Assembly (NCBI GenBank): GCA_017451525.1
Contig: JAFTOD010000006.1
Span: 62,001-126,000, forward strand
Direction of reading: 5' to 3'
Source: Paludibacteraceae bacterium
GTDB lineage: Bacteria; Bacteroidota; Bacteroidia; Bacteroidales; Paludibacteraceae
Length of the DNA: 64,000 nt
Shown: piece by piece, positions 1 to 64,000 of the stretch
Numbering within the stretch: position 1 is the first letter of the stretch
Layout: every line of letters starts with the position of its first letter
Notes under the pieces: model-generated
The model's input: the letters and a program-made list of their open reading frames with translations, nothing else
Told to the model about the DNA's origin: nothing
Databases searched by the model: none
Program-made: the position numbers and the translations under genes

Positions 1-2030
1 AGTCCAAGGAAGTCCATCTTAATCAATCCCACACTCTCTACCACATGGCCATCATACTCCGTTACCAATACGCGTTTGCCCGATTCGCGGTCTTCTACAG
101 TGCTCAACGGAGCAAACTTTGTCAAGTCATCTGCACCAATAATCACACCACATGCGTGTACACCCACTTGGCGAATAGTATCTTCCAATTGTGCTGCGTA
201 GGTGAGCATGTTGCGTATCTGTGGCTCATCGCCATTCAGTAGCATGCGCAATTCATCCACATACTTATAGCAGTTCTTTAGGTTGACTTTTGGCGATTTG
301 CCTTTCTCATCTTTGATATTATCTGGGAAACTACGGTCAGGAATATAACCCTTGATTTCGTTCACGCGTGCTAGCGGGATACGCTGTACACGTCCCACAT
401 CTGCAATAGCTGATTTGGTAGCCATGGTGCCGTAGGTGATGATATGTGCCACTTGCGTATGACCATATTTATCGCTCACCCAATCGAGCACTTTACCACG
501 ACCTGCATCATCAAAGTCAGTATCAATATCGGGTAGGGAAATACGGTCGGGGTTTAGGAAACGCTCGAACAGTAAGTCGTATTTCAATGGGTCTAAGTCG
601 GTGATACGCAAGCAATATGCCACCACCGAACCTGCAGCACTACCACGTCCAGGACCTACGCTTACGCCCAACTCCTCACGGGCCGCACGGATAAAGTCCA
701 TCACAATCAAGAAGTAACCTGGGAAACCCATTGTCTTCATGATGTGTAATTCGAACTTAATACGCTCTTCTTGTTCTTCGGTCAGTGTCTCGCCGTAGCG
801 TTCGTGTGCACCTTTATATGCTAAATGGGCGAGGTAATCTGCTTCTAGTTTGATACGGTATAGTTTGTCATATCCGCCTAATTTCTTAATCTTTTCATTG
901 GCTTTATCCTCGCTAAGAACAACATTGCCATGTTCATCACGTGTGAATTCTTCAAAGAGGTCTTGCTCGGTGAATTTCTGGCGATAACTCTCCTCTGTAC
1001 CAAACTCTTCTGGAATAGGGAATTTGGGCATGATAGGTCCAGAGTCAATATCGTACACCTCCACCTTATCTACAATCTCTTGTGTGTTTGCCAATGCTTC
1101 GGGAATGTCACTGAAAATCTCCTCCATTTCCTGAGGTGATTTCAGCCATTCTTGCTTGGTATAGTGCATGCGATTCTCGTCATCGATAAAGTGGTTGGTG
1201 CTCACGCATACCAAATGATCGTGTGCCTCAGCATGCTCTTCCTCCACAAAGTGTACATCGTTTGTGGCTATCACCTTCACCCCATGTTTCTTTGCCAATT
1301 CTACCAATACAGGATTCACCTCGCGCTGCACTTGATATACATGTTGGTCTGCTCCTGGCTTGGTGGTTTGATGACGTTGAATCTCAATATAATAATCTTC
1401 TCCAAACAGGTTCTTGTACCACTCTATTGTCTCCTCTGCGGCTTGAAAAGTGTTTTCACTATTAATATTGCCGTTTTCACCTCCCATGGCGGACATTCCT
1501 TCCATGATTTTCTGAGGTAATTCGCCACCTAAGCAAGCGGAGCAACATATCAATCCTTCGTGATATTGTTCCAGCAAATCGCGGTCAATACGTGGACGAC
1601 GGTAGTAACTATCTTCCATAAAACTGGCACTTACAATCCTACACAGATTGCGATAGCCCTGCATGTTTTTTGCCAGCAATATCAGGTGCCATCCACTTTG
1701 GTCCACGATATATGCTTTGCCTTCTGCATTCACTGCTTTTAGGTCTTTGTCGCGTTGCAAACGACTACGACGTGCGCAGTATGCTTCTACACCTACAATC
1801 GGTTTGAAAGGCACGAACTCCGTACCTTCTTCTTGCGCTTTTTCTTTGAGTTTTTTGTTCGCTTTTTTGCAATAGTCGAGTAGTTCTTTGATGCCGTACA
1901 TACATCCGTGATCAGTGAGGGCAATAGCAGGCATCCCCAGTTTGATCGATTTATCCACCAAATCGGGCACTTTGCTCATTCCGTCCAACACGGAGTAATG
2001 TGAGTGTACATGTAAATGAGTAAATTTCAT
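1..2030 (-). CDS. dnaE: DNA polymerase III subunit alpha, N-terminal two thirds (cut by window edge)
   Basis: Replicative DNA polymerase catalytic subunit. The minus-strand translation from the ATG at 2030 begins MKFTHLHVHSHYSVLDG, the PHP domain signature with the H-x-H metal motif at residues 7-9. It continues through GPGRGSAAGS (about residue 460) and the catalytic aspartate motif PDIDTDFDDAGR (about residue 500). The reading frame stays open to base 1, so the C-terminal finger, OB-fold and tau-binding parts lie outside the window. It starts 4 bases after the stop of the S8 protease gene, so it is probably the last gene of a run amidase-rlmD-protease-dnaE. No internal disruption is seen. 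The family assignment is certain. Confidence 0.97.
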   Translation of the reverse strand, partial: MKFTHLHVHSHYSVLDGMSKVPDLVDKSIKLGMPAIALTDHGCMYGIKELLDYCKKANKKLKEKAQEEGTEFVPFKPIVGVEAYCARRSRLQRDKDLKAVNAEGKAYIVDQSGWHLILLAKNMQGYRNLCRIVSASFMEDSYYRRPRIDRDLLEQYHEGLICCSACLGGELPQKIMEGMSAMGGENGNINSENTFQAAEETIEWYKNLFGEDYYIEIQRHQTTKPGADQHVYQVQREVNPVLVELAKKHGVKVIATNDVHFVEEEHAEAHDHLVCVSTNHFIDDENRMHYTKQEWLKSPQEMEEIFSDIPEALANTQEIVDKVEVYDIDSGPIMPKFPIPEEFGTEESYRQKFTEQDLFEEFTRDEHGNVVLSEDKANEKIKKLGGYDKLYRIKLEADYLAHLAYKGAHERYGETLTEEQEERIKFELHIMKTMGFPGYFLIVMDFIRAAREELGVSVGPGRGSAAGSVVAYCLRITDLDPLKYDLLFERFLNPDRISLPDIDTDFDDAGRGKVLDWVSDKYGHTQVAHIITYGTMATKSAIADVGRVQRIPLARVNEIKGYIPDRSFPDNIKDEKGKSPKVNLKNCYKYVDELRMLLNGDEPQIRNMLTYAAQLEDTIRQVGVHACGVIIGADDLTKFAPLSTVEDRESGKRVLVTEYDGHVVESVGLIKMDFLG

Positions 2031-2034
2031 AGTT

Positions 2035-3456
2035 TTAATGTGTTGTTATTAAGGTTCCTAACATATTATATAAGGTGTTATCTTTTTTTATCCACAAGTG
2101 CCCATTCATCCATATTTTCTGTGGTTTGAAAGTCACTTGATCGTTCGTTTTTGACAAATTGTTTCCCATGCCATTGCCATAGGCTTTCCATGCATCAGGA
2201 ATACCATAGCCATATTGCTCATTCGGAGCATTGTAGCGGTCTGCAGAACGAATAATCCGTTCGCGTATTTCCATATTGCTTGCTCCTGGCAATGCTGACC
2301 ACAAGCAAGCAGCCATACCTGCTATTAGTGGACAGGCGAAGCTAGTGCCGTTGCCGGTCATCAAAAACCCATCACTCGGATTGAGCAACACGGTTTGTTT
2401 GCCCACAGCACACACCTCGGGTTTTACTCTTCCGTCAGCCGATGGACCATATGACGAGAATGCTGCAATCTCTCCATCAATATCCACTGCTCCGACGGTC
2501 AATATGCTGTCTGCATCAGCAGGGGTAGAGAGATGATGCCACTCATTATTGCCTTCATTGCCTGCTGCCATTATGAGCAACATCCCCTTACGCGCTGCTA
2601 TTGTAGCCGCTTGTGCTCCACGTGAACAGCGCCCGTCCATGTCCGCATATGTAAAATCAAAATGTTCGTTATCAAAAGTCGTATAACCCAATGAGGTTGA
2701 TACGATATCCAATCCCAATGAATCAGCCATCTCAATAGCAGCCACCCAGTTATCTATCTCTTTTGGGCTTTCGCTATAGTGCTCTTCAGTGCGGAAGAGA
2801 AAGTATTCGGCTTCCGTAGCAGTACCTTGGTAATCAGGTGATTCTGCTATGATGGCCGTCAAGCACAGCGTACCATGATTGCCTGTGCTGCCAAAGAAGT
2901 CATCTTCATCATCGGTAAAATCGGCATAACCCAACCATTGCTCTTTTGGCAGTGCGGTCATGATGTTGGCATTGTAGAATCCTCCATCAGCCACTCCAAT
3001 GCGTATGCCCTTGCCTCTATAGCCCGCTTGGTGGAGTGGCAAAAGATTGAGTTGATCCAATTGCTCTATGCTGGCAACTGGCGGTGGGGCATCGGGTAAG
3101 GTATCTTCTGCTATTCTTCTTTTCCTAAGGGATATCGAAGGGATATCAAAGGCTTGCTTAGTGGATTCCATTCGTGTGAGATAAATGGTATCCACAAAGC
3201 TACACTTCTCTATCGCACGAATCGCCTCATTGTTTGCTTCCACAGTCGCTCCATTTATCCATCGCGATGTGTGCAGCACTTTTGCTCCCATGGCTCGCAC
3301 CGAGTCTAAATACACAGGCGACACCTCATAATCTAACGAATCAATAGCAATACCTCTTGCTTCGCGCTTCTCTATTGCAGTTTCACTAAGGCACACACGT
3401 TCTGCGCCCACCTTGTCGGTGAACTGCATAAAGAATATCGCTAATATTGTCCACAT
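2035..3456 (-). CDS. S8 family (subtilisin-like) serine protease with C-terminal NG-tail
   Basis: 473-residue subtilase. The catalytic triad is visible: Asp157 in GVADGGF, His194 in GNHGT and Ser372 in NGTSFACP, with the oxyanion Asn300 in AAGNEG. Residues 10-100 match the prodomain seen in Bacteroidota subtilases (FTDK..., then RGIAIDSLDYEVSP, then SRWIN). The N-terminus is unusual: only about nine hydrophobic residues precede the prodomain, and an in-frame TAA lies just upstream, so there is no room for a normal signal peptide. The last 25 residues (NGHLWIKK...YNMLG) resemble the tails of the two secreted proteins at 8750 and 11276, a possible sorting signal. It sits 36 bases after rlmD and 4 bases before dnaE. 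Its substrate is unknown. Confidence 0.9.
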   Translation of the reverse strand: MWTILAIFFMQFTDKVGAERVCLSETAIEKREARGIAIDSLDYEVSPVYLDSVRAMGAKVLHTSRWINGATVEANNEAIRAIEKCSFVDTIYLTRMESTKQAFDIPSISLRKRRIAEDTLPDAPPPVASIEQLDQLNLLPLHQAGYRGKGIRIGVADGGFYNANIMTALPKEQWLGYADFTDDEDDFFGSTGNHGTLCLTAIIAESPDYQGTATEAEYFLFRTEEHYSESPKEIDNWVAAIEMADSLGLDIVSTSLGYTTFDNEHFDFTYADMDGRCSRGAQAATIAARKGMLLIMAAGNEGNNEWHHLSTPADADSILTVGAVDIDGEIAAFSSYGPSADGRVKPEVCAVGKQTVLLNPSDGFLMTGNGTSFACPLIAGMAACLWSALPGASNMEIRERIIRSADRYNAPNEQYGYGIPDAWKAYGNGMGNNLSKTNDQVTFKPQKIWMNGHLWIKKDNTLYNMLGTLITTH

Positions 3457-3492
3457 TGTTATCGGTTATTGCCTTTCCTCAAAGAGGAAGAG

Positions 3493-4905
3493 TTATGAGG
3501 GGTCTTTCTTCTCTAACAATACTACATTCTCCACGTGGTGGGTGTGAGGGAACATGTCCACAGGTTGCACCTTCACAACGCGGTACTTGCTGTCAAGCAT
3601 GTTGAGGTCACGTGCCTGCGTAGCAGGGTTGCAACTCACATACACGATACGCTTTGGCTCGGCAAACAAGATTGTATTGATTACATCTTCGTGCATGCCT
3701 GCGCGAGGTGGGTCGGTGATAATCACATCCGGACGACCATACTGCGCGATAAAGTCCTCATTCAAAATGTCCTTCATATCACCCGCGAAGAATAGGGTAT
3801 TATCTAAATGATTGATATTCGCGTTTACTTTGGCATCTTCAATCGCCTCTGGTACATACTCAATACCAATCACTTGACGTGCTTGGTGCGCTACGAAATT
3901 GGCAATCGTACCCGTACCCGTGTAGAGGTCAAAGACCAATTCGTTGCCCGTCAGTCCTGCAAACTCGCGTGCTACCTTGTAGAGTTCGTATGCCTGCAAG
4001 GTGTTGGTTTGGTAGAAAGACTTAGGACCTACCTTAAACTGCAAGTTCTCCATCTGCTCCATGATATGGTCTTGACCGTGGAAGACATGCACCTCTTGGT
4101 CGCCGATGGTGTCATTGAACTTGCGATTAACGACATACAGCAAACTGATAATCTCTGGGAAACTATCGCGGATATACTCCATTACGCGCATATCGGGTTC
4201 ATCTGCCCAAACGACAATGAGCATCACTTCGCCCTTGTGGTTGGAGCGGAGAATAAGCGTGCGTAGTTGTCCTTCGTGCGCGTGCTCATTATAAAAGGTG
4301 ATACCCAACTTCCGCGCGTACTCGCGTATGCCGTTGCGTATGCGGTTGTTAATCTCAGGCATGAGGTGGCATTCGGTGATGTCCAGCACCTTGTCAAAGC
4401 AATTGGGAATATGGAACCCCAGACCGTGGGTGTTGTCCACGTTCTCCAGTCCGCCTGCGGCGCGGATAGTATCCCAACTGAGCCATTTGCGGTCGGAGAA
4501 AGTGAACTCCAACTTGTTGCGGTACTCATAAATCTCCTTGCTACCGAGGATAGGGGAAATCTCTGGCAACTCAATCTTACCAATACGGGTGAGGCTATCC
4601 ATAATCTGCTGTTGCTTATGGCGCAGTTGCTCCTCGTAGGGAAGAATCTGCCATTTGCATCCACCGCACTCGCCATAGTGCTTGCAGACGGGCTCGCAGC
4701 GGGTAGGGGAGGGGGTAACGATGCGCTCTACGCGACCCTCCATGAAGGAGTGCTTCTTGCGGGTTACTTGTATATCCACAATATCGCCAGGTACGCAATA
4801 TGGCACAAACAGCACCATATCGTCCACACGGGTAATGGCTTTGCCCTCAGCAGCAATGCCTGTAATCTCAATGTTTTGCAGTAATGGTAAGTTCTTCTTT
4901 TTCAT
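3493..4905 (-). CDS. rlmD: 23S rRNA (uracil-5-)-methyltransferase RlmD-like
   Basis: 470-residue SAM-dependent RNA m5U methyltransferase of the RumA/TrmA family. An N-terminal TRAM-type OB domain (about residues 10-65) is followed by the iron-sulfur cysteine cluster C70, C74, C80, C83 (CKHYGECGGC). The C-terminal Rossmann domain holds DLYTGTGTI (SAM binding), TDPPRAG and the nucleophile motif VSCNPATQARDL. The family methylates U1939, or U747 and U1939, of 23S rRNA; which applies here cannot be read from sequence. The gene lies 41 bases downstream of the amidase gene and 36 bases before the S8 protease, consistent with co-transcription. Confidence 0.93.
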   Translation of the reverse strand: MKKKNLPLLQNIEITGIAAEGKAITRVDDMVLFVPYCVPGDIVDIQVTRKKHSFMEGRVERIVTPSPTRCEPVCKHYGECGGCKWQILPYEEQLRHKQQQIMDSLTRIGKIELPEISPILGSKEIYEYRNKLEFTFSDRKWLSWDTIRAAGGLENVDNTHGLGFHIPNCFDKVLDITECHLMPEINNRIRNGIREYARKLGITFYNEHAHEGQLRTLILRSNHKGEVMLIVVWADEPDMRVMEYIRDSFPEIISLLYVVNRKFNDTIGDQEVHVFHGQDHIMEQMENLQFKVGPKSFYQTNTLQAYELYKVAREFAGLTGNELVFDLYTGTGTIANFVAHQARQVIGIEYVPEAIEDAKVNANINHLDNTLFFAGDMKDILNEDFIAQYGRPDVIITDPPRAGMHEDVINTILFAEPKRIVYVSCNPATQARDLNMLDSKYRVVKVQPVDMFPHTHHVENVVLLEKKDPS

Positions 4906-4946
4906 ATTTATAACATCTAACAGCCGAAGGCGGTCTAATATCTATT

Positions 4947-7883
4947 TTATTTCATTAACCAATTGATACTTTCTTTATACAGCGCATCAAAATCGTGTGC
5001 ACTCTCGAGCATGAAACTCCAGCAGAGTGTCTTCGCTCCGCCTGCTTCCGATGTATCATGCGCAATAGCAGCTGCCACATTCACCTCCGGGAAACGTGCT
5101 ACTACGATACAGCCCTCCGCAGGGTAGATACCATCCGCGTTCTCGGTATGCAATTGCTCATCGTTGGGCTCGGTACGGAACGTATGATTGCCCTGTGGCA
5201 ACTGGCGTTCGATGCGAATCTTACCCGTGCGCGATGCGTGGGTGCAACGGAACTCATAGTGCAACTGATTCTTGGTAAAGGTAGCATCCTCTTTGCCTTG
5301 CATGTCACTGGCAATGTGTGCGCCAGAGAGCAGCAATCGACCACCGTGTTGCAGATAATGAGTGAGCGCATGCTGCAAGTTCGCGGGCATACAATGGAAC
5401 GACGTGTCGTTGCCCATGATGACGGTCTTTTGCTTGCCGAGAATCACATCCACTACGTCATAATCAGCAATGCTATCTACAGCAACCACGCTGGTGCTGA
5501 CATACGAATAGCCCATCTCTGCCAACACGCGACCATGCATGGTAGGATAATCGAATGTGTTGCCCACGGTAGGGTGATTCATGTGGTCGCTGTGGCACAT
5601 GCCCCAACCGCAGTTGTCGTCGGTTTGCCATTCGTTGCGGCTATCGAAATCATACACTTCGCCGATGTAGTTCACGCCCCTGCCGTATGGCACAGCATGA
5701 CTGGCTGGACGGATACCGCCATAGATACTATCTTGCCACCAGTCTGGACCACTCACGCGAGTGAAACCGTTGATAATCAGCACTTGTCCTTTCTCCTCTG
5801 GTGCAATGTAGGCAGATAGAACCTCGCTCTTGAAACTCAGTCCTCCTGCATTGCCCGCTGCCACACGTATGTCGTAGCGTGTGCCCTTGTCAGGTGTGAA
5901 TGTATATTCGTTGGTCGTTACGCGCACACCATTATCCCAATCGCCATCGTTCTGGCGGGTATAGACGATATAGTAGGTCGGCTTAGCCGTGGCTTCGAGA
6001 GGATCGTTGGTTGGAGCCCAAGTTACTTTAATGGATTTGGTGTCGGGAGTTGAGAGTCCCGATTCCATTCTCATCTCCATGCTATTCACAGGCAATGGCT
6101 GTACCACATACTCCGTGCCGTATTGCTCGTGTATAAAGCGCAAGAACGATTTATACATCGCACGTGAGATAGTGAATCGTACGCGTGGGTCAAGACCGTA
6201 CTTCATATCGGTCATGTTCTGGTGCGAGAGTAGTTCTAGCAGTACCGCTGGCACTTTAGGATGGCGTACTTCTGCATAGGATGAGTTATCCAACTGACGG
6301 CGTGTCCATTCGGGTGCATATACCGCGCGCATGTCCTCCACGATTTGCGTTTGCATATAGTCTGCCAAGTCGCGATTTAGGACACGGCTTTTGCCATTAG
6401 GATAGTTTTTGCATTGCTCATCATCATGATCTTTATAGATAAGCAGAGTACCTACAATCTCATCTCGCACACCAGCGTCGGTATGGAATGCCAAACTAGC
6501 ATGTAGTGGCACATTCAATCCTGGCTGATTGGGATTGGCAGCACTGCCGCCTGCTAGATAGTTCACCCATATGCCGCGTGATGCGTAGTCGTCCACGTAG
6601 TCATTTTTGCTGTCGGTGTAGTTGTAAATGCTATCAGGAATACCCGAATATTGCATCCAATAGCGGGCTGCCTCTATATAACGTGGCAAGCCGCTGGTGA
6701 CAGCATTAGCTTGATTAGCAAGCAGTTCTACGCTGTCAATCATGACAGCATCACCTTCGGGCAGTTCTTTGGATGAAGGTACATTCTCAAAACTATTGGG
6801 TTGTTTATAGCGTGCTACTGACCCCATACCGCCACCGAATTTCACGGCGTCAGTGGTTACTACTTCCTTGCCATTGCCTACGGCTGCTACACTCACGTAG
6901 TTGTTTGCACGGTCGCCGTCAAAGGCAAAGGTGCCAAGATACACCCAAGTACCGCCACCCATCTTCTGATTGACAGCAAAGGTGGTCTTTTGTCCTTTGT
7001 GCACAACGGTGTATTGCGCTTTGCTGGTGCTGTTAGGTAGTGTCTTGTAGCTTACATATACAGCGTATTCACCTTCTGGCAACGATGGGGTATATCTCAT
7101 TTCGCCTTTGACTTTGTTGCCAGTTGCTTCTGTGGCATAGCTACCAAAAGTGAAAGGATTCTCCCCTTCCAACAGAGGTCTTTCTGGAGTAGCCCAACCA
7201 GCGCCTTGTCCCAATGTCCACTGACCGTTGCTCATCGCTTGTGTATTATCCACGATCTCCTCATGCGTTTGAATATCACGCTCACGAGGTTGCACTACCA
7301 CTGCACCTGCATTCTCCAGCATAGGTACGAGGAAAGGCATGGTGTAACTGGTTGTGTATAAGTCTTCTACTGTGCTCCATACCTTGGCACGCTGCCAACG
7401 CCACGACTCGGTAGGTTGGTGGTAATACTGACCGTGACTACCCCACAGCGCGATATGTTTGCCATCCAAACCCTGCTTAGCAGAGTAGGGACGCGAAGTG
7501 TTGGTCACCCATTGGGTGGTGGCTGGTAGGGTATAACGTGCATTCTTTGCGCGATGGCGATGGCGGGTTGTCACCAGTTCGCCAATCTCGTAGCCATCGG
7601 TGTAGATAGTCACTTTGCCTTGATTGTTGCCCAGCACCATTTGGCTCACCAGCAGGCGCAGGTCACGCACTTCGTTTTGGCTTAGTGATACTTGGCTCAA
7701 ACTGCGATTTGTGTAAACGAACACTTGTGAATTACGAACACGTACATGACTGATTGTTACGTCGCTCACGTACGCGCGTGATTTAACATAATGGGTCAAA
7801 GTGTCAGCTAATGCTTGTTTGTCAATCGCATACAAACCCGTGCCAAAAGCGATGGCAAGAACGAATGTTAAGATACGTTTCAT
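4947..7883 (-). CDS. Secreted N-acetylmuramoyl-L-alanine amidase-like protein with golvesin-type domain
   Basis: 978-residue exported protein of the type often labelled xanthan lyase in Bacteroidales. The signal peptide is MKRILTFVLAIAFGTGLYA. A golvesin C-terminal-like beta domain (around YAVYVSYKTLP ... GNYVSVAAV-type strands) lies near residues 280-360. An amidase_3-like zinc peptidase region follows, with HASLAFHTDAG, then VPAVLLELLSHQN. A fibronectin type III-like domain (IKVTWAPTND ... YDIRVAAGN) comes next, then a C-terminal alpha/beta region. The ATG at 7934 is rejected because a TACCTTTG promoter at 7904-7911 lies inside that extension; the ATG at 7883 directly begins the signal peptide. 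The likely role is cell-wall or glycan processing. It is the first gene of the run reading toward dnaE. Confidence 0.85.
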   Translation of the reverse strand: MKRILTFVLAIAFGTGLYAIDKQALADTLTHYVKSRAYVSDVTISHVRVRNSQVFVYTNRSLSQVSLSQNEVRDLRLLVSQMVLGNNQGKVTIYTDGYEIGELVTTRHRHRAKNARYTLPATTQWVTNTSRPYSAKQGLDGKHIALWGSHGQYYHQPTESWRWQRAKVWSTVEDLYTTSYTMPFLVPMLENAGAVVVQPRERDIQTHEEIVDNTQAMSNGQWTLGQGAGWATPERPLLEGENPFTFGSYATEATGNKVKGEMRYTPSLPEGEYAVYVSYKTLPNSTSKAQYTVVHKGQKTTFAVNQKMGGGTWVYLGTFAFDGDRANNYVSVAAVGNGKEVVTTDAVKFGGGMGSVARYKQPNSFENVPSSKELPEGDAVMIDSVELLANQANAVTSGLPRYIEAARYWMQYSGIPDSIYNYTDSKNDYVDDYASRGIWVNYLAGGSAANPNQPGLNVPLHASLAFHTDAGVRDEIVGTLLIYKDHDDEQCKNYPNGKSRVLNRDLADYMQTQIVEDMRAVYAPEWTRRQLDNSSYAEVRHPKVPAVLLELLSHQNMTDMKYGLDPRVRFTISRAMYKSFLRFIHEQYGTEYVVQPLPVNSMEMRMESGLSTPDTKSIKVTWAPTNDPLEATAKPTYYIVYTRQNDGDWDNGVRVTTNEYTFTPDKGTRYDIRVAAGNAGGLSFKSEVLSAYIAPEEKGQVLIINGFTRVSGPDWWQDSIYGGIRPASHAVPYGRGVNYIGEVYDFDSRNEWQTDDNCGWGMCHSDHMNHPTVGNTFDYPTMHGRVLAEMGYSYVSTSVVAVDSIADYDVVDVILGKQKTVIMGNDTSFHCMPANLQHALTHYLQHGGRLLLSGAHIASDMQGKEDATFTKNQLHYEFRCTHASRTGKIRIERQLPQGNHTFRTEPNDEQLHTENADGIYPAEGCIVVARFPEVNVAAAIAHDTSEAGGAKTLCWSFMLESAHDFDALYKESINWLMK

Positions 7884-7903
7884 AGTGAAATAAAAATATG
7901 CGA

Positions 7904-7935
7904 CAAAGGTACAACAAAAAATGCACATACGCAAG
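7904..7935 (-). promoter_or_regulatory. Bacteroidota promoter for the amidase-rlmD-protease-dnaE run
   Basis: On the minus strand CTTG (7935-7932), a 20-base spacer and TACCTTTG (7911-7904) match the Bacteroidota -33/-7 consensus. Transcription would begin near 7897, about 14 bases before the ATG at 7883. This fixes the start codon choice. Confidence 0.75.
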
Positions 7936-8255
7936 TAAACGAACGTATTTTTTTGAAAAGATAGACTTATCTATCAATTGAGTTAGTACCAATGTGCTCG
8001 GTGGGAGTTTACTCACAAGAGAGTACATAGGTACTAATTCAATGAAAGGTGAAGCCGTATTTCAAAAAAAATATGTGAGTAGCTGAAGTATGTGCTGCAT
8101 CGTGCGAACGTAGCTTCGGGGGAATTGTGACGATATAGTTTTACTATTGAGTCGCAAGGCGGCGTCCGAAGGTACAAATGTTCTGCTCGGTTCCTCGAAG
8201 GTACAACTATGTTCTATCTTCCCTCTCCCTATCTTTCCGCTTTCAATTACGTAGG
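7936..8255. other. Intergenic region between divergent amidase and secreted-protein genes
   Basis: Divergent spacer. No convincing ORF, tRNA or known RNA was recognised here. Short minus-strand reading frames in this stretch have no signal peptide, start context or family resemblance. A tandem repeat and a plus-strand promoter follow at its right end. Confidence 0.5.
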
Positions 8256-8310
8256 ATATACGGTAGATATACGGTAGATACACGGTAGATATACGGTATA
8301 TATATGGTAG
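8256..8310. repeat. 11-bp tandem repeat (ATATACGGTAG)
   Basis: About five imperfect copies of ATATACGGTAG: 8256-8266, 8267-8277, 8278-8288, then two degenerate copies to 8310. It is a minisatellite-like block about 100 bases upstream of a promoter. Function unknown. Confidence 0.8.
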
Positions 8311-8412
8311 ATATAGTAGCCATTACCATAGGAACATCGAGAAAAGATGCTTACACTTACTAGTCTTATTTTTATGTGAATAGAAATTTTTTTACAAATT
8401 CTGTATAATAAA

Positions 8413-8444
8413 TTTGCTCAACTAAAAAAAAAGTACTACCTTTG
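8413..8444 (+). promoter_or_regulatory. Promoter for the leader RNA / secreted-protein gene at 8750
   Basis: TTTG (8413-8416), a 20-base spacer and TACCTTTG (8437-8444) give a full match to the Bacteroidota consensus. The predicted start is near 8451, about 300 bases before the ORF. Confidence 0.8.
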
Positions 8445-8450
8445 TACCCT

Positions 8451-8600
8451 GATTCACAGAAAACGGTTAAGACACTCTTTTAGTGATGCTAACAACGGTC
8501 ACATATATCGCCTATTCTTTTTACACTACAGGGTGCAAGGATTGTTGGGCGAAATAGGATAGGGAAATGATAGGTAAGGTAATCTATTATTTCCTTTTTT
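8451..8600 (+). ncRNA. Candidate terminated leader RNA or attenuator (about 150 nt)
   Basis: Between the promoter and the ORF at 8750 the sequence folds well by eye. A stem-loop at 8466-8493 has GTTA/TAAC and CACT/AGTG arms. A pairing CCTATT/AATAGG spans roughly 8510-8558. An 11-bp stem at 8563-8573 / 8584-8594 is followed directly by TTTTTT (8595-8600), the form of an intrinsic terminator. A further hairpin GCGAAA-ctac-TTTCGC lies at 8615-8630. It could be an attenuator controlling the downstream gene or an independent small RNA. No match to 4.5S, tmRNA or RNase P signatures was seen. Confidence 0.5.
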
Positions 8601-8749
8601 ATTCGTAGAGCGCTGCGAAACTACTTTCGCGAACACAATGAAAAAATCGTTCGAGCCTATACTATAAGGCGAGATAAGAACCAAATACGTGAAACGAATT
8701 GAACAACAATTTATAATTAACTTTATTATTAACTAAAAAATCAAAAATT

Positions 8750-11092
8750 ATGAAACATGTAAAACTATTTGTCGCGTTATTCGCGATGCTCGCCCTCGGC
8801 GTTGGAAATGCCTGGGCGGAAGAGTATACCATTGGATGGGGTTCTGCCAGTGGAACTAACAGTCAAAACTTTACTGCTGTGTCTGGTGAAGTTAGTGGCG
8901 TTCTGAGTTTTACTTCTGCCAAGAATAGCAGTAGTAGTGACCCTGCGTACAATTCTAACAACCAAGAATTGCGTTTGTATTACAATGCACAGGGCAATGG
9001 TGGATCTATTACACTGACACCTGCCTCTGGTGTTACAATTACGGGTGCAGTTATCACAACGTCTACTACTCCTTCTGTCAAATACACCGTTGATGGAGGT
9101 ACAGCAACGAGTGTTTCACAAACGAGTAAAGTGTATACTATAAGTGGTATCTCTGCAACAAATTCGTTAAAGATCCAAAATGTTAATACATCTAATACTC
9201 AACTTCGTATTAAGACAATTAAAGTGACTTACGAAGTATCATCTTCATCTACTATATTAACAGACGCTCAATTTGCGTGGTCTGCTCAAACTGCGGAGGC
9301 TACAATGCCAAGTACATTTGAGGACCAACCAACTTTGACTAATACTTTAGGTCTTGATGTTTCTTATTCAAGTTCTACCCCAGCAGTTGCTACAATTAAC
9401 GCAACATCGGGTGCTATTGATCTCGTTGGTGCAGGTACAACTACTATTTCTGCCACTTTTGCTGGTGGCGAGATAGGCGGTACTACATATGCAGCAAAGA
9501 CCGTTTCTTACACCTTAACAGTTAAACCAGCTCCTCTAGTAATCGAGCCAATCGAAGGTGGAATTATTGATATTTTAACTCACAATACACTTGCTGCTAC
9601 ATCTTCTTCTTATGTTGAATTTACTAACAAACAAGCAGCCAACGAAAATCACTCAGATGCCGTTTATGCAGGTCGTTCTTCTCGCAACGGTAATGCTACT
9701 CAATATAGCATTCAATTAAATTCAATTGACAAAGGTCGCATTGCAACTACTACATCTGGAGGTCTTGCTAAACGTGTATATGTAAGATGGGCTACTCAAG
9801 GAACTCTTAATACAAATAATCGTTCATTGTATATCTATGGTAGCAACGATGCATTTACTGGTAACGAAACTTCTACATCTGCTACAAAAATCGGTACCAT
9901 CACCTTTACAACAGGCGCAGCTGAAGCATATGTAGATTTGGAGGGTGATTACAAACACATTCTCATTACTGGTAGTGGCGCTATTTATATGGATGAAATC
10001 CAAGTAACATGGGTTGCTGATGATACTCCAGAGGTTCCAACTCTTGATGCTCCAACTTTCGATCTTGAAGAAGGTACATATAACGAAGAACAAGAGGTTA
10101 CTCTTTCTGCTGAAGAAGGAACAATCTACTATACATTGGATGGCACAACTCCAGATGCTGAATCTATTGAATATACAGACCCTATCGTTCTTAATGAATG
10201 TGGTGAAATAACCATCAAAGCCATTGCAATTAGTGGTGAGATTACAAGCTCTGTCGCTTCTGCTACATATACTATTAAACTTCCTTTGAATAATAGCCAA
10301 GCTAATCCTTATACCGAAGCAGATGCAATTGAAGTATATGATGGTGGATGCTATGATAACCAAGATGTATATGTAATGGGTGTAGTAAAAACTGCACAAT
10401 TCTATAATAGTAATACATATACTATCACATTAGAGGGAGGATTCCAATTCTACAAATTCTATGAGGCTGCAGGTGAGGTTACATTTACAGAAGACTACAT
10501 CGTTGCAGGTGACACATTGGTTGCATGTGGTAAGTTAGTTAAATATGAAGAAACATACGAATTGGGAGCAGGCTGCTATTTGGTTGAGTACAAACCATAC
10601 TCACTACCTAAAGTAGATATTTCAAACACAAAAGAGACTGCATACACCGTAGAAGAAGCTATTGCTTTGATTGACAATATTACAAGCGACTTGACCAAGC
10701 AAGTATATGTTAAAGGTACTGTAAGCGAGATTGTTACAGAATATGATGCTGAATATGGAAACATTACCTATAACATCTCTTCAGATGGCTCTACATCTTC
10801 ACCTCAATTCCAATTGTATCGTGGTAAATCTTATGATGGTGAAAAATTCACATCTGCAGATGATATTAAAGTTGGTGACAAAGTTGTTGTCTATGGAGAA
10901 ATGAAAAAACATAATAGCACATACGAAATGAATGCAGGTAACCAACTCGTTGCTCTTGAGAGAGAAGATACTACCACTGCTCTCGACAATGTAGAGGCTA
11001 CAGTTACTCCTGTTAAGGCTATCGTAAATGGTCAATTAATCATCATCAAGAATGGCGTTCAATACAACGCTCAAGGTCAAGTGATTAAGTAA
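8750..11092 (+). CDS. Secreted multidomain protein with chitobiase C-terminal and OB-fold domains
   Basis: 780 residues with signal peptide MKHVKLFVALFAMLALGVGNAWA. The order is: an N-terminal beta region (about 24-160); a bacterial Ig-like segment (about 165-258, ending TVSYTLTVK); another beta region (260-430); a chitobiase/hexosaminidase C-terminal-like domain (about 430-510, with IYYTLDGTTP); two OB-fold-like repeats (about 510-627 and 628-741, each with VYVxGxV); and a tail NGQLIIIKNGVQYNAQGQ. The tail recurs in the protein encoded at 11276 and resembles a short C-terminal sorting or anchoring signal. Substrate unknown; a surface or extracellular binding role is inferred. It is preceded by a 300-base leader and followed by a clear terminator. 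Confidence 0.8.
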   Translation: MKHVKLFVALFAMLALGVGNAWAEEYTIGWGSASGTNSQNFTAVSGEVSGVLSFTSAKNSSSSDPAYNSNNQELRLYYNAQGNGGSITLTPASGVTITGAVITTSTTPSVKYTVDGGTATSVSQTSKVYTISGISATNSLKIQNVNTSNTQLRIKTIKVTYEVSSSSTILTDAQFAWSAQTAEATMPSTFEDQPTLTNTLGLDVSYSSSTPAVATINATSGAIDLVGAGTTTISATFAGGEIGGTTYAAKTVSYTLTVKPAPLVIEPIEGGIIDILTHNTLAATSSSYVEFTNKQAANENHSDAVYAGRSSRNGNATQYSIQLNSIDKGRIATTTSGGLAKRVYVRWATQGTLNTNNRSLYIYGSNDAFTGNETSTSATKIGTITFTTGAAEAYVDLEGDYKHILITGSGAIYMDEIQVTWVADDTPEVPTLDAPTFDLEEGTYNEEQEVTLSAEEGTIYYTLDGTTPDAESIEYTDPIVLNECGEITIKAIAISGEITSSVASATYTIKLPLNNSQANPYTEADAIEVYDGGCYDNQDVYVMGVVKTAQFYNSNTYTITLEGGFQFYKFYEAAGEVTFTEDYIVAGDTLVACGKLVKYEETYELGAGCYLVEYKPYSLPKVDISNTKETAYTVEEAIALIDNITSDLTKQVYVKGTVSEIVTEYDAEYGNITYNISSDGSTSSPQFQLYRGKSYDGEKFTSADDIKVGDKVVVYGEMKKHNSTYEMNAGNQLVALEREDTTTALDNVEATVTPVKAIVNGQLIIIKNGVQYNAQGQVIK

Positions 11093-11117
11093 TCAAGTTT
11101 GATTATATTCTATAAAA

Positions 11118-11150
11118 CAAGGAGCCGTGACGGCTCCTTGTTTATTTTTT
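11118..11150 (+). terminator. Rho-independent terminator
   Basis: CAAGGAGCCGT-g-ACGGCTCCTTG hairpin at 11118-11140 followed by TTTATTTTTT. It ends the gene at 8750. Confidence 0.9.
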
Positions 11151-11170
11151 AATAAAAAAGCAAATGATTA

Positions 11171-11202
11171 TTTGTTTATATCAAAAAAAAGTAGTACCTT
11201 TG
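11171..11202 (+). promoter_or_regulatory. Promoter for the secreted-protein gene at 11276
   Basis: TTTG (11171-11174), 20 bases, TACCTTTG (11195-11202). The leader is about 65 bases, unlike the 300-base leader of the paralogue upstream. Confidence 0.8.
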
Positions 11203-11275
11203 TGCGCTAATTGGGGAGATTGTAAACAAGCAATTCAATTAACACAATTATAAATCATTAAAATCATTCGTATTT

Positions 11276-12994
11276 ATGAAAAAATTTACTTTATTCCTAA
11301 GCGCCTTGCTCATTAGCGTAATGAGTTTTGGTGAAACAGCTACATTGACATTTGAGGCGCAATGTGCTGGTGCTGGAACTGATGACAAGGGTAACGCATG
11401 GGTCGTTACATCTGATGCAGAAGAGACTCAGTATGATGCTACGAAAGGTATTCATTATGGTTCTGGTAGCAAGGCAGTTTCATTTCTGCAAGTATCTACC
11501 CAAGCAATTACAAGTTCGGTGACAAAAGTTGTTGTGAATGCTTCTGGAGCTTCTAGAACTGCAGGAAAACTAACTGTAACTGTAGGTGGCGTTAGTTTGG
11601 GTAGTGAAGTTTCGATAACTAGTACTGCTACTGAGTATACATTTGAAGGTAATGCCACAGGTGAGATAATTGTTAAACTATCTCAAGAGTCTGCAACAAA
11701 AGCATTGTACGTAAAATCAGTAGCAGTGACCTATGGTGATGACAGTGGCGAGAACCCAGGAGAGAACCCAGGAGAGGACCCAGGTGAAGAACCAGGCGAA
11801 GACCCAGGTGAAGACCCAGGTGAAGAGCCAGGAGAGAACCCAGGTGAAGGTGGTAGTGATTTGTGGCTCTTAGTGACAGATGCTTCTACTTTATCTGTAG
11901 GTGACCAAGTTGTTATTGCTGCTGTTGAAGCCGATGCAGCTTTGAGTACGAATCAAAAAAATAACAACCGTGGACAAGCTAATGTTACAAAATCAGCTAA
12001 TACCTTGACTATCAATGAAGAGGTACAAGTACTGACATTAGAAACTGGTAACAAGGCTAATACTTTAGCATTAAATACAGGTAGCGGTTATTTATATGCT
12101 GCGAGTTCTTCAAGTAATCACTTGAGAACTGAAACAACTTTGTCTGACAACTCTTCATGGGTGATTACTATCTCAGAAGGCGTAGCTTCTATAATTGCTC
12201 AAGGTGAAAATACTCATAATGTGATGCAGTATAATCAACAAAGTAGTTTGTTCGCTTGCTATGGAAGTGCTTCTCAAGGTGCTATTGCATTGTACAAGAA
12301 GGCTTCTGCTGAAGGTGTGATTCTCGCTCCAACTATTACTGGTGAAGTTAATTTCTTAGATAAGACTACCGTTTCTATTACTGCTGAAGAAGGCTTGAAA
12401 GTATATTACACTTTGGATGGTACAGAGCCAACTAATGCAAGTACTGAATATACCGCTCCATTTGAGTTGACAGCAACAACTACCGTAAAGGCTGTTGCAT
12501 ATGATGGCGACAAAGCAAGTGCAGTAGTAGAGAAGACCTTCACTAAAATGTCTATTCTTACTTGCACCGAAGCTGTTGCGTTGTGTACTGCTACTGCTAC
12601 GACAGAATCATATATCGTTCGTGGTTATGTAACGGAGATGATTGAAGCTTACAACGATAAATATAAAAATATTACATTCTGGATGGCTGATGCTCAAGAT
12701 GGTGGTCAAGTCTTACAAGCGTTCCGTGTAAAACCAGTATCTGACACAGATCAAGAGGTGAAGGCTGGTGACTATGTGGAAGTTGTAGGTACATTGGTGC
12801 TATATACAAAAGATGGTGTTTCAACACCTGAAATTAATGCAGGTGGTTCTGTAAAGATTCTTGAAGCAGCTCCTACTACCGCTATTGACAATGTAACTGT
12901 TGATCAAAACATTACCAAGTTCTTCGAGAACGGTCAATTGGTTATTATCAAGAACGGTGTTCGTTACAACGCTCAAGGTGCTGTAGTAAAATAA
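11276..12994 (+). CDS. Secreted protein, paralogue of the 8750 product, with Gly-Glu-Asn/Asp-Pro linker
   Basis: 572 residues; signal peptide MKKFTLFLSALLISVMSFG. Domains by eye: an N-terminal beta domain (20-155); a linker of four-residue GExP repeats (157-190); a beta domain (about 193-345); a chitobiase C-terminal-like domain (about 350-425, VYYTLDGTEP); one OB-fold-like domain (425-535, SYIVRGYVTEM); and the tail NGQLVIIKNGVRYNAQG. It has the same building blocks as the 8750 product, with one OB-fold instead of two. It has its own promoter and terminator, so the pair are neighbours rather than one operon. A surface or extracellular binding role is inferred; no catalytic motif was recognised. 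Confidence 0.8.
   Translation: MKKFTLFLSALLISVMSFGETATLTFEAQCAGAGTDDKGNAWVVTSDAEETQYDATKGIHYGSGSKAVSFLQVSTQAITSSVTKVVVNASGASRTAGKLTVTVGGVSLGSEVSITSTATEYTFEGNATGEIIVKLSQESATKALYVKSVAVTYGDDSGENPGENPGEDPGEEPGEDPGEDPGEEPGENPGEGGSDLWLLVTDASTLSVGDQVVIAAVEADAALSTNQKNNNRGQANVTKSANTLTINEEVQVLTLETGNKANTLALNTGSGYLYAASSSSNHLRTETTLSDNSSWVITISEGVASIIAQGENTHNVMQYNQQSSLFACYGSASQGAIALYKKASAEGVILAPTITGEVNFLDKTTVSITAEEGLKVYYTLDGTEPTNASTEYTAPFELTATTTVKAVAYDGDKASAVVEKTFTKMSILTCTEAVALCTATATTESYIVRGYVTEMIEAYNDKYKNITFWMADAQDGGQVLQAFRVKPVSDTDQEVKAGDYVEVVGTLVLYTKDGVSTPEINAGGSVKILEAAPTTAIDNVTVDQNITKFFENGQLVIIKNGVRYNAQGAVVK
11747..11842 (+). repeat. 12-bp coding tandem repeat (Pro-Gly-Glu-Asn/Asp/Glu linker)
   Basis: Eight 12-base units of the form GGxGArrAnCCA run head to tail inside the ORF and encode the flexible acidic linker between two domains. 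Unit number could vary between strains. Confidence 0.9.
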
Positions 12995-13051
12995 GAAGTT
13001 AGACGTTAGACCGCTTCGCTGTTAGAAGTTAGACTAACGAGTATAAAAGAT

Positions 13052-13086
13052 GGGCTTCCTCGCAAAAGGGAGCCTATTCTTTTTTT
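13052..13086 (+). terminator. Rho-independent terminator
   Basis: GGCTTCC-tcgcaaaa-GGGAGCC hairpin followed by a run of T (13079-13086). It lies 57 bases after the stop of the 11276 gene; a short GTTAGA-type repeat lies between them (13000-13035). Confidence 0.8.
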
Positions 13087-13236
13087 GGGATGGCTATGCC
13101 TATTGGGATTTTCTATCTTTTTGCAGTGTTATGTGAAGGTAATGAATAGTGCGGTTATTGTGTGGTGTGAGTAAAAGATATAAAAGACGTATTTGCCACA
13201 AAAAACGGCATTGAAATTAACTTTCTGCTATTTTTG

Positions 13237-13268
13237 TTTGCTCATGTGTATTTTTTGTTGTACCTTTG
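13237..13268 (+). promoter_or_regulatory. Promoter for the aminotransferase gene
   Basis: TTTG (13237-13240), exactly 20 bases, TACCTTTG (13261-13268). The stretch 13087-13236 upstream of it holds nothing recognisable. Confidence 0.8.
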
Positions 13269-13279
13269 CACCCAAATTA

Positions 13280-13328
13280 TCAACTATCAACTGTCAACTG
13301 TAAACTATCAACTGTCAACTGTCAACTG
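13280..13328 (+). repeat. Seven tandem heptamers (TCAACTG type) forming the leader of the aminotransferase gene
   Basis: Units TCAACTA, TCAACTG, TCAACTG, TAAACTA, TCAACTG, TCAACTG and TCAACTG run without gaps and end two bases before the ATG at 13331. They fill nearly the whole predicted 5' UTR, so no ribosome binding site of the usual kind is present. Confidence 0.9.
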
Positions 13329-13330
13329 TT

Positions 13331-14536
13331 ATGCAGATTTCACAACGTATTGCAGCACTTGAAGAATCAGCGACTTTGCAAGTAGCTGCGCTGTGCCAAC
13401 AACTCCGTGCAGAAGGAGTAGATGTGATTGGTCTTTCACTCGGCGAACCTGATTTCCCAGCACCTGCTCACGTCAAGCAGGCGGCTATTGATGCCATCAA
13501 TAATGACATCTCGCATTATGGTCCTACACCCGGTTTCCCTGCTCTGCGTCAGGCAATAGCCGACACCCTCAACCATGATTTAGCTCATTATCCTGTACGT
13601 CCGTACAATGCGAACGAGATAGTGGTGTCAGTAGGAGCTAAGCAAGCTATCTGCAATGCTGTAGAAGCATTGATTGGTCCAGACGACGAGGTGATTATGC
13701 CTACGCCATGTTGGGTGAGTTACGTGGAGATGGTGAAGATTGCGCAAGGCAAGAGCGTGATGGTCAAAACCACGATGGAGAATAATTTTTGCCTCACCGC
13801 CGAGCAGTTGGAAGCAGCTATCACCCCCAAGACCAAACTGCTCATGCTCTGCTCGCCTAACAACCCTACGGGTTCAGTCTATACGCTTGAGAATTTGAGA
13901 GCTTTAGTGGAAGTGCTGAAGCGCCACCCACAAGTGAATGTGTTGGCTGATGAGATTTACCAGCATATCCTCTATACGGGCAAACACGAAACTTTGGCGC
14001 AGTTCCCAGAGTTGGAAGACCGCCTTATCATCATCAATGGTGTCAGCAAAGCATACGCCATGACGGGCTATCGTATTGGTTGGTTGGCAAGCCACGACAA
14101 AGACTTGATTACCGCGGTCAAACGCTTGCAAGGACAAGTCATCAGTTGTGCTACTACCATCGCTCAAAAAGCAGCAGAAGCTGCATACACAGGCCCACAA
14201 GCCTGCGTCGAGGAAATGCGTCAAGCATTCCATCGCCGTCGTGACTTAATAGTGAAACTGGCAAAGGATATACCTGGAATGAAAGTGCTGGAGCCTCAAG
14301 GAGCGTTCTACCTCTTCCCTGACGTGACTGCATTCTTTGGCAAGCAACACAACGGTCAAGTGATTCATAATGCCGATGAACTGGTGACCTATCTGCTGCA
14401 AGAGGCGCATGTGGCATGTGTATCGGGTAGTGCGTTTGGTGAAAGTAATTGTATTCGTTTCTCCTATGCTACCAGCGAAGACCTTATCATTGAGGCGATG
14501 CGCCGCATGAAAGAGGCATTGGCAAAACTTGCCTAA
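13331..14536 (+). CDS. Class I pyridoxal-phosphate aminotransferase (aspartate aminotransferase type)
   Basis: 401-residue fold-type I aminotransferase, the normal length for AspB/AspC-like enzymes. SLGEPDFPAP is at the N-terminus, then CSPNNPTGSVY, LADEIYQ, and the PLP lysine region VSKAYAMTGYRIGW, with a C-terminal arginine in SNCIRFSYA. The reaction is transfer of an amino group between an amino acid (probably aspartate) and 2-oxoglutarate; substrate choice cannot be set by eye. It is a single gene with its own promoter and a heptamer-repeat leader. It faces the TraB-like gene tail to tail, with only 5 bases between the stops. Confidence 0.92.
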   Translation: MQISQRIAALEESATLQVAALCQQLRAEGVDVIGLSLGEPDFPAPAHVKQAAIDAINNDISHYGPTPGFPALRQAIADTLNHDLAHYPVRPYNANEIVVSVGAKQAICNAVEALIGPDDEVIMPTPCWVSYVEMVKIAQGKSVMVKTTMENNFCLTAEQLEAAITPKTKLLMLCSPNNPTGSVYTLENLRALVEVLKRHPQVNVLADEIYQHILYTGKHETLAQFPELEDRLIIINGVSKAYAMTGYRIGWLASHDKDLITAVKRLQGQVISCATTIAQKAAEAAYTGPQACVEEMRQAFHRRRDLIVKLAKDIPGMKVLEPQGAFYLFPDVTAFFGKQHNGQVIHNADELVTYLLQEAHVACVSGSAFGESNCIRFSYATSEDLIIEAMRRMKEALAKLA

Positions 14537-14541
14537 GTGGA

Positions 14542-15426
14542 TTATCTATTCACCGCTTTTACGCGATAGCCTGCTGTTCGGAGTTGAGCCAGCAGACCAT
14601 CTTCGCCACCAAGATAAATGGCATTGAGCGTGATAAACGCCTTACCTTCACGGAGGTAGGGCGTTAATCGTTTCACCCATTGCTTGTTGCGTTGGGCATA
14701 TACTTTATAGTCTGAGAATGATAATGACGTCTGATTGTCGGGACCTTTCACGAAGTACGCCATATCTGCTAAGCGACCATATTTATACATCTCTACCAAT
14801 GAGCGCTCAAAACGTACTTCCTTTTCGGGATATTCTACCACTTTCAGCAGCTCTTCGCACTGCCAATGAAAAGGCTCACGGTCAAAGAGCATATACATCG
14901 TTTCGCCTATATCATCTAATCCATATACGGGTACATCATTTTGCGCGGCAACTTTCTCAAAGAACGTCTCCATTGAGCGATCTTCGTCGTATTTAAGCCA
15001 TCGCTTCATCAGTTCGCTCCTAAACATCTCAGTGAGATAGGATGGTTTCATCCTGCCTAACTTATCCAATCCCATGCCCAAATTGATGTGAAGAGCGTCG
15101 TCTATCGCCTGATACTGCTCATCGCTATAGAAATTGCTCAGCCGCACAGAATCGGGTAGGAGGGCTGCTTGTCGTAATGCGGCAAGGGCTTCATAGTCTT
15201 GCATGGCAAACTCAGTAAGCACTTTATCGCATTCTGCATAACATTTGAATACATTGGGGATGGTGTCAATAAAGGTCATATCCACCATACGATTGGTTGC
15301 TAATATATACGATGGTGCCACTGCCGAATTACCCGATATACGATACAGCACCTGACCATTCATAGCATCAGGAACAATGAGGCAAGCACCCAAACCAATT
15401 AGTATTATCTGCCAAAGCTTTTTCAT
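14542..15426 (-). CDS. TraB/GumN family protein, exported
   Basis: 294 residues with a signal peptide MKKLWQIILIGLGACLIV. It has the family layout: a first beta strand pair (YRISGNSAVAPSYILATNRM), a middle helical part, and SMETFFEKVAAQNDVPVYGLDD followed by a C-terminal YLGGEDGLLAQLRTAGY. The TraB/GumN family belongs to the erythromycin-esterase/Tiki-like fold and may be a metalloprotease, but the first segment here has ATNRM where family members often have GTxH, so activity is doubtful. It is the last gene of the run lepB-pbp1A-TPR-traB and starts 15 bases after the TPR gene. Confidence 0.75.
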   Translation of the reverse strand: MKKLWQIILIGLGACLIVPDAMNGQVLYRISGNSAVAPSYILATNRMVDMTFIDTIPNVFKCYAECDKVLTEFAMQDYEALAALRQAALLPDSVRLSNFYSDEQYQAIDDALHINLGMGLDKLGRMKPSYLTEMFRSELMKRWLKYDEDRSMETFFEKVAAQNDVPVYGLDDIGETMYMLFDREPFHWQCEELLKVVEYPEKEVRFERSLVEMYKYGRLADMAYFVKGPDNQTSLSFSDYKVYAQRNKQWVKRLTPYLREGKAFITLNAIYLGGEDGLLAQLRTAGYRVKAVNR

Positions 15427-15441
15427 CTCTTACCATTAACC

Positions 15442-17457
15442 CTACTGAAACCTCGAAATCAAATTATACGCCTGATAAATTCCCAATTCACCTGCTTTGC
15501 TAAGGTCGGCTATACCTTGTTCATTCTCACCAATATAGATATAGGTCAAACCACGATTGAAGTATGCTTCTGCAAAGTCGCTATCTACTGCTATAGCCTC
15601 GCTATAGTATGAAATGGCTGCTTTAAAGTCTTGCTGTATGCACAGCATATTGGCTTTGTTGTAGTATGCAAAGGAGAAGTCTGGTAAATGATTGATGACA
15701 TAATCATAGTCACGCATCATCAACTCAAAGTCGGCAGATTCTGTTGACTCACCCATCGCACGTTTGTATTCTAATAATTTATACCTCCAATTAGCACGAC
15801 AGAAATAAGCGAAATACAAACTGCCGTCCATCAATATCGCACGCGTCACATCATCCAATGCCGAGGAGTAGTCTTGTACCAAAGCAAACTCAAATGCTCG
15901 CGCAATATATGCTGCACAGAGTTGGACATTATTCTGCGAACGAGGCGACGCCATCTGCTCAAGCATGTCAATCTGGTGCGACAGGTTGTTGATTTGTGCA
16001 AAATGCTGATTCACCATATCAGCCGTCAGTGTCATCTCTTTGGTTGTGAAGCGGAGTGGCGCTGGCAGTTGCATGCTACGATTGTAGTTATCCACTGTCA
16101 CGTGCGAGTAATTAGTTTGTCGCAGGGCATTAGCATTGCTGTTCGTAGCATAATACGAAAGGAAGATATTAGGCTCGTTCACTACGTCGGTATAGTGCTT
16201 TTGTACCGTTCCGCGTGTGTCGCTCTCATACTTATTCTCTTCGTCAGTGGCTTCTTGATTTTGTGCTGCAAGGGCAGAGAACTCTTTGCGTCGGTCACGT
16301 TGTTGTGGCTGAGCATCTGCTATCTGCATATTAGTTTGCAGCGATTGAATACTATCTTTCTTTTGCTCAAGATTATATGCTTGTTGGCGCAACTGGTATG
16401 CCTCTCTGCTATTGCCCAACGAGGTTTCTGCCTGTGCTGCGAGGTAGTATGCTGGCAGAAAGTAGGGATAGCGCTCAATAATGGTATTGAAATCCTGCAA
16501 CGCTGCTTGCCATTGGCGCAGTTGCAATTGCACCATACCGCGTTGGTAGTAAATCTCTATTCGGTCGGGGGCGAAGTTGATGGCTTGAGTAAAATCCTCC
16601 AACGCACGATTATAATCACCCAGTTCCTGTCGTAGTACACCACGGTTGTAGTAGCATTGGGCATCACGTGGCGAGAGTGTCACAGCCTTATCGTAGTCAT
16701 TGAGCGCACTGCGGTAATTATGTTTGCGATAGTAGATAATACCGCGATTGATGTAGTCGCCTGCCCATTTGCTACCGTGGTCAATGGACTTGCTCAGGGA
16801 ACTAAGTGCATCGTCTTGATTGTCCTGCATCAGTTGTACGAGTCCAAGCGCTGACCAGTTGGCAGGATTCTGCGAATCATATTCCGTAGCTTTGCTAAAG
16901 GCATCCAGCGCACAAATAGTGTCATTGCTACGCAAGCATATACTACCTTTCTCAAAGTGCAACGCAGCAGACTGTGGCTCACGATGGAGTAGGTGGTTAA
17001 TATCTTGCAGGGCGAGGGCGTATTGCTCCATTTCTGCGAGCACATCGGCGCGCATGGCGATATAGGTTCTATTCTCGGGAGCAAATATCAGTGCTTCGCT
17101 AAAGTCCTGTGACGCCTTTTCTAGTTGATTGGTCTGACGATAGATAAATCCGCGTGTATAATATGCGCCAGGTTGAAATGGATTACGCTCTATAGCAGCG
17201 TTGCAATCCAATTCTGCACCCGTATAATCACCTAGTTGTATCTTGGCTATTGCGCGAAGTAGATAGGGCTCGCTCAAGTAAGGCTTGAGCTTGATTACTT
17301 GATTAAAGTATTGAATACTAAGTACATAGTCGTCGAAGTACAAAGCATTACGCCCGATAGCAGTAATGCGATCGGTGTTGAGTTGCGCAAAACCAGAACC
17401 CATTGATATGAGCCAAGTTCCAAGACAAATCAGTATATATCGGAGATATAATTTCAT
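15442..17457 (-). CDS. Exported tetratricopeptide-repeat protein
   Basis: 671 residues; signal peptide MKLYLRYILICLGTWLISMGSGFA. Residues 25-375 are about ten consecutive TPRs (for example YYNRGVLRQELGDYNRALEDF and YYQRGMVQLQLRQWQAALQDF), with more at 500-671 (AYFNRGLTYIYIGENEQGIADL). A less ordered stretch (375-480) contains DRRKEFSAL and YESDTRG. No catalytic motif is seen, so it is a protein-interaction scaffold. It sits between PBP1A (26 bases) and the TraB-like gene (15 bases), suggesting a role at the cell envelope. Partner unknown. Confidence 0.85.
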   Translation of the reverse strand: MKLYLRYILICLGTWLISMGSGFAQLNTDRITAIGRNALYFDDYVLSIQYFNQVIKLKPYLSEPYLLRAIAKIQLGDYTGAELDCNAAIERNPFQPGAYYTRGFIYRQTNQLEKASQDFSEALIFAPENRTYIAMRADVLAEMEQYALALQDINHLLHREPQSAALHFEKGSICLRSNDTICALDAFSKATEYDSQNPANWSALGLVQLMQDNQDDALSSLSKSIDHGSKWAGDYINRGIIYYRKHNYRSALNDYDKAVTLSPRDAQCYYNRGVLRQELGDYNRALEDFTQAINFAPDRIEIYYQRGMVQLQLRQWQAALQDFNTIIERYPYFLPAYYLAAQAETSLGNSREAYQLRQQAYNLEQKKDSIQSLQTNMQIADAQPQQRDRRKEFSALAAQNQEATDEENKYESDTRGTVQKHYTDVVNEPNIFLSYYATNSNANALRQTNYSHVTVDNYNRSMQLPAPLRFTTKEMTLTADMVNQHFAQINNLSHQIDMLEQMASPRSQNNVQLCAAYIARAFEFALVQDYSSALDDVTRAILMDGSLYFAYFCRANWRYKLLEYKRAMGESTESADFELMMRDYDYVINHLPDFSFAYYNKANMLCIQQDFKAAISYYSEAIAVDSDFAEAYFNRGLTYIYIGENEQGIADLSKAGELGIYQAYNLISRFQ

Positions 17458-17483
17458 TTCTAACCTCTAACAGCTCAGCGCTC

Positions 17484-19766
17484 TCACTTACACCCCGCTT
17501 CCGCATCAAACCAATCAGGGATATCAAACTGTTCTTCTACGCTATAACCCAATTGCTCATCGGCATACACTTTCTGCATATATATTGCCCAGATAGGCAA
17601 TGCCATGTTAGCGCCTTGACCAGCCGACATATTATCGAAGTGGATACTACGATCTTCTCCACCTACCCATACGCCACTAACCAATGAAGGTGTAAAACCA
17701 ACAAACCAACCATCGGAGTGATTCTGCGAAGTACCCGTCTTTCCACCCATAGGTGCTTTCAATCCATAGCGGAAACGCGCACGCACACCCGTACCGTGAT
17801 CCATCACATTTTGCAACATATAGACCATCTTATACGATGTTGTTTCGCTAATAATCTCATAAGTCTTAGGCATAAAAGTAGCCAATACATTGCCGTTATT
17901 ATCTTCAATACGAGTCACATAGAGCGGTTCGACACGGATACCCTTGTTTGGGAAAGTGGTGTAGGCATCCACCATCTCCTTAACGCTCACTTCGCATGGA
18001 CCGAGGCACAGACTGACCACAGGATCCAATTGCCCTTCAATACCAAACGAACGCATAATACGTACCAGTTGCTCGGGTGTGAAGAGCGACATGAGGTAGG
18101 CAGTGATCCAGTTGCTTGATTTCTCCAATCCCCAGTTGAGGGTGACCATCTCACCTTGATTAGCATGGTGGTCATCGCGTGGTGTCCACGCTACGCCATT
18201 ACCATCAATAAGGGTCACAGAGTCGTTAACTGTGCTATCGCATGGCCACATACCTTCGTCCATAGCTAATGTGAAGAGATATGGTTTGATAGTAGAGCCC
18301 ACCTGACGGCGACCCGTAGTGACCATGTCATATTGGAAGTGCGTGAAGTTAGGCCCACCCACATATGCCTTGACTGCACCCGAGTGTGTATCCATCGACA
18401 TAAATCCGCAACGCAGAAAATGCTTATTCCATCGGATAGAGTCCATTGGGGTCATAGTGGTGTCAATCAGTCCGTCATAGGAGAATACGCGCATAGCTAC
18501 AGGGGTGTTGAATACCTTTTTGATGTCCGTCTCATTCATACCCTGTTTCTTGAGTGCGCGGTAGCGATCCGTCTGACGCATAGAGCGATTCATAATACCA
18601 TCAATATCTTCTGGCGTGAGGTCTTTAGAGAAAGGTGCATACGATTTCTTGCGTTTCTCGCGGAAGAAACCCTTTTGCAACTCTTGCATATGTTCGCTCA
18701 CTGCCTCTTCGGCATACTGTTGCATGCGCGAGTCAATGGTAGTGTATATGCGCAGACCATCGTTGTAGAGGTCGTATGGCGTACCATCAGGCTTGTGGTT
18801 CTTATTGCAGAAACCATAGAGTGGGTTCTCTTCCCATTGGCGTTTGTCAATCTCGTACTGCAATTGATTCCACTCCGAGTAATTACTCTTCTTAGGTTCT
18901 TTAGCAGTTAGCACTTGTCGTAAATACTCACGGAAATACGGCGCAAGACCTTGCTTATGGTCCACCGATTGGTATTTAATATCAATCGGCAATGCTTTCA
19001 GCGAATCGCAGACATGCTCCGTGATATAGTCATATTTCTGCATCTGATTCAGCACCGTATTACGACGATTAAGAGCATTCTCAGGACGACGACGTGGGTT
19101 ATACAATGCAGGGTTCTTACACATACCCACCAACATAGCCGCTTCTTCTATTTTCAACTCAGCTGGGGTGGTACTGAAATACACCTGTGCTGCCGACTTG
19201 ATGCCTACGGCATTGTAGAGGAAGTCAAATTGGTTGAGGTACATAGTCAGTATCTCCTCTTTGGAGTACAGACGCTCCAATTTAGTAGCAATCACCCATT
19301 CGATAGGTTTTTGCAGCGCACGTTCAAAGATGTTGTTGGCGCGTGGCGACCATAGCTGTTTGGCCAATTGTTGGGTAATCGTACTACCACCTCCTGCTTT
19401 ACCCAGCATAATCACAGCTCGCATCAACGATTTTATATCCACACCTGTATGATCGTAATAGCGCACATCCTCTGTGGCAATTAAGGCATTAATCATGTGA
19501 GGTGAGATATCGGTATATTCCACACTCACGCGATTCTCGTTGCGGTAGTAGCGACCCAGCAACTGCATATCGGCGGATATGACCTCAGTGGCAAACTTGT
19601 TCTTAGGGTTTTGCAGTTCATCCAGTGGTGGCAGATAGCCCAGCCATCCCTTAGTAATCATCCAGAATATCAATATGATAGCTACTATACCTGCACCTAT
19701 GATACTCCAAAACCATGCTGCAAACTTCTTCTTGAAAGGAGTGTTATTTGTTGTAATTTTATTCAT
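17484..19766 (-). CDS. Penicillin-binding protein 1A (bifunctional transglycosylase/transpeptidase)
   Basis: 760 residues. One membrane segment (about 20-40) is followed by a GT51 glycosyltransferase domain with catalytic Glu99 in ATEDVRYYDH and GGGSTITQQLAKQL (126-138). The transpeptidase domain has Ser491 in GSTIK, SSN at 550-552 and KTGTS at 676-680. All active-site residues of both activities are present, so it should polymerise and cross-link peptidoglycan in the periplasm. It follows lepB by 31 bases and is followed by the TPR protein gene, consistent with one envelope operon. Confidence 0.95.
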   Translation of the reverse strand: MNKITTNNTPFKKKFAAWFWSIIGAGIVAIILIFWMITKGWLGYLPPLDELQNPKNKFATEVISADMQLLGRYYRNENRVSVEYTDISPHMINALIATEDVRYYDHTGVDIKSLMRAVIMLGKAGGGSTITQQLAKQLWSPRANNIFERALQKPIEWVIATKLERLYSKEEILTMYLNQFDFLYNAVGIKSAAQVYFSTTPAELKIEEAAMLVGMCKNPALYNPRRRPENALNRRNTVLNQMQKYDYITEHVCDSLKALPIDIKYQSVDHKQGLAPYFREYLRQVLTAKEPKKSNYSEWNQLQYEIDKRQWEENPLYGFCNKNHKPDGTPYDLYNDGLRIYTTIDSRMQQYAEEAVSEHMQELQKGFFREKRKKSYAPFSKDLTPEDIDGIMNRSMRQTDRYRALKKQGMNETDIKKVFNTPVAMRVFSYDGLIDTTMTPMDSIRWNKHFLRCGFMSMDTHSGAVKAYVGGPNFTHFQYDMVTTGRRQVGSTIKPYLFTLAMDEGMWPCDSTVNDSVTLIDGNGVAWTPRDDHHANQGEMVTLNWGLEKSSNWITAYLMSLFTPEQLVRIMRSFGIEGQLDPVVSLCLGPCEVSVKEMVDAYTTFPNKGIRVEPLYVTRIEDNNGNVLATFMPKTYEIISETTSYKMVYMLQNVMDHGTGVRARFRYGLKAPMGGKTGTSQNHSDGWFVGFTPSLVSGVWVGGEDRSIHFDNMSAGQGANMALPIWAIYMQKVYADEQLGYSVEEQFDIPDWFDAEAGCK

Positions 19767-19797
19767 AGTATAGTTATCGGATAATCAATGTGACTTA

Positions 19798-21171
19798 TTA
19801 TTCAAAATTACTCAAACCGATGCGATTCCAACGGATGTGACCTTTGCCCCATGGGTTGTCTTTCTCAATACTGAGCCAAACGAACATTGGGCGACCTACG
19901 ATATGGTCTTCTGGCACAAAGCCCCAATAGCGACTATCGGCAGACTTGTGACGGTTGTCGCCCATCATCCAATAATAATCCATCTCGAAGACATAGGGTT
20001 CGCCTACTTTCATAGGCTTGAACTCGTAGGCATCGGCAATGCGCTTGTACAGGTGGAAGTTCTCCTCAGTAATCATCACCGTATCCCCCTTGGCAGGGAT
20101 ATAGATTGGTCCATAGTTATCGCGTGTCCAAGAGTTATGCCCCAGAGGATACACCTCGCCGCCTTGGTCTTCGGGTTCGATATCAATGCTGAGCACATGG
20201 CTATTCTTCTCGAGTTCGGTTTTCATCGCTGCGGTCAGTGGTAGGCGGTACAATCCGTTGCCATTGCTCTCGCGGTCTTCTTTGGAAATACCCAATTTGC
20301 TCAGATAGCTATTGCCCAATACATGACCATCGGTGCGAACAATATAGTTGTATTGCAAGTATGGGTGTATGGGCTCTTTCACGCCGTCGATATAAATCAC
20401 GTTGTCAATGATTTGCAACGTGTCGCCTGGTGTGCCTACGCAACGCTTCACATAGTTCTCGCGGCGGTCCACAGGGCGAACAACAATCTCGCCAAAGACA
20501 TCCTTGCGGTTCTCCACCGTGCGCTTGCCATAGTAGTGGCAGAGGGTATAGTAGTCAGGATTCTGCATCTTCGTGCAGACGGTATCACCCGTAGGGAAAT
20601 TAAACACCACGATATCACCTTTCTCTACTTTGTCCCAACCACGGAGGCGTTTATACTCCCATTGTGGGTTCTCAATATAGCTCTTTCCGCCCCATGGGAA
20701 GGTGTGTTGCACCAGCGGCATAGAGAGTGGCGTGTTAGGTACACGCGCTCCGTAACTCATCTTATTCACACAGAGGAAATCGCCCACACGCAGGGTTTTC
20801 TCTAACGAAGAGGTAGGGATTTGGTAGTTCTGGAATATATAGACATTGATGAAATATACCGCTACCAACGCAAAAACGATGGCATCTATCCACGAACAGA
20901 TGGTATAGAGCGTGCTGTTGGCATGCGGATTCTTCTTGCCTGCTGCCTCTTCCTCTTTGGTGAGGGGTTTGTACTTCTTCCACCAGTTCCAAGGGATATA
21001 CTTGGTGGTGAACATATCAGCAATAATTGGCAACAGCACGAGCCAGCCGAGACTTGCCCAATCGCCCCATGCTACCCAAACAACAAATGCGATGTAAATG
21101 GCGCACCATACACCGCAAGAAATCCACCCTTTGGTGGTTACTTCGTGGATTCTATCTTGAAAACTTTTCAT
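19798..21171 (-). CDS. lepB: Signal peptidase I
   Basis: 457 residues from the ATG at 21171. This is much longer than E. coli LepB but typical of Bacteroidota forms with a large insertion. Two to three membrane segments lie in the first 120 residues. The catalytic Ser122 is in QIPTSSLEKTL and the general-base Lys is in YVKRCVGTPGD; a C-terminal MGDNRHKSADSRYWGFVP box is the family's last motif. The upstream ATG at 21204 is rejected because it overlaps the promoter TACCTTTG at 21209-21202. It cleaves signal peptides of exported proteins. First gene of the run lepB-PBP1A-TPR-traB. Confidence 0.95.
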   Translation of the reverse strand: MKSFQDRIHEVTTKGWISCGVWCAIYIAFVVWVAWGDWASLGWLVLLPIIADMFTTKYIPWNWWKKYKPLTKEEEAAGKKNPHANSTLYTICSWIDAIVFALVAVYFINVYIFQNYQIPTSSLEKTLRVGDFLCVNKMSYGARVPNTPLSMPLVQHTFPWGGKSYIENPQWEYKRLRGWDKVEKGDIVVFNFPTGDTVCTKMQNPDYYTLCHYYGKRTVENRKDVFGEIVVRPVDRRENYVKRCVGTPGDTLQIIDNVIYIDGVKEPIHPYLQYNYIVRTDGHVLGNSYLSKLGISKEDRESNGNGLYRLPLTAAMKTELEKNSHVLSIDIEPEDQGGEVYPLGHNSWTRDNYGPIYIPAKGDTVMITEENFHLYKRIADAYEFKPMKVGEPYVFEMDYYWMMGDNRHKSADSRYWGFVPEDHIVGRPMFVWLSIEKDNPWGKGHIRWNRIGLSNFE

Positions 21172-21201
21172 ATGCGTTAGTATGTTTTTGCAAAAATCGT
21201 G

Positions 21202-21233
21202 CAAAGGTACTAAAAATTATGCACATGCGCAAG
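21202..21233 (-). promoter_or_regulatory. Promoter for the lepB run
   Basis: On the minus strand CTTG (21233-21230), 20 bases, TACCTTTG (21209-21202). Predicted start near 21195, about 24 bases before the ATG at 21171. Confidence 0.7.
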
Positions 21234-21254
21234 CGCATGCAAATTTTTCTACAA

Positions 21255-21929
21255 TCACCACACCCATGGTATCAGTCGCCAACGAACGCGCTGCTGGTAG
21301 TCGGCATAACCCTCTAACCCTGAGGCAAGCACTTGTTCTTCGTTACGTATTCGTTTGATTATCAATAGGGGATAGATAGCAAACAATGCTAGTGCCCACC
21401 ATGAGCCCAAAATGAGAGGCATTGAGAGAAACATCAGCAGGGTGGCTGTGTACATGGGATGGCGAACAATGCCGTATAAACCCGTATCAATGAGTTGCTG
21501 GTCGTCTTGTACTTCAATAGTGCGCGATAAATACGCATTTTCGCGTAGCACTTCGGCGTAAAGGATATAACCTATCAAAAAGAACACAGAGGCGGTAGCA
21601 ACCACCCACACTGGTACTTGAGACCAAGCGAAGCGGTAATCAAAACCGCAGAGCAAAAAGCCACCGATAAACATCAATCCTGATAGGGCAACCACATGCT
21701 TTTGTGTTTGCTCTTTCTCCTTATTATTCAGTCGTTTAGATAGGAGTTCGGGGGAGGATAATAGCAGCCATATGCCCATGCACATCATGGGAATAAACAG
21801 TAGCGCAATCAGCAGCCATGCATGCCAATAATGCCATGAACCAGCGGGCAGAAATAGTAGCAAACCTATAATGCCCAAACCAACTACAAGTTTAGACAAC
21901 GCACTAAAGATGAGTTGTAACTTATTCAT
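21255..21929 (-). CDS. Isoprenylcysteine carboxylmethyltransferase-family membrane protein
   Basis: 224 residues with about five hydrophobic segments and the family signature GLYGIVRHPMYTATLLMFLS (residues about 150-169), which forms the SAM-binding edge in ICMT/NnrU/PEMT-like membrane methyltransferases. The C-terminal VLASGLEGYADYQQRVRWRLIP ending is also typical. The methyl acceptor in bacteria is unknown for most members. It overlaps the end of dapB by 8 bases, so it is probably translated after it from the same message. Confidence 0.8.
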   Translation of the reverse strand: MNKLQLIFSALSKLVVGLGIIGLLLFLPAGSWHYWHAWLLIALLFIPMMCMGIWLLLSSPELLSKRLNNKEKEQTQKHVVALSGLMFIGGFLLCGFDYRFAWSQVPVWVVATASVFFLIGYILYAEVLRENAYLSRTIEVQDDQQLIDTGLYGIVRHPMYTATLLMFLSMPLILGSWWALALFAIYPLLIIKRIRNEEQVLASGLEGYADYQQRVRWRLIPWVW

Positions 21930-22593
21930 TGCTCATGATAATTTCGGAGAAATCGTGCCAACCTGTTTTGCCTTTCATCCATTCAGCGGCAATGACAGCC
22001 CCAAGGGCAAATCCTTTGCGCGATTTAGCAGAGTGACTAATGCTGATGGTGTCCACTTCGCTATCCCACACAACCGTGTGAATACCAGGCACTTCGCCCT
22101 CTCGAATAGACTCGACATCTGCTATAGGCAATCGCTCCTCGCCGATGGCCTCTTGCAGCGTTTTGGCTGTGCCGCTGGGGGCATCCAACTTGTGAATATG
22201 ATGCACCTCTGTCATGTGAGGTCTGTAATCGGGGTATGCTACCATGAGTTTTGCCAATTGGCGGTTGAGGGCAAAGAGGATATTCACGCCTATACTATAG
22301 TTGGATGACCACATGAGCCCCGCCTCTTGCGCCTCTTGCTTTATCGCCTCTACATCCCATCCCGTAGTGCCGCAAACCACAGGTACGCCTGCTGACCAAG
22401 CGCGGCGGATATTCTGCTCCGCTGTTTGCGGAGTGGTGAATTCTATGGCTACATCTGCCGAAGCAAAGACCTCCGACTCAAAGTCGCACAAGTTATTTTG
22501 GTCTATGATACATACAATCTCGTGCCCGCGCTCCAGGGCGATGGACTCAATCATGTGTCCCATCTTACCATATCCAATCAAAGCAATTTTCAT
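21922..22593 (-). CDS. dapB: 4-hydroxy-tetrahydrodipicolinate reductase
   Basis: 223 residues, slightly short for the family. N-terminal nucleotide-binding GYGKMGH, then EFTTPQTAEQN, VVCGTTGWD, the catalytic region EVHHIHKLDAPSGTAKTL and a C-terminal GFALGAVIAAEWMKG. It reduces the DapA product with NAD(P)H in the diaminopimelate/lysine pathway that feeds peptidoglycan. Its promoter lies directly upstream (22624-22655). The downstream methyltransferase overlaps it by 8 bases. Confidence 0.95.
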   Translation of the reverse strand: MKIALIGYGKMGHMIESIALERGHEIVCIIDQNNLCDFESEVFASADVAIEFTTPQTAEQNIRRAWSAGVPVVCGTTGWDVEAIKQEAQEAGLMWSSNYSIGVNILFALNRQLAKLMVAYPDYRPHMTEVHHIHKLDAPSGTAKTLQEAIGEERLPIADVESIREGEVPGIHTVVWDSEVDTISISHSAKSRKGFALGAVIAAEWMKGKTGWHDFSEIIMSNE

Positions 22594-22623
22594 TATTTTA
22601 ATATGTATGTTCTAAATCTTGGG

Positions 22624-22655
22624 CAAAGGTAGTGTTTTTTTTACATATATGCAAA
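22624..22655 (-). promoter_or_regulatory. Promoter for dapB
   Basis: On the minus strand TTTG (22655-22652), 20 bases, TACCTTTG (22631-22624). Confidence 0.78.
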
Positions 22656-22721
22656 TGAAATATGAAAAAAGAGGGACACTATAAGATAAAGTTTCTAAAA
22701 AAATCTGCCATATAGTAGAGT

Positions 22722-22738
22722 TTGGCACGGTATTTGAT
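22722..22738 (+). promoter_or_regulatory. Sigma-54-like promoter candidate before hsp20
   Basis: TTGGCACGGTATTTGAT resembles the -24/-12 consensus TGGCACrnnnnTTGCw, with GG and the TTG in the correct register but GA instead of GC at -12. It lies about 90 bases upstream of the hsp20 start, where no TTTG-N20-TAnnTTTG promoter is seen. Confidence 0.35.
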
Positions 22739-22826
22739 TATGATATGTTGTAACGGAATTTGGCAAGCAGCCTAACGAGAGGATGTTGCCATAAACCCAA
22801 ACCTAACTATAAAATTTATTGTTATT

Positions 22827-23267
22827 ATGTTACCTACTATCAAAAGGCAAAGCCCCAATTGGCTGCCGAGTATTTTCAACGATTTTTTCAACGACGAATG
22901 GTTCCCTATGCGTGCGGTTTCAGCTGCAGTGCCAGCAATCAATGTGAAAGAGAGCGAGAAGGCTTTCGAGATTGAGATGGCTGTTCCTGGCATGACAAAA
23001 GAAGATTTTCGTGTACATGTCAATGATAAGGATCAACTTGTAGTTTCGGTTGAAAAGAAACACGAAAGCAAAGAGGAAGATAAGTCTGCGAAGTATTTGC
23101 GCCGTGAGTTCAATTACACTCGCTTTGAACAGGCATTGTTATTGCCCGAAAATGTGAATCGCGATGCCATTACTGCTAAAGTGTGCAGTGGCGTGTTGAA
23201 GATTGAACTGCCTAAGGTGGAAACCCTTCCAGAGAAAGAACCTACTCGAGTAATTGAGATTCAATAA
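22827..23267 (+). CDS. Hsp20/alpha-crystallin small heat-shock protein
   Basis: 146 residues. The alpha-crystallin domain spans about residues 32-140 with FEIEMAVPGMTKEDFRVHV and the late GVLKIELPK (GxLxI/V box). The N-terminus is short and the C-terminus ends with the I-x-I-like RVIEIQ. It is an ATP-independent holdase that binds unfolding proteins in the cytoplasm. It stands alone between divergent dapB and convergent prfB and has a palindromic terminator. The unusual upstream sequence suggests control different from its neighbours. Confidence 0.95.
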   Translation: MLPTIKRQSPNWLPSIFNDFFNDEWFPMRAVSAAVPAINVKESEKAFEIEMAVPGMTKEDFRVHVNDKDQLVVSVEKKHESKEEDKSAKYLRREFNYTRFEQALLLPENVNRDAITAKVCSGVLKIELPKVETLPEKEPTRVIEIQ

Positions 23268-23357
23268 CCATCGGTGTGTGCAAAATCCCGCACATCTGAA
23301 TGTTCTTCATAAATATTAGGATTTTGTTTTTATTGTTTTTAGATTGTTTTTAATGGA

Positions 23358-23391
23358 GAGGGTGTATCAATTGATACACCCTCGTTTTTTT
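23358..23391 (+). terminator. Rho-independent terminator after hsp20
   Basis: Perfect palindrome GAGGGTGTATCAA-TTGATACACCCTC (23358-23383) followed by G and a T tract. It sits between converging hsp20 and prfB. The minus side lacks an equal T run, so it mainly serves hsp20. Confidence 0.9.
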
Positions 23392-23409
23392 ATGTGATGT
23401 GGTTGCAAA

Positions 23410-24516
23410 TCAATCTGGGAATTCCATGAGATATGCCTTGATGAACTCATCGATGTCGCCGTCCATCACAGCATTGACATTGCTGGTCTGGTAGTTGGTG
23501 CGGTGGTCTTTCACGCGGCGGTCATCAAAGACGTAACTGCGGATTTGGCTGCCCCATTCGATTTTCTTCTTGCCTGCTTCTACTTTCGCTGCAGCTTGAC
23601 GGCGTTTCTCGAGTTCGAGTTCGTAGAGTTGACTGCGCAAGTGGCGGAGGGCGTTCTCGCGGTTCTTTGGCTGGTCACGTGTCTCGGTGTTCTCAATCAC
23701 AATCTCGTCGGGTTGGTTGGTGAGTGGGTTGATGAACTTATAGTGCAAGCGCACACCCGATTCCACTTTATTGACGTTCTGTCCACCTGCACCGGATGAA
23801 CGGAAAGTATCCCAAGAGATACCAGCAGGATCGACGTGAATATCAATGGTGTCGTCAATCAGTGGCACTACGAATACCGATGCGAACGAGGTCATACGTT
23901 TGCCTTGCGCGTTGTATGGACTCACGCGCACAAGGCGGTGCACACCATTCTCGGATTTTAGGTAGCCGTATGCCATATCACCTTCGATATTGAAGGTAAC
24001 GGTTTTGATACCTGCTTCGTCGCCTTCTTGCAGGTTGGCAATGGTCACCTTATAGTCGTGCTTCTCGCAGTAGCGTTGGTAGAGGCGCATGAGTTGTTCT
24101 GCCCAGTCCTGTGCTTCGGTACCACCTGCGCCCGAAACGATTTTTAGCACAGCAGGCATCTGATCCTCTTCGTGGGAAAGCATGTTCTTCATTTCGAGGG
24201 CCTCTACCTCTTTGAGAGCGTGAGCGTATGCGGCATCTACTTCTTCTTCGGTAACGAGTTCTTCTTTGTAGTAGTCGAACGCGAGTTGCAGCTCTTCAGT
24301 AGCGGAGCGCACACCTTCGTAGCCCTCAATCCATGCTTTGATGCCTTTCACTTTGCGCATTTGCACTTCGGCGGCTTTGGCATCTTCCCAAAAGCCAGGG
24401 TCTTGAGTGCGCAGTTCTTCTTCTTCGAGTTGCACACGTTTTTCATCAATCGCGAGGTATTGTTTCAGTTTCTCCGCGCGTTGTTGAATCTCTTTAAGTT
24501 GTTCTATAGTTATCAT
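23410..24516 (-). CDS. prfB: Peptide chain release factor 2
   Basis: 368 residues, full length for RF2. The peptidyl-tRNA hydrolysis motif is in SSGAGGQNVNK. The codon-recognition loop reads RVSPYNAQGKRMTSF, SPY instead of the E. coli SPF. Unlike many bacterial prfB genes there is no programmed +1 frameshift: the region equivalent to the E. coli shift site reads straight through (LKQYLAIDEKR), so autoregulation by UGA is absent. The factor terminates at UGA and UAA, which argues that UGA is a true stop in this organism. Its own promoter is at 24543-24574. Confidence 0.97.
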   Translation of the reverse strand: MITIEQLKEIQQRAEKLKQYLAIDEKRVQLEEEELRTQDPGFWEDAKAAEVQMRKVKGIKAWIEGYEGVRSATEELQLAFDYYKEELVTEEEVDAAYAHALKEVEALEMKNMLSHEEDQMPAVLKIVSGAGGTEAQDWAEQLMRLYQRYCEKHDYKVTIANLQEGDEAGIKTVTFNIEGDMAYGYLKSENGVHRLVRVSPYNAQGKRMTSFASVFVVPLIDDTIDIHVDPAGISWDTFRSSGAGGQNVNKVESGVRLHYKFINPLTNQPDEIVIENTETRDQPKNRENALRHLRSQLYELELEKRRQAAAKVEAGKKKIEWGSQIRSYVFDDRRVKDHRTNYQTSNVNAVMDGDIDEFIKAYLMEFPD

Positions 24517-24542
24517 AAGTTTCTAATTTGCCAATTTGGGCG

Positions 24543-24574
24543 CAAAGGTACTAAAAATATTGCATATATGCAAA
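24543..24574 (-). promoter_or_regulatory. Promoter for prfB
   Basis: On the minus strand TTTG (24574-24571), 20 bases, TACCTTTG (24550-24543); a full match to the Bacteroidota consensus. Confidence 0.8.
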
Positions 24575-24580
24575 TATTTT

Positions 24581-24610
24581 GTGTAGAATGGTGTAGAGTA
24601 GTGTAGGATT
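24581..24610. repeat. GTGTAG-type short tandem repeat
   Basis: GTGTAGAAT, GTGTAGAGTA and GTGTAGGATT in a row, upstream of the prfB promoter. The same motif recurs at 40448-40508 and 61522-61566. Confidence 0.7.
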
Positions 24611-24649
24611 GTTTGCTTCCCGATAGTATCTATCATCTTATAATGCGCC

Positions 24650-24828
24650 TCTATAATAATGCTGCAAAAATCTTCGGCGCGGAAGGGGTTTTGCGCCGAA
24701 GATTGGAGCATTTGGAGGGTAAAATGGTATATACAACACGCGGGAAGTGCAGTATTTACTAGGCTTCCCGTGTGGGTGTATTTTTTTGAAAAAAAAGTTT
24801 TCGCGCGCCGAAGATTGTGCCGAAGATT
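24650..24828 (+). repeat. Hairpin-rich dispersed repeat, copy A
   Basis: About 180 bases. The 5' stem AATCTTCGGCGC (24669-24680) pairs perfectly with GCGCCGAAGATT (24693-24704). A second stem has arms at 24737-24747 and 24764-24774 (CACGCGGGAAG / CTTCCCGTGTG). A T-tract/A-tract follows (24779-24797), then two direct copies of GCCGAAGATT (24807-24816, 24819-24828). Closely similar to copy B; copy C is diverged. No ORF. It fills most of the gap between prfB and the ATPase gene. Confidence 0.85.
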
Positions 24829-24845
24829 ATGTAAGAAATCCTACA

Positions 24846-26021
24846 TTAGTACAATAACCCAAAGGCAAAGAGTGGTATAACCGCAGGCGATGCATATTCA
24901 ATATCATCACGAACAACAATGCCATATTTTGCTTCTGCAAGTTGCTTTTTCCTTTTCTTTTTACCTCCAACTTCAAATGTATATTCGCCTATTTGGAAAT
25001 CGCTAATTGTTGAGGCAAAAACACGTTCTGTCATATTGGTGGCTGAAAGGAAGAAGGTTTCGCGCACGTTGCCTATCTCAATGTTTTCAGATGCTAAAAG
25101 GTACATTAAATTCGTGTTGTTGAGATATACTTTTTCCACTTTACCCAAAAGGGCTATACCTTCAGTAGTTTGGCGGAGTTGCATAATTACTCCTGCTTTT
25201 TCGAGATAGAATAGCAGGTCAGAAATATCATTACGACTTATTCCCAAATCCCGCGCAATGGCTTGCATATTAGGTTTGAATGGTACACTAGCTGCAATAA
25301 TACCGAGCAATGTTTTGAGTTTTCGGGTTGTTCCTACATTCATCTGTGCAAAAGTGGGAATATCAACCTCGAGTGTTTGCAATAGCGAACTATGAAGATG
25401 CTCGTGGAAATGTCCATCTGTAAAATATGGATAATACCCATATTGCAAATACTCAGCCATCACGGGTAATGGTTTCAGTGCATCGTAAGGCCAGTCTATT
25501 TTTCCATCTATCAGTTCCTGTAACGAATGTTGCCGAATTTTATATCCATATTTCAGTTCCACAAACTCACGCAGACTAAGTCCTTGCATATGATATTGCA
25601 GTTTTCGACGTGACAGATCGGCACCACCTTTTTCTAAGTCCAAGATAGAGGAACCAGTATATACTACTTTCAATGAAGGGAAACTATCATAGATGTTTTT
25701 GATTTCGGTGGACCAATTAGCGTATTTATGAATTTCATCTATATACAAGTACTTACCTCCATATTGTACAAATGTATTTGCCAAGTCAAATAGGCGGTGT
25801 GTCGCAAAATAGATGTTATCAGCAAACACAAACAACGAATGTTCGATGTCATTAGTTTCTTTTATATGCTGAAGTAGAAGTGTTGTTTTTCCCACTCCTC
25901 GAGCACCAAGGATACTTATTAGGCGTGCGTCCCAATCAATTACGTCGTGCATGTAACGTCGAATCATCTTAGGATTAAGGTGCTTCAACTGGCGTTTCAT
26001 TTCTTCTTGCAGAGCTTTCAT
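24846..26021 (-). CDS. AAA ATPase of the AAA_14/DUF4143 type
   Basis: 391 residues. Walker A is GARGVGKTTLLL near residue 39-50; the Walker B-like segment YLYIDEIHKYANWSTEI, the sensor VYTGSSILDL and the SLREFVELKYG box are typical of this family. The C-terminal half has the winged-helix/DUF4143 layout (ARDLGISRNDISDLLFYLEKAGV) and ends with a nuclease-like EVGGKKKRKKQLAEAKYG segment. Family members are widespread in Bacteroidota with no settled function. It lies between two copies (A and B) of the same repeat and has its own promoter, so it may be a separately gained cassette. A second, diverged member is at 30174. Confidence 0.85.
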   Translation of the reverse strand: MKALQEEMKRQLKHLNPKMIRRYMHDVIDWDARLISILGARGVGKTTLLLQHIKETNDIEHSLFVFADNIYFATHRLFDLANTFVQYGGKYLYIDEIHKYANWSTEIKNIYDSFPSLKVVYTGSSILDLEKGGADLSRRKLQYHMQGLSLREFVELKYGYKIRQHSLQELIDGKIDWPYDALKPLPVMAEYLQYGYYPYFTDGHFHEHLHSSLLQTLEVDIPTFAQMNVGTTRKLKTLLGIIAASVPFKPNMQAIARDLGISRNDISDLLFYLEKAGVIMQLRQTTEGIALLGKVEKVYLNNTNLMYLLASENIEIGNVRETFFLSATNMTERVFASTISDFQIGEYTFEVGGKKKRKKQLAEAKYGIVVRDDIEYASPAVIPLFAFGLLY

Positions 26022-26059
26022 AGTATGTTTGTTTTGTATTGCGTATTCAAAATTCGCTG

Positions 26060-26091
26060 CAAAGATAACTAAAAAATCTTATTCACGCAAG
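26060..26091 (-). promoter_or_regulatory. Promoter for the 24846 ATPase gene
   Basis: On the minus strand CTTG (26091-26088), 20 bases, TATCTTTG (26067-26060). Confidence 0.65.
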
Positions 26092-26165
26092 AAAATGCAC
26101 TTTTTTAGGTGCATTTTATTTGATATTTGCACATTTTTTGGTGCGTTTTGGTGCTTTTGTGCAAA

Positions 26166-26234
26166 AAATTCCCTGCAAATAAGGCGATCACGATAGGAGA
26201 TCTCTGGGACATCTGTGGGCTTTCTGTGGCTTTC
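26166..26234 (+). repeat. GGACATCTCTGG dispersed repeat, copy 1
   Basis: Starts AAATTCCCTGCA and contains GATCTCTGGGACATCTGTGGG and TTTCTGTGGCTTTC. A weaker second unit runs to about 26330 (GCGACCACTGTAG ... GTGGCTTTT). Further copies are at 33479 and 47888. With repeat copy B it fills the 26022-26579 gap, where no gene is seen. Confidence 0.75.
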
Positions 26235-26376
26235 AAATCGCTCTCAAGTTGACTGCGGGCTTGGCGACCACTTCGCGACCACTGTAGCATATCTGTTGCC
26301 TAAATGTGCCCTATTTGTGGCTTTTAGTTTTCCGTTTTCACCTTTCCGTTTTCCTTACGCATCTATATATTATAGG

Positions 26377-26541
26377 GGTGCTGAATCTTCGGTGTGGAAA
26401 GGTTTTTGCGCCGAAGATTGGAGAATTTGGAGGGTAAAATGGTATATACAACACGCGGGAAGTGCAGTGTTTACTGGACTTCCCGCATGGGTGTATTTTT
26501 TTGAAAAAAAGTTTCTTCGCGCGAAGATTGTGCCGAAGATT
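26377..26541 (+). repeat. Hairpin-rich dispersed repeat, copy B
   Basis: Same order as copy A and in the same orientation. The 5' stem is AATCTTCGGTGT (26384-26395) with GCGCCGAAGATT (26408-26419); the changes leave G-T wobble pairs. The second stem is CACGCGGGAAG with CTTCCCGCATG, where one wobble is restored to G-C and one pair is lost. It ends with GCCGAAGATT (26532-26541). Confidence 0.85.
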
Positions 26542-26579
26542 GCCTGAAGATTGATATATAAACAACCATATGACTTTAC

Positions 26580-29500
26580 TTATACCACCTTTATAAACTC
26601 GCCGATGATGCAAAATTCCTCTATATCATCAGGAGAGAGGATGATTGGCTCATATGAATGATTCAGTGGGTGCAGTTCTATGGATTCGTGCGCCCATTCG
26701 CCAAATTCATTGTACTTCTTGGTGCTATGATATTCTTTGATAGAATAGCTTCCCTCATACTCCGTATCTACGCTGCCTTGGTGCTCCGCAAGAATAATTT
26801 TGCCTTCGCGTGAGCCACCTTGATAGCGTTGGAAGAGGCAATAATCGCCATCATTGATGCGTGGCTCCATAGAATGGCCTACTGCCTGAATAATAAACTT
26901 ATTGCAGTCTTTCTTGCCAAAACCGTCCACTTGCATCCAGCCAATCTGCTCTGCTGGCTCATAATGACCGAAATGACCACAAGCAGCTCGTACTGAATAC
27001 ACTGGATAATAGGCAGTAAATTTTTGCTCTTCATCCACTTCCTCTAATATAAGTGGTTGTGTTTCCGTTTCTGCTGAGGATACAGGTTGTTCGGTTGCTA
27101 TTTTTTGCTCTTGTAATGATGGGCGTATATCGCTATTGTTGTCAGTCCATTGTTCGCATTGTCGGATGACAATCTCCATTGCATTCTCGGTGGCCTCTGG
27201 TGGGTAGTTATACTTCTTGAGGAGGCGTTTCACCAGTCGGCGCATGCCTGCGCGAGCTGACTCCTTCTTCTGCCAATCAATGGTGCGGTTCTTGCGCAGC
27301 ATGTCGGTGAGTTCTTTGGTCATCGCCACCAGTTCTTCGTTGGTATAGAAATCTTGTACTGCTGCGGGTTTGGTGAGTGCGTCATAGAAAGATTTTTCTT
27401 CGCTATTCAATCCCAGTTCATTGCCTTGTTTTTCTGCTTCGGAGATATCATTTGCCAAGTGCAATAATTCTTGAATTACCTCTTCGTTGGTGAGCATGCC
27501 TTTGAGGTAGTTGGATAGTGAACGATTTAGCAGTTCGGAGAATTTCTCAGCTTGTATCAAGTTGGTGTGCTGATAATGCTTCACGCGCTCATTGATAAGG
27601 TTTTTGAGTATCTCAATAGCGATATTCTTCTCTTTCATGCGTGCTATCTCAGCCAAGAACTTCGCATCAAAAATAGAGAACTCCTCTTGCACATCGGCAA
27701 AGAGATTGATGATGCTATCGCTTTTGATACTCTGTTTGAGCAGGGCGTTGATGCGTTCGTTGATGTCGCGCAATGAGATTTTTCCTCTGCCCTCTACGCG
27801 CGTGATGAGTGTGCGTACTGCCTCGAAGTATGCCGAATGTAGGCGTTCATCGTAGCTGAGCAGACTATGGCAGAGCGAGCGTGCTTGAATGAGCAGTTGT
27901 GCCTGTTTGACAAACTGGTTTTTGGTTTCTTGTTTGTCGGCTGACTGCAAGTAGTCCACACCTCTGCTGATGGCTTTAGCACGTTGCAGGTCGGATGTGC
28001 CGAAGAATGCTGCGTAGTCAAAACCGTGTAGCAGATCGCGGCAGACTTCAAGTCGCTTTTGAAATTCTGGGTATGCTGTTTTGGATATGTCGGTATCGCC
28101 GTAGTTCTCGCGGTCGCGAATGGTGTACTCCTTCATCGCTTGCTTGAGCGCAGCAGCTATACCTACATAATCGACCACCAAACCGCCCTGCTTGTCGCCG
28201 AACACGCGATTGACGCGCGCAATGGCCTGCATGAGGTTGTGTCCTGCCATGGGTTTGAATACATACATGGTGGACAGCGATGGTACATCAAAGCCCGTGA
28301 GCCACATATCCACTACAATGGCTATCTTGAGTGGGCTATCGTTATCTTTGAAGCGTTTCTCCAGTTCCTTTTTGTGGGTATCGTTGCCGATGATTGGTCG
28401 CCACTCTTCGGGGTCTTGGTTGCCCGATGTCATCACTACTGCCACTTTCTCTGTCCACAGTGGGCGCAGTTGCAAGATACGCTGATAGATCTTCATGGCT
28501 ATTGGGCGTGAGTATGCCACAATCATGGCTTTGCCCGTCTGCTCGTATTGGCGGTAATCTTCGTAGTGGGTGAGGATGTCATCTACCAATGAGTTGATAG
28601 TTTCATCTGCACCCAATAGCGAATCAATGCGCGCCAGTTCGCGTTTGCTTTTCTCGATAGCGTACTCTTCGGCTTCTTCTGCCATTTGGTCGTATTCGGC
28701 ATCAATGCGTTGCAGGGTGGCTTCATCGAGTTTGAGATTGACCACACGACTCTCGTAGAAGACGGGACGAGTAGCACCATCTTTGACGGCTTGGGTCATG
28801 TCGTAGATATCGATATAATCGCCAAACACTTCGCGTGTGGAGTGGTCTTTGAAGGAGATAGGTGTGCCTGTAAAGCCGATATATGTAGCATTTGGCAGTG
28901 CATTGCGCACCATACGCGCTGCACCAATCTTGAGTTTGCCTGTTTGTTTGTCGATGGTCTCGGTGAGTCCATATTGGCTACGATGGGCTTCATCAGCCAC
29001 CACGATGATGTTTCTGCGTTGGGATAGCGGTTCTTCGCCTTCCTCGAACTTCTGCATAGTGGTGAAGAAGATACCATTGGCTTCTATACCGTCCAGCAGT
29101 TCACTGAGGTGTTTTCTGCTTTTGGCTTGTACGGGCACTTGGCGCAAGAAGTCGGCGCACTTGCTGAACTGCCCAAAGAGTTGGTTGTCGAGGTCCGTGC
29201 GGTCGGTAATGACCACGATAGTAGGTGAAGATAGCGCACGCTGTAGGCATTTGGCAAAGAATACCATTGACAGGGACTTGCCGCTACCCTGTGTATGCCA
29301 GAACACACCACCTTTGCCGTTGGTGGTAGTAGCTTCTTTGACAGAAGTGATGGCTTTGCGCACGGCATAGAACTGGTGGTAACCAGCCAGTATCTTGGCA
29401 CTCTGTTTCTCCTCTTTGGAGAAGCAGATAAAGTCGCGCAGGATTTCGATTAGTCGCTCTTGCTCAAACATGCCGCAGAAGAGCACATGGAAATTGGCGA

Positions 29501-30161
29501 AGTGGTTGTCTTCGGTTTGTCCATCTACTGTCTTCCATTCCATGAATCGGTCCTCGCCCGAAGTGATGGTACCTGCTTTGGATGTTACCAAATCGCTCAT
29601 CACGCAGAAAGCGTTATAGACAAATAGCGATGGTATCTCTTGCATGTAGTTGCGCAGTTGGGCGTATGCTTCCGATACATTGGTTTCGGTGCGTGAGGGT
29701 GATTTGAGTTCCATCACCACCAATGGCAGACCATTGATAAAGACAATAATATCTGCTCGGCGCACGGAATGTTCTTCTATGGACCATTGATTTGCCACTA
29801 CGAAATTGTTGTGCAATGGGTGGTCGTAGTCTATGAGCCGAACGCATGCGGAGTGTTGTTCTTTGCCGTCGAAATAGCTGACATCTACTCCGTTTTGCAG
29901 GTAATCTGTAAATACCTCATTGCGTTGCACAAGTGAGCCCGTGTCGATTTGCCTAATCTTATCTATGGCTTCTTGAATAGCCACAGCAGGCAGAGTAGGA
30001 TTGATAGCCAATAACGACTGTTGCAGACGGTCGAGGAATAGTGGCTCGGTATAATCACGCTCAATGTCGGGACCGTAGATATATTCATATCCCAATTGGT
30101 CACGAAAGAGCTCAATAATCGCTTGCTCGTAGTTCGCTTCGTTGAAGGTATCTTTGCTCAT
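26580..30161 (-). CDS. hsdR: Type I restriction enzyme HsdR fused to a C-terminal UmuD/LexA-like (S24) domain
   Basis: 1193 residues; ordinary HsdR proteins are near 1000-1050. The N-terminal nuclease domain has D137 in RRADIIVF and E151-L-K153 (PD-ExK). The motor has Walker A TQGSGKS (290-296), DEAH at 390-393 and GFTGTPIS, then the C-terminal helical region. After a Gln/Glu/Thr-rich linker (about 1005-1050) comes a 142-residue domain. It has a Cys1061-Gly1062 pair in VRAACGHFG, Ser1097 in AVGHSMEPRINDGDYCLF and Lys1142 in SYSIKEYH, then IELHPLNHSYEPIIL. These align with the UmuD cleavage site Cys24-Gly25, Ser60 and Lys97; Cys-to-Ser spacing is 36 in both. HsdR cuts DNA after translocation; self-cleavage is inferred. 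It follows the 30174 ATPase gene by 12 bases. Confidence 0.93.
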   Translation of the reverse strand: MSKDTFNEANYEQAIIELFRDQLGYEYIYGPDIERDYTEPLFLDRLQQSLLAINPTLPAVAIQEAIDKIRQIDTGSLVQRNEVFTDYLQNGVDVSYFDGKEQHSACVRLIDYDHPLHNNFVVANQWSIEEHSVRRADIIVFINGLPLVVMELKSPSRTETNVSEAYAQLRNYMQEIPSLFVYNAFCVMSDLVTSKAGTITSGEDRFMEWKTVDGQTEDNHFANFHVLFCGMFEQERLIEILRDFICFSKEEKQSAKILAGYHQFYAVRKAITSVKEATTTNGKGGVFWHTQGSGKSLSMVFFAKCLQRALSSPTIVVITDRTDLDNQLFGQFSKCADFLRQVPVQAKSRKHLSELLDGIEANGIFFTTMQKFEEGEEPLSQRRNIIVVADEAHRSQYGLTETIDKQTGKLKIGAARMVRNALPNATYIGFTGTPISFKDHSTREVFGDYIDIYDMTQAVKDGATRPVFYESRVVNLKLDEATLQRIDAEYDQMAEEAEEYAIEKSKRELARIDSLLGADETINSLVDDILTHYEDYRQYEQTGKAMIVAYSRPIAMKIYQRILQLRPLWTEKVAVVMTSGNQDPEEWRPIIGNDTHKKELEKRFKDNDSPLKIAIVVDMWLTGFDVPSLSTMYVFKPMAGHNLMQAIARVNRVFGDKQGGLVVDYVGIAAALKQAMKEYTIRDRENYGDTDISKTAYPEFQKRLEVCRDLLHGFDYAAFFGTSDLQRAKAISRGVDYLQSADKQETKNQFVKQAQLLIQARSLCHSLLSYDERLHSAYFEAVRTLITRVEGRGKISLRDINERINALLKQSIKSDSIINLFADVQEEFSIFDAKFLAEIARMKEKNIAIEILKNLINERVKHYQHTNLIQAEKFSELLNRSLSNYLKGMLTNEEVIQELLHLANDISEAEKQGNELGLNSEEKSFYDALTKPAAVQDFYTNEELVAMTKELTDMLRKNRTIDWQKKESARAGMRRLVKRLLKKYNYPPEATENAMEIVIRQCEQWTDNNSDIRPSLQEQKIATEQPVSSAETETQPLILEEVDEEQKFTAYYPVYSVRAACGHFGHYEPAEQIGWMQVDGFGKKDCNKFIIQAVGHSMEPRINDGDYCLFQRYQGGSREGKIILAEHQGSVDTEYEGSYSIKEYHSTKKYNEFGEWAHESIELHPLNHSYEPIILSPDDIEEFCIIGEFIKVV

Positions 30162-30173
30162 AGTATGCCAATA

Positions 30174-31505
30174 TTAACGTTTTAAGAAACGGCGCAGGAG
30201 GAAGGTAAGGAAATATGGGAAGGTATAAAACTTGCCATTAAATCCTATGTTCTTATTACACAACTTGATGCCATATTGAATGTCATCGTATTTCTCTTTG
30301 TCGCTACTAATCAGTCGATTGAGCGATGCTGTAGCATTGTCTTTGGCTTTTACTTCTACTGGAATCAATGATTGGGCATCGCGTACAAAGAAATCCATCT
30401 CCAGACTTGGTGATTCGCTACGATAATAATATAGGTCATATCCTTGTTTAGCCAACATGTCTGCTACAATATTCTCGAAGATTGCACCTTTGTAGGTGCC
30501 AAAGTTGCGATTGACACGCAAGTCTTCCTGCGCTTCTTCATCCAACGAAGCAATCAATAGTCCTGTATCTCGGTAATACACCTTATATAGTTTGGCATCG
30601 TAGTTGCCCTTGAGTGGCAGCGATGGCGTTTGCAAGCAGTAGCAGATATTGATGATTCCTGCATTGGCAAGCCACTCTACTGCACCAATATATTCCCTAT
30701 TGCGCGCACCGCGAGCAATCTTGGTGACTTGGAAACGCTTATTTTCAGCAGCCAAGAAAGTAGTTATATGTCGATATACCGCCAAGACTTTGGCTTTGTC
30801 AAACCCTGATGCATATTTTGTGATATCCTCTTCATAGTCTTGCAATAGTTGGCGTTGCAATTGTAGCAATCCACTAAACTGTCCGCTCTCTATATAGCGA
30901 TTTACCACCTCTGGCATACCGCCCAAAATCATATAATCGCTGAATAGCCCACCCAGAACATCCATTTGCATATTGCTGAGTGGTTTGAGTTCTAGCATAT
31001 GCTGATAGAGGTCATCGATAAAATGCTCATCATAGCCCTTTGCCCACAGAAACTCCTCGAAGTCCAGCGAATACATTTCGTAGTCAGTCTTGTATCCTAC
31101 ACTATTGGACTCTATCTGCTGATAGTACAAGCCCATGAGTGAGCCAGAGCAGATGACATCGTATCGTCCGTCTTGCTTGAAGGATTTGAGACTGGTGGCG
31201 CAATCGGGATATTCTTGCAACTCATCGAAGAAGAGCAGCGTTTCATGAGGCACAAAGACCAATGTGGGGTTTAGCAATGTGATGTTTTTGATGATACTAT
31301 CTACCTCATATCCGTCTGCAAATATCTGCTTGTATTTGGGTTGTAGAGCGAAGTTGATTTCCACGATGTTGTTGTAGTATTTTTCTCCAAAATACCGTAT
31401 AGAAGCAGTCTTACCCACTTGACGCGCACCTTTCACAATCAGTGGCTTTTTGTCAGTGGACGCTTTCCATTCTTCTAAATACTTATCAATCTTTCGTTTA
31501 AGCAT
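30174..31505 (-). CDS. AAA ATPase, DUF4143 family
   Basis: 443 residues. Walker A is KGARQVGKTASIRYFG (residues about 25-40), with LLFFDELQEYPDC as Walker B and DVICSGSLMG as sensor. The DUF4143 part has IARGARNREYIGAVEWLANAGII and YYRDTGLLIASL. A C-terminal endonuclease-like strand pattern (SLEMDFFVRDAQSLIPVEVKA) resembles the D...ExK layout of restriction-like nucleases found at the end of many family members. It lies directly upstream of hsdR (12 bases) under one promoter with repeated operator-like sites, so the two are probably expressed together. Function of the family is not settled. Confidence 0.85.
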   Translation of the reverse strand: MLKRKIDKYLEEWKASTDKKPLIVKGARQVGKTASIRYFGEKYYNNIVEINFALQPKYKQIFADGYEVDSIIKNITLLNPTLVFVPHETLLFFDELQEYPDCATSLKSFKQDGRYDVICSGSLMGLYYQQIESNSVGYKTDYEMYSLDFEEFLWAKGYDEHFIDDLYQHMLELKPLSNMQMDVLGGLFSDYMILGGMPEVVNRYIESGQFSGLLQLQRQLLQDYEEDITKYASGFDKAKVLAVYRHITTFLAAENKRFQVTKIARGARNREYIGAVEWLANAGIINICYCLQTPSLPLKGNYDAKLYKVYYRDTGLLIASLDEEAQEDLRVNRNFGTYKGAIFENIVADMLAKQGYDLYYYRSESPSLEMDFFVRDAQSLIPVEVKAKDNATASLNRLISSDKEKYDDIQYGIKLCNKNIGFNGKFYTFPYFLTFLLRRFLKR

Positions 31506-31510
31506 AATAA

Positions 31511-31589
31511 TTCACATTATCTGCTGCGTTTTTATTATCAAAAATCACATTATCGGATATATTTTGTGTACTAAAAATCACATAATCGG
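31511..31589 (-). promoter_or_regulatory. Three operator-like direct repeats at 33-bp spacing
   Basis: AAAATCACATAATCGG (31574-31589), AAAATCACATTATCGG (31541-31556) and a shorter TTCACATTATCTG (31511-31523) are exactly 33 bp apart, about three DNA turns. They run from the predicted transcription start to just before the ATG of the ATPase-hsdR unit. This is typical of cooperative repressor sites. The regulator is unknown. Confidence 0.6.
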
Positions 31590-31591
31590 CG

Positions 31592-31623
31592 CAAAGGTAG
31601 TGAATTATTTTGATATGAACAAA
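31592..31623 (-). promoter_or_regulatory. Promoter for the ATPase-hsdR unit
   Basis: On the minus strand TTTG (31623-31620), 20 bases, TACCTTTG (31599-31592). Confidence 0.78.
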
Positions 31624-31662
31624 TATTTTTGTATTTTTCCGAAGATATGCCACAAGTTTATA

Positions 31663-32607
31663 TTACTCTCTTACTTTCCAATGTGCCATTGGATGATTGC
31701 AAATATTATGGATTATTTCTGCATCAGAGAATAATAGTTCGGGCTTGTATTGTTTTGCAACAAAGGATTCGATAAAGGCAATCTCACTATCTGTCCATTG
31801 CAACAAGTCTTCCAAGAATGCTACCACCTCTGTTTTAGCTGTTTCGAAATTAAAAGAATCACCTTTCTTGAGCATAGGTAGTAAGGTGGCACGAATTTGT
31901 GGGAATTTGATTTGCTTTATGCCGCTTAAGTCATACATTGTACTTGGTTGTTCACTACCACCTACCGCTAAATAAAATAGTACTACCTTACGTAGTATAG
32001 CAAGGTCAAAATCCTTAATCAACTCACTATGTAGCAGATTATATACATCGTACAAATCACGACAAGTATGTCGCTCTATCAATGCTTTGATTTTACTGCC
32101 GAAGAGCTCTATCGGATGAAGCGTCCTGATAGGTATGTTTTGCAGAAAAGTCACATTGACCGTGCTAGTTTGAGGCACGAAGATATGTTGCCGCATAGAA
32201 TAGTTGATTTCTATCTTGATGTTATCCCGATTGCCACCTGCGTTTTGATAGAAGAATACCCACGAATCCAGCGAGTGAGGATTCTTGGTATTTGGGCTGA
32301 GATTATACCCTTGGCTTGTCATATATGCTAATATCTCAGCGTTGATAGCGACGCGATACTGTAGCATTTCCTCGCGTGGGCAGTCCTTGTGAAAGTCCAA
32401 ATCAATGTCCACAGACAAACGGGGCATTTCAAAAACAGCTAAGTTGATCGCTGTACCGCCTTTCAATACCAAACAATCATTCAGTTTGTCATTCTGCATG
32501 ATGAATTGTAGCACCTCCACCAAGCGCAATACCTTTTCCAAGTTATCGCGCAAGAAATGTGTTTCGCTTGCCAATTGGGCTATGTCGTTTTTGTTATACG
32601 AGTTCAT
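31663..32607 (-). CDS. abiEii: AbiEii/AbiGii-family nucleotidyltransferase toxin
   Basis: 314 residues with the nucleotidyltransferase core LVLKGGTAINL and SVDIDLDFH (the DxD metal pair), the family hallmark. The downstream ELFGSKIKALIERHTCRDLYDVYNL box is also typical. AbiEii toxins of type IV toxin-antitoxin systems modify tRNA 3' ends or bind nucleotides and arrest growth, causing abortive infection. It overlaps the antitoxin gene at 32594 by 14 bases, the usual coupled order antitoxin-toxin. It sits between the hsdR and hsdMS units of the defence island. Confidence 0.9.
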   Translation of the reverse strand: MNSYNKNDIAQLASETHFLRDNLEKVLRLVEVLQFIMQNDKLNDCLVLKGGTAINLAVFEMPRLSVDIDLDFHKDCPREEMLQYRVAINAEILAYMTSQGYNLSPNTKNPHSLDSWVFFYQNAGGNRDNIKIEINYSMRQHIFVPQTSTVNVTFLQNIPIRTLHPIELFGSKIKALIERHTCRDLYDVYNLLHSELIKDFDLAILRKVVLFYLAVGGSEQPSTMYDLSGIKQIKFPQIRATLLPMLKKGDSFNFETAKTEVVAFLEDLLQWTDSEIAFIESFVAKQYKPELLFSDAEIIHNICNHPMAHWKVRE

Positions 32608-33352
32608 CTGGGTTGTGTTGATTGATAGTTAGTAGATTTTTAGGTGCATATAGTCGCCATGCTGCAGTGAAGGTATCACTATCGCCATCCGATGTGAGAT
32701 AAGTGACACTCTCTTTGGCGTATTGTTTACAAGCATCTATCAAGTTGCTGGAGACAGGGAGATGTAACTGCTCTAATAAGAAGCCCACTTTTTTATACAA
32801 TGCAATCTTATTGTATGTTTGTAAGATAGTTAGTAGCATTTCTTCACGGAGGTATTGCACACTCTTGAGGCAATTGGTCAGTTCTTCCCAGCCACCGCAT
32901 AGGTCAATACGATCAATGCAATCAATCACTGTTCGCTCCACATTCGTCACGCGCACATGTGCGTCGGCAATAGGTGTGTCAATACCTATTTGCGTAGAGA
33001 TTTGACGGAAGGCAAAGTGAATCCCATCAAATTCAAATGCATTGAATGCCTGTTCGCCTCCGACTGCTACATCGTAATATACTTGATGTGCCAATCCGTG
33101 GTACTCCATCGCAGCACGATATGCGACATAGGAGCTTGGTGTAATAGCAGACGCTACTTGATATTTATTGGCTTCAGGCAGATGGGTTGCGATATTGTTT
33201 GCGCAGTATAACCCACGTCGTACTTTGGACACAAACCCTTGCTTTTGATAGCGCATAAGCAAAGTTTGTGCACTGCGTGTGTTGCCTGTTTCTTGGGCTA
33301 CATCTTGCAATGTGAACAATAATTTACTATGTAGAAAGGATAATAGATTCAT
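32594..33352 (-). CDS. abiEi: AbiEi-type antitoxin / transcriptional regulator
   Basis: 252 residues. The N-terminal winged helix (LFTLQDVAQETGNTRSAQTLLMRYQKQGFVSKVRRGLYC) is the AbiEi DNA-binding form. The C-terminal domain has SSYVAYRAAMEYHGL and VTNVERTVIDCIDR. AbiEi neutralises AbiEii without stable contact and represses its own operon. The last 14 bases overlap the toxin start. A TATCTTTG promoter lies just upstream. Confidence 0.88.
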   Translation of the reverse strand: MNLLSFLHSKLLFTLQDVAQETGNTRSAQTLLMRYQKQGFVSKVRRGLYCANNIATHLPEANKYQVASAITPSSYVAYRAAMEYHGLAHQVYYDVAVGGEQAFNAFEFDGIHFAFRQISTQIGIDTPIADAHVRVTNVERTVIDCIDRIDLCGGWEELTNCLKSVQYLREEMLLTILQTYNKIALYKKVGFLLEQLHLPVSSNLIDACKQYAKESVTYLTSDGDSDTFTAAWRLYAPKNLLTINQHNPDELV

Positions 33353-33373
33353 CTATTTGTTTCAAATTCTCCG

Positions 33374-33404
33374 CAAAGATACAACAAATAATTGAATTAT
33401 CAAA
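33374..33404 (-). promoter_or_regulatory. Promoter for abiEi-abiEii
   Basis: On the minus strand TTTG (33404-33401), 19 bases, TATCTTTG (33381-33374). Confidence 0.65.
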
Positions 33405-33478
33405 GAAAACGTGAAACTTTTTGTTGTTTTTTGACAAAAAGATTATATATGTGTACACATTTGCGTAGAAATTGCCAC

Positions 33479-33553
33479 AAATTCCCTGCAGGTTTCGGGA
33501 CCACGATAGGACATCTCTGGGACATCTCTAGGACTTCTGTGGGCTAAATGTGG
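33479..33553 (+). repeat. GGACATCTCTGG dispersed repeat, copy 2
   Basis: AAATTCCCTGCA, then CCACGATAGGACATCTCTGG, GACATCTCTAGGACTTCTGTGGG. The same start and core as copy 1; the shared core is also in copy 3. It lies between the abi promoter and the end of the hsdMS operon. Confidence 0.75.
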
Positions 33554-33582
33554 TTGGCTGTCAGGTAAAATAGTATGTACGT

Positions 33583-33897
33583 TTACTTTAGTTGTTTTCT
33601 AATCTGCTGTTTGCGGTTTAATAGACTATCCTTCCGTTGCTTAAGAGTATCTATAGTCCCTTGATAGGGATTCGGAAGAAATCCATATATATGACTATTC
33701 TTTTCCTCTCCTTCAACTTTTAACCTTTCTATTTTCGCATTGATCTCCACTATTTCTTTGTCTATATCTGCTAATTCTTTTTCCCTATTTTGTTGCAATA
33801 CGGCTTTATTGGCTTTCTTCGCTTCGATGAAAGCCCATATTGAAATGCCAACTCCAATAGCAGCAATGCTTATTGATATAATAGAATCCCAATTCAT
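33583..33897 (-). CDS. Small membrane-anchored coiled-coil protein
   Basis: 104 residues; family not recognised. One hydrophobic segment at residues 5-23 (IISISIAAIGVGISIWAFI) is followed by a charged heptad-like stretch (KEIVEINAKIERLKVEG and TLKQRKDSLLNRKQQI) predicted by eye as coiled coil. It begins 37 bases after the reverse transcriptase gene and ends the hsdM operon. The position suggests it works with the reverse transcriptase, perhaps as a membrane partner. A SLATT-type effector was considered, but those have two membrane segments. Confidence 0.6.
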   Translation of the reverse strand: MNWDSIISISIAAIGVGISIWAFIEAKKANKAVLQQNREKELADIDKEIVEINAKIERLKVEGEEKNSHIYGFLPNPYQGTIDTLKQRKDSLLNRKQQIRKQLK

Positions 33898-33934
33898 AAA
33901 TATAGTCTTATCTAAACAAAATGAATATCTATTT

Positions 33935-35473
33935 CTATTTTATTTTTTTTTGATACTCCGCTTTAAGAAAAGTGATATTTTGCTTTTTTAGTACTTTATA
34001 CTCTCCCGGCAAAGAACTTTGAGGTAGAACTTCATAAATAAACAACCAATATCTATCCATATCGCCATTTTTTAGATATTCTTCAGCAATATCTTTTAAT
34101 GTTTTCTGAGCGGCTTTATCTCTCATATGGTTTAATTTTAGGAAGGTCAATAGCAACAGAATACAATCTTCACTATGTATCGCATAATCAAGAATATTTA
34201 TTCCGTCTAAATTAAAATTGTATTTAATAGCCCAAGATAGTGCGAAGGAACATGCCTCATAGTTTCTCTTTTTTATATTTAATTCGTATAAGTTAATTGC
34301 AATTTCTTTAATTTTATCTACATTAACATTAAATACAGCAAATATATATTTATCGTACCAATGTACCAAATATGGATATAATAAAAGTAGATGATGCATC
34401 ATATCAATGTAGTAGTTCAATGCTTTTTTGCCTAAAACATAACTAGAAACAACTTTTAATACATAAGTAAAGATAGATGCATTTCCAGTGCTATTAACCA
34501 AATTTACAGCTAAATCAAGGTATGCTTTTAATCGCGCGTAACGAAGTAGTTTTTTACCATCATCAGTTTTATCTTCTCCCATATAAAAACTCGTTAATGC
34601 ATTTTTCCAATCATTATCAAAAGAAAGTGGCAATCTTGTAATACGGGTTTTCTTGGTATTTAATGCTAATTCGTATTTTTTTAATGCACCGACTAAATCT
34701 AATATGAATTTTTCAGCTTGTTCTTCACTCTCTGCGTAAAAAGTAATATCATCAATATACCTCACATAATCATATGCAGATAACTCATCATCTACAGTTG
34801 TTAGTATGATTTCAGATAATAGATTCGATGTATGTGGACCTATTAATAATCCACATGTTTCATTGTATTTTATCTTTCTACTACATTCATCTAATTGATT
34901 ATACCATAAGGTTGTATCTTTATTCGTTTTTGCAATTTGCTTTCCAACTAACGCCCATGATAAAGCATGAGAATATATACTTGGGAAACAAGAAGAAATA
35001 TCTGTTTCTACTTTATAAAATTTTGCAATAGGTTGTTTTTGAATAAATTCTATAGTGTCATTGTCTACATCTTTATAGTTCGTAGACATTTCAAATAAAT
35101 GGAACCCATTAGTTCGTTTCTGAATATGTACTTGACTTCGTTTAAATTTTTCATGCAAAGTTTTATCTTGAAAGTGTTGTTTTATATGCGACCAATTATT
35201 TGCGATACATATACATAAATTGTAATATGCAAAGGGAGTAGGAATACCAAGTGCTCTTGGTACACTAGTATTTCGCATGCTATCATAGCGTATATAATCC
35301 CATCCCATTTTTGATGTAAACTTTAAAGCATAGTGAGAGTTATCGCAATATTCATAAAATTTTTCAGCAGTTAGAAAATCTGGTAATTTATCTGCAAACA
35401 TACCATGTCCTAACAACCCTTTTCTCAATTCTTCTGCTGATAGTTCATCAATATAGTCGTAATATGTTTTCAT
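33935..35473 (-). CDS. Abi/UG-class reverse transcriptase (putative antiphage RT)
   Basis: 512 residues. RT motifs: motif A with D158 in KVETDISSCFPSIY; motif B-like GLLIGPHTSNLLSEI (208-222); motif C YIDD (239-242). The metal-binding aspartates are intact. An RT core of about 320 residues is followed by a purely helical C-terminal half (ALSWAIKYNFNLDGINILDYA and later helices). This is the layout of abortive-infection and defence-associated RTs rather than retrons or group II introns; no maturase or endonuclease domain is present. It starts 12 bases after hsdS. Its sequence looks clearly more AT-rich than hsdM, suggesting separate origin. Subfamily not assigned. Confidence 0.85.
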   Translation of the reverse strand: MKTYYDYIDELSAEELRKGLLGHGMFADKLPDFLTAEKFYEYCDNSHYALKFTSKMGWDYIRYDSMRNTSVPRALGIPTPFAYYNLCICIANNWSHIKQHFQDKTLHEKFKRSQVHIQKRTNGFHLFEMSTNYKDVDNDTIEFIQKQPIAKFYKVETDISSCFPSIYSHALSWALVGKQIAKTNKDTTLWYNQLDECSRKIKYNETCGLLIGPHTSNLLSEIILTTVDDELSAYDYVRYIDDITFYAESEEQAEKFILDLVGALKKYELALNTKKTRITRLPLSFDNDWKNALTSFYMGEDKTDDGKKLLRYARLKAYLDLAVNLVNSTGNASIFTYVLKVVSSYVLGKKALNYYIDMMHHLLLLYPYLVHWYDKYIFAVFNVNVDKIKEIAINLYELNIKKRNYEACSFALSWAIKYNFNLDGINILDYAIHSEDCILLLLTFLKLNHMRDKAAQKTLKDIAEEYLKNGDMDRYWLFIYEVLPQSSLPGEYKVLKKQNITFLKAEYQKKIK

Positions 35474-35485
35474 GATTTTATATTT

Positions 35486-36544
35486 TTACGCTTTTATCTC
35501 TCCACTCATTAACTTTGGTAATAAAGTGTCGCGGATGGTTGAGAGATTGTTGATTTCTATTGTATTTTTATCTATCTCATTAAACAGACTATCAAACAAG
35601 GATAATTTTTCGTCTATTGAATAAGGAGGCATCGTAAATGTAAAATCGGCAATATTTCCTTTTGTAATAAATTTAATTACACTACCTCTACTGCCACCTG
35701 TTATTTCTTGTAAATGATATTTAATTAACAAGTATAAGAACGAATGATAGCGTTTTTCGAAAGGAATTAATACATATGTTCGTTGATATGCTTCAAATTT
35801 TCCGATATATCGTTTAACATTGAAATCTCCATTGCCTGCCAATAGTATCGCAGCTCCCTCAAAACTATAATTAGGTGCTTTTAGGATGTCTTGTGAGCAT
35901 GTAAAGAATGGATAAACTCCATCTTTTGTAGAATAATTGGCATCCTTTTTTCCTGTAATTACATTGAAGAAGTCAGCAAGTCTTTTTGTCTCCCATCCTG
36001 TTGAATCTGCATCCACAAACCATGATTTATAGAGTGCTTGGGCTTGTTGTTCGAGATTGGCGTTGATACGGCGATTTAATTCGATTTTATCATCTATCGC
36101 ACTCAATATATCCGCTATGCGCTTCTGCTCCGCAAGAGGAGGAAGAAAGATTTGCCATTGCATTATTTGACTTTTATCACCACGAGGCATTTTACATCCT
36201 TTTGCGCCTGACATTACATAGTCGAAGAACTTTTGTTGGCTCAATAAGTAATATAAATATTTACTATTTGCTTTCTCATTTGCACGAATGCATAAAACAT
36301 CCGCAGAGCAAGCTCCATTACAATTTGCCAGCCAAATTTTTTGAAAATATGGTCGAATATTTGATATTAGCACATCCCCTAATTGATAAGCAATAGCAGA
36401 GCCATTTGGAATATTAGATGGAGAAGTGATACCACCTTTATTAGGTAGCATATTTTCAGTAGAGATATAGTTTTCTATGTTACAAGTACGACTTGTAACA
36501 AATCTACAAATATCGCTTAGGTTATATGTTTCCCAATAATTCAT
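35486..36544 (-). CDS. hsdS: Type I restriction specificity subunit HsdS
   Basis: 352 residues with two target-recognition domains separated by a conserved helix. The first half ends in LPPLAEQKRIADILSAIDDKIELNRR; the second ends in DTLLPKLMSGEI. This double arrangement specifies a bipartite DNA target. It is somewhat short for the family (usually near 400). The start codon overlaps the stop of the AbiJ-like gene by 4 bases (ATGA), so translation is probably coupled. Target sequence cannot be deduced. Confidence 0.92.
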   Translation of the reverse strand: MNYWETYNLSDICRFVTSRTCNIENYISTENMLPNKGGITSPSNIPNGSAIAYQLGDVLISNIRPYFQKIWLANCNGACSADVLCIRANEKANSKYLYYLLSQQKFFDYVMSGAKGCKMPRGDKSQIMQWQIFLPPLAEQKRIADILSAIDDKIELNRRINANLEQQAQALYKSWFVDADSTGWETKRLADFFNVITGKKDANYSTKDGVYPFFTCSQDILKAPNYSFEGAAILLAGNGDFNVKRYIGKFEAYQRTYVLIPFEKRYHSFLYLLIKYHLQEITGGSRGSVIKFITKGNIADFTFTMPPYSIDEKLSLFDSLFNEIDKNTIEINNLSTIRDTLLPKLMSGEIKA

Positions 36545-37464
36545 TCTAATTTGCTCCCTAAGTAGTTAATAAATGCAGAACAAGAAACCAACATAAATAA
36601 TGCTTCTTCTCCTCCAGGAGCATATGCACCACTATCATCCATCAATGCATGACGAATACCAGAATCAGATTGATTTGTATATGCATATAACTTATCAAAT
36701 GCTTGTTTTAGTACTGCTGGAAAAACGATTCCATTTTGTTCTAACTTATTTAAGGCCTTCCCCAATGTGTTCTCCCCCGTCTTTTCTCGACAAAAAGCCT
36801 CTACAGCGGAAATAGATTCTTTTATAGAATTGCGATAATCACCCTCTGGTCGTTGTGCGTATAACTCCAATGCACGATTGAGATGTAGTTGAATGTTACG
36901 AGGAGTATTATCAATAGCAGTTTCAATAGTTGCTATTTCCTGTTCTGATGTAATTTCTACGATTTCTTTATTAACAACACGATATGCAAAATTCAGTCGC
37001 TCAAATTCCGAATTGAGCATATCAACAAACATGGAATAAACAGTAACGTTATTGGGGTTAAATCTGTGTGAATAGTATCTCTCATCATCATCATAAATAT
37101 ATTCTATCACAAAGTCTAATAAATCTATTTTCTCATACCAATTCTTAAATGGTTCTTCAATAAAATCAGTTGAAACTATAGTAGGATCATAAAAATTAGC
37201 ATTGAAATTATTTTCTCGTTCATTAAGGAATTGAGTCCATACATACTGTTCTAAACAGATATACCATCTCCTTCCTTCAGCCTCTGAACATGATCTAACG
37301 GAACACACTATTCGTGGAAGTCTGTCAAAACATGTACAAATAGCATTTTGTATTTCTGGTGTAATTTGTTCACGAATTATCACATCTGAAGCTTTTGTAT
37401 ATCCGTATCTTTCTGAAAATCGAGCCATATATTCTGTAACATTTATTTTATAATTTATACCCAA
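36541..37464 (-). CDS. AbiJ-NTD4/HEPN-like protein inside the hsd operon
   Basis: 307 residues. The N-terminal stretch FSERYGYTKASDVIIREQITPEIQ resembles the AbiJ N-terminal domain 4. The C-terminal 120 residues (GDYRNSIKESISAVEAFCRE ... SGIRHALMDDSG ... FMLVSCSAFINYL) look like the helical HEPN-type domain of AbiJ/DUF-type abortive-infection proteins, with R271-H272 as possible active residues. The classical Rx4-6H motif is not clearly present, so RNase activity is uncertain. It overlaps hsdM by 17 bases and hsdS by 4 bases, so it is embedded in the operon with translational coupling. Confidence 0.65.
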   Translation of the reverse strand: MGINYKINVTEYMARFSERYGYTKASDVIIREQITPEIQNAICTCFDRLPRIVCSVRSCSEAEGRRWYICLEQYVWTQFLNERENNFNANFYDPTIVSTDFIEEPFKNWYEKIDLLDFVIEYIYDDDERYYSHRFNPNNVTVYSMFVDMLNSEFERLNFAYRVVNKEIVEITSEQEIATIETAIDNTPRNIQLHLNRALELYAQRPEGDYRNSIKESISAVEAFCREKTGENTLGKALNKLEQNGIVFPAVLKQAFDKLYAYTNQSDSGIRHALMDDSGAYAPGGEEALFMLVSCSAFINYLGSKLE

Positions 37465-38950
37465 TACTTTCTAATTGCTTTTTGATTTCTGCTTCGAGGG
37501 TGTGGGATTGCTCGAAGAGGGAAGCGAGTTCGGTGGTGAGGCGAGTCATCTTCTCCTCAAACGGTTCGGCATCTTGCTCCTGTTCGGCTATACCGACATA
37601 GCGACCTGGTGTGAGGATGTAATCTTGCTCGGCAATATCCTTGATATTCTTCACAGCGCAGAAGCCCTTTTCATCGGTGAGCGTGCCTGCGGCATAAGAC
37701 TGATAGGTCTGGGCAATGCGCATGATGTCCTCCTCGGTCAGTTCGCGGAGCTTGCGCGTAACCATAGTCCCCATCTCTCGCGCGTCGATAAAGAGCGTTT
37801 GTCCCTGTTGTTTCTTATGGCGATTGAAGAACCAGATTGACACAGGAATACCTGTGGTATAGAACAACTGCGAAGGCATAGCAATGATACAGTCCACCAA
37901 GTCGGCTTCTACCAATCGTTGGCGTATATCGCCCTCGCCACCCGTCTGGCTGGAGAGTGAGCCATTAGCCAGCACCACGCCTGCACGACCCGAAGGGGCG
38001 AGGTGGTGGATGATATGCTGAATCCATGCGAAGTTGGCATTGCCATCAGGGGGCGTGCCATACTTCCAACGTACATCACCCGTCAAGCGGTTACCGCCCC
38101 AATCGCTAAGGTTGAAAGGTGGGTTAGCCATCACAAAGTCGGCTTTCAGCGTAGGGTGTTGGTCATCGAAGAAAGTGTCAGCATTGAACTTGCCGAGATC
38201 TGCCTCAATGCCACGGATAGCGAGGTTCATCTGCGCCATCTTCCATGTGGTAGGGTTGCTGTCTTGACCGAAAACAGATATATCGTTGATATTGCCTTGG
38301 TGGCGTTGGATGAACTTAGCCGACTGCACAAACATACCGCCAGAGCCACAAGCAGGGTCATAGACGCGACCGTGGTAGGGCTGCAACACCTCTACCAATG
38401 TGCGAACAATACATGCAGGCGTGTAGAACTCGCCCGCGAGTTTGCCTTCTGCCTCGGCGAACTTAGAGAGGCAGTACTCGTAGGTGCGACCTAAGATGTC
38501 CTTCGTGTCGCCCTGCTCGCGCATTTGGATATTGGTGAAGAGGTCCACCACATCGCCCAAACGGCGTTTGTCCAACTCTGGGCGTGCGAAGTTCTTGGGC
38601 AAGATACCCTTTAAGCGAAGGTTCTCCTTTTCGATTTGGCGCATGGCGTTGTCGATGACCATACCGATCTCGCTGCTGTGCGCTGCCTCGGCAATAACCG
38701 ACCAACGCGCGTCTTGTGGCACGTAGAAGATGTTTTCGGAGGTGTATTCATCCTTATCCTCTTCAAAGCCCTCGCCTTCAGCAAGCAGTTCGTTGTATTT
38801 CGCCTCGAAACGGTCGGAGAGGTACTTGAGGAAAATCAAGCCCAGCACCACCGATTTGTATTCCGATGCATCCAGATTGCCACGCAAGAGGTCGGCTGCT
38901 TTCCAAATCTCTTTCTCAAATCCAATATCTGCTGTATTGATGTTAGCCAT
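37448..38950 (-). CDS. hsdM: Type I DNA methyltransferase subunit HsdM
   Basis: 500 residues, normal length. The N-terminal helical domain (DLLRGNLDASEYKSVVLGLI) is followed by the SAM motif VYDPACGSGGMF and the catalytic NPPFN motif of N6-adenine methylases. It modifies adenines in the target set by HsdS and protects self DNA. It is the first gene of the operon hsdM-abiJ-like-hsdS-RT-membrane protein. A promoter with an adjoining inverted repeat lies just upstream. Confidence 0.96.
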   Translation of the reverse strand: MANINTADIGFEKEIWKAADLLRGNLDASEYKSVVLGLIFLKYLSDRFEAKYNELLAEGEGFEEDKDEYTSENIFYVPQDARWSVIAEAAHSSEIGMVIDNAMRQIEKENLRLKGILPKNFARPELDKRRLGDVVDLFTNIQMREQGDTKDILGRTYEYCLSKFAEAEGKLAGEFYTPACIVRTLVEVLQPYHGRVYDPACGSGGMFVQSAKFIQRHQGNINDISVFGQDSNPTTWKMAQMNLAIRGIEADLGKFNADTFFDDQHPTLKADFVMANPPFNLSDWGGNRLTGDVRWKYGTPPDGNANFAWIQHIIHHLAPSGRAGVVLANGSLSSQTGGEGDIRQRLVEADLVDCIIAMPSQLFYTTGIPVSIWFFNRHKKQQGQTLFIDAREMGTMVTRKLRELTEEDIMRIAQTYQSYAAGTLTDEKGFCAVKNIKDIAEQDYILTPGRYVGIAEQEQDAEPFEEKMTRLTTELASLFEQSHTLEAEIKKQLESIGYKL

Positions 38951-38978
38951 AGTATATGATGCTTTTTTATATTTGGTG

Positions 38979-39010
38979 CAAAGTTACGGAATTTTTAGGA
39001 GATATGCAAG
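38979..39010 (-). promoter_or_regulatory. Promoter for the hsdM operon
   Basis: On the minus strand CTTG (39010-39007), 20 bases, TAACTTTG (38986-38979). The same form precedes rhuM at 59966-59997. Confidence 0.7.
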
Positions 39011-39035
39011 AAAATGGCGAAAAAGTCGCCATTTT
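39011..39035. repeat. Inverted repeat abutting the hsdM promoter
   Basis: AAAATGGCGA-aaaag-TCGCCATTTT, perfect 10-bp arms, directly upstream of the -33 element. Could be a regulator site or a terminator for readthrough from the acyltransferase gene. Confidence 0.7.
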
Positions 39036-39038
39036 CTG

Positions 39039-39446
39039 TTTAGAGGACGCGCCGATGGCGCTACTGTTTAGGGTTTAGAGAAAGGAAATCTTAACAAAAC
39101 GCACTTTTTGTAGGCGGGGAGTTGAGTCGGAGTTCTGTCGGTCTTCTCTCGGTCGTCGGTCGGTGGAATAAGGGAAGGTATAAGAGAGGTAAAATCTTAA
39201 GAAAAAGCATTTTACAGGTAAGCACACTAAATATCACGCATTAGGCGGTCGTGCCTACCCTGTACGGCACTACCCTATAGCCATACGGCTGCGTGACCGC
39301 AAGGGTCGCGCCATTCTATGTATTGCGCTCAATCCTCAAAGTGGGGACTTTTCGGGCGCAATACTCGGAGTGCGTTCCGTCGCACTCCTTCACCTTGGTC
39401 TTTAGTTTGATGGAGATAGGGAAGGTACAAGGGAATGAAATCTTAA
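39039..39446. repeat. Composite structured repeat, copy 1 (upstream of hsdM)
   Basis: Order: GTTTAGAGGACGC (39039); AATCTTAA + GCACTTTT motif (39087); a GTCGGTC-rich stretch; a second AATCTTAA motif (39193); a structured core (39244-39405); a third AATCTTAA (39439). The core has stems GTGCC/GGCAC (39251/39266), AGCC/GGCT (39279/39287), GCGTGACC/GGTCGCGC (39291/39304), GTATTGCGC/GCGCAATAC (39320/39356), enclosing AAAGT/ACTTT (39338/39347), and GGAGTGCG/CGCACTCC (39367/39381). It fills the gap between the acyltransferase and hsdM. Homologous to copy 2 at 60058. Confidence 0.85.
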
Positions 39447-40456
39447 TAATCGTACTTTTTTACTGCTTTTTCGTAGTTTAGTACAGGGTAGTTGTACATC
39501 TCATAGAGGCGGTCGCGGAGGAAATCCGTGTCCTTATTGGAGAGGTGGATGAGTTGCAGGCGGCTATCAATATACTCGTCAAACTCTTTGCCGCGTGGGT
39601 AGATCTCATAGGCAGCGTGGATATGCTGGTCGATGATTTGGCATACAAACTGAATCTGCTCGTTGCGGCTCAGTTCGCGCAACTCAGGGTTCTTCGCCAA
39701 CGCAGCATCGATATCGTGGTTGATGGATGGCGTCAAACGATAGACAATACGGCCCTTCTGACCATTGATACCCACTTTCATGGAAACAAGATCGTCTTTG
39801 CGGGATTTGCGCCAGTTTGGATTATCGCGTTTTAGCTGCATCTCACGCGCCTTGAGGTAGTCGCAAGGGTCGAACTCATAGGAGATACTGACGGGGCAGA
39901 TATTGAGTTCCTTTACGCTCTCGAAGAAGTCTTCGGCATCAATTGTGAGCATCTTCAGTACACCCGGTTGGGTAATATCGTTGCCATCCTTAGCACGGCC
40001 TTCGCGTTGCGCTAACCAGATGGATTTGTGGTGTTTGCGCAAATGGCGGATATATTGCGAGAGAGTAGTGGCATTGTTGATTTGTTCTCTGAACCCACCA
40101 TTTCGGATGACCACAAAAGCGCGGAGAGAACGCACTACATGCTCAATCCACCATTTACCGAAAAGGTTGTTGCCAATACCAAAATAGGGATGAATGAAAT
40201 AGCGAGTACGCAGTAAGAACGTGAGCCATGCCGCATCCATAACGATGTCGCGGTGGTTGGTCATAAAGAAAGCACCGTGGCGGATGTCGTTTTGAATCTG
40301 CTGTTTATCGCCGTGGTATTGCAGTTGGATACCCTTGGTGGTCTTGCGACGCATGACCAAAAGGATAGGGTAGATAATGAGAAAATCTACGAATGGCAAA
40401 AGCCAACCAGTATGATAGGCGCGGATGGGGCGGAATTGTTTAGCGTGGGGTAGCAT
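39443..40456 (-). CDS. PlsC/GPAT-like acyltransferase
   Basis: 337 residues. The catalytic block FMTNHRDIVMDAAWL (residues about 64-78) is the NHxxxxxD acyltransferase motif; a second conserved stretch is SIWLAQREGRAKDG. A hydrophobic N-terminal segment (about 17-33) suggests membrane association. It probably acylates a glycerol-phosphate or a related lipid; substrate uncertain. The first residues (MLPHAKQF) and the start codon come from, or abut, a GTGTAG-type tandem repeat, so the true start is not certain. The stop codon lies inside an AATCTTAA motif of the composite repeat. Confidence 0.8.
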   Translation of the reverse strand: MLPHAKQFRPIRAYHTGWLLPFVDFLIIYPILLVMRRKTTKGIQLQYHGDKQQIQNDIRHGAFFMTNHRDIVMDAAWLTFLLRTRYFIHPYFGIGNNLFGKWWIEHVVRSLRAFVVIRNGGFREQINNATTLSQYIRHLRKHHKSIWLAQREGRAKDGNDITQPGVLKMLTIDAEDFFESVKELNICPVSISYEFDPCDYLKAREMQLKRDNPNWRKSRKDDLVSMKVGINGQKGRIVYRLTPSINHDIDAALAKNPELRELSRNEQIQFVCQIIDQHIHAAYEIYPRGKEFDEYIDSRLQLIHLSNKDTDFLRDRLYEMYNYPVLNYEKAVKKYDY

Positions 40457-40508
40457 TGTGTAGTGTGGTGTAGAATTGTATAGTATTGTTTAGTGTGGTG
40501 TAGTGTGG
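40448..40508. repeat. GTGTAG-type tandem repeat between cyuA-like and acyltransferase genes
   Basis: TGTGTAGTG, TGGTGTAGAATTG, TATAGTATTG, TTTAGTGTGG and TGTAGTGTGG follow one another. On the coding strand the repeat contains the ATG used for the acyltransferase. Confidence 0.75.
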
Positions 40509-41825
40509 TTATTTTTTGTGGGTCATGATGTCGAGGATGAGGTCGTCGGTGACTTTCATGCCATCGTGACCGATGCGAGTGAGGTTGCGGATAGTGCGGT
40601 CAATATCGTCCTCCACGATGCCTTCGGTGGAGTCGGCGTAGGAGTGTTGCATTGCCAGATATGCGCTAAAGATAGCTGTAGCTACTCCACTGGTAACTTT
40701 CAATGCGCAGCCCGGTTTAGCACCGTCGCAAATCATACCCGAGATATTGGCAATCATGTTCTTAATAGCATAGGTGATCTCTTCGTAGTTGCCGCCCATG
40801 AGGTAGGTGATACCTGCTGCCGAACCTGTGGCAGCCACCACGCAACCGCACAAGGCAGACAGACGTCCGAGAGACTGTTTGATATAGATAACGGTGAGGT
40901 TGCTAAGTGCCAGCGCGCGAAGCGTTTGTTCTTCGGAGCAATTATTCTCTTTCGCGTACAAATACACAGGAATAGAGCAAGATATACCCTGATTACCAGA
41001 GCCAGAGTTACTCATTACTTGCACCATCGCACCCGACATGCGGGCATCGCATGCACCACAGGTGTAACTGATAATCTTGGTGAAGAGGGTATCGCCGAAG
41101 AGCGGTAGCCCCCCTCCATCTCCCCCCTGAAGGGTGGAGTGTATGTTCCTGAGACGCAACAAACGCCCCAAACCATGACCATATTGTTCGGCGAAGGATG
41201 TTTCGGCAGCGGCAGTATTCATTTGCGCTCCTTCTAATAGGAATGATAGTTCGCTGGTGTCCACCTCTATGGCGAAGTCATAGACGCGGCGGAGGTTTAA
41301 GCTTTGTGGGCTATTAGCACCCCAACAATCAGCAGATTGTTCGGGGACCCCGCTATTGGACGCATCGCTAAGGGATATAGGCGAGGTAACAAAATGGGTA
41401 TGCTCATCCATGATAGTGGCTTGAGCCATTTGCTCGCCTTTGCGCACTTCGGCATGGATATAGAGGATACTGGGTGCCTCGTAGTTGATATGAATCTGTG
41501 CAGGCACGCGCAGCATGTAGTCTTTGGCATACGCAACGGATTCAGGAGTCGCATCGCGCAAGACCTCCAACATATACTCGGATTTACCGACCGTAGCACC
41601 GAGGGCAATAGCGATAGGAAGGCCTGTCATGCCCGTATTGGGGATACCCACCGCGAGGGCGTTCTTATAAACATTCTTCGAGAGATAAACGGTGATCTTG
41701 TCTGGCTCGGCACCAAGGAGTTCTTTGGCGCGAGCCGTACATAATGCTACCGCAATCGGCTCGGTACAACCGATAGCAGGGATAACCTCGCAGCGGAGTA
41801 GATGAAGGAGTTCGGAGTTAGTCAT
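40509..41825 (-). CDS. L-cysteine desulfidase / UPF0597 family protein
   Basis: 438 residues from the ATG at 41825 (the longer frame to 41870 runs inside the glycosyltransferase gene). It has VIPAIGCTEPIAVALCTA near the N-terminus and cysteine-containing SYTCGACDARMSGAMVQVMSNSGSGNQGI and ANISGMICDGAKPGCALKV, the iron-sulfur-ligand pattern of serine dehydratase alpha / CyuA-type enzymes. The expected reaction is cysteine to pyruvate, sulfide and ammonia. An insertion of low-complexity repeat DNA (41106-41140) codes STLQGGDGGGLP. The gene overlaps the glycosyltransferase gene by 8 bases. Confidence 0.85.
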   Translation of the reverse strand: MTNSELLHLLRCEVIPAIGCTEPIAVALCTARAKELLGAEPDKITVYLSKNVYKNALAVGIPNTGMTGLPIAIALGATVGKSEYMLEVLRDATPESVAYAKDYMLRVPAQIHINYEAPSILYIHAEVRKGEQMAQATIMDEHTHFVTSPISLSDASNSGVPEQSADCWGANSPQSLNLRRVYDFAIEVDTSELSFLLEGAQMNTAAAETSFAEQYGHGLGRLLRLRNIHSTLQGGDGGGLPLFGDTLFTKIISYTCGACDARMSGAMVQVMSNSGSGNQGISCSIPVYLYAKENNCSEEQTLRALALSNLTVIYIKQSLGRLSALCGCVVAATGSAAGITYLMGGNYEEITYAIKNMIANISGMICDGAKPGCALKVTSGVATAIFSAYLAMQHSYADSTEGIVEDDIDRTIRNLTRIGHDGMKVTDDLILDIMTHKK

Positions 41826-42552
41826 ATCGTTTGAAGTGAAACTGGAGTCGAATATTGGTATATAGAACAAGCAATCTATGAAAAATAGACTTGCTTTGTT
41901 GGCGTTTCTCTTTTAGTGTAGCAAATAACAATTCCTTTGCAACGAGATTGCGTGTGGCAGTTGTTGATTGAGTGTTAGCAAGGTAGTTATAGCCAGTATA
42001 AGGAAGCATCTTGTAGGTAGGGTTGGTAGCCCAAAAATCAAGAGAAAAAATGACATCTTCGTATATCATACCCTGTGGGAAACGTAAATTATGCTTAGAA
42101 AATACTTCACGGCGATATAATCGCATACATGGAGAGGTGAATTGATAAAAATGCTTGGGAAGTTTTTCTATCAGTATTTTACCTTCCTTCGTCACACGTC
42201 TATAACCTATTTGTACGCAATCTAAATTACTGATATTTTGTAGCATATATGTATAGAAATCATTGTCTATATAGTCATCAGCATCTACGAATGAGATATA
42301 TTCTCCGTTGGCATGTTGCAATCCGAGATTGCGTGCTACAGATTGTCCTTGATTAGTGGGAAGTGAATATACTTCGATGCGGCTGTCTTGTGCAGCATAT
42401 TGCTCTGCAACAGCTAAACTATTATCGGTAGAACCATCGTTGATGAGGATGATTTGCAATGCTTGATGAGGCTGGTGTATCAATGATTCAATACATCTTG
42501 CTAAATAAGGAGCAGCATTGTATATTGGTACTATGACACTTATTGTATGCAT
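41818..42552 (-). CDS. Family 2 glycosyltransferase
   Basis: 244 residues with a GT-A fold: ISVIVPIYNAAPYLARCIESL at the start, LINDGSTDNS, then the DxD-like FVDADDYID and YEDVIFSLDFW. It transfers a sugar from a nucleotide donor. It lies in a block with GT4, a UDP-GlcNAc 2-epimerase and a deacetylase-like gene, so it probably builds a surface polysaccharide or lipid-linked glycan. It overlaps the GT4 gene by 13 bases and the cysteine desulfidase gene by 8. Confidence 0.92.
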   Translation of the reverse strand: MHTISVIVPIYNAAPYLARCIESLIHQPHQALQIILINDGSTDNSLAVAEQYAAQDSRIEVYSLPTNQGQSVARNLGLQHANGEYISFVDADDYIDNDFYTYMLQNISNLDCVQIGYRRVTKEGKILIEKLPKHFYQFTSPCMRLYRREVFSKHNLRFPQGMIYEDVIFSLDFWATNPTYKMLPYTGYNYLANTQSTTATRNLVAKELLFATLKEKRQQSKSIFHRLLVLYTNIRLQFHFKRYD

Positions 42553-43736
42553 TGTAAGAAAAGTTTTTCAAATTGTTGTGCCTCGTGTTGACGCGTAAAT
42601 TGTTCTTTGTTGATAACTTCTTGATGGGTGTAGCCATTCTGCTGCCACTCGTGGTATTTATCAAGAATAAATCTTTTGACTTCTTCTACATTTGTGGCAG
42701 CCAAACCTGCATTTGTCTTATGAATAGCATCAGCGAGGCATTCCTCGTCGGAACGTACGCATAGAATAGGTTTCTCCACTCCGATATTTTCAAAGAATTT
42801 AGTGCCCATAATACCATGTGTACCATTAGAAGTGGATTTTGTTGTCAATACGAGAAGAATCGATGATTTGTGCATAATAGGCAAAATCTCTTGACGAGGA
42901 ATGTAGCCGTTGATATCTAGAAGTTCAGTGAGTTTGTACTGTTCGCCTAATTCTTGAATTTCTTTTATACCTTTGCTGTCCGTATGAAACAATACGCGTA
43001 TTACACTTGCATCTATTTGATGTGCTGCAATCAGTTGCTTGAGAGCATCGAATAATAGTCGTGGGTCTCGCAGTTGTGTGGAGTATAGTTTACCTAAATA
43101 TGTAATGTAAAAATATTTGCTTATAGTGTTTTGGGGAACAAATATGTCAGCATCATATCCGTTGTAAATAAGATGTGTATTTTGGTTATAGTGTGCCAAT
43201 AATTGTTGATGCCAAGGTGAAATAGATGTTACAATATTGGCAGTTTGAAGGATTCTGTTACGCATGTAGAGTTGTCTACGCTCATATAGTTTGCCTATCC
43301 AATAATTCAGTTTATGGAATGGAGTGATTTGACGTGTAAAATAAGGAGTGTCTCCCCATTGCTCAGCAATATCGCGCAAATCAATAACTAATGGAATATT
43401 GAACTCTTTAGCCAACAAATGCGCTGCATATAATGGGAAATAGTAATATGAAGAACAAAATATGATGTCAAAACTACTAACATCAACCTTTTGTTTGGCA
43501 AAAAGGTACAATGCCTTATCTTTTCCCCAACATAGTTTATCTCGCAAGATATAGTTGTAGGTCGGCATTTGGTAGGCGGTACATATATCCGTTTGAAATG
43601 GTTGTTCCGCATATTCTTCTGTAATAAGAACACAATCCCAACCGTTGCTCCGCAACCATTGGATAAGTGTGAGTATGCGCGGACTGAATGCAGGTGGAGC
43701 AATTGCTTCACATAATATTAATATTCGTTTTGACAT
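42540..43736 (-). CDS. Family 4-like glycosyltransferase
   Basis: 398 residues with a GT-B layout. N-terminal ILILCEAIAPPAFSPRILTL, a middle VIDLRDIAEQWGDTPYF and LIYNGYDADIF, then the donor-binding half with YLGKLYSTQLRDPRLLFDAL and the late GTKFFENIGVEKPIL. This resembles GT4 enzymes that use UDP- or GDP-sugars. It overlaps both neighbours, so the block is translated as a unit. Sugar specificity unknown. Confidence 0.85.
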   Translation of the reverse strand: MSKRILILCEAIAPPAFSPRILTLIQWLRSNGWDCVLITEEYAEQPFQTDICTAYQMPTYNYILRDKLCWGKDKALYLFAKQKVDVSSFDIIFCSSYYYFPLYAAHLLAKEFNIPLVIDLRDIAEQWGDTPYFTRQITPFHKLNYWIGKLYERRQLYMRNRILQTANIVTSISPWHQQLLAHYNQNTHLIYNGYDADIFVPQNTISKYFYITYLGKLYSTQLRDPRLLFDALKQLIAAHQIDASVIRVLFHTDSKGIKEIQELGEQYKLTELLDINGYIPRQEILPIMHKSSILLVLTTKSTSNGTHGIMGTKFFENIGVEKPILCVRSDEECLADAIHKTNAGLAATNVEEVKRFILDKYHEWQQNGYTHQEVINKEQFTRQHEAQQFEKLFLQCIQ

Positions 43737-44797
43737 AGTATCTTGATGATGTTGATAACTGCGTTGCCACTACCATATTCAGTGATTTCATATTGTGGTT
43801 GTTGTGGCGATTGTACTGCTTGCAAAATACGATTGGTATTAGTGCCTACTATCGTATTCCAACCAGCTTCCACAGTTTCTACCCATTCGGTTTCTTCTCG
43901 CATAGTGATGCAAGGAGTATGGTGGAAATAAGCTTCTTTTTGCACCCCACCAGAGTCGGTTAAAATCAACGCAGCATGCTTTTCTAAAAGTAGCATATCT
44001 AAATAACTGACAGAATCAATGATGCGCAGTTTAGGAGACTCTTGTATCAATTTTGTTAATACAATAGAATTGTCAATCACCTTTTTTGTTCGAGGATGAA
44101 GAGGTAGTATGATAGGGTGATAAATTTGTTGAAAAGCATACAAAATATTCGCCAACTTCTCTGTATTATCAGTGGTTTGTGCACGATGGATAGTGGCTAA
44201 ATAGTATTGTTTAGAAACGATTTGTAATTGCTGAAGAATACTCGAAGTCTTTTGTGCTTGTTCTGCAAAATACAACGTAGCGTCATACATAACGTCTCCC
44301 ACGTGGTATACCCCTTGTGTTATTCCTTCTTTGCGAAGATTATTTACTGCAGTTTGGGTCGGACAAAATAATAATGTAGAGCGTTTATCGGTTTCAATAC
44401 GATTGTATTCTTCTGCCATTTCCATATTGTGACTACGCAAACCAGCTTCTATATGTATTAATGGGATATTGCATGCTTCTGCAGCGAGGGCACCTGCTAA
44501 AGTGGAGTTGGTATCGCCATATACCATGATATAATCTGCTTGACCATTGATAAGCGGAATAATGGCGTCACGCATACATGCAACGTCATTAGTACAACCT
44601 AAGTGCCAAGTTGGGGTAGGGATGCTCATCTGCTCAAAGAATACTTGGCTCATATTGTAATCATAGTGTTGCCCGGTATGTAGAATCTTTTCCTCGATAT
44701 GAATAGAGGAATTGTCGTTGTGAAGGCGAATATAGCGACTAACTATCGCTGCTTTCACAAACTGTGGGCGAGCTCCTATGATGGTGATTATTCGCAT
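43718..44797 (-). CDS. wecB: UDP-N-acetylglucosamine 2-epimerase (non-hydrolysing)
   Basis: 359 residues, family length. IGARPQFVKAAIVSRYI at the start, ILHTGQHYDYNMSQVFFEQM, VYGDTNSTLAGALAA, HIEAGLRSHNMEMAEEYNRIETD and DSGGVQKEAYFHHTPCITMREETEWVET. These are the complete WecB motifs. It interconverts UDP-GlcNAc and UDP-ManNAc for surface glycan synthesis. It overlaps the deacetylase-like gene by 10 bases and the GT4 gene by 19. Confidence 0.95.
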   Translation of the reverse strand: MRIITIIGARPQFVKAAIVSRYIRLHNDNSSIHIEEKILHTGQHYDYNMSQVFFEQMSIPTPTWHLGCTNDVACMRDAIIPLINGQADYIMVYGDTNSTLAGALAAEACNIPLIHIEAGLRSHNMEMAEEYNRIETDKRSTLLFCPTQTAVNNLRKEGITQGVYHVGDVMYDATLYFAEQAQKTSSILQQLQIVSKQYYLATIHRAQTTDNTEKLANILYAFQQIYHPIILPLHPRTKKVIDNSIVLTKLIQESPKLRIIDSVSYLDMLLLEKHAALILTDSGGVQKEAYFHHTPCITMREETEWVETVEAGWNTIVGTNTNRILQAVQSPQQPQYEITEYGSGNAVINIIKILCQNEY

Positions 44798-46017
44798 TTC
44801 AATAAACTCAATAATTTAGGATACAACGAGCGATGATAACCATCATCTGTAATGATTGTGTTATGCCATAATAGTACCACTTCGCCAGCGTTCTGGTGTA
44901 TTTTCTCAAATAGTCGCTGACATTCGAAATACGCCTCATCCTCATTGAGGTTCATATAGTTGGTATTGCTCAGCGTGCAGTCCATAACGGTTAGTGGGTG
45001 CAACGTTAAGTTGGTGAGTGTCATAGTCTTAGGATTAATCCAACGCACAGGTCGTGTGGTTTGCAAACGGAAACCCACTTGGTCGGGGAACATCATCGTG
45101 AAGTCGTCTGTTATGCCTAGGTTAATCAACGATTGCATGTCATCTATTGAGCAACGAAGATAATGGCTACGGTGGTACAAATCCTTGATTTTTATAATAT
45201 CTCCCTCCCTAACACTCTCTTTATTAACCATATGTGTGAATACAACCACATTGGTCATTTCTCCCCCATAATAACTCGAATGTAATCCTATTTTAGCACC
45301 GCTGTTTTCTATCAACTGTTCTGCGGTTTCAAAGTCCTTGCCGTCGAGTTTATATTGTGGATAATCATATCCCTTGCCCATAGTGTCTTTGACAAAGTAA
45401 ATACATTGAGCCCCTTCTACTTTCTTGTCCTGTGAAATGAGCCATGAGAAAGTGAAAGCAGGATCGTTATGTATATCGCGCAACGATGCCAATACCTTTA
45501 GCCATTGCCCACGCAATATGCCTCCTACGACTCCGCGCACGTGGCGATAGTGAGCAATGGAATCAACATCGTGTGTTAGGTAAACATGGCTGAATGATGG
45601 GGTAGGAAGTGGTAAGTCGAGTAGCTTCATCAGCATACGGGCATATTCATCTACTGTAGGAATCATTAAGCGATTTTGTTTACCAAGAATGGAGTATTCT
45701 GCAAGAAATCGCCCATGCTTATCGCGCTGGTTGTTGATTAACTCTTCTGCTCGTGAGGTGAAGAAGAACGTATTGTAGATGATATCCGTGCGAATAATCC
45801 ATCTATTTTTACCATCTTGTGTTGTTTCGCCCAATGGTTCTACTCTCACTTCTTCCAAATTAGGCATAACAATCTCTTTGCCCAAATGTCCGTTAGGCAC
45901 AATTACCACGCGATAGTTACTCCATTGACTTTCATCAGCGGTATAGCCCACCTGATTCGCTGCTACTTCATTGTCATAGAGCAGAAAGGTGATGATATAT
46001 TGAATAATCTCATTCAT
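44788..46017 (-). CDS. Polysaccharide deacetylase-like protein (DUF7033 type)
   Basis: 409 residues. The N-terminal domain (EVAANQVGYTADESQWSNYRVVIVPNG) is of the type named DUF7033. The catalytic-type part has HVYLTHDVDSIAHYRH, with the metal-binding HDVD, then IGLHSSYYGG and LLWHNTIITDD near the C-terminus. It probably removes an N-acetyl group from the glycan made by this cluster, which is inference. It overlaps the phosphatase gene upstream by 8 bases. Confidence 0.75.
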   Translation of the reverse strand: MNEIIQYIITFLLYDNEVAANQVGYTADESQWSNYRVVIVPNGHLGKEIVMPNLEEVRVEPLGETTQDGKNRWIIRTDIIYNTFFFTSRAEELINNQRDKHGRFLAEYSILGKQNRLMIPTVDEYARMLMKLLDLPLPTPSFSHVYLTHDVDSIAHYRHVRGVVGGILRGQWLKVLASLRDIHNDPAFTFSWLISQDKKVEGAQCIYFVKDTMGKGYDYPQYKLDGKDFETAEQLIENSGAKIGLHSSYYGGEMTNVVVFTHMVNKESVREGDIIKIKDLYHRSHYLRCSIDDMQSLINLGITDDFTMMFPDQVGFRLQTTRPVRWINPKTMTLTNLTLHPLTVMDCTLSNTNYMNLNEDEAYFECQRLFEKIHQNAGEVVLLWHNTIITDDGYHRSLYPKLLSLLKCE

Positions 46018-46669
46018 TTGCTTGTATAATTTGTACTATTTCGGATGGATGATGTATCATGTAATTAGGCTGTGCTTGCGCCAACTGTTTTTGTGTGCAG
46101 AAGCCCCATGTGCAAGCTACGAAAGGCAGGTTGGCTGCTTTCGCGGTGGCGGCATCCACCAGCGAATCGCCTACATATAAGGTTGAAGGTTTATGGTTTA
46201 TGGTTGAAGGCAAGGAGGCCAATATATCCCATACGATTTTTGGGTCGGGTTTGCGAGGGATACCCACACGTTCGCCCAACACCACATCAAATGTGTTTGG
46301 AAAGAAGTGAGCGACAATCTTCTCTGTGGCTGCTTGATACTTATTGCTGGCTACAGCCAATGTATGCCCCTGTAGCTTGAGTTCGTGTAGTAATTCTGGT
46401 ATACCATCATACGGACGGGTGAGGTCGCAGTTATGTTGGTCGTAGAAGGGTACAAAGTACTCGCGCAGGCGAAGCACCGTGGCTTCATTGCGATGCTCTT
46501 CGGGCAATGCACGCTCGATGAGTTTGTTGATTCCATTGCCTACTAAACGAGGATAGTCCTCAATCTTATGTGTCGGAAAACCACAAGCCGACAAGGCATG
46601 GTTGCACGCCTGCCCTAAGTCATCAATCGTATTGATTAGTGTTCCGTCTAAGTCGAAAATTAGTAGCAT
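46010..46669 (-). CDS. HAD-family phosphoglycolate phosphatase-like
   Basis: 219 residues. HAD motif I FDLDGTLINT at the start, motif II LAVASNK, motif III lysine in GIPRKPDPK and motif IV YVGDSLVDAATA. This is subfamily IA with a helical cap. A tandem ATAAACC repeat (46179-46210) codes an extra PSTINHKPST before motif IV, where homologues have a short loop. Phosphoglycolate or a sugar phosphate may be the substrate. The gene lies 4 bases after mscS. Confidence 0.85.
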   Translation of the reverse strand: MLLIFDLDGTLINTIDDLGQACNHALSACGFPTHKIEDYPRLVGNGINKLIERALPEEHRNEATVLRLREYFVPFYDQHNCDLTRPYDGIPELLHELKLQGHTLAVASNKYQAATEKIVAHFFPNTFDVVLGERVGIPRKPDPKIVWDILASLPSTINHKPSTLYVGDSLVDAATAKAANLPFVACTWGFCTQKQLAQAQPNYMIHHPSEIVQIIQANE

Positions 46670-46673
46670 ATAT

Positions 46674-47648
46674 TTAGATCGCTTCGTTGTTAGTAGTTAG
46701 GGTTACATCCATATGTGGGTAGGCAAAAGTATAGCCATGTTTGGGCAGTTCCGTGTAGAAGAGTTTGTTGAAATGGAAGTACACATCCCAATAATCGGCA
46801 GATTTTACCCATGCGCGCACGACAAATGAGATGTTATTATCGTTCAAGGAAGAAAGCGCAACAAAGGGGTCTGGAATAGTTATTTTGGTGGTATCAATTG
46901 CTACAGGCGAAGCATTCTTTGGACGCTCATGTTGAGAGGTGAGGATACGTTCGTCGGATAGAATCAGTTCTTTCAGCAGTGCAATACAACCGTCCGCATC
47001 CACGCCATAGTCCACACTCACAGTCCAATCTACACGGCGCAATACTTGTGCCGACACATTCTCAATCGTGCCATTGAATAGTGCTCCGTTAGGCAAGATA
47101 ATCACGCGGTTATCCACGGTGAGAATACGTGTGGTGACTATGGTTACTTCCATCACCGTACCGCTCACGCCTTGCGCATTGATAAAGTCGCCTGCTTTGA
47201 ACGGACGGAAAACCAACAACATAATACCTCCTGCGAAGTTCTGCACCGTACCCGACAATGCCATACCAATAGCCATACCGCCTGCGGTGAGCAGTGCGGC
47301 GAAAGAGGTGGTGTCTAATCCCAAAGTGCCTATCAGTACAAGAATGAGTATAACGGTCAGCGCAATACTGGTAAACGATGTTACGAACGATGCCAATGTG
47401 CGTTCGGTCTTGCGGCGCTCGAAGATACGCTCTAACATTCGTTTAATGCGGCGAATCACCCATGCTCCTACAAAATAGAGCACCAGTGCTATGACTACTT
47501 TGATGCCAAAATCAATCGCACTATCCAACCAACCGCGAAGCACTACTTCGGGTTCGCTTTGCACCTGTTGGATGAAATTTTCGGTTATATGTTTGAGAGA
47601 ATCTGCTGGCAGAATCTTGGGAGCAGGTGTTTCGATATTCAGAAGCAT
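46674..47648 (-). CDS. Mechanosensitive channel MscS-type
   Basis: 324 residues from the ATG at 47648. The membrane segments include VVIALVLYFVGAWVIRRI and LTVILILVLIGTLGLDTTSF; the pore-lining helix is AALLTAGGMAIGMALSGTVQNFAGGIMLLV; the cytoplasmic beta domain follows (FKAGDFINAQGVSGTVMEV). It relieves osmotic stress by opening under membrane tension. The ATG at 47744 is rejected because a promoter (47691-47722) lies inside that extension. The last codons (LTTNNEAI) come from a GTTAGT/GTTAG repeat at 46674-46703. First gene of the run leading to the acyltransferase. Confidence 0.93.
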   Translation of the reverse strand: MLLNIETPAPKILPADSLKHITENFIQQVQSEPEVVLRGWLDSAIDFGIKVVIALVLYFVGAWVIRRIKRMLERIFERRKTERTLASFVTSFTSIALTVILILVLIGTLGLDTTSFAALLTAGGMAIGMALSGTVQNFAGGIMLLVFRPFKAGDFINAQGVSGTVMEVTIVTTRILTVDNRVIILPNGALFNGTIENVSAQVLRRVDWTVSVDYGVDADGCIALLKELILSDERILTSQHERPKNASPVAIDTTKITIPDPFVALSSLNDNNISFVVRAWVKSADYWDVYFHFNKLFYTELPKHGYTFAYPHMDVTLTTNNEAI

Positions 47649-47690
47649 ATTGGTGTATAATTTTGTGGTGTATTTATATGTTTCAGCCTG

Positions 47691-47722
47691 CAAAGGTACA
47701 AAAAAAAATGTATATGTGCAAG
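47691..47722 (-). promoter_or_regulatory. Promoter for the mscS-glycan run
   Basis: On the minus strand CTTG (47722-47719), 20 bases, TACCTTTG (47698-47691). Confidence 0.7.
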
Positions 47723-47887
47723 AAAAGTTTACTTTTGTTGACATAGGCTACATTTTTTGATTGTAGCTTCGAGGATTAAGGTGCCCTCGAAGGTACATAA
47801 TTGTACATGTGCAAGTTATAATTCCTAAATGGTGATTTATTGGTGAGATTTGTATAAAAAGTCTGGGAATAAATATGCTACTAGTTA

Positions 47888-47940
47888 GGCGACCACTGTA
47901 GGACATCTCTAGGACATCTGTGGGCTTTCTGTGGCTTTCT
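47888..47940 (+). repeat. GGACATCTCTGG dispersed repeat, copy 3
   Basis: GGCGACCACTGTAGGACATCTCTAGGACATCTGTGGGCTTTCTGTGGCTTTC pattern, split here: the 12-base unit appears twice, followed by the same GGCTTTCTGTGGCTTTC end as copy 1. It lies 10 bases before repeat copy C. Confidence 0.75.
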
Positions 47941-47950
47941 ATAAACGTGT

Positions 47951-48123
47951 CTCTATAATAATGCTGCAAAAATCTTCGGCACGGAAGGGGTTTTGTGCCG
48001 AAGATTTGTGAATTTTGTTATAATATGGTACTTAAAGCAAGCGGAAGGTGTTGATTACCAACGCCTAACGCTTGGGTTTGTTTTTCTGAAAAAAGTTTTC
48101 GAGTGCCGAAGATTGTGCCGAAA
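47951..48123 (+). repeat. Hairpin-rich dispersed repeat, copy C
   Basis: The 5' stem AATCTTCGGCAC (47971-47982) pairs with GTGCCGAAGATT (47995-48006); compared with copy A both arms changed so that pairing is kept. The second stem-loop has quite different sequence but the same place: CAAGCG (48038-48043)/CGCTTG (48069-48074), with an inner GGTGTTG/CAACGCC. It ends with GCCGAAGATT (48105-48114). With copy 3 above it fills 47745-48141, where no gene is seen. Confidence 0.85.
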
Positions 48124-48141
48124 GTAAGTTGAAAGGCTAAT

Positions 48142-48924
48142 TTAACGAAAGTATTTTTCTATAATTAGTTGCACTTTTTTATGCATATCGTAGAGGGGAA
48201 TTACTTGAGAAACTATAGAAGTTGTAAGTGTAGAATCGCGACTAGTATATTCAATACACATATAATCATAATCAAGCATTGGCTTTATGAGAGCATAATC
48301 AGATAAGATACTCATAGTTTGGTTATCCGTTTTATTCAATATTTTTATAAACTCATTGCTCGCATCGAAACGTAAGCCATCGATTTTTTGAAAATTTTCA
48401 TCCATAAACATAATGAGAGGATCCGCAATGGCATCCCATGGTAATTCTATTGAGATATAGCAAATAGTATCTCCTAAGAACACATCTGATTTAGTGATTT
48501 TCAGTTCATTGTATAAAAGAACATTCTCATGCGTTAGCCAGTAAACGGTGCTATCTGCCATAAAATCTAGATGCCAGCAGAAAAATGTTCTGGAGAAAGG
48601 AACTAATAGTGAATCTTCAAAGAAAGTTTTCTCTTCGGGAAGTATGGTCGGTTCATCGGATAACATACTGCTAACGATTTCTTGTGCAACTACTCGCGTA
48701 CCTATTCGTTTGCTTCTTTCTGTGTCGTTCTCCACATAATAAAGAAGACTATCTGCCAACCAAAGACACTCGTCTTTAATATCAACGAAATGTCGGTTGG
48801 AATCGACCATTGTTCCGCAGATATGTTGAAACATTTCCATCATTGTAGGAACGGTTTGTGTTTTCCTGGTGCAAGAGGTGGCGGTTAAAAGAAGAGCGAC
48901 AGGGAGGATTAGTAGGGGGTTCAT
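48142..48924 (-). CDS. Lipoprotein of unknown function
   Basis: 260 residues. Signal with lipobox LLTATSC (cysteine about residue 18), so it should be lipid-anchored. No domain was recognised; the mature part is mixed alpha/beta with no cysteine or metal pattern. It starts 46 bases after the helicase gene and may share its transcript. The downstream side is the repeat-rich gap. Confidence 0.65.
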   Translation of the reverse strand: MNPLLILPVALLLTATSCTRKTQTVPTMMEMFQHICGTMVDSNRHFVDIKDECLWLADSLLYYVENDTERSKRIGTRVVAQEIVSSMLSDEPTILPEEKTFFEDSLLVPFSRTFFCWHLDFMADSTVYWLTHENVLLYNELKITKSDVFLGDTICYISIELPWDAIADPLIMFMDENFQKIDGLRFDASNEFIKILNKTDNQTMSILSDYALIKPMLDYDYMCIEYTSRDSTLTTSIVSQVIPLYDMHKKVQLIIEKYFR

Positions 48925-48970
48925 AAATGTAGAAGATTAAAATTGTTAATAATTTATCTTTTGTTAGGGA

Positions 48971-51055
48971 TTATAATTTTGTAATATCATTTTCGGTTTC
49001 ACGGAAATGTCTTAAAATAGCTTCTACAAGAATGTTATAGTTTTTAGAATCAGCATTAGAGATAAATTCTTGGAAATTGATATTTTTATTATTAAATGCT
49101 AATACCATAGGATGTTTATCCAAAAAACCAAGTAGTTTGTAGTTCCTTTGGTGCATCATTTGCTGGAAACGAATAATAAATGACTTGTAATGTCTATTCC
49201 GTCTGATGATTCGTTGCATATCCTTTATAAATACAACTTTCAACACACAATTAGTACGTGCATTTGATAACAGATAACAAATATTTACCTCTCCATATTC
49301 CGCTTTCAGGTATTTTTTCCACTCTTCATTTACCTTTTGTGCCTCTTTATATTGTTGCAAAGCAAACAAAGCCATGCTCTTAAGATAATAGAGATGTGTA
49401 GAGGGCTGTATTTTCATACCTTGCTCCACATACTTAATTGCAGTATCATACTCTCCATTTTTGATAGCAATAATCGCATTAATTAACATACTTTGTGAGT
49501 TAGATGCACCAAGATATTGGCAGTCTAATGAATGTAAAAGGAACAATTCTGGATTATAAGCAACATCCATCAATTGATTTGCGAATAGGTATGCTCTCTC
49601 CATATTCTGACTAAGAATAGCATCACGAAGCTGAATCGTTATATATTCCATTGCAGAATCATAGTCTTGTTTGTACAAAGCATCAAAGTATGTTTTATTA
49701 TCAGTTATTGCATTTTTAATTATGTGCTCATTCGTATTTTGTTTCATAAATTGATTGATTTCATCTTTTGGTCGAATGTAGGATGCACGAATAGCAGCTG
49801 TAAGTGCTAATCCTTTAAGAGAAGTGACTCGACTTAATGCTACATATAGTTGTCCCGCTGTAAATACGCCTCGGCTTAAATCAATCTTAACATTATCAAA
49901 TGTCATGCCTTGACTTTTGTGGATAGTTATTGCCCAAGCCAATTTTAATGGATATTGTGTATAAGATCCGATAACGACTTTGTTAAGTTTTTTTTGTGCC
50001 TTATCGTATTCATATTCGATAGCCTCCCATGTTTCTTGACCTACGGATAATTCCAATCCGCTATCCAGAGCAACTACAATGTTTTCTTCTGACAAATTTG
50101 TAACTGTTCCCAAACTACCATTTACCCAAAAGTGGTCAGAGTCATTTTTGACAAACATCACTCGTGCACCCTCTTTTAGAGTTAAATCTAATGGAGCGGG
50201 AAAATTGTTTTTGTTAAATTTTCCTTGTACTTTACCTGTATATGTATAAGTGGGTTCTGGGAGTGCACTTAGTTTATTTTCATTAATGGCATCTACAGTA
50301 GCATTATATGCGCTTAGGGTTAATTGTTTCTCTTTGTCATCTAATATGCAATTAACCATATCATTAGCCAATCCTGTTATATTGAGTTCTTCTATCTCTT
50401 GCTCAATGCTTATACCTTTGCGTATATGATTTAAGATAGAAAGAAATTTTGCATCCTTCTGGCGATATACTTTTTGAAACTCTACACGATAGAGTTGAAT
50501 TTGCTTGAATACATGGGCATGGAAGAAATAAGGATTAACGGTATTATATTCTTCTTGATAGAAGTCAACTAACCCTTCGTTTGTAGTATCATATACTGGA
50601 TCTAACTGGTACAAATCTCCAGCAAAGATAATTTGTTTACCACCAAATGGAAGAGTATTAAGCATAGCTGCTCGTAGCACCTTATCAATACCATCAATCA
50701 TATCACACCTAACCATTGAAACTTCATCAATAATAATGGTATCTACTGCTCGTAAAGTTTCCCATTTAGAATCATTCAAAGAAAAATCATCTAATGTTGT
50801 TTTTGAAGTGATAGGTTCCCATGGCATGCCAAAGAATGAATGTATAGTTGTGCCACCTGCTACAAGCGCAGCAATACCTGTGGGTGCAACCAATACAAAT
50901 TGTTTTTTTACATTCTGCTGAATGTATTGCAAGAATGTTGTTTTACCTGTGCCTGCGCAACCAGTCAGAAAGAAACTGATGTTGGTGTTTTGTACTAAAT
51001 CTAATGCAAGGCATTGTTCCTTGTTTGTTTTGTCGAAAGCAAATGTTGTATCCAT
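48971..51055 (-). CDS. Pif1/RecD2-like ATP-dependent helicase with C-terminal TPR-like region
   Basis: 694 residues. SF1 motifs: Walker A GCAGTGKTT (32-40), VLVAPTGIAALVAGG (Ia), Walker B TIIIDEVSMV (about 108), FAGDLYQLDPV (III), AWAITIHKSQGMTF (V) and YVALSRVTSLKGL (VI). The last 250 residues are helical with TPR-like ALQQYKEAQKVNEEWKKYL. It should unwind DNA 5' to 3'. The 211-residue gene at 51084 lies 28 bases upstream and a lipoprotein gene 46 bases downstream. No clear promoter of its own was seen. Confidence 0.88.
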   Translation of the reverse strand: MDTTFAFDKTNKEQCLALDLVQNTNISFFLTGCAGTGKTTFLQYIQQNVKKQFVLVAPTGIAALVAGGTTIHSFFGMPWEPITSKTTLDDFSLNDSKWETLRAVDTIIIDEVSMVRCDMIDGIDKVLRAAMLNTLPFGGKQIIFAGDLYQLDPVYDTTNEGLVDFYQEEYNTVNPYFFHAHVFKQIQLYRVEFQKVYRQKDAKFLSILNHIRKGISIEQEIEELNITGLANDMVNCILDDKEKQLTLSAYNATVDAINENKLSALPEPTYTYTGKVQGKFNKNNFPAPLDLTLKEGARVMFVKNDSDHFWVNGSLGTVTNLSEENIVVALDSGLELSVGQETWEAIEYEYDKAQKKLNKVVIGSYTQYPLKLAWAITIHKSQGMTFDNVKIDLSRGVFTAGQLYVALSRVTSLKGLALTAAIRASYIRPKDEINQFMKQNTNEHIIKNAITDNKTYFDALYKQDYDSAMEYITIQLRDAILSQNMERAYLFANQLMDVAYNPELFLLHSLDCQYLGASNSQSMLINAIIAIKNGEYDTAIKYVEQGMKIQPSTHLYYLKSMALFALQQYKEAQKVNEEWKKYLKAEYGEVNICYLLSNARTNCVLKVVFIKDMQRIIRRNRHYKSFIIRFQQMMHQRNYKLLGFLDKHPMVLAFNNKNINFQEFISNADSKNYNILVEAILRHFRETENDITKL

Positions 51056-51083
51056 AATAATTGTTTTTTTCTAAGGTTATACA

Positions 51084-51719
51084 TTAATTAGCAAAAGCAG
51101 TCAAAGCGAGTTTTATCTCCGTAGGATTGTCATAATTTCGGATGAAACTTTTAGCCGCAGCATCATATGGTATTTGTATGCGTGATGATGTAAGGAATAG
51201 TTGCTCGCCGTTCTCGGAAGTAGATTGCAGTGGATAGTAATCACATCCTACCAAAGACAATCGCTGTTGGTTAGTAGAAGTGATCGGATAACATTCTACA
51301 ACTTGCTTGCGCTTGATATTTGTGATGACTGAGTAATGCATACCTCCTTGCGTGGGAATTCGAACGACATCGTATAGTGATAAATCATGTTTATCTTTTA
51401 TCTTTTTTATTTCATAGAAGAAATTTGCTCTTGCCTTTGCTTCGCGACAAGCCATCGTGCGTAATTTTTCTTTTCTCACACACAGGAGAGATTTTAATTT
51501 ATAGAGACTATTGAGTAATGACTGGGGATAGATCTTACATTTGACTTTACTTAGACATATCTGTGCCATTTGTAGTGCTTGAGACATGTTTGCTTCAGTT
51601 GTAAACTCAACAATAGCATTTAGTTGTTGACAACTTTTTTCCTTGTCAATAGCGTTGGTGTTAATTTGTTTGATCATCTTCTTCACCATGAAGATTGCTT
51701 GATTTAGATCAGTTTTCAT
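51084..51719 (-). CDS. Hypothetical protein with PemK/MazF-like C-terminal segment
   Basis: 211 residues. The N-terminal half is helical (VKKMIKQINTNAIDKEKSC ...). The C-terminal half, LSLYDVVRIPTQGGMHYSVITN, followed by VECYPITSTN, resembles the SH3-like barrel of MazF/PemK proteins, but catalytic residues cannot be assigned. It lies directly upstream of the Pif1-like helicase gene and is probably co-transcribed with it. Function unknown. Confidence 0.55.
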   Translation of the reverse strand: MKTDLNQAIFMVKKMIKQINTNAIDKEKSCQQLNAIVEFTTEANMSQALQMAQICLSKVKCKIYPQSLLNSLYKLKSLLCVRKEKLRTMACREAKARANFFYEIKKIKDKHDLSLYDVVRIPTQGGMHYSVITNIKRKQVVECYPITSTNQQRLSLVGCDYYPLQSTSENGEQLFLTSSRIQIPYDAAAKSFIRNYDNPTEIKLALTAFAN

Positions 51720-51813
51720 AAGAATTGGGGTTTTCGAAGTTAATATTATATCTTTTTACCACACTTTTTTGTGATTTTGTTGATATATGACATAACTTTA
51801 TGAAAAGTAACCT

Positions 51814-51848
51814 TTATGCAAAAAAAAGATGGCAAAAAGTTGCCATCT
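51814..51848 (-). terminator. Terminator of the sigma-caspase-CHAT operon
   Basis: AGATGGCAA-ctttt-TGCCATCT-type hairpin (51827-51848) followed on the minus strand by TTTTTTT (51827-51820). It lies 34 bases past the stop of the CHAT gene. Confidence 0.85.
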
Positions 51849-51881
51849 CAGAAGATATCATGTGTTATTACGATAAAAATG

Positions 51882-54800
51882 TTAATCTAATAATATGAAT
51901 CCAGCCCAATATTCTGGTTCTTCAAATTTTGCTCGAACGGTATTTTGAGCATTTTTGAAAGCCTCCCGCTTTGATTGATTTTTACTAATCCAATTGGTAT
52001 AAAATTCAGTCATCAGCATTTGGGTTGCTTGGTCGTTGACCTTCCATAGACTCATGATGATTGTTTGTACACCAGCCATCTTGAAGGCACGCTGTAAACC
52101 AAAGATTCCTTCTGAGGTGATATCACCTTTAGCTGTTTCACATGCCGAGAGTACAACAAGGTCTGCATCACGCAAATCCATTAATGAGATTTCTTTAGCA
52201 GTCAATATACCATCCTGTACACCCTCTGGTAAATCTTTGGAATGACCAGACAGAGCTATGTTACTGCCAGCAAACAACAAACCGCAACGAGTCAATGGGT
52301 CTATGCTTGGTTTTTGCAATTGGTTATCTCCTAACATTTGCAGTTGTATGCGTTGAGAAAAATAATCTTGTTTTCGAGCAGTACTATCTTCCCAATAGAA
52401 GCCATGAGTGCCAATATGAAGAATATTGCGATGTTTACCGCTAAGCGACTTAAATGACTCCTCATTTGCTTTAGATGCAGTATATAATGTTGATGTGATG
52501 TTATTGCTATTCAAAAGTGAGTAAATTGATTCTGCTTCCTTTTTAGTTCCTGGCAGATATAATACGGAACCTCGATTTGGCAGTGTGGATGATATGCTGC
52601 GGTAAGTAAACATATCTTCCGTATCGTAATTCCGACTTTCTGCAAGCAATGACGTTTTATCTACATCATAGAATATGCCGCCATAAATAGTTGCTGTGTG
52701 ATGTTTGATGCTTTTGTCCTTCTTCACAATTTCTCGTGTTGAGGATAAACGCACCATTGTATATACATCAGACATAGTGTGCGTTTGATCATAAGGGATA
52801 TTCTCTATCGCTATTTGATGTAGTAATCCTGCTGGTGAGAAATAAATCGTTTCTCCTTCATGGATTTGTGGAAGTATTTTATCCCAAATAAGATTAAAAA
52901 TTGTTTTAGAATTAGTATCGAAAGTATATATATCATTCGTGCGATTTTGTGATAGACAATTCACAATCTCTTTTTCTTCACAGAGAGGGATTAACTCAGG
53001 ATACTGGCTATCGTGCCGAAGTAGCAGAGCGCAATACATCGTACTATCTTCATTTAGTGGTGCAATAAAATATTCAATAGCTACTTCATCAGGGCTAAGA
53101 TATTGCTGAATACTATCCCATGTTATAGATTGTTGTTGCTTAGTTTCTCTAAAAATTGCACTTGATTTTGTGATAATTTTTTCTAACGAATCTGCTTGAT
53201 TTTTATAATGAACCAAATTAGTAGAAGTGGGATCTTTTTCTTCCAAATTCATAATAACTTGTTTTATCCCTACTAATTCATTCCATTGTTCTATTAGTAT
53301 GCTGTCATTACTCTCTAATATTGATTGACGAATAATGTTAGAAGAGGATAGTAGTAAACCTTTGCGGAATAGTTCATTATCATAAGCGAAGGTGGAGATA
53401 GAGGGTTTGGAGAAGTGGTATTTGTATACATATATAGGATAGATATTGTTAAAACGGGATTGTTCTGTTTCCCAATACAATTTTCTTTGTTTCTCCGTCA
53501 GGTAGTTTAGCGAGTGAGTAAAGTATTTTTGGGAAATTTTTGATGCATCAGTAAAATAAGATTCAGCGACATCGTAATTACCATGAAATGCATAATAGCA
53601 TCCTATATTATTTAAAGAACTTGCATAATCAGGGTGAGTGACTCCTAAGATTGATTTGCGAATATCTAATGCTTTTGCAAAATGTATTTTAGCATCATAT
53701 TTTTCCCCTATTATATCATACAACATCCCTAAGTTATTTCGTATAGTAGCACAAGTAAGATTAGAAGTACCAAATTGCTGTCCGTGAAATTCTAACGCTT
53801 CATGTAGATAGGTTCGAGCCTCATTGTATATTGCCATATCCATATAGAGACACCCTATGTTATTTAGTAAAGTTGTATAGTCTGGCGTGAGTATTTCATT
53901 TCTTTTAAAAATATCAAGAGCTCGTAGTAAGTATTTTTCTGATATAGAATAATTCTGTAATTCATTGTATATAGCCCCAAGGTTATTTAATGTTGCTATT
54001 TTATCAAAACTATTTTCTGTTCTTTCTAGTATCTTTAGAGCCATTGAAAAATATTTTATAGCTATTTTGTAATCACCAATACTAGTGTAAAATGCTCCTA
54101 AAGAATTTAATGTATTAGAGAAATCTATATCTCGCACATCTTCTGAACTTTCTTGAATCCTTAATGCTTCCAATAAATAGTTTTCAGCCTCTTGATAATT
54201 ACCGATGGCGTTGTAAAATAAACCTAAATTATTTAGAGATAATATGTGTTCAACATGAGATATTGGTAATATATTTCTACGAATCCTTAATCCTTCCAAT
54301 AAATATTGTTCTGCAATATTGAAATTTTCCATATAAAAATAACAGATTCCTAATCCGTTTAGCGACGATGCATAATTTCGATTAATTTTTCCGAATATAG
54401 TATTCTGGATATTTAATGCTTCCGTATAATATTTTATAGCAGTCGGATAATCACCTAAAGAACTATATGTATGCGCTAAGCCTTGTAAAGATGTTACATA
54501 GTCAGGATGTGATGTACCTAAAGTATTCTTACGTATCTTCATTGCTTGAACCGCATATGCCTTGGCACTTTGATAATCTCCATTGTCATAATATAACACA
54601 CTTATATCATATAATGTCTCTGCATAAATAGAGTGTTCCAATCCATATATGCATTTGCGCATCTCTAAAGCTTCGAACAAATATTTTTTAGCCGTGCTAT
54701 ACCTGCCGAGATCATTATATAGTACTCCTAAACTATTCAATGTAGAAGCAGTATAATCATCATCATTATTGTTTCTTAATATATCTAACGCTATTAATAA

Positions 54801-55643
54801 GTGTTTTTCGGCGGATTTATAATCGTTAAGATTGTGGCAACATATTCCAATATTAGCAAGTGTTATAGCATAAGTATTATTTGAAGTTCCTAACACTTCC
54901 TGTCTTATCTTCAATGCTTCATAAAGAAACTCCTTAGCTTTTTTATAGTTCTTAGTAGATTGATATAAATGCCCTAATGTATTTAGTGTGTTGGCAAAAT
55001 CCAAATTAGTTGTAATATCTGTATTATTTTTTTGTATTACCAATGACTCTAATAAATATGTTTCAGCTTTATCATAATTCTTAGTCTCTATGTACACACC
55101 TGCTAATCCTTCTAAAGAAATAGCATAATCTATGTTATTTGATCCAAATATGTTTTTTCGAAGTTTACATGCGATTGATAGATATTCCTCCGCTTCCTTA
55201 TAATGTCTTAAATGTATATATACCATTCCTATATTATGTAGTGAGGTTGCAAACTCTGGATGGAAGATTCCTATGTGATGTTTATATAATTCTGCTTGAA
55301 GCATATAAGAATGTAAAGCTTCTTCGAACTTATTTGTTTGAAAATATTGATGTCCAGCAGATTGAATTTCTTTACCAATATAGATACACAAACTATCTGC
55401 GGAGAAAGATTTGTAGTTTATTGAGTCCATATATTGCAAAAAAGACATAGCTGAACTTATGTTACATACATAATCTACATGCCAATTTTCAACTTTATCA
55501 ATATAACTCAACGCAGATTCATAATCACCACGATTAATAGCATCAATAGTAGAATGTTTATATGCTTCGCTATTCTGAGCTAGCGATAAAGTAGAAATAA
55601 TAAGACAGCAGAATTGGAGTAATAATTTTTGCATATACAACAA
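51882..55643 (-). CDS. Exported TPR-CHAT protease-like protein
   Basis: 1253 residues. Signal peptide (MQKLLLQFCCLIISTLSLA, probably from the second ATG at 55634). About 17 kinesin-light-chain-like TPRs of 40-42 residues run over residues 95-770 (for example YASSLNNIGCYYAFHGNYDVAE). A helical linker follows, then a CHAT domain (about 870-1253) with the caspase-like pair His1080 in HIGTHGF and Cys1168 in VVLSACETAKGD. Both catalytic residues are present. It is downstream of the ECF sigma, anti-sigma-like and caspase genes, with 25 bases to the caspase gene. Export makes it unlike cytoplasmic TPR-CHAT effectors. Substrate unknown. Confidence 0.9.
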   Translation of the reverse strand: MLYMQKLLLQFCCLIISTLSLAQNSEAYKHSTIDAINRGDYESALSYIDKVENWHVDYVCNISSAMSFLQYMDSINYKSFSADSLCIYIGKEIQSAGHQYFQTNKFEEALHSYMLQAELYKHHIGIFHPEFATSLHNIGMVYIHLRHYKEAEEYLSIACKLRKNIFGSNNIDYAISLEGLAGVYIETKNYDKAETYLLESLVIQKNNTDITTNLDFANTLNTLGHLYQSTKNYKKAKEFLYEALKIRQEVLGTSNNTYAITLANIGICCHNLNDYKSAEKHLLIALDILRNNNDDDYTASTLNSLGVLYNDLGRYSTAKKYLFEALEMRKCIYGLEHSIYAETLYDISVLYYDNGDYQSAKAYAVQAMKIRKNTLGTSHPDYVTSLQGLAHTYSSLGDYPTAIKYYTEALNIQNTIFGKINRNYASSLNGLGICYFYMENFNIAEQYLLEGLRIRRNILPISHVEHILSLNNLGLFYNAIGNYQEAENYLLEALRIQESSEDVRDIDFSNTLNSLGAFYTSIGDYKIAIKYFSMALKILERTENSFDKIATLNNLGAIYNELQNYSISEKYLLRALDIFKRNEILTPDYTTLLNNIGCLYMDMAIYNEARTYLHEALEFHGQQFGTSNLTCATIRNNLGMLYDIIGEKYDAKIHFAKALDIRKSILGVTHPDYASSLNNIGCYYAFHGNYDVAESYFTDASKISQKYFTHSLNYLTEKQRKLYWETEQSRFNNIYPIYVYKYHFSKPSISTFAYDNELFRKGLLLSSSNIIRQSILESNDSILIEQWNELVGIKQVIMNLEEKDPTSTNLVHYKNQADSLEKIITKSSAIFRETKQQQSITWDSIQQYLSPDEVAIEYFIAPLNEDSTMYCALLLRHDSQYPELIPLCEEKEIVNCLSQNRTNDIYTFDTNSKTIFNLIWDKILPQIHEGETIYFSPAGLLHQIAIENIPYDQTHTMSDVYTMVRLSSTREIVKKDKSIKHHTATIYGGIFYDVDKTSLLAESRNYDTEDMFTYRSISSTLPNRGSVLYLPGTKKEAESIYSLLNSNNITSTLYTASKANEESFKSLSGKHRNILHIGTHGFYWEDSTARKQDYFSQRIQLQMLGDNQLQKPSIDPLTRCGLLFAGSNIALSGHSKDLPEGVQDGILTAKEISLMDLRDADLVVLSACETAKGDITSEGIFGLQRAFKMAGVQTIIMSLWKVNDQATQMLMTEFYTNWISKNQSKREAFKNAQNTVRAKFEEPEYWAGFILLD

Positions 55644-55668
55644 GAATGATAAAGGTTATTTCCTAAAT

Positions 55669-56523
55669 TTACTTTAATAAATACTGCGTTTTATTATATG
55701 CTGATTCTATTATTGGTGTTTGAGTATAAATAATAATCTTTTTTATTGTAGTTTGAATTTCTATTAGTAATTGTTCGCATGTTATTTCTGTAAGTTTTTC
55801 CTTCTGTTGATGTAATGCATAAGTAAGCGATCCAACACCATTATATTCGTAGTTGGATTGATACGATTTACACGCTGAAATATAAATCCAATTGATATAC
55901 TCCTCATGATTGGTATATGGTTGTACTTCAAATGGCAATATAAATTTATCTGCAACACCTCGAATGACTAATGCTTCTTGTTCTTCACTTCGCCATCCGT
56001 CTCCGCTATGACAAGCATCGGCAACTACAATAATTTTTCCAGCATCTCCAATACTCTGTCGTAGTTGATATAAATATTTATTGATATCATCATCTAAAAT
56101 ATGATTCTGACCTTCGTAGATTCCTTCAAAATATGTTTTCTGGGCATCAAAAGGAATCCAAGCCTCATCCCAACCATCTTCCTCATCTCCATTCAAATCA
56201 GTAACCTGTTGGCCATGCCCAGAAAAATGAATATATATAAGATCTCCTTCTTGTACTGAATTTATTAATTTATCAAATGCTTGACGAATTGCGCTTGCAG
56301 TTGCTTCAGCGTTTTGCAGTTCGTGAATGTTGATATTTGAAAAACCATTGGTATATAATATATCTCACACTAATGGAATATCATTATCGCCGTTGATAGG
56401 CTTCCAGCCATTTTCTACTGGATAATCGCCAATACCAACAACTAAAGCATATTTGATTGCCTGACATAAATCAGTATAGATTAAACAACAAATTAGCAGT
56501 ACGTATATCCTTATTCTATCCAT
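55669..56523 (-). pseudogene. Caspase (peptidase C14) family gene broken by an in-frame TGA
   Basis: The frame from the ATG at 56523 codes 284 residues except for one TGA at codon 53 (56367-56365). Before it: a signal peptide (MDRIRIYVLLICCLIYTDLCQA) and KYALVVGIGDYP, the caspase start. After it: the His region IHFSGHGQQV (His103) and the Cys region VADACHSGDG (Cys171), then an intact C-terminus. So both catalytic residues lie beyond the stop, and no ATG offers a restart before His103. A single C-to-T change from CGA (Arg) would explain the TGA. A sequencing error or readthrough cannot be excluded. It lies between the anti-sigma-like and CHAT genes. Confidence 0.85.
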
Positions 56524-56528
56524 ACGAA

Positions 56529-57209
56529 TTAAAGTTTGTCTAATACCATTTGAGCGCGCTCCGCATAGTAACTGTCGCTATTAGCAATCTGTTTTAAGAG
56601 TTTCTTAGCCTTTAGCACTTTACCATTGTGCATTTCGCATATTGTATGAAGCCATTGTGCTTGGTCAAATATCTCTTTTGTTTCAGGAGTGATTTTTTGT
56701 TGAGAAGATTGTATTTGATCTATCAGTCGCAATGCAAGTTCGTTGGCTTGGTCAAATTGATTTTGAGAGATATAACTATACACAAAGAATAGTTGATTTT
56801 GTAACTCGTCGGATTGGTCGTTAACGCCTCTTGTAGAAGGAATAGTAATAGAAGCAGCAAATTCGCTACTTTCAGTTTTCATCATTCTTGCCATAGGCGT
56901 TAATATGACGGCTAACACTATAATAGCAGAAACAAATGAAGAACTTATGCCCCAACTAGAAAGTTTAATAATACGCTTAGTACGAAGACGTTGTGAGCGT
57001 ATTTGCTGTTCTTTCTGTTGTAGGCATTCTTTCAAGCCTCGTGCTTGAATAGCGATGATGATTTCCTTTTGTAAATCCACTTCTGAAGCTAGGTCTTTAT
57101 CCCCTAATGACTCGGAAGAGGTGGAAAGTAACCTCTCGAATTGATTTTTTTCGTCTTCTGTCAATTCGTTGCGGAGGTATTTATCTATTAAATCAGTATT
57201 GTTCGCCAT
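56529..57209 (-). CDS. Single-pass membrane anti-sigma-like protein
   Basis: 226 residues. The N-terminal helical part (LIDKYLRNELTEDEKNQFERLL) resembles the start of Bacteroidota anti-sigma factors that follow an ECF sigma gene. No zinc-binding HxxxCxxC is present. One membrane segment lies at about 88-106 (WGISSSFVSAIIVLAVIL). The outer part is helical and TPR-like (FFVYSYISQNQFDQANELALRLI). It starts 7 bases after the sigma gene. It probably holds the sigma factor until an envelope signal releases it. Confidence 0.75.
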   Translation of the reverse strand: MANNTDLIDKYLRNELTEDEKNQFERLLSTSSESLGDKDLASEVDLQKEIIIAIQARGLKECLQQKEQQIRSQRLRTKRIIKLSSWGISSSFVSAIIVLAVILTPMARMMKTESSEFAASITIPSTRGVNDQSDELQNQLFFVYSYISQNQFDQANELALRLIDQIQSSQQKITPETKEIFDQAQWLHTICEMHNGKVLKAKKLLKQIANSDSYYAERAQMVLDKL

Positions 57210-57216
57210 ATCAATA

Positions 57217-57765
57217 TTATGCTTTAAAGAGGTTTTTGAGTTTGTTCATGCATTTGTTTTTTTGTGTTTTCGCACTATTGGCGTTGGCATAGCCCAATTG
57301 CTGAGCAATAATATCCCATGACAGTTGATCCCAGTAGAATTTTAGCAATAATGGAGCGCAAGGTTTACCCATATTGTTTACAGTATCTTGAATAGCTCGA
57401 TTGCGTTCGGTGATTTCATATTCTTCAATACTATCATTGGTGTCATCGGGAAGCTGTGGAAGTTCTTCAATAGAAGTTTCTTTTTGTTTGCGGAGTTGCT
57501 CTCGTAGTACATTTTCGCCTATTCCATATAAATAGCCACCCATATTAGTTGTTATAGTTTCAATAGTAATTCTATGTCGTTGAATATTTTCCCATAAACG
57601 AATAATGGTGTCTTGATATATATCAGCTAGAAAGTCTTCATCTGTAATGGTGTATTTAGAAGAAAGGAGTTGCTTGAAACTTCTTTCGTGTTGTTCATAG
57701 AACAAGGAAATAATGCGCTGGTCATTATTCTGAAAAGCTTTGAAATATTCGGCAGATGTAATCAT
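57217..57765 (-). CDS. ECF-type RNA polymerase sigma factor
   Basis: 182 residues. Sigma region 2 is DIYQDTIIRLWENIQRH, and region 4 has the helix-turn-helix LSWDIIAQQLGYANANSAKTQ. No region 3 or other domain is present, typical of ECF factors. It is the first gene of sigma, anti-sigma-like, caspase, CHAT. Its own promoter is the housekeeping type at 57791-57822; no autoregulated ECF promoter is evident. Confidence 0.92.
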   Translation of the reverse strand: MITSAEYFKAFQNNDQRIISLFYEQHERSFKQLLSSKYTITDEDFLADIYQDTIIRLWENIQRHRITIETITTNMGGYLYGIGENVLREQLRKQKETSIEELPQLPDDTNDSIEEYEITERNRAIQDTVNNMGKPCAPLLLKFYWDQLSWDIIAQQLGYANANSAKTQKNKCMNKLKNLFKA

Positions 57766-57790
57766 GGATATGTATTCTCAAAAGTGAGTG

Positions 57791-57822
57791 CAAAGGTAAG
57801 AAAAATTTACTTAATATGCAAA
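57791..57822 (-). promoter_or_regulatory. Promoter for the ECF sigma operon
   Basis: On the minus strand TTTG (57822-57819), 20 bases, TACCTTTG (57798-57791). Confidence 0.8.
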
Positions 57823-57865
57823 TAATAATGAGTTCTGTAAGAAAAAAATAGATTATTATAGAGAG

Positions 57866-57899
57866 AAGAGACAATGCTTCGTTTGAAACATTGCCTCTT
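57866..57899. terminator. Possible terminator hairpin
   Basis: GAGACAATG (57868-57876) and CATTGCCTC (57889-57897). Read on the minus strand the stem has a G-T pair in place of a mismatch, so it may end the small transcript from 58538. The T tract is weak on that side. Confidence 0.4.
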
Positions 57900-57964
57900 T
57901 TTAACCAAATATCCTTTCTCTTTTAATATTAGCTATGTTATTGCTGTTAGAGAGGATAAACTGG

Positions 57965-58078
57965 TTATAATAAATAAGTAACATAATATCTACTATTATA
58001 AAAAGCATCTAAATAATATTTAGGAATTCCACCATAAAATGTTATATTCCCGTACAGATATTTCAGTTGATTAAGCAC
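57965..58078 (-). CDS. Possible 37-residue peptide (GTG start)
   Basis: Short frame starting at a GTG, ending YYVTYLL. It contains LYGNITFYGGIPKYYLDAFY, which looks protein-like but was not recognised. It may be a remnant of a longer gene. It lies downstream of the promoter at 58538. Weak support. Confidence 0.25.
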   Translation of the reverse strand: MLNQLKYLYGNITFYGGIPKYYLDAFYNSRYYVTYLL

Positions 58079-58118
58079 AATATGCTCTCACTGAAATATT
58101 ACTAAGAAGATGTCCTTC

Positions 58119-58223
58119 TTAAAGTTTGTAAAATTCCAATACAAGAAATAGGAATTTATAAACCATCTCGAAAAGTTGCACCAGACCAATTGTAAAGATG
58201 GCTATTTTAATAGATTTTTTCAT
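58119..58223 (-). CDS. Possible 34-residue hydrophobic peptide
   Basis: ATG at 58223: MKKSIKIAIFTIGLVQLFEM followed by more hydrophobic residues, ending VLEFYKL. A basic start and a long apolar stretch suggest a small membrane peptide. It sits about 310 bases after a full-consensus promoter and behind an A-rich stretch typical of Bacteroidota starts. No family known. Confidence 0.4.
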   Translation of the reverse strand: MKKSIKIAIFTIGLVQLFEMVYKFLFLVLEFYKL

Positions 58224-58530
58224 AACTTAAATCTATTTATTATGTTTAACATTTTCGCTATTACAATAACACTAATCTGTAACTAGATGCCAAGTGAAGC
58301 GATACACGAACGTCTACTTGCATTACAGAAGCAGCTAACATTTGTTACTGCAGTAAATAATATTACCAATAAAAGAATCAACGCTACTCGTTTGTTTATT
58401 GGCTAAATCAGTATAATTAGTAGCAAATTAATATAAACTAACTCTCAAAATAGATTCTCGTAATAGAATAAGAGCTCGTCAATAAGGTTTAGCATCACTA
58501 TCTTTAATAAGTACTATCTTAATCTTCGAA
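58224..58530 (-). other. Long leader without a gene
   Basis: About 300 bases between the promoter start point and the 34-residue ORF. It contains ATAGTGATGCTAAAC (around 58485-58500), close to the TTAGTGATGCTAAC of the leader at 8451. No ORF with family resemblance is seen. Confidence 0.35.
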
Positions 58531-58537
58531 GATGCCG

Positions 58538-58569
58538 CAAAGGTATAACTATTTTCTGATATATGCAAA
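58538..58569 (-). promoter_or_regulatory. Full-consensus promoter with no known gene downstream
   Basis: On the minus strand TTTG (58569-58566), 20 bases, TACCTTTG (58545-58538). The transcript would run through 58224-58530 and the small ORFs. Confidence 0.75.
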
Positions 58570-58705
58570 TTCTTTAAGGAATATTTTTGTTTTTTGGGGA
58601 GACAAAGCTAAAAATAGCTTCGTTAGAAGAATGCTCTTGGTGAGAAGGATGTTATTTAGTATTTTTTAAGGCGGATTTTTGATTTTGCTAGTATCTTGAA
58701 TTGAG

Positions 58706-58745
58706 CAAATAAAATGCCATTTATGCGATTTTTGCATAAATGGCA
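58706..58745 (-). terminator. Terminator after rhuM
   Basis: Perfect 12-bp stem TGCCATTTATGC/GCATAAATGGCA (58715-58745) followed on the minus strand by TTTTATTT. Confidence 0.8.
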
Positions 58746-58805
58746 GGGGGCGCTATATTAGGTCTATCCTTCTGTTTTATGTCGCAGAGCGACAGGATAT
58801 TTTAG

Positions 58806-58883
58806 TTATTCTTCTTGCTCGTAATAATACGAGTAGTCAATTCCTTTCATAAAAATCTCGCGATTGAGGATCTTGTCGGTCAT
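58806..58883 (-). CDS. Possible 25-residue ORF downstream of rhuM
   Basis: ATG at 58883: MTDKILNREIFMKGIDYSYY then YEQEE and stop. It looks protein-like and lies between rhuM and its terminator, so it is probably on the same transcript. Too short for a family call; it may be the remnant of a lost gene. Confidence 0.3.
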   Translation of the reverse strand: MTDKILNREIFMKGIDYSYYYEQEE

Positions 58884-58906
58884 TGCGCCACAGAACTATT
58901 CGCAGA

Positions 58907-59932
58907 TTAGTTCCCTGATTCTAACTGGAGAAGTTGGTCAAAATCGGATTGATATAAACGGTCTTGAATAACACGATATTTTTCAAACTCACTTTCTGCA
59001 AATGCTTTCGCCACTTCCGCACTTATCTTGCCCTTGTCTTGCAATATCGCCTCATCATTAAACTGCAAAAAAGCATCCAACTTCTTTGCCCAATCTTCCA
59101 TCGTCATAGGTATCTGCTTTTTAGCCTGACGCTCAGCATAATCCAAATACATCGTAACAATCTGATTGAGGTCGTCTAATTCAACCAAAGACAGATAATT
59201 CTTAGCCACACTCACATCCGCACGGACAATCTTGCCATTAGGCGCATTCTTCCATGATGTCAACCCCATGTGCTCCTTCTCCGCATTGGCACGCTGCATA
59301 ATCACCTCAGCAGCCGTATTACCATGAATAGCAAAGTGCAACTTATTCTGAACCGTTGCAAAAAACTGCTTCGTAATCAATGCGTCTCTATTGTAATCCA
59401 CCGCAGTAGCATAAATATCTGTAATCTTCTGATAGAACTTGCGTTCGCTGGCACGAATCTCACGAATCTCATCTATCAAATGGTCGAAATATGCCTCGTT
59501 AAAGATTTGCCCGTTCTCCAAACGTTGTTTGTCCAATACATACCCTTGAACAGCAAAAGTCTTGAGCACATTAGTCGCCCATTGGCGGAACTGCGTAGCA
59601 CGAATCGAATTGACTCTATACCCCACAGAAATAATCGCATCCAGATTGTAGAAGCGCTGTTGCCTATTCACTTGGCGAGAACCCTCTTTTTGAACTACCG
59701 AGGATTCCTCGGAAGTTGCATTTTCATCCAATTCGCCCGAAGCAAAGATATTCTTCAAATGCAGGGCAATATTATCTACCGAGCAATCAAAGAGCTGCGC
59801 CATCGCCTTTTGTGATAGCCATACATTCTCATCATGCACACGCACTTGGATGGTATCCTCTGCATTCTGCTTGGTAAACACCAAAAAGTCTGTTGTACTA
59901 TTACGGATTTGTATTGTCTTGCTCATTATCAA
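58907..59932 (-). CDS. rhuM: RhuM-family protein
   Basis: 341 residues, family length. It has VWLSQKAMAQLFDCSVDNIALHLKNIF, a helix-turn-helix-like N-terminal box, then RFYNLDAIISVGYRVNS and RATQFRQWATNVLKTF (the Bro/KilA-like RhuM signature), and a helical C-terminus. Function is not known; relatives are frequently encoded in type I restriction loci. The start may be at 59932 or 59926. It shares the type of promoter, inverted repeat and composite repeat found upstream of hsdM. Confidence 0.9.
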   Translation of the reverse strand: MIMSKTIQIRNSTTDFLVFTKQNAEDTIQVRVHDENVWLSQKAMAQLFDCSVDNIALHLKNIFASGELDENATSEESSVVQKEGSRQVNRQQRFYNLDAIISVGYRVNSIRATQFRQWATNVLKTFAVQGYVLDKQRLENGQIFNEAYFDHLIDEIREIRASERKFYQKITDIYATAVDYNRDALITKQFFATVQNKLHFAIHGNTAAEVIMQRANAEKEHMGLTSWKNAPNGKIVRADVSVAKNYLSLVELDDLNQIVTMYLDYAERQAKKQIPMTMEDWAKKLDAFLQFNDEAILQDKGKISAEVAKAFAESEFEKYRVIQDRLYQSDFDQLLQLESGN

Positions 59933-59965
59933 TTTGGATTTTAGTTAAAGACACGCTTTAGCCTG

Positions 59966-59997
59966 CAAAGTTACGGATTTTTTTTGAGATATACAAG
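59966..59997 (-). promoter_or_regulatory. Promoter for rhuM
   Basis: On the minus strand CTTG (59997-59994), 20 bases, TAACTTTG (59973-59966); the same form as the hsdM promoter. Confidence 0.7.
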
Positions 59998-60024
59998 AAA
60001 AATCGCATTTAGGAGCGATTTTTC
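59997..60024. repeat. Inverted repeat abutting the rhuM promoter
   Basis: GAAAAATCGC-atttagga-GCGATTTTTC, perfect 10-bp arms overlapping the edge of the -33 element, exactly as at hsdM but with another sequence in the arms. Confidence 0.7.
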
Positions 60025-60057
60025 TGGTGTAGGGTGTAAAGGCGAGGACTATGTCGC

Positions 60058-60654
60058 AGTTTAGAGGACGCTTCGCTACCGTTTAGTGTTGTTTTTAGGA
60101 AATGAGTCAACCTTTTTCGGAAAGGAGGTAACTTTTTTCGGAAAGGAGGCAGCCTTTTTAGAATATCAATCTTAAGAAACAGCACTTTTTATGGGCGGGG
60201 AATTGATGCGGCGTTCTGTCGCTCTTCTCCCGCTCGTCGGTCGGTGGAATGAGGGAAGGTATAAAAGGGGGAAATGAGGCGGCAATCTTAATAAAAGTAC
60301 TTTTTTGAGGTTGGGAGTTCTTTCGGAGTTCTTTGGTCGTTCCTTGGTTCTTCCTTGGTTTCTCCTTGGTTATTAACACGGGAGTACCAAGGACGACATG
60401 AGAGAAGATAATCTTAACAGAAAGCACTTTTACCAATACTCATACAATGGGGCGGTCGTACCTACCCTGTACGGTACTACCCTGTAGCCATACGGCTGCG
60501 TGACCGCAAGGGTCGCGCCGTTCTATGTGTCGCGCTATTTCCTCAGAGTGAGGGACTCTTCGGGCGCAACACTCGGAGTGCGTTCCGTCGCACTCCTTCA
60601 CCTTGGTCTTTAGCCCGAGATAGATAGGGAAGGTACAATAGAAAAGAATCTTAA
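60058..60654. repeat. Composite structured repeat, copy 2 (upstream of rhuM)
   Basis: Starts GTTTAGAGGACGC (60060), then a tandem TTTTTCGGAAAGGAGG pair (60111-60149), AATCTTAA motifs at 60168, 60284, 60410 and 60647, a TTCCTTGGT tandem (60330-60370) and the structured core (60451-60613). Core stems relative to copy 1: GTACC/GGTAC (60458/60473), GTGTCGCGC/GCGCAACAC (60527/60564), AGAGT/ACTCT (60545/60555), and an unchanged GGAGTGCG/CGCACTCC. It fills 60025-60694. The minus-strand frames here are interrupted in copy 1 and are not called as genes. Confidence 0.85.
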
Positions 60655-60685
60655 AAATCGTGCGATTTTGTGAAAGGTACAGAGG

Positions 60686-60723
60686 AAAGAAAAACGCCAT
60701 TTATGTTGGAAACACAAATGGCG
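60686..60723 (-). terminator. Terminator after rlmB
   Basis: CGCCATTT/AAATGGCG stem (60695-60723) followed on the minus strand by TTTTTC. Confidence 0.75.
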
Positions 60724-60752
60724 CGTAAGTTATGGAATGATTGTATTATGTA

Positions 60753-61550
60753 TTAACCACGTTGTCTGACTGCTTCGTACAGCATCACTCCTGCGGCGAC
60801 GCTGACATTGAGCGACTCAATCACACCCGACATAGGTATGCGCACTTGATGAGAACAGATACGCAAATTGCCCTCATAAATACCCTTGTCCTCGCTACCC
60901 ATTACGATAGCCGTAGGCATAGTCATATCCACTTCGGTGTAGTTCGCCGTGGCATGCTCGGTAGCTGCCAAGACGTTAAATCCCGAATCGCGTAAGTACT
61001 GCAAGGCATTCTGTAGGTTATCCACTTTGCATACAGGCAAATGATACAACGCACCCGCAGATGTCTTCACTGCATCGCCATTGATAGCCACACTGCCGTG
61101 TGTACCAATAATTAGTGCGTGTGCGCCAGCGCATGCGCATGTGCGGGCAATAGCACCGAAATTGCGCACATCCGTCACTCCATCTAATACCATTAGCAGA
61201 GGCGTCTTACCCTCTTCAAAGAGAGTAGGGACTATTGATTCTAGATTGCAGAAATCTATCGGACTGAGGAACGCAATAGCCCCTTGGTGATTCTTGTCGG
61301 TATATTGGTTGAGTTTCTCCACAGGCACTTTTTGCACGGGCGTGGTAGTGCCCATCAGTTTCTTGAGCAGTTCCTTGCCTATAGTGGAAGTCATGTCACG
61401 GCGCAAGAGAATCTTATCCAAGGTCTTACCTGCATCAATCGCCTCAATGATAGCACGAATACCGAAGATCATCTCCTTCTCGGGCGGACGGCGGGTGTCG
61501 TAGGAACGCGGTGTGGCGGTTGTGTGACGTTGTGTAGTATTGTGTAGCAT
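60753..61550 (-). CDS. rlmB: TrmH-family 23S rRNA (guanosine-2'-O-)-methyltransferase
   Basis: 265 residues. The N-terminal L30e-like part begins EKEMIFGIRAIIEAID; the SPOUT knot has LDGVTDVRNFGAIARTCACAGA, KTSAGALYHLPV, VMGSEDKGI and IPMSGVIESLNVSVAAGVMLYEAV, the three TrmH motifs. It methylates a guanosine ribose in 23S rRNA. The first 20 or so residues (MLHNTTQRHTT...) are translated from a GTGTAG repeat; the core could start at Met27 (61472), but homologues have a few residues before it. It follows the dsbD gene by 13 bases. Confidence 0.92.
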   Translation of the reverse strand: MLHNTTQRHTTATPRSYDTRRPPEKEMIFGIRAIIEAIDAGKTLDKILLRRDMTSTIGKELLKKLMGTTTPVQKVPVEKLNQYTDKNHQGAIAFLSPIDFCNLESIVPTLFEEGKTPLLMVLDGVTDVRNFGAIARTCACAGAHALIIGTHGSVAINGDAVKTSAGALYHLPVCKVDNLQNALQYLRDSGFNVLAATEHATANYTEVDMTMPTAIVMGSEDKGIYEGNLRICSHQVRIPMSGVIESLNVSVAAGVMLYEAVRQRG

Positions 61551-61566
61551 TGTGTCGTATTGTTTA
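61522..61566. repeat. GTGTAG-type tandem repeat overlapping the start of rlmB
   Basis: GTGTGACGTT, GTGTAGTATT, GTGTAGCATT and GTGTCGTATT follow one another. On the coding strand this contains the first ATG of rlmB. Confidence 0.75.
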
Positions 61567-63336
61567 ATATTTTAACCAATTAAGGAACTTCTCAATATCT
61601 TCATCGTAGGCATAGCTCGTTTCTACAATGCGATTGCCATCGGCATCAAGTTGCATGTAGTAGGGCTGTGCATTGGATTGATATTCTGTGCGTTGCACAT
61701 AACTCCACTTGTCGCCTATAGTTTTCAATGTCACCGTTTTGCCGTTCTCCTCTACCGTGATTGGCTCTGGCAATTTGGTCTTGTCGTCCACGATGAGCGA
61801 GATAAGTACATACTTGTGCATATGCTCTGCAACCTCTGGTTTGCTGAGCACGGCAGCCTCCATTTTGCGGCAGTTAACACAACCAAAACCGTTGAAGTCC
61901 AAGAACACAGGCATATTGTTCTCCTTCGCATAAGCCATACCCTCGTCATAGTCGGTGAAAGTGATTTGACCACCGTTGTTGGTCATGGTGGCGTAGCCCT
62001 CGCCTTTAACCTCTAACCTTTCGCCTACAACCTGACCGCCTGGTGTCATCACCCAGTCTTGAGTGGACATTGGTGGTGCGAAAGCTGAGATTGCACGCAA
62101 TGGTGCGCCCCACAAGCCAGGTACCATGTACATTGCAAAGGAGAGTGAAATAACTGCCAAGAAGAAGCGTGTAACACTTGTTTTGCGATGGTCCTCATCA
62201 TCATGTGGGAAGGAAATCCATCCTAACAAGTAGCAGCCCAAGAGCGAGAAGATAACGATCCACAAGGATACAAATACTTCGCGGTCGAGGATATGCCATC
62301 CGTATGCCAAATCAGCTACGCTGAGGAACTTCAATGCCAATGCCAACTCTAGGAACGCCAAAGTAACCTTGAAGGTATTCATCCATCCGCCTGACTTAGG
62401 CAATTTTTTCAATACCGATGGGAACATGGCAAAGAGTGAGAATGGCAATGCCAAAGCAATGGCGAAGCCCAACATACCCATGGCAGGGGCTAATAGCGAC
62501 TTTCCTGCGGCTTCCACAAGCAAGGTGCCGATGATAGGACCTGTGCAAGAGAAAGATACAATCACCAATGTGAATGCCATCAATAGGATGCTAAGGAAGC
62601 CTGTAGTATTGCTTGATTTGCTATTGAGTGCAGTGGACCAAGAGCTAGGCAAAGTAATCTCGAAGGCTCCGAAGAACGATGCCGCAAACAATACCAAGAT
62701 AAGGAAGAAGATGATGTTCACCACTGCGTTGGTACTCAATGCATTGAGAGCCGATGCACCAAAAATTAGGGTTACCAACAATCCTAATCCTACATAGATA
62801 ATCACAATGCTGAGTCCATAGAGAATAGCATCGCGAACTACTTGTGCATTGGTTGTGCCTTTGGCTGCACCGCCTCGTTTGATGAAGAAACTGACGGTCA
62901 TCGGAATGATAGGCCATACGCATGGGGTGAAGATTGCTAGCAAACCACCCAACAATCCCATCACAAAGATCCACCAGATAGACTGACCACCTTCGGCTGT
63001 TAGATCGCTATCGCTGTTAGATGTTAGACTGCTGTCGCTGTTAGACACAAATTCCCAAGTCTCGGGTGCGGTGCACATCTTGTCGTCGCAAGCGTTGTAG
63101 CGCACGCGAATAGTGTCGGCTTTGGCTACTGTTTCGGTGAAAGTGCCTTCGTACTCGTCCATGTAGAATCCATTACCCAGTTCGATGATGTTGAGATGCC
63201 AACCTTGTTCGATAGTGGCTGTGAGGCGAACGCTATCGCCAACTACTTCGCCCGTCCATCTGATGGGCTGTACTAGCTGCGCTTGAGCAGCAAGAGCAAT
63301 AAAGATTGCTACAAATGTATAGATAAACTTTTTCAT
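61564..63336 (-). CDS. DsbD-type thiol:disulfide interchange protein
   Basis: 590 residues. Signal peptide, then an N-terminal beta domain with C83 and C88 (NACDDKMCTAPE). The transmembrane part has about eight segments (WWIFVMGLLGGLLAIFTPCVWPIIPM and SCTGPIIGTLL, each with the membrane cysteine). A C-terminal thioredoxin-like domain has C486-V-N-C489. It passes electrons from the cytoplasm to periplasmic proteins. A GTTAGA-type repeat (63000-63046) codes a Ser/Asp/Asn/Leu stretch at about residues 97-112. It follows nadE by 25 bases. Confidence 0.93.
   Translation of the reverse strand: MKKFIYTFVAIFIALAAQAQLVQPIRWTGEVVGDSVRLTATIEQGWHLNIIELGNGFYMDEYEGTFTETVAKADTIRVRYNACDDKMCTAPETWEFVSNSDSSLTSNSDSDLTAEGGQSIWWIFVMGLLGGLLAIFTPCVWPIIPMTVSFFIKRGGAAKGTTNAQVVRDAILYGLSIVIIYVGLGLLVTLIFGASALNALSTNAVVNIIFFLILVLFAASFFGAFEITLPSSWSTALNSKSSNTTGFLSILLMAFTLVIVSFSCTGPIIGTLLVEAAGKSLLAPAMGMLGFAIALALPFSLFAMFPSVLKKLPKSGGWMNTFKVTLAFLELALALKFLSVADLAYGWHILDREVFVSLWIVIFSLLGCYLLGWISFPHDDEDHRKTSVTRFFLAVISLSFAMYMVPGLWGAPLRAISAFAPPMSTQDWVMTPGGQVVGERLEVKGEGYATMTNNGGQITFTDYDEGMAYAKENNMPVFLDFNGFGCVNCRKMEAAVLSKPEVAEHMHKYVLISLIVDDKTKLPEPITVEENGKTVTLKTIGDKWSYVQRTEYQSNAQPYYMQLDADGNRIVETSYAYDEDIEKFLNWLKY
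63000..63046 (+). repeat. GTTAGA-type repeat inside the dsbD-like gene
   Basis: TGTTAGATCGCTATCGC, TGTTAGATGTTAGACTGC and TGTCGCTGTTAGAC, related to the element after the 11276 gene (13000-13035). In frame, it adds a spacer between the first domain and the membrane part. Confidence 0.7.
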
Positions 63337-63361
63337 ATTCTGTAAATTGAAATTATAAACA

Positions 63362-64000
63362 TTAAACTTTCACGCTGGCGTCAGAAGGCATGCGCCAGTC
63401 GCCTCGTGGCGAGAGGCTTACGCCTACCACTTTTGGACCATCAGGCAAACAACTGCGTTTGAATTGCTGGGTGAAGAATCGACGCATAAATATGCCGAGC
63501 CAATGATTGATCACCTCGTTTGTATATACTCCATCAAATGCCATGCTAGCCATGAAAGCGATCTTCTCACGGGTGAAACCGTATCGCAGGAAATAGTACA
63601 TGAAGAAATCGTGCAACTCATATGGTCCCACTTTATCTTCGGTTATCTGTGCGATGTTGCCCTCGTCATCGGTAGGCAGCAACTCGGGTGATACGGGTGT
63701 GTCAATCACATCCATCAGTATCTCGCGCAATCGCTCGCCAAAGATGTTCTCTGCTGCATAGCGCACGAGGTAGCGTACCAATGTCTTGGGCACGCCTGCA
63801 TTCACACCATACATCGACATCTGATCGCCGCAGTAAGTCGCCCAACCCAATGCCAACTCGCTCATATCGCCTGTGCCGACCACTAGGCCGTTGTACTTGT
63901 TGGCGAGGTCCATCAGCACGAGTGTACGGATTCGTGCTTGTGCATTCTCATAGGTGATGTCGTGGTTGTTGAGGTCGTGATTGATATCATTGAGGTGCTG
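63362..64000 (-). CDS. nadE: NAD(+) synthetase, C-terminal 212 residues (cut by window edge)
   Basis: The open frame runs from the right edge. It has [20 protein letters not shown], then [23 protein letters not shown] and GVPKTLV, the ATP-pyrophosphatase part of glutamine-dependent NAD synthetases, and ends [12 protein letters not shown]. It makes NAD from nicotinate adenine dinucleotide. The start codon and any nitrilase-like glutaminase domain are outside the window. The dsbD and rlmB genes follow closely, so the three may be one transcript. Confidence 0.95.

Follow-up and report, generated by a model that had tools for sequence, protein, structure and literature searches.

How do type I restriction enzymes spare a damaged host chromosome, and could such an enzyme carry the necessary control within its own polypeptide chain? 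The first question is still partly open. For E. coli, two reports describe degradation of translocating HsdR by ClpXP (PMC4231737; PMC3874165), and in the former both the HsdR signal read by ClpXP and a degron at the EcoKI termini were sought and not found. The second question is raised by a gene in a stretch of 64,000 nucleotides from the genome of a gut bacterium of the Paludibacteraceae (the window), which Pfam, PADLOC and NCBIfam identify as hsdR and in which Pfam finds an additional C-terminal S24 domain. If HsdR carried its own S24 protease, control would lie inside the enzyme, where it could be tested by single mutations. The hsdR frame (26580..30161, minus strand like all window features below) is intact and open throughout and encodes 1193 residues, of which residues 5-1010 match the PADLOC profile REase_I PDLC03040 (E 1.1e-293); NCBIfam TIGR00348 gives 584.7 bits against a cut-off of 284.55. 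Pfam finds the domain order known from EcoKI and HindI-like HsdR proteins, that is an HSDR_N nuclease domain (residues 6-204; 29550..30146), a SWI2_SNF2 motor domain (residues 262-499; 28665..29378), a T1R_D3-like domain (residues 593-665) and a T1RH-like_C domain (residues 694-1007; 27141..28082). As in these systems, hsdM (37448..38950, 500 residues) and hsdS (35486..36544, 352 residues), both assigned by PADLOC and Pfam, lie upstream in the operon on the same strand, with other genes intervening, and nuclease, motor, C-terminal R domain and partner genes of a type I enzyme are thus all present. Unlike the usual type I HsdR, the window protein continues past the normal end. Since the best PADLOC profile has reached position 1026 of 1029 at residue 1010, residues 1011-1193 are additional to an HsdR that is already complete, and the nearest tail-less relatives, with open frames of 1016-1060 residues, stop shortly past T1RH-like_C. 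The surplus consists of a fast-evolving linker of 40 codons (residues 1011-1050; 27012..27131) and the S24 tail, delimited for the analysis as residues 1044-1193 (26583..27032).

What kind of domain is this tail? The initial annotation had taken the C-terminus of HsdR for a UmuD/LexA-like self-cleavage domain and proposed a profile search to verify this. In that search Pfam Peptidase_S24, with a curated cut-off of 23.3 bits, matches residues 1080-1189 of the whole protein (E 1.2e-8, 35.1 bits) and the last 144 residues alone (E 5.5e-11, 42.6 bits), the latter value ruling out a chance motif. The S24 assignment therefore stands, and the narrower attribution to UmuD or LexA does not: the NCBIfam models for UmuD (PRK10276, 20.0 bits against a cut-off of 110) and LexA (TIGR00498, 18.6 bits against 110.95) score the tail far below their cut-offs, and a phmmer search of PDB with the single tail gave no significant match, the best being UmuD at E 0.5. 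Independent support for S24 comes from a profile built on 30 tails, which retrieves from the PDB the LexA chains 8gms (E 0.0062), 3k2z (E 0.0083) and 1jhe (E 0.013) and UmuD 8gmt (E 0.05), with the Ala-Gly pairs of 8gms and 1jhe aligning onto the pair of the tails, and hhalign of the tails against seven S24 proteins of phages together with a UmuD-like one gave a probability of 98.7% with the pair off by one residue. The residues named in the initial annotation were read correctly. They are the presumed self-cleavage pair Cys1061-Gly1062 (26976..26981), the presumed nucleophile Ser1097 in GHSMEP (26871..26873), the presumed general base Lys1142 in YSIKEY (26736..26738) and the stretch IELHPLNHSYEPIIL, and the Cys-to-Ser distance is indeed 36 residues. 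The corresponding UmuD residues are Cys24, Gly25, Ser60 and Lys97. The tail thus shares with UmuD, LexA and the phage CI repressors the S24 domain, the Ala/Cys-Gly pair, the Ser, the Lys and the pair-to-Ser distance of 36. It differs from them in sitting on a 1193-residue restriction subunit with neither a polymerase partner nor a DNA-binding domain, which Pfam does not find ahead of the S24 part of the tail, and in a longer Ser-Lys spacing, 45 residues as compared to 37 in UmuD.

Conservation of the catalytic residues was assessed in an alignment of 30 tails, which leaves out a Halomonas plasmid locus (L025), a fragment from genome G293 in which no Ser motif was seen, and the later-found L098 and L109; architecture labels in it rest on Pfam for 11 loci and on reading of the sequence for the others, and one row (L071) has an unusual letter composition. 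All 30 tails retain an Ala/Cys-Gly pair, the Ser and the Lys. The residue before the presumed cut is Ala in 20 of them and Cys in the other 10, and the pair lies 36 residues from the Ser in 24 tails, 35 in four and 38 in two. Loss of Ser or Lys in relatives, which the initial annotation had named as evidence against a self-cleaving domain, is not seen in these 30 tails.

The same fusion is found in three further metagenome-assembled genomes titled Paludibacteraceae, whose sources are the guts of deer and buffalo (L002, L003 and L004, the last on a contig that begins within hsdR). Their tails are 92-95% identical to that of the window, so that an assembly artefact is ruled out. Counts of synonymous and non-synonymous changes in all six pairwise comparisons of the four genomes put dN/dS at 0.05-0.125 in the tail, as against 0.25-0.83 in the linker and 0.014-0.037 in the HsdR core, core values of pairs with L004 being based on residues 720-1010 only. 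The tail is under strong purifying selection and the preceding linker under much weaker selection, the pattern of two folded units on a free linker. Together with the domain matches and the retained residues this supports the view that the window HsdR ends in a complete, selected and catalytic-looking S24 domain, predicted to cleave itself. It would be difficult to reconcile with the tail being an accidental and functionless fusion, neutral or decaying. The rarity of the fusion and the broken look of the short G293 relative could be cited for such a passenger, but selection on the tail next to a much freer linker already makes it unlikely and a second HsdR lineage also has the tail, leaving this explanation very improbable. 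The synonymous divergence of the tail exceeds that of the core in the pairs window-L002 (dS 0.415 vs 0.145) and window-L004 (0.755 vs 0.216, core residues 720-1010), and the tail may therefore have recombined.

The second tailed lineage comprises HsdR proteins of 1182 and 1181 residues in genomes G623 and G691 (L070/L076 and L071/L077) with HSDR_N, SWI2_SNF2, T1R_D3-like and S24 domains according to Pfam, and a third protein of 1183 residues on an IMG/VR contig (L109). An AU test, run with the tree already known and with groups set by architecture, rejects a tree in which the tails of the two HsdR lineages form one clade (p 0.005, with 24 further rows), and the window tail groups with the tail of a Schlafen-type protein (L005; support 95/93). 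On these trees the simplest reading would be that HsdR captured the S24 tail at least twice. The count of HsdR-S24 fusions suggested in the initial annotation was made in part, and it yielded these two lineages and a fusion that is rare. A search of the order with HsdR residues 695-1193 matched 89 genomes out of 393. Seven of the 89 matched solely via the tail of another protein, and besides the own genome this leaves 81 with an HsdR-like match, in none of which that match includes the tail, at up to three candidates scored in each. Of the 244 genomes in the class of G691, 27 matched at least 285 core residues and only G691 matched across the tail, with up to five candidates scored per genome; at such depths a fusion could have been missed. 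A plasmid search with the second lineage gave 768 matching records, none covering 80% of the query, and among the 40 matches listed none passes residue 496 of 651. Longer HsdR frames in seven genomes (G048, G279, G263, G069, G081, G748 and G477; L081, L092-L097) have no S24 tail. One of these, from G477 (L093:2704-6144), has a different extra C-terminal domain, SLFN_AlbA_2 at residues 1006-1139, and L092 appears similar by reading, so that HsdR may quite generally accept additional domains at its end. In the open-access PMC literature, to which our search was confined, no description of an HsdR-S24 fusion was found; domain databases may already display the architecture without comment.

Is the tail confined to HsdR? 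It is a member of an S24 subfamily whose domains also stand at the C-terminus of Schlafen-group-3 helicases and of PLD-SF2-DUF3427 enzymes (PADLOC name mREase_IV). These two groups of proteins have another nuclease and another motor than HsdR, are not type I enzymes, and bear tails 46-53% and 30-41% identical, respectively, to that of the window. A search of the order with the single tail matched 10 of 393 genomes, own genome included, and found outside the latter nine tailed proteins and the G293 fragment across nine genomes. Six of the tails end Schlafen-group-3 helicases with a nuclease-like N-terminus (a motif assigned by reading, three of the six being Pfam-scanned), two end proteins combining GIY-YIG with a Schlafen-group-3 helicase according to Pfam, and one ends a PLD-SF2-DUF3427 protein. 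A search of the phylum with a 14-row profile matched 18 of 395 genomes, namely the own genome, nine with GIY/Schlafen-type proteins (one a fragment), five with DUF3427-type proteins, two with HsdR and one with a protein cut by the contig edge, where five of the 17 other loci were labelled by domain scan and the remainder by reading. Occurrence on two HsdR lineages and on other helicase-nuclease proteins is what one would expect if the tail were a portable module for control, and tails on DNA-moving defence enzymes suggest a built-in switch that may be moved between them. The presence of this tail on such different proteins would suggest that defence enzymes share a layer of control that has no name yet; in open-access PMC articles we found no paper on S24 tails of Schlafen-group-3 or PLD-SF2-DUF3427 enzymes. 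Genome G031 encodes two different tailed effectors, a GIY-YIG-Schlafen protein (L022) and a PLD-SF2-DUF3427 protein (L023). On the Halomonas plasmid, a Schlafen-type frame is overlapped at its end by an S24 frame of 159 residues that is read in a different frame.

Two other origins of the tail were considered and rejected. Recent capture of a UmuD gene is not in line with the weak similarity between the window tail and a same-genus UmuD-like protein (L100; E 0.085 in a small blastp comparison that leaves out L103 and L104). For a phage origin, the profile of the 30 aligned tails was searched against IMG/VR, where 63 frames in 74 loci match and only one is longer than 350 residues, and this one (L109) is the HsdR of the second lineage; the single tail had no match in IMG/VR and one weak match among phage records.

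What could the tail do for the enzyme? S24 proteins with an Ala/Cys-Gly pair, Ser and Lys cleave themselves, usually aided by RecA filaments, and cut LexA has an Ala-rich end (...VAA) that is preferred by ClpX. RecA and ClpX are encoded in the window's own genome, which is 84% complete. Peptidase_S24 matches there once, at the HsdR tail, and a search for LexA in this 84% complete genome gave no match, while 13 of 14 control genomes were positive, the sole negative being Bacteroides ihuae. Eight of ten other genomes matched PF00717. The two that did not, G041 and G320, belong to the same family, and two of the same genus have S24 genes, for a UmuD-like protein (G245) and a 236-residue frame (G383), so that S24 absence is not a trait of the genus. 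In the likely course of events, DNA breakage by the HsdR enzyme itself, by phage or by other damage would lead to RecA filaments on single-stranded DNA. Such a filament, or strain in the enzyme, would then induce cleavage of Cys1061-Gly1062 by the Ser1097-Lys1142 pair within the same chain. The cut would free a tail of 132 residues and leave HsdR as residues 1-1061 with the new end ...VRAAC. The likeliest outcome would be damping of restriction, in that the Ala-rich, LexA-like end feeds HsdR to ClpXP; alternatively, loss of the tail might weaken the restriction complex. Damping is favoured because proteolysis of HsdR is the means by which E. coli keeps its type I enzymes in check and because the predicted new ends, VAA, AAA, IAA or TAA in the tails with Ala before the cut and AAC in the window, are Ala-rich as in cut LexA. 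In this proposal the control of HsdR would be proteolytic as in the ClpXP-mediated alleviation of EcoKI (PMC4231737, PMC3874165). EcoKI alleviation uses a separate host protease, whereas the window HsdR has a predicted S24 protease in its own chain. We consider a self-cleaving tail, probably stimulated by RecA, whose release damps restriction as the leading explanation and give it, tentatively, somewhat less than an even chance.

Several points count against this damping reading. The window end ...AAC differs from the ...VAA of LexA, and Ala before Gly may perhaps reflect just the cleavage preference of S24 domains. The fusion is rare among the HsdR-like frames of the order, and restriction alleviation in E. 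coli works without any S24 tail and persists in a lexA1 strain (PMC11109961). Moreover, the putative cut would leave an HsdR of canonical length, so that inactivation does not follow from anatomy, which fits an off switch, an on switch or an exposed degradation signal alike. The main rival therefore turns the effect around: the tail would restrain HsdR and self-cleavage would activate it, granting full restriction only once an infection is betrayed by broken or single-stranded DNA. A product of residues 1-1061 matching the tail-less relatives would have lost no known necessity; on the other hand, activation by damage would be dangerous to a host in which sites have newly become unmethylated, and the E. 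coli precedent of HsdR proteolysis (PMC3874165) is the opposite, and we regard such activation as unlikely.

Alternatively, the tail could serve for docking or dimerization, with RecA, a polymerase or the partner HsdR, its catalytic residues being little used or used for turnover only. The S24 domains of UmuD and LexA dimerize and bind RecA, and two tails would meet in a type I complex, since it contains two copies of HsdR. Yet docking alone needs no catalytic set, and the conservation of pair, Ser and Lys in all aligned tails renders this reading rather improbable. Lower still we rate the idea that the freed tail, or its active site in trans, is a signal that acts on a phage repressor or on the product of a defence gene embedded in the operon. 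Between hsdM and hsdR lie genes for a DRT4-like reverse transcriptase, AbiJ_NTD4, AbiE and AAA_14 proteins that could receive it, but these embedded genes vary among relatives while the tail remains, no partner has been identified, and Pfam finds no DNA-binding domain of the tail's own. A generalization of the damping reading, which we hold more loosely than that reading itself and consider doubtful though worth stating, is that the tail is a portable self-cleaving "circuit breaker", repeatedly captured by defence nucleases that translocate DNA (PLD-SF2-DUF3427 enzymes, two kinds of Schlafen-group-3 helicase and two HsdR lineages), and that it would couple them directly to RecA filaments, in some hosts without LexA. 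If true, the effector rather than a repressor would have the damage response built in.

The operon around the tailed gene contains further defence genes. AAA_14 ATPases flank hsdR on both sides (30174-31505, with DUF4143 over cut-off, and 24846-26021, both minus strand), and an AbiEi/AbiEii toxin-antitoxin pair (31663-33352, minus) lies upstream of it. Between hsdS and hsdR, a DRT4-like antiviral reverse transcriptase is encoded (33935-35473, minus; PADLOC Drt4 E 2e-175, NCBIfam Drt4 364.4 bits, under the cut-off of 450). The adjoining gene (33583-33897, minus) specifies 104 residues with a hydrophobic start and a charged remainder, for which no Pfam, PADLOC or NCBIfam family scores over cut-off. 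An AbiJ_NTD4 protein (36541-37464, minus; PADLOC PDC-S32) is encoded between hsdM and hsdS. In the close relatives, the interval from hsdM to the tailed hsdR encodes a 648-residue protein without Pfam or PADLOC match and an AAA_14-type ATPase (L002:1-6856) or an AriA/OLD-like ATPase together with AbiE-like genes (L003:1-6842), which gives the locus the look of a site where defence genes are exchanged. In the second HsdR lineage, hsdM, hsdS and the Septu genes PtuA and PtuB stand directly ahead of hsdR in L077, the Septu pair (8069-10019) between hsdS and the S24-tailed hsdR, and L076 is similar by reading.
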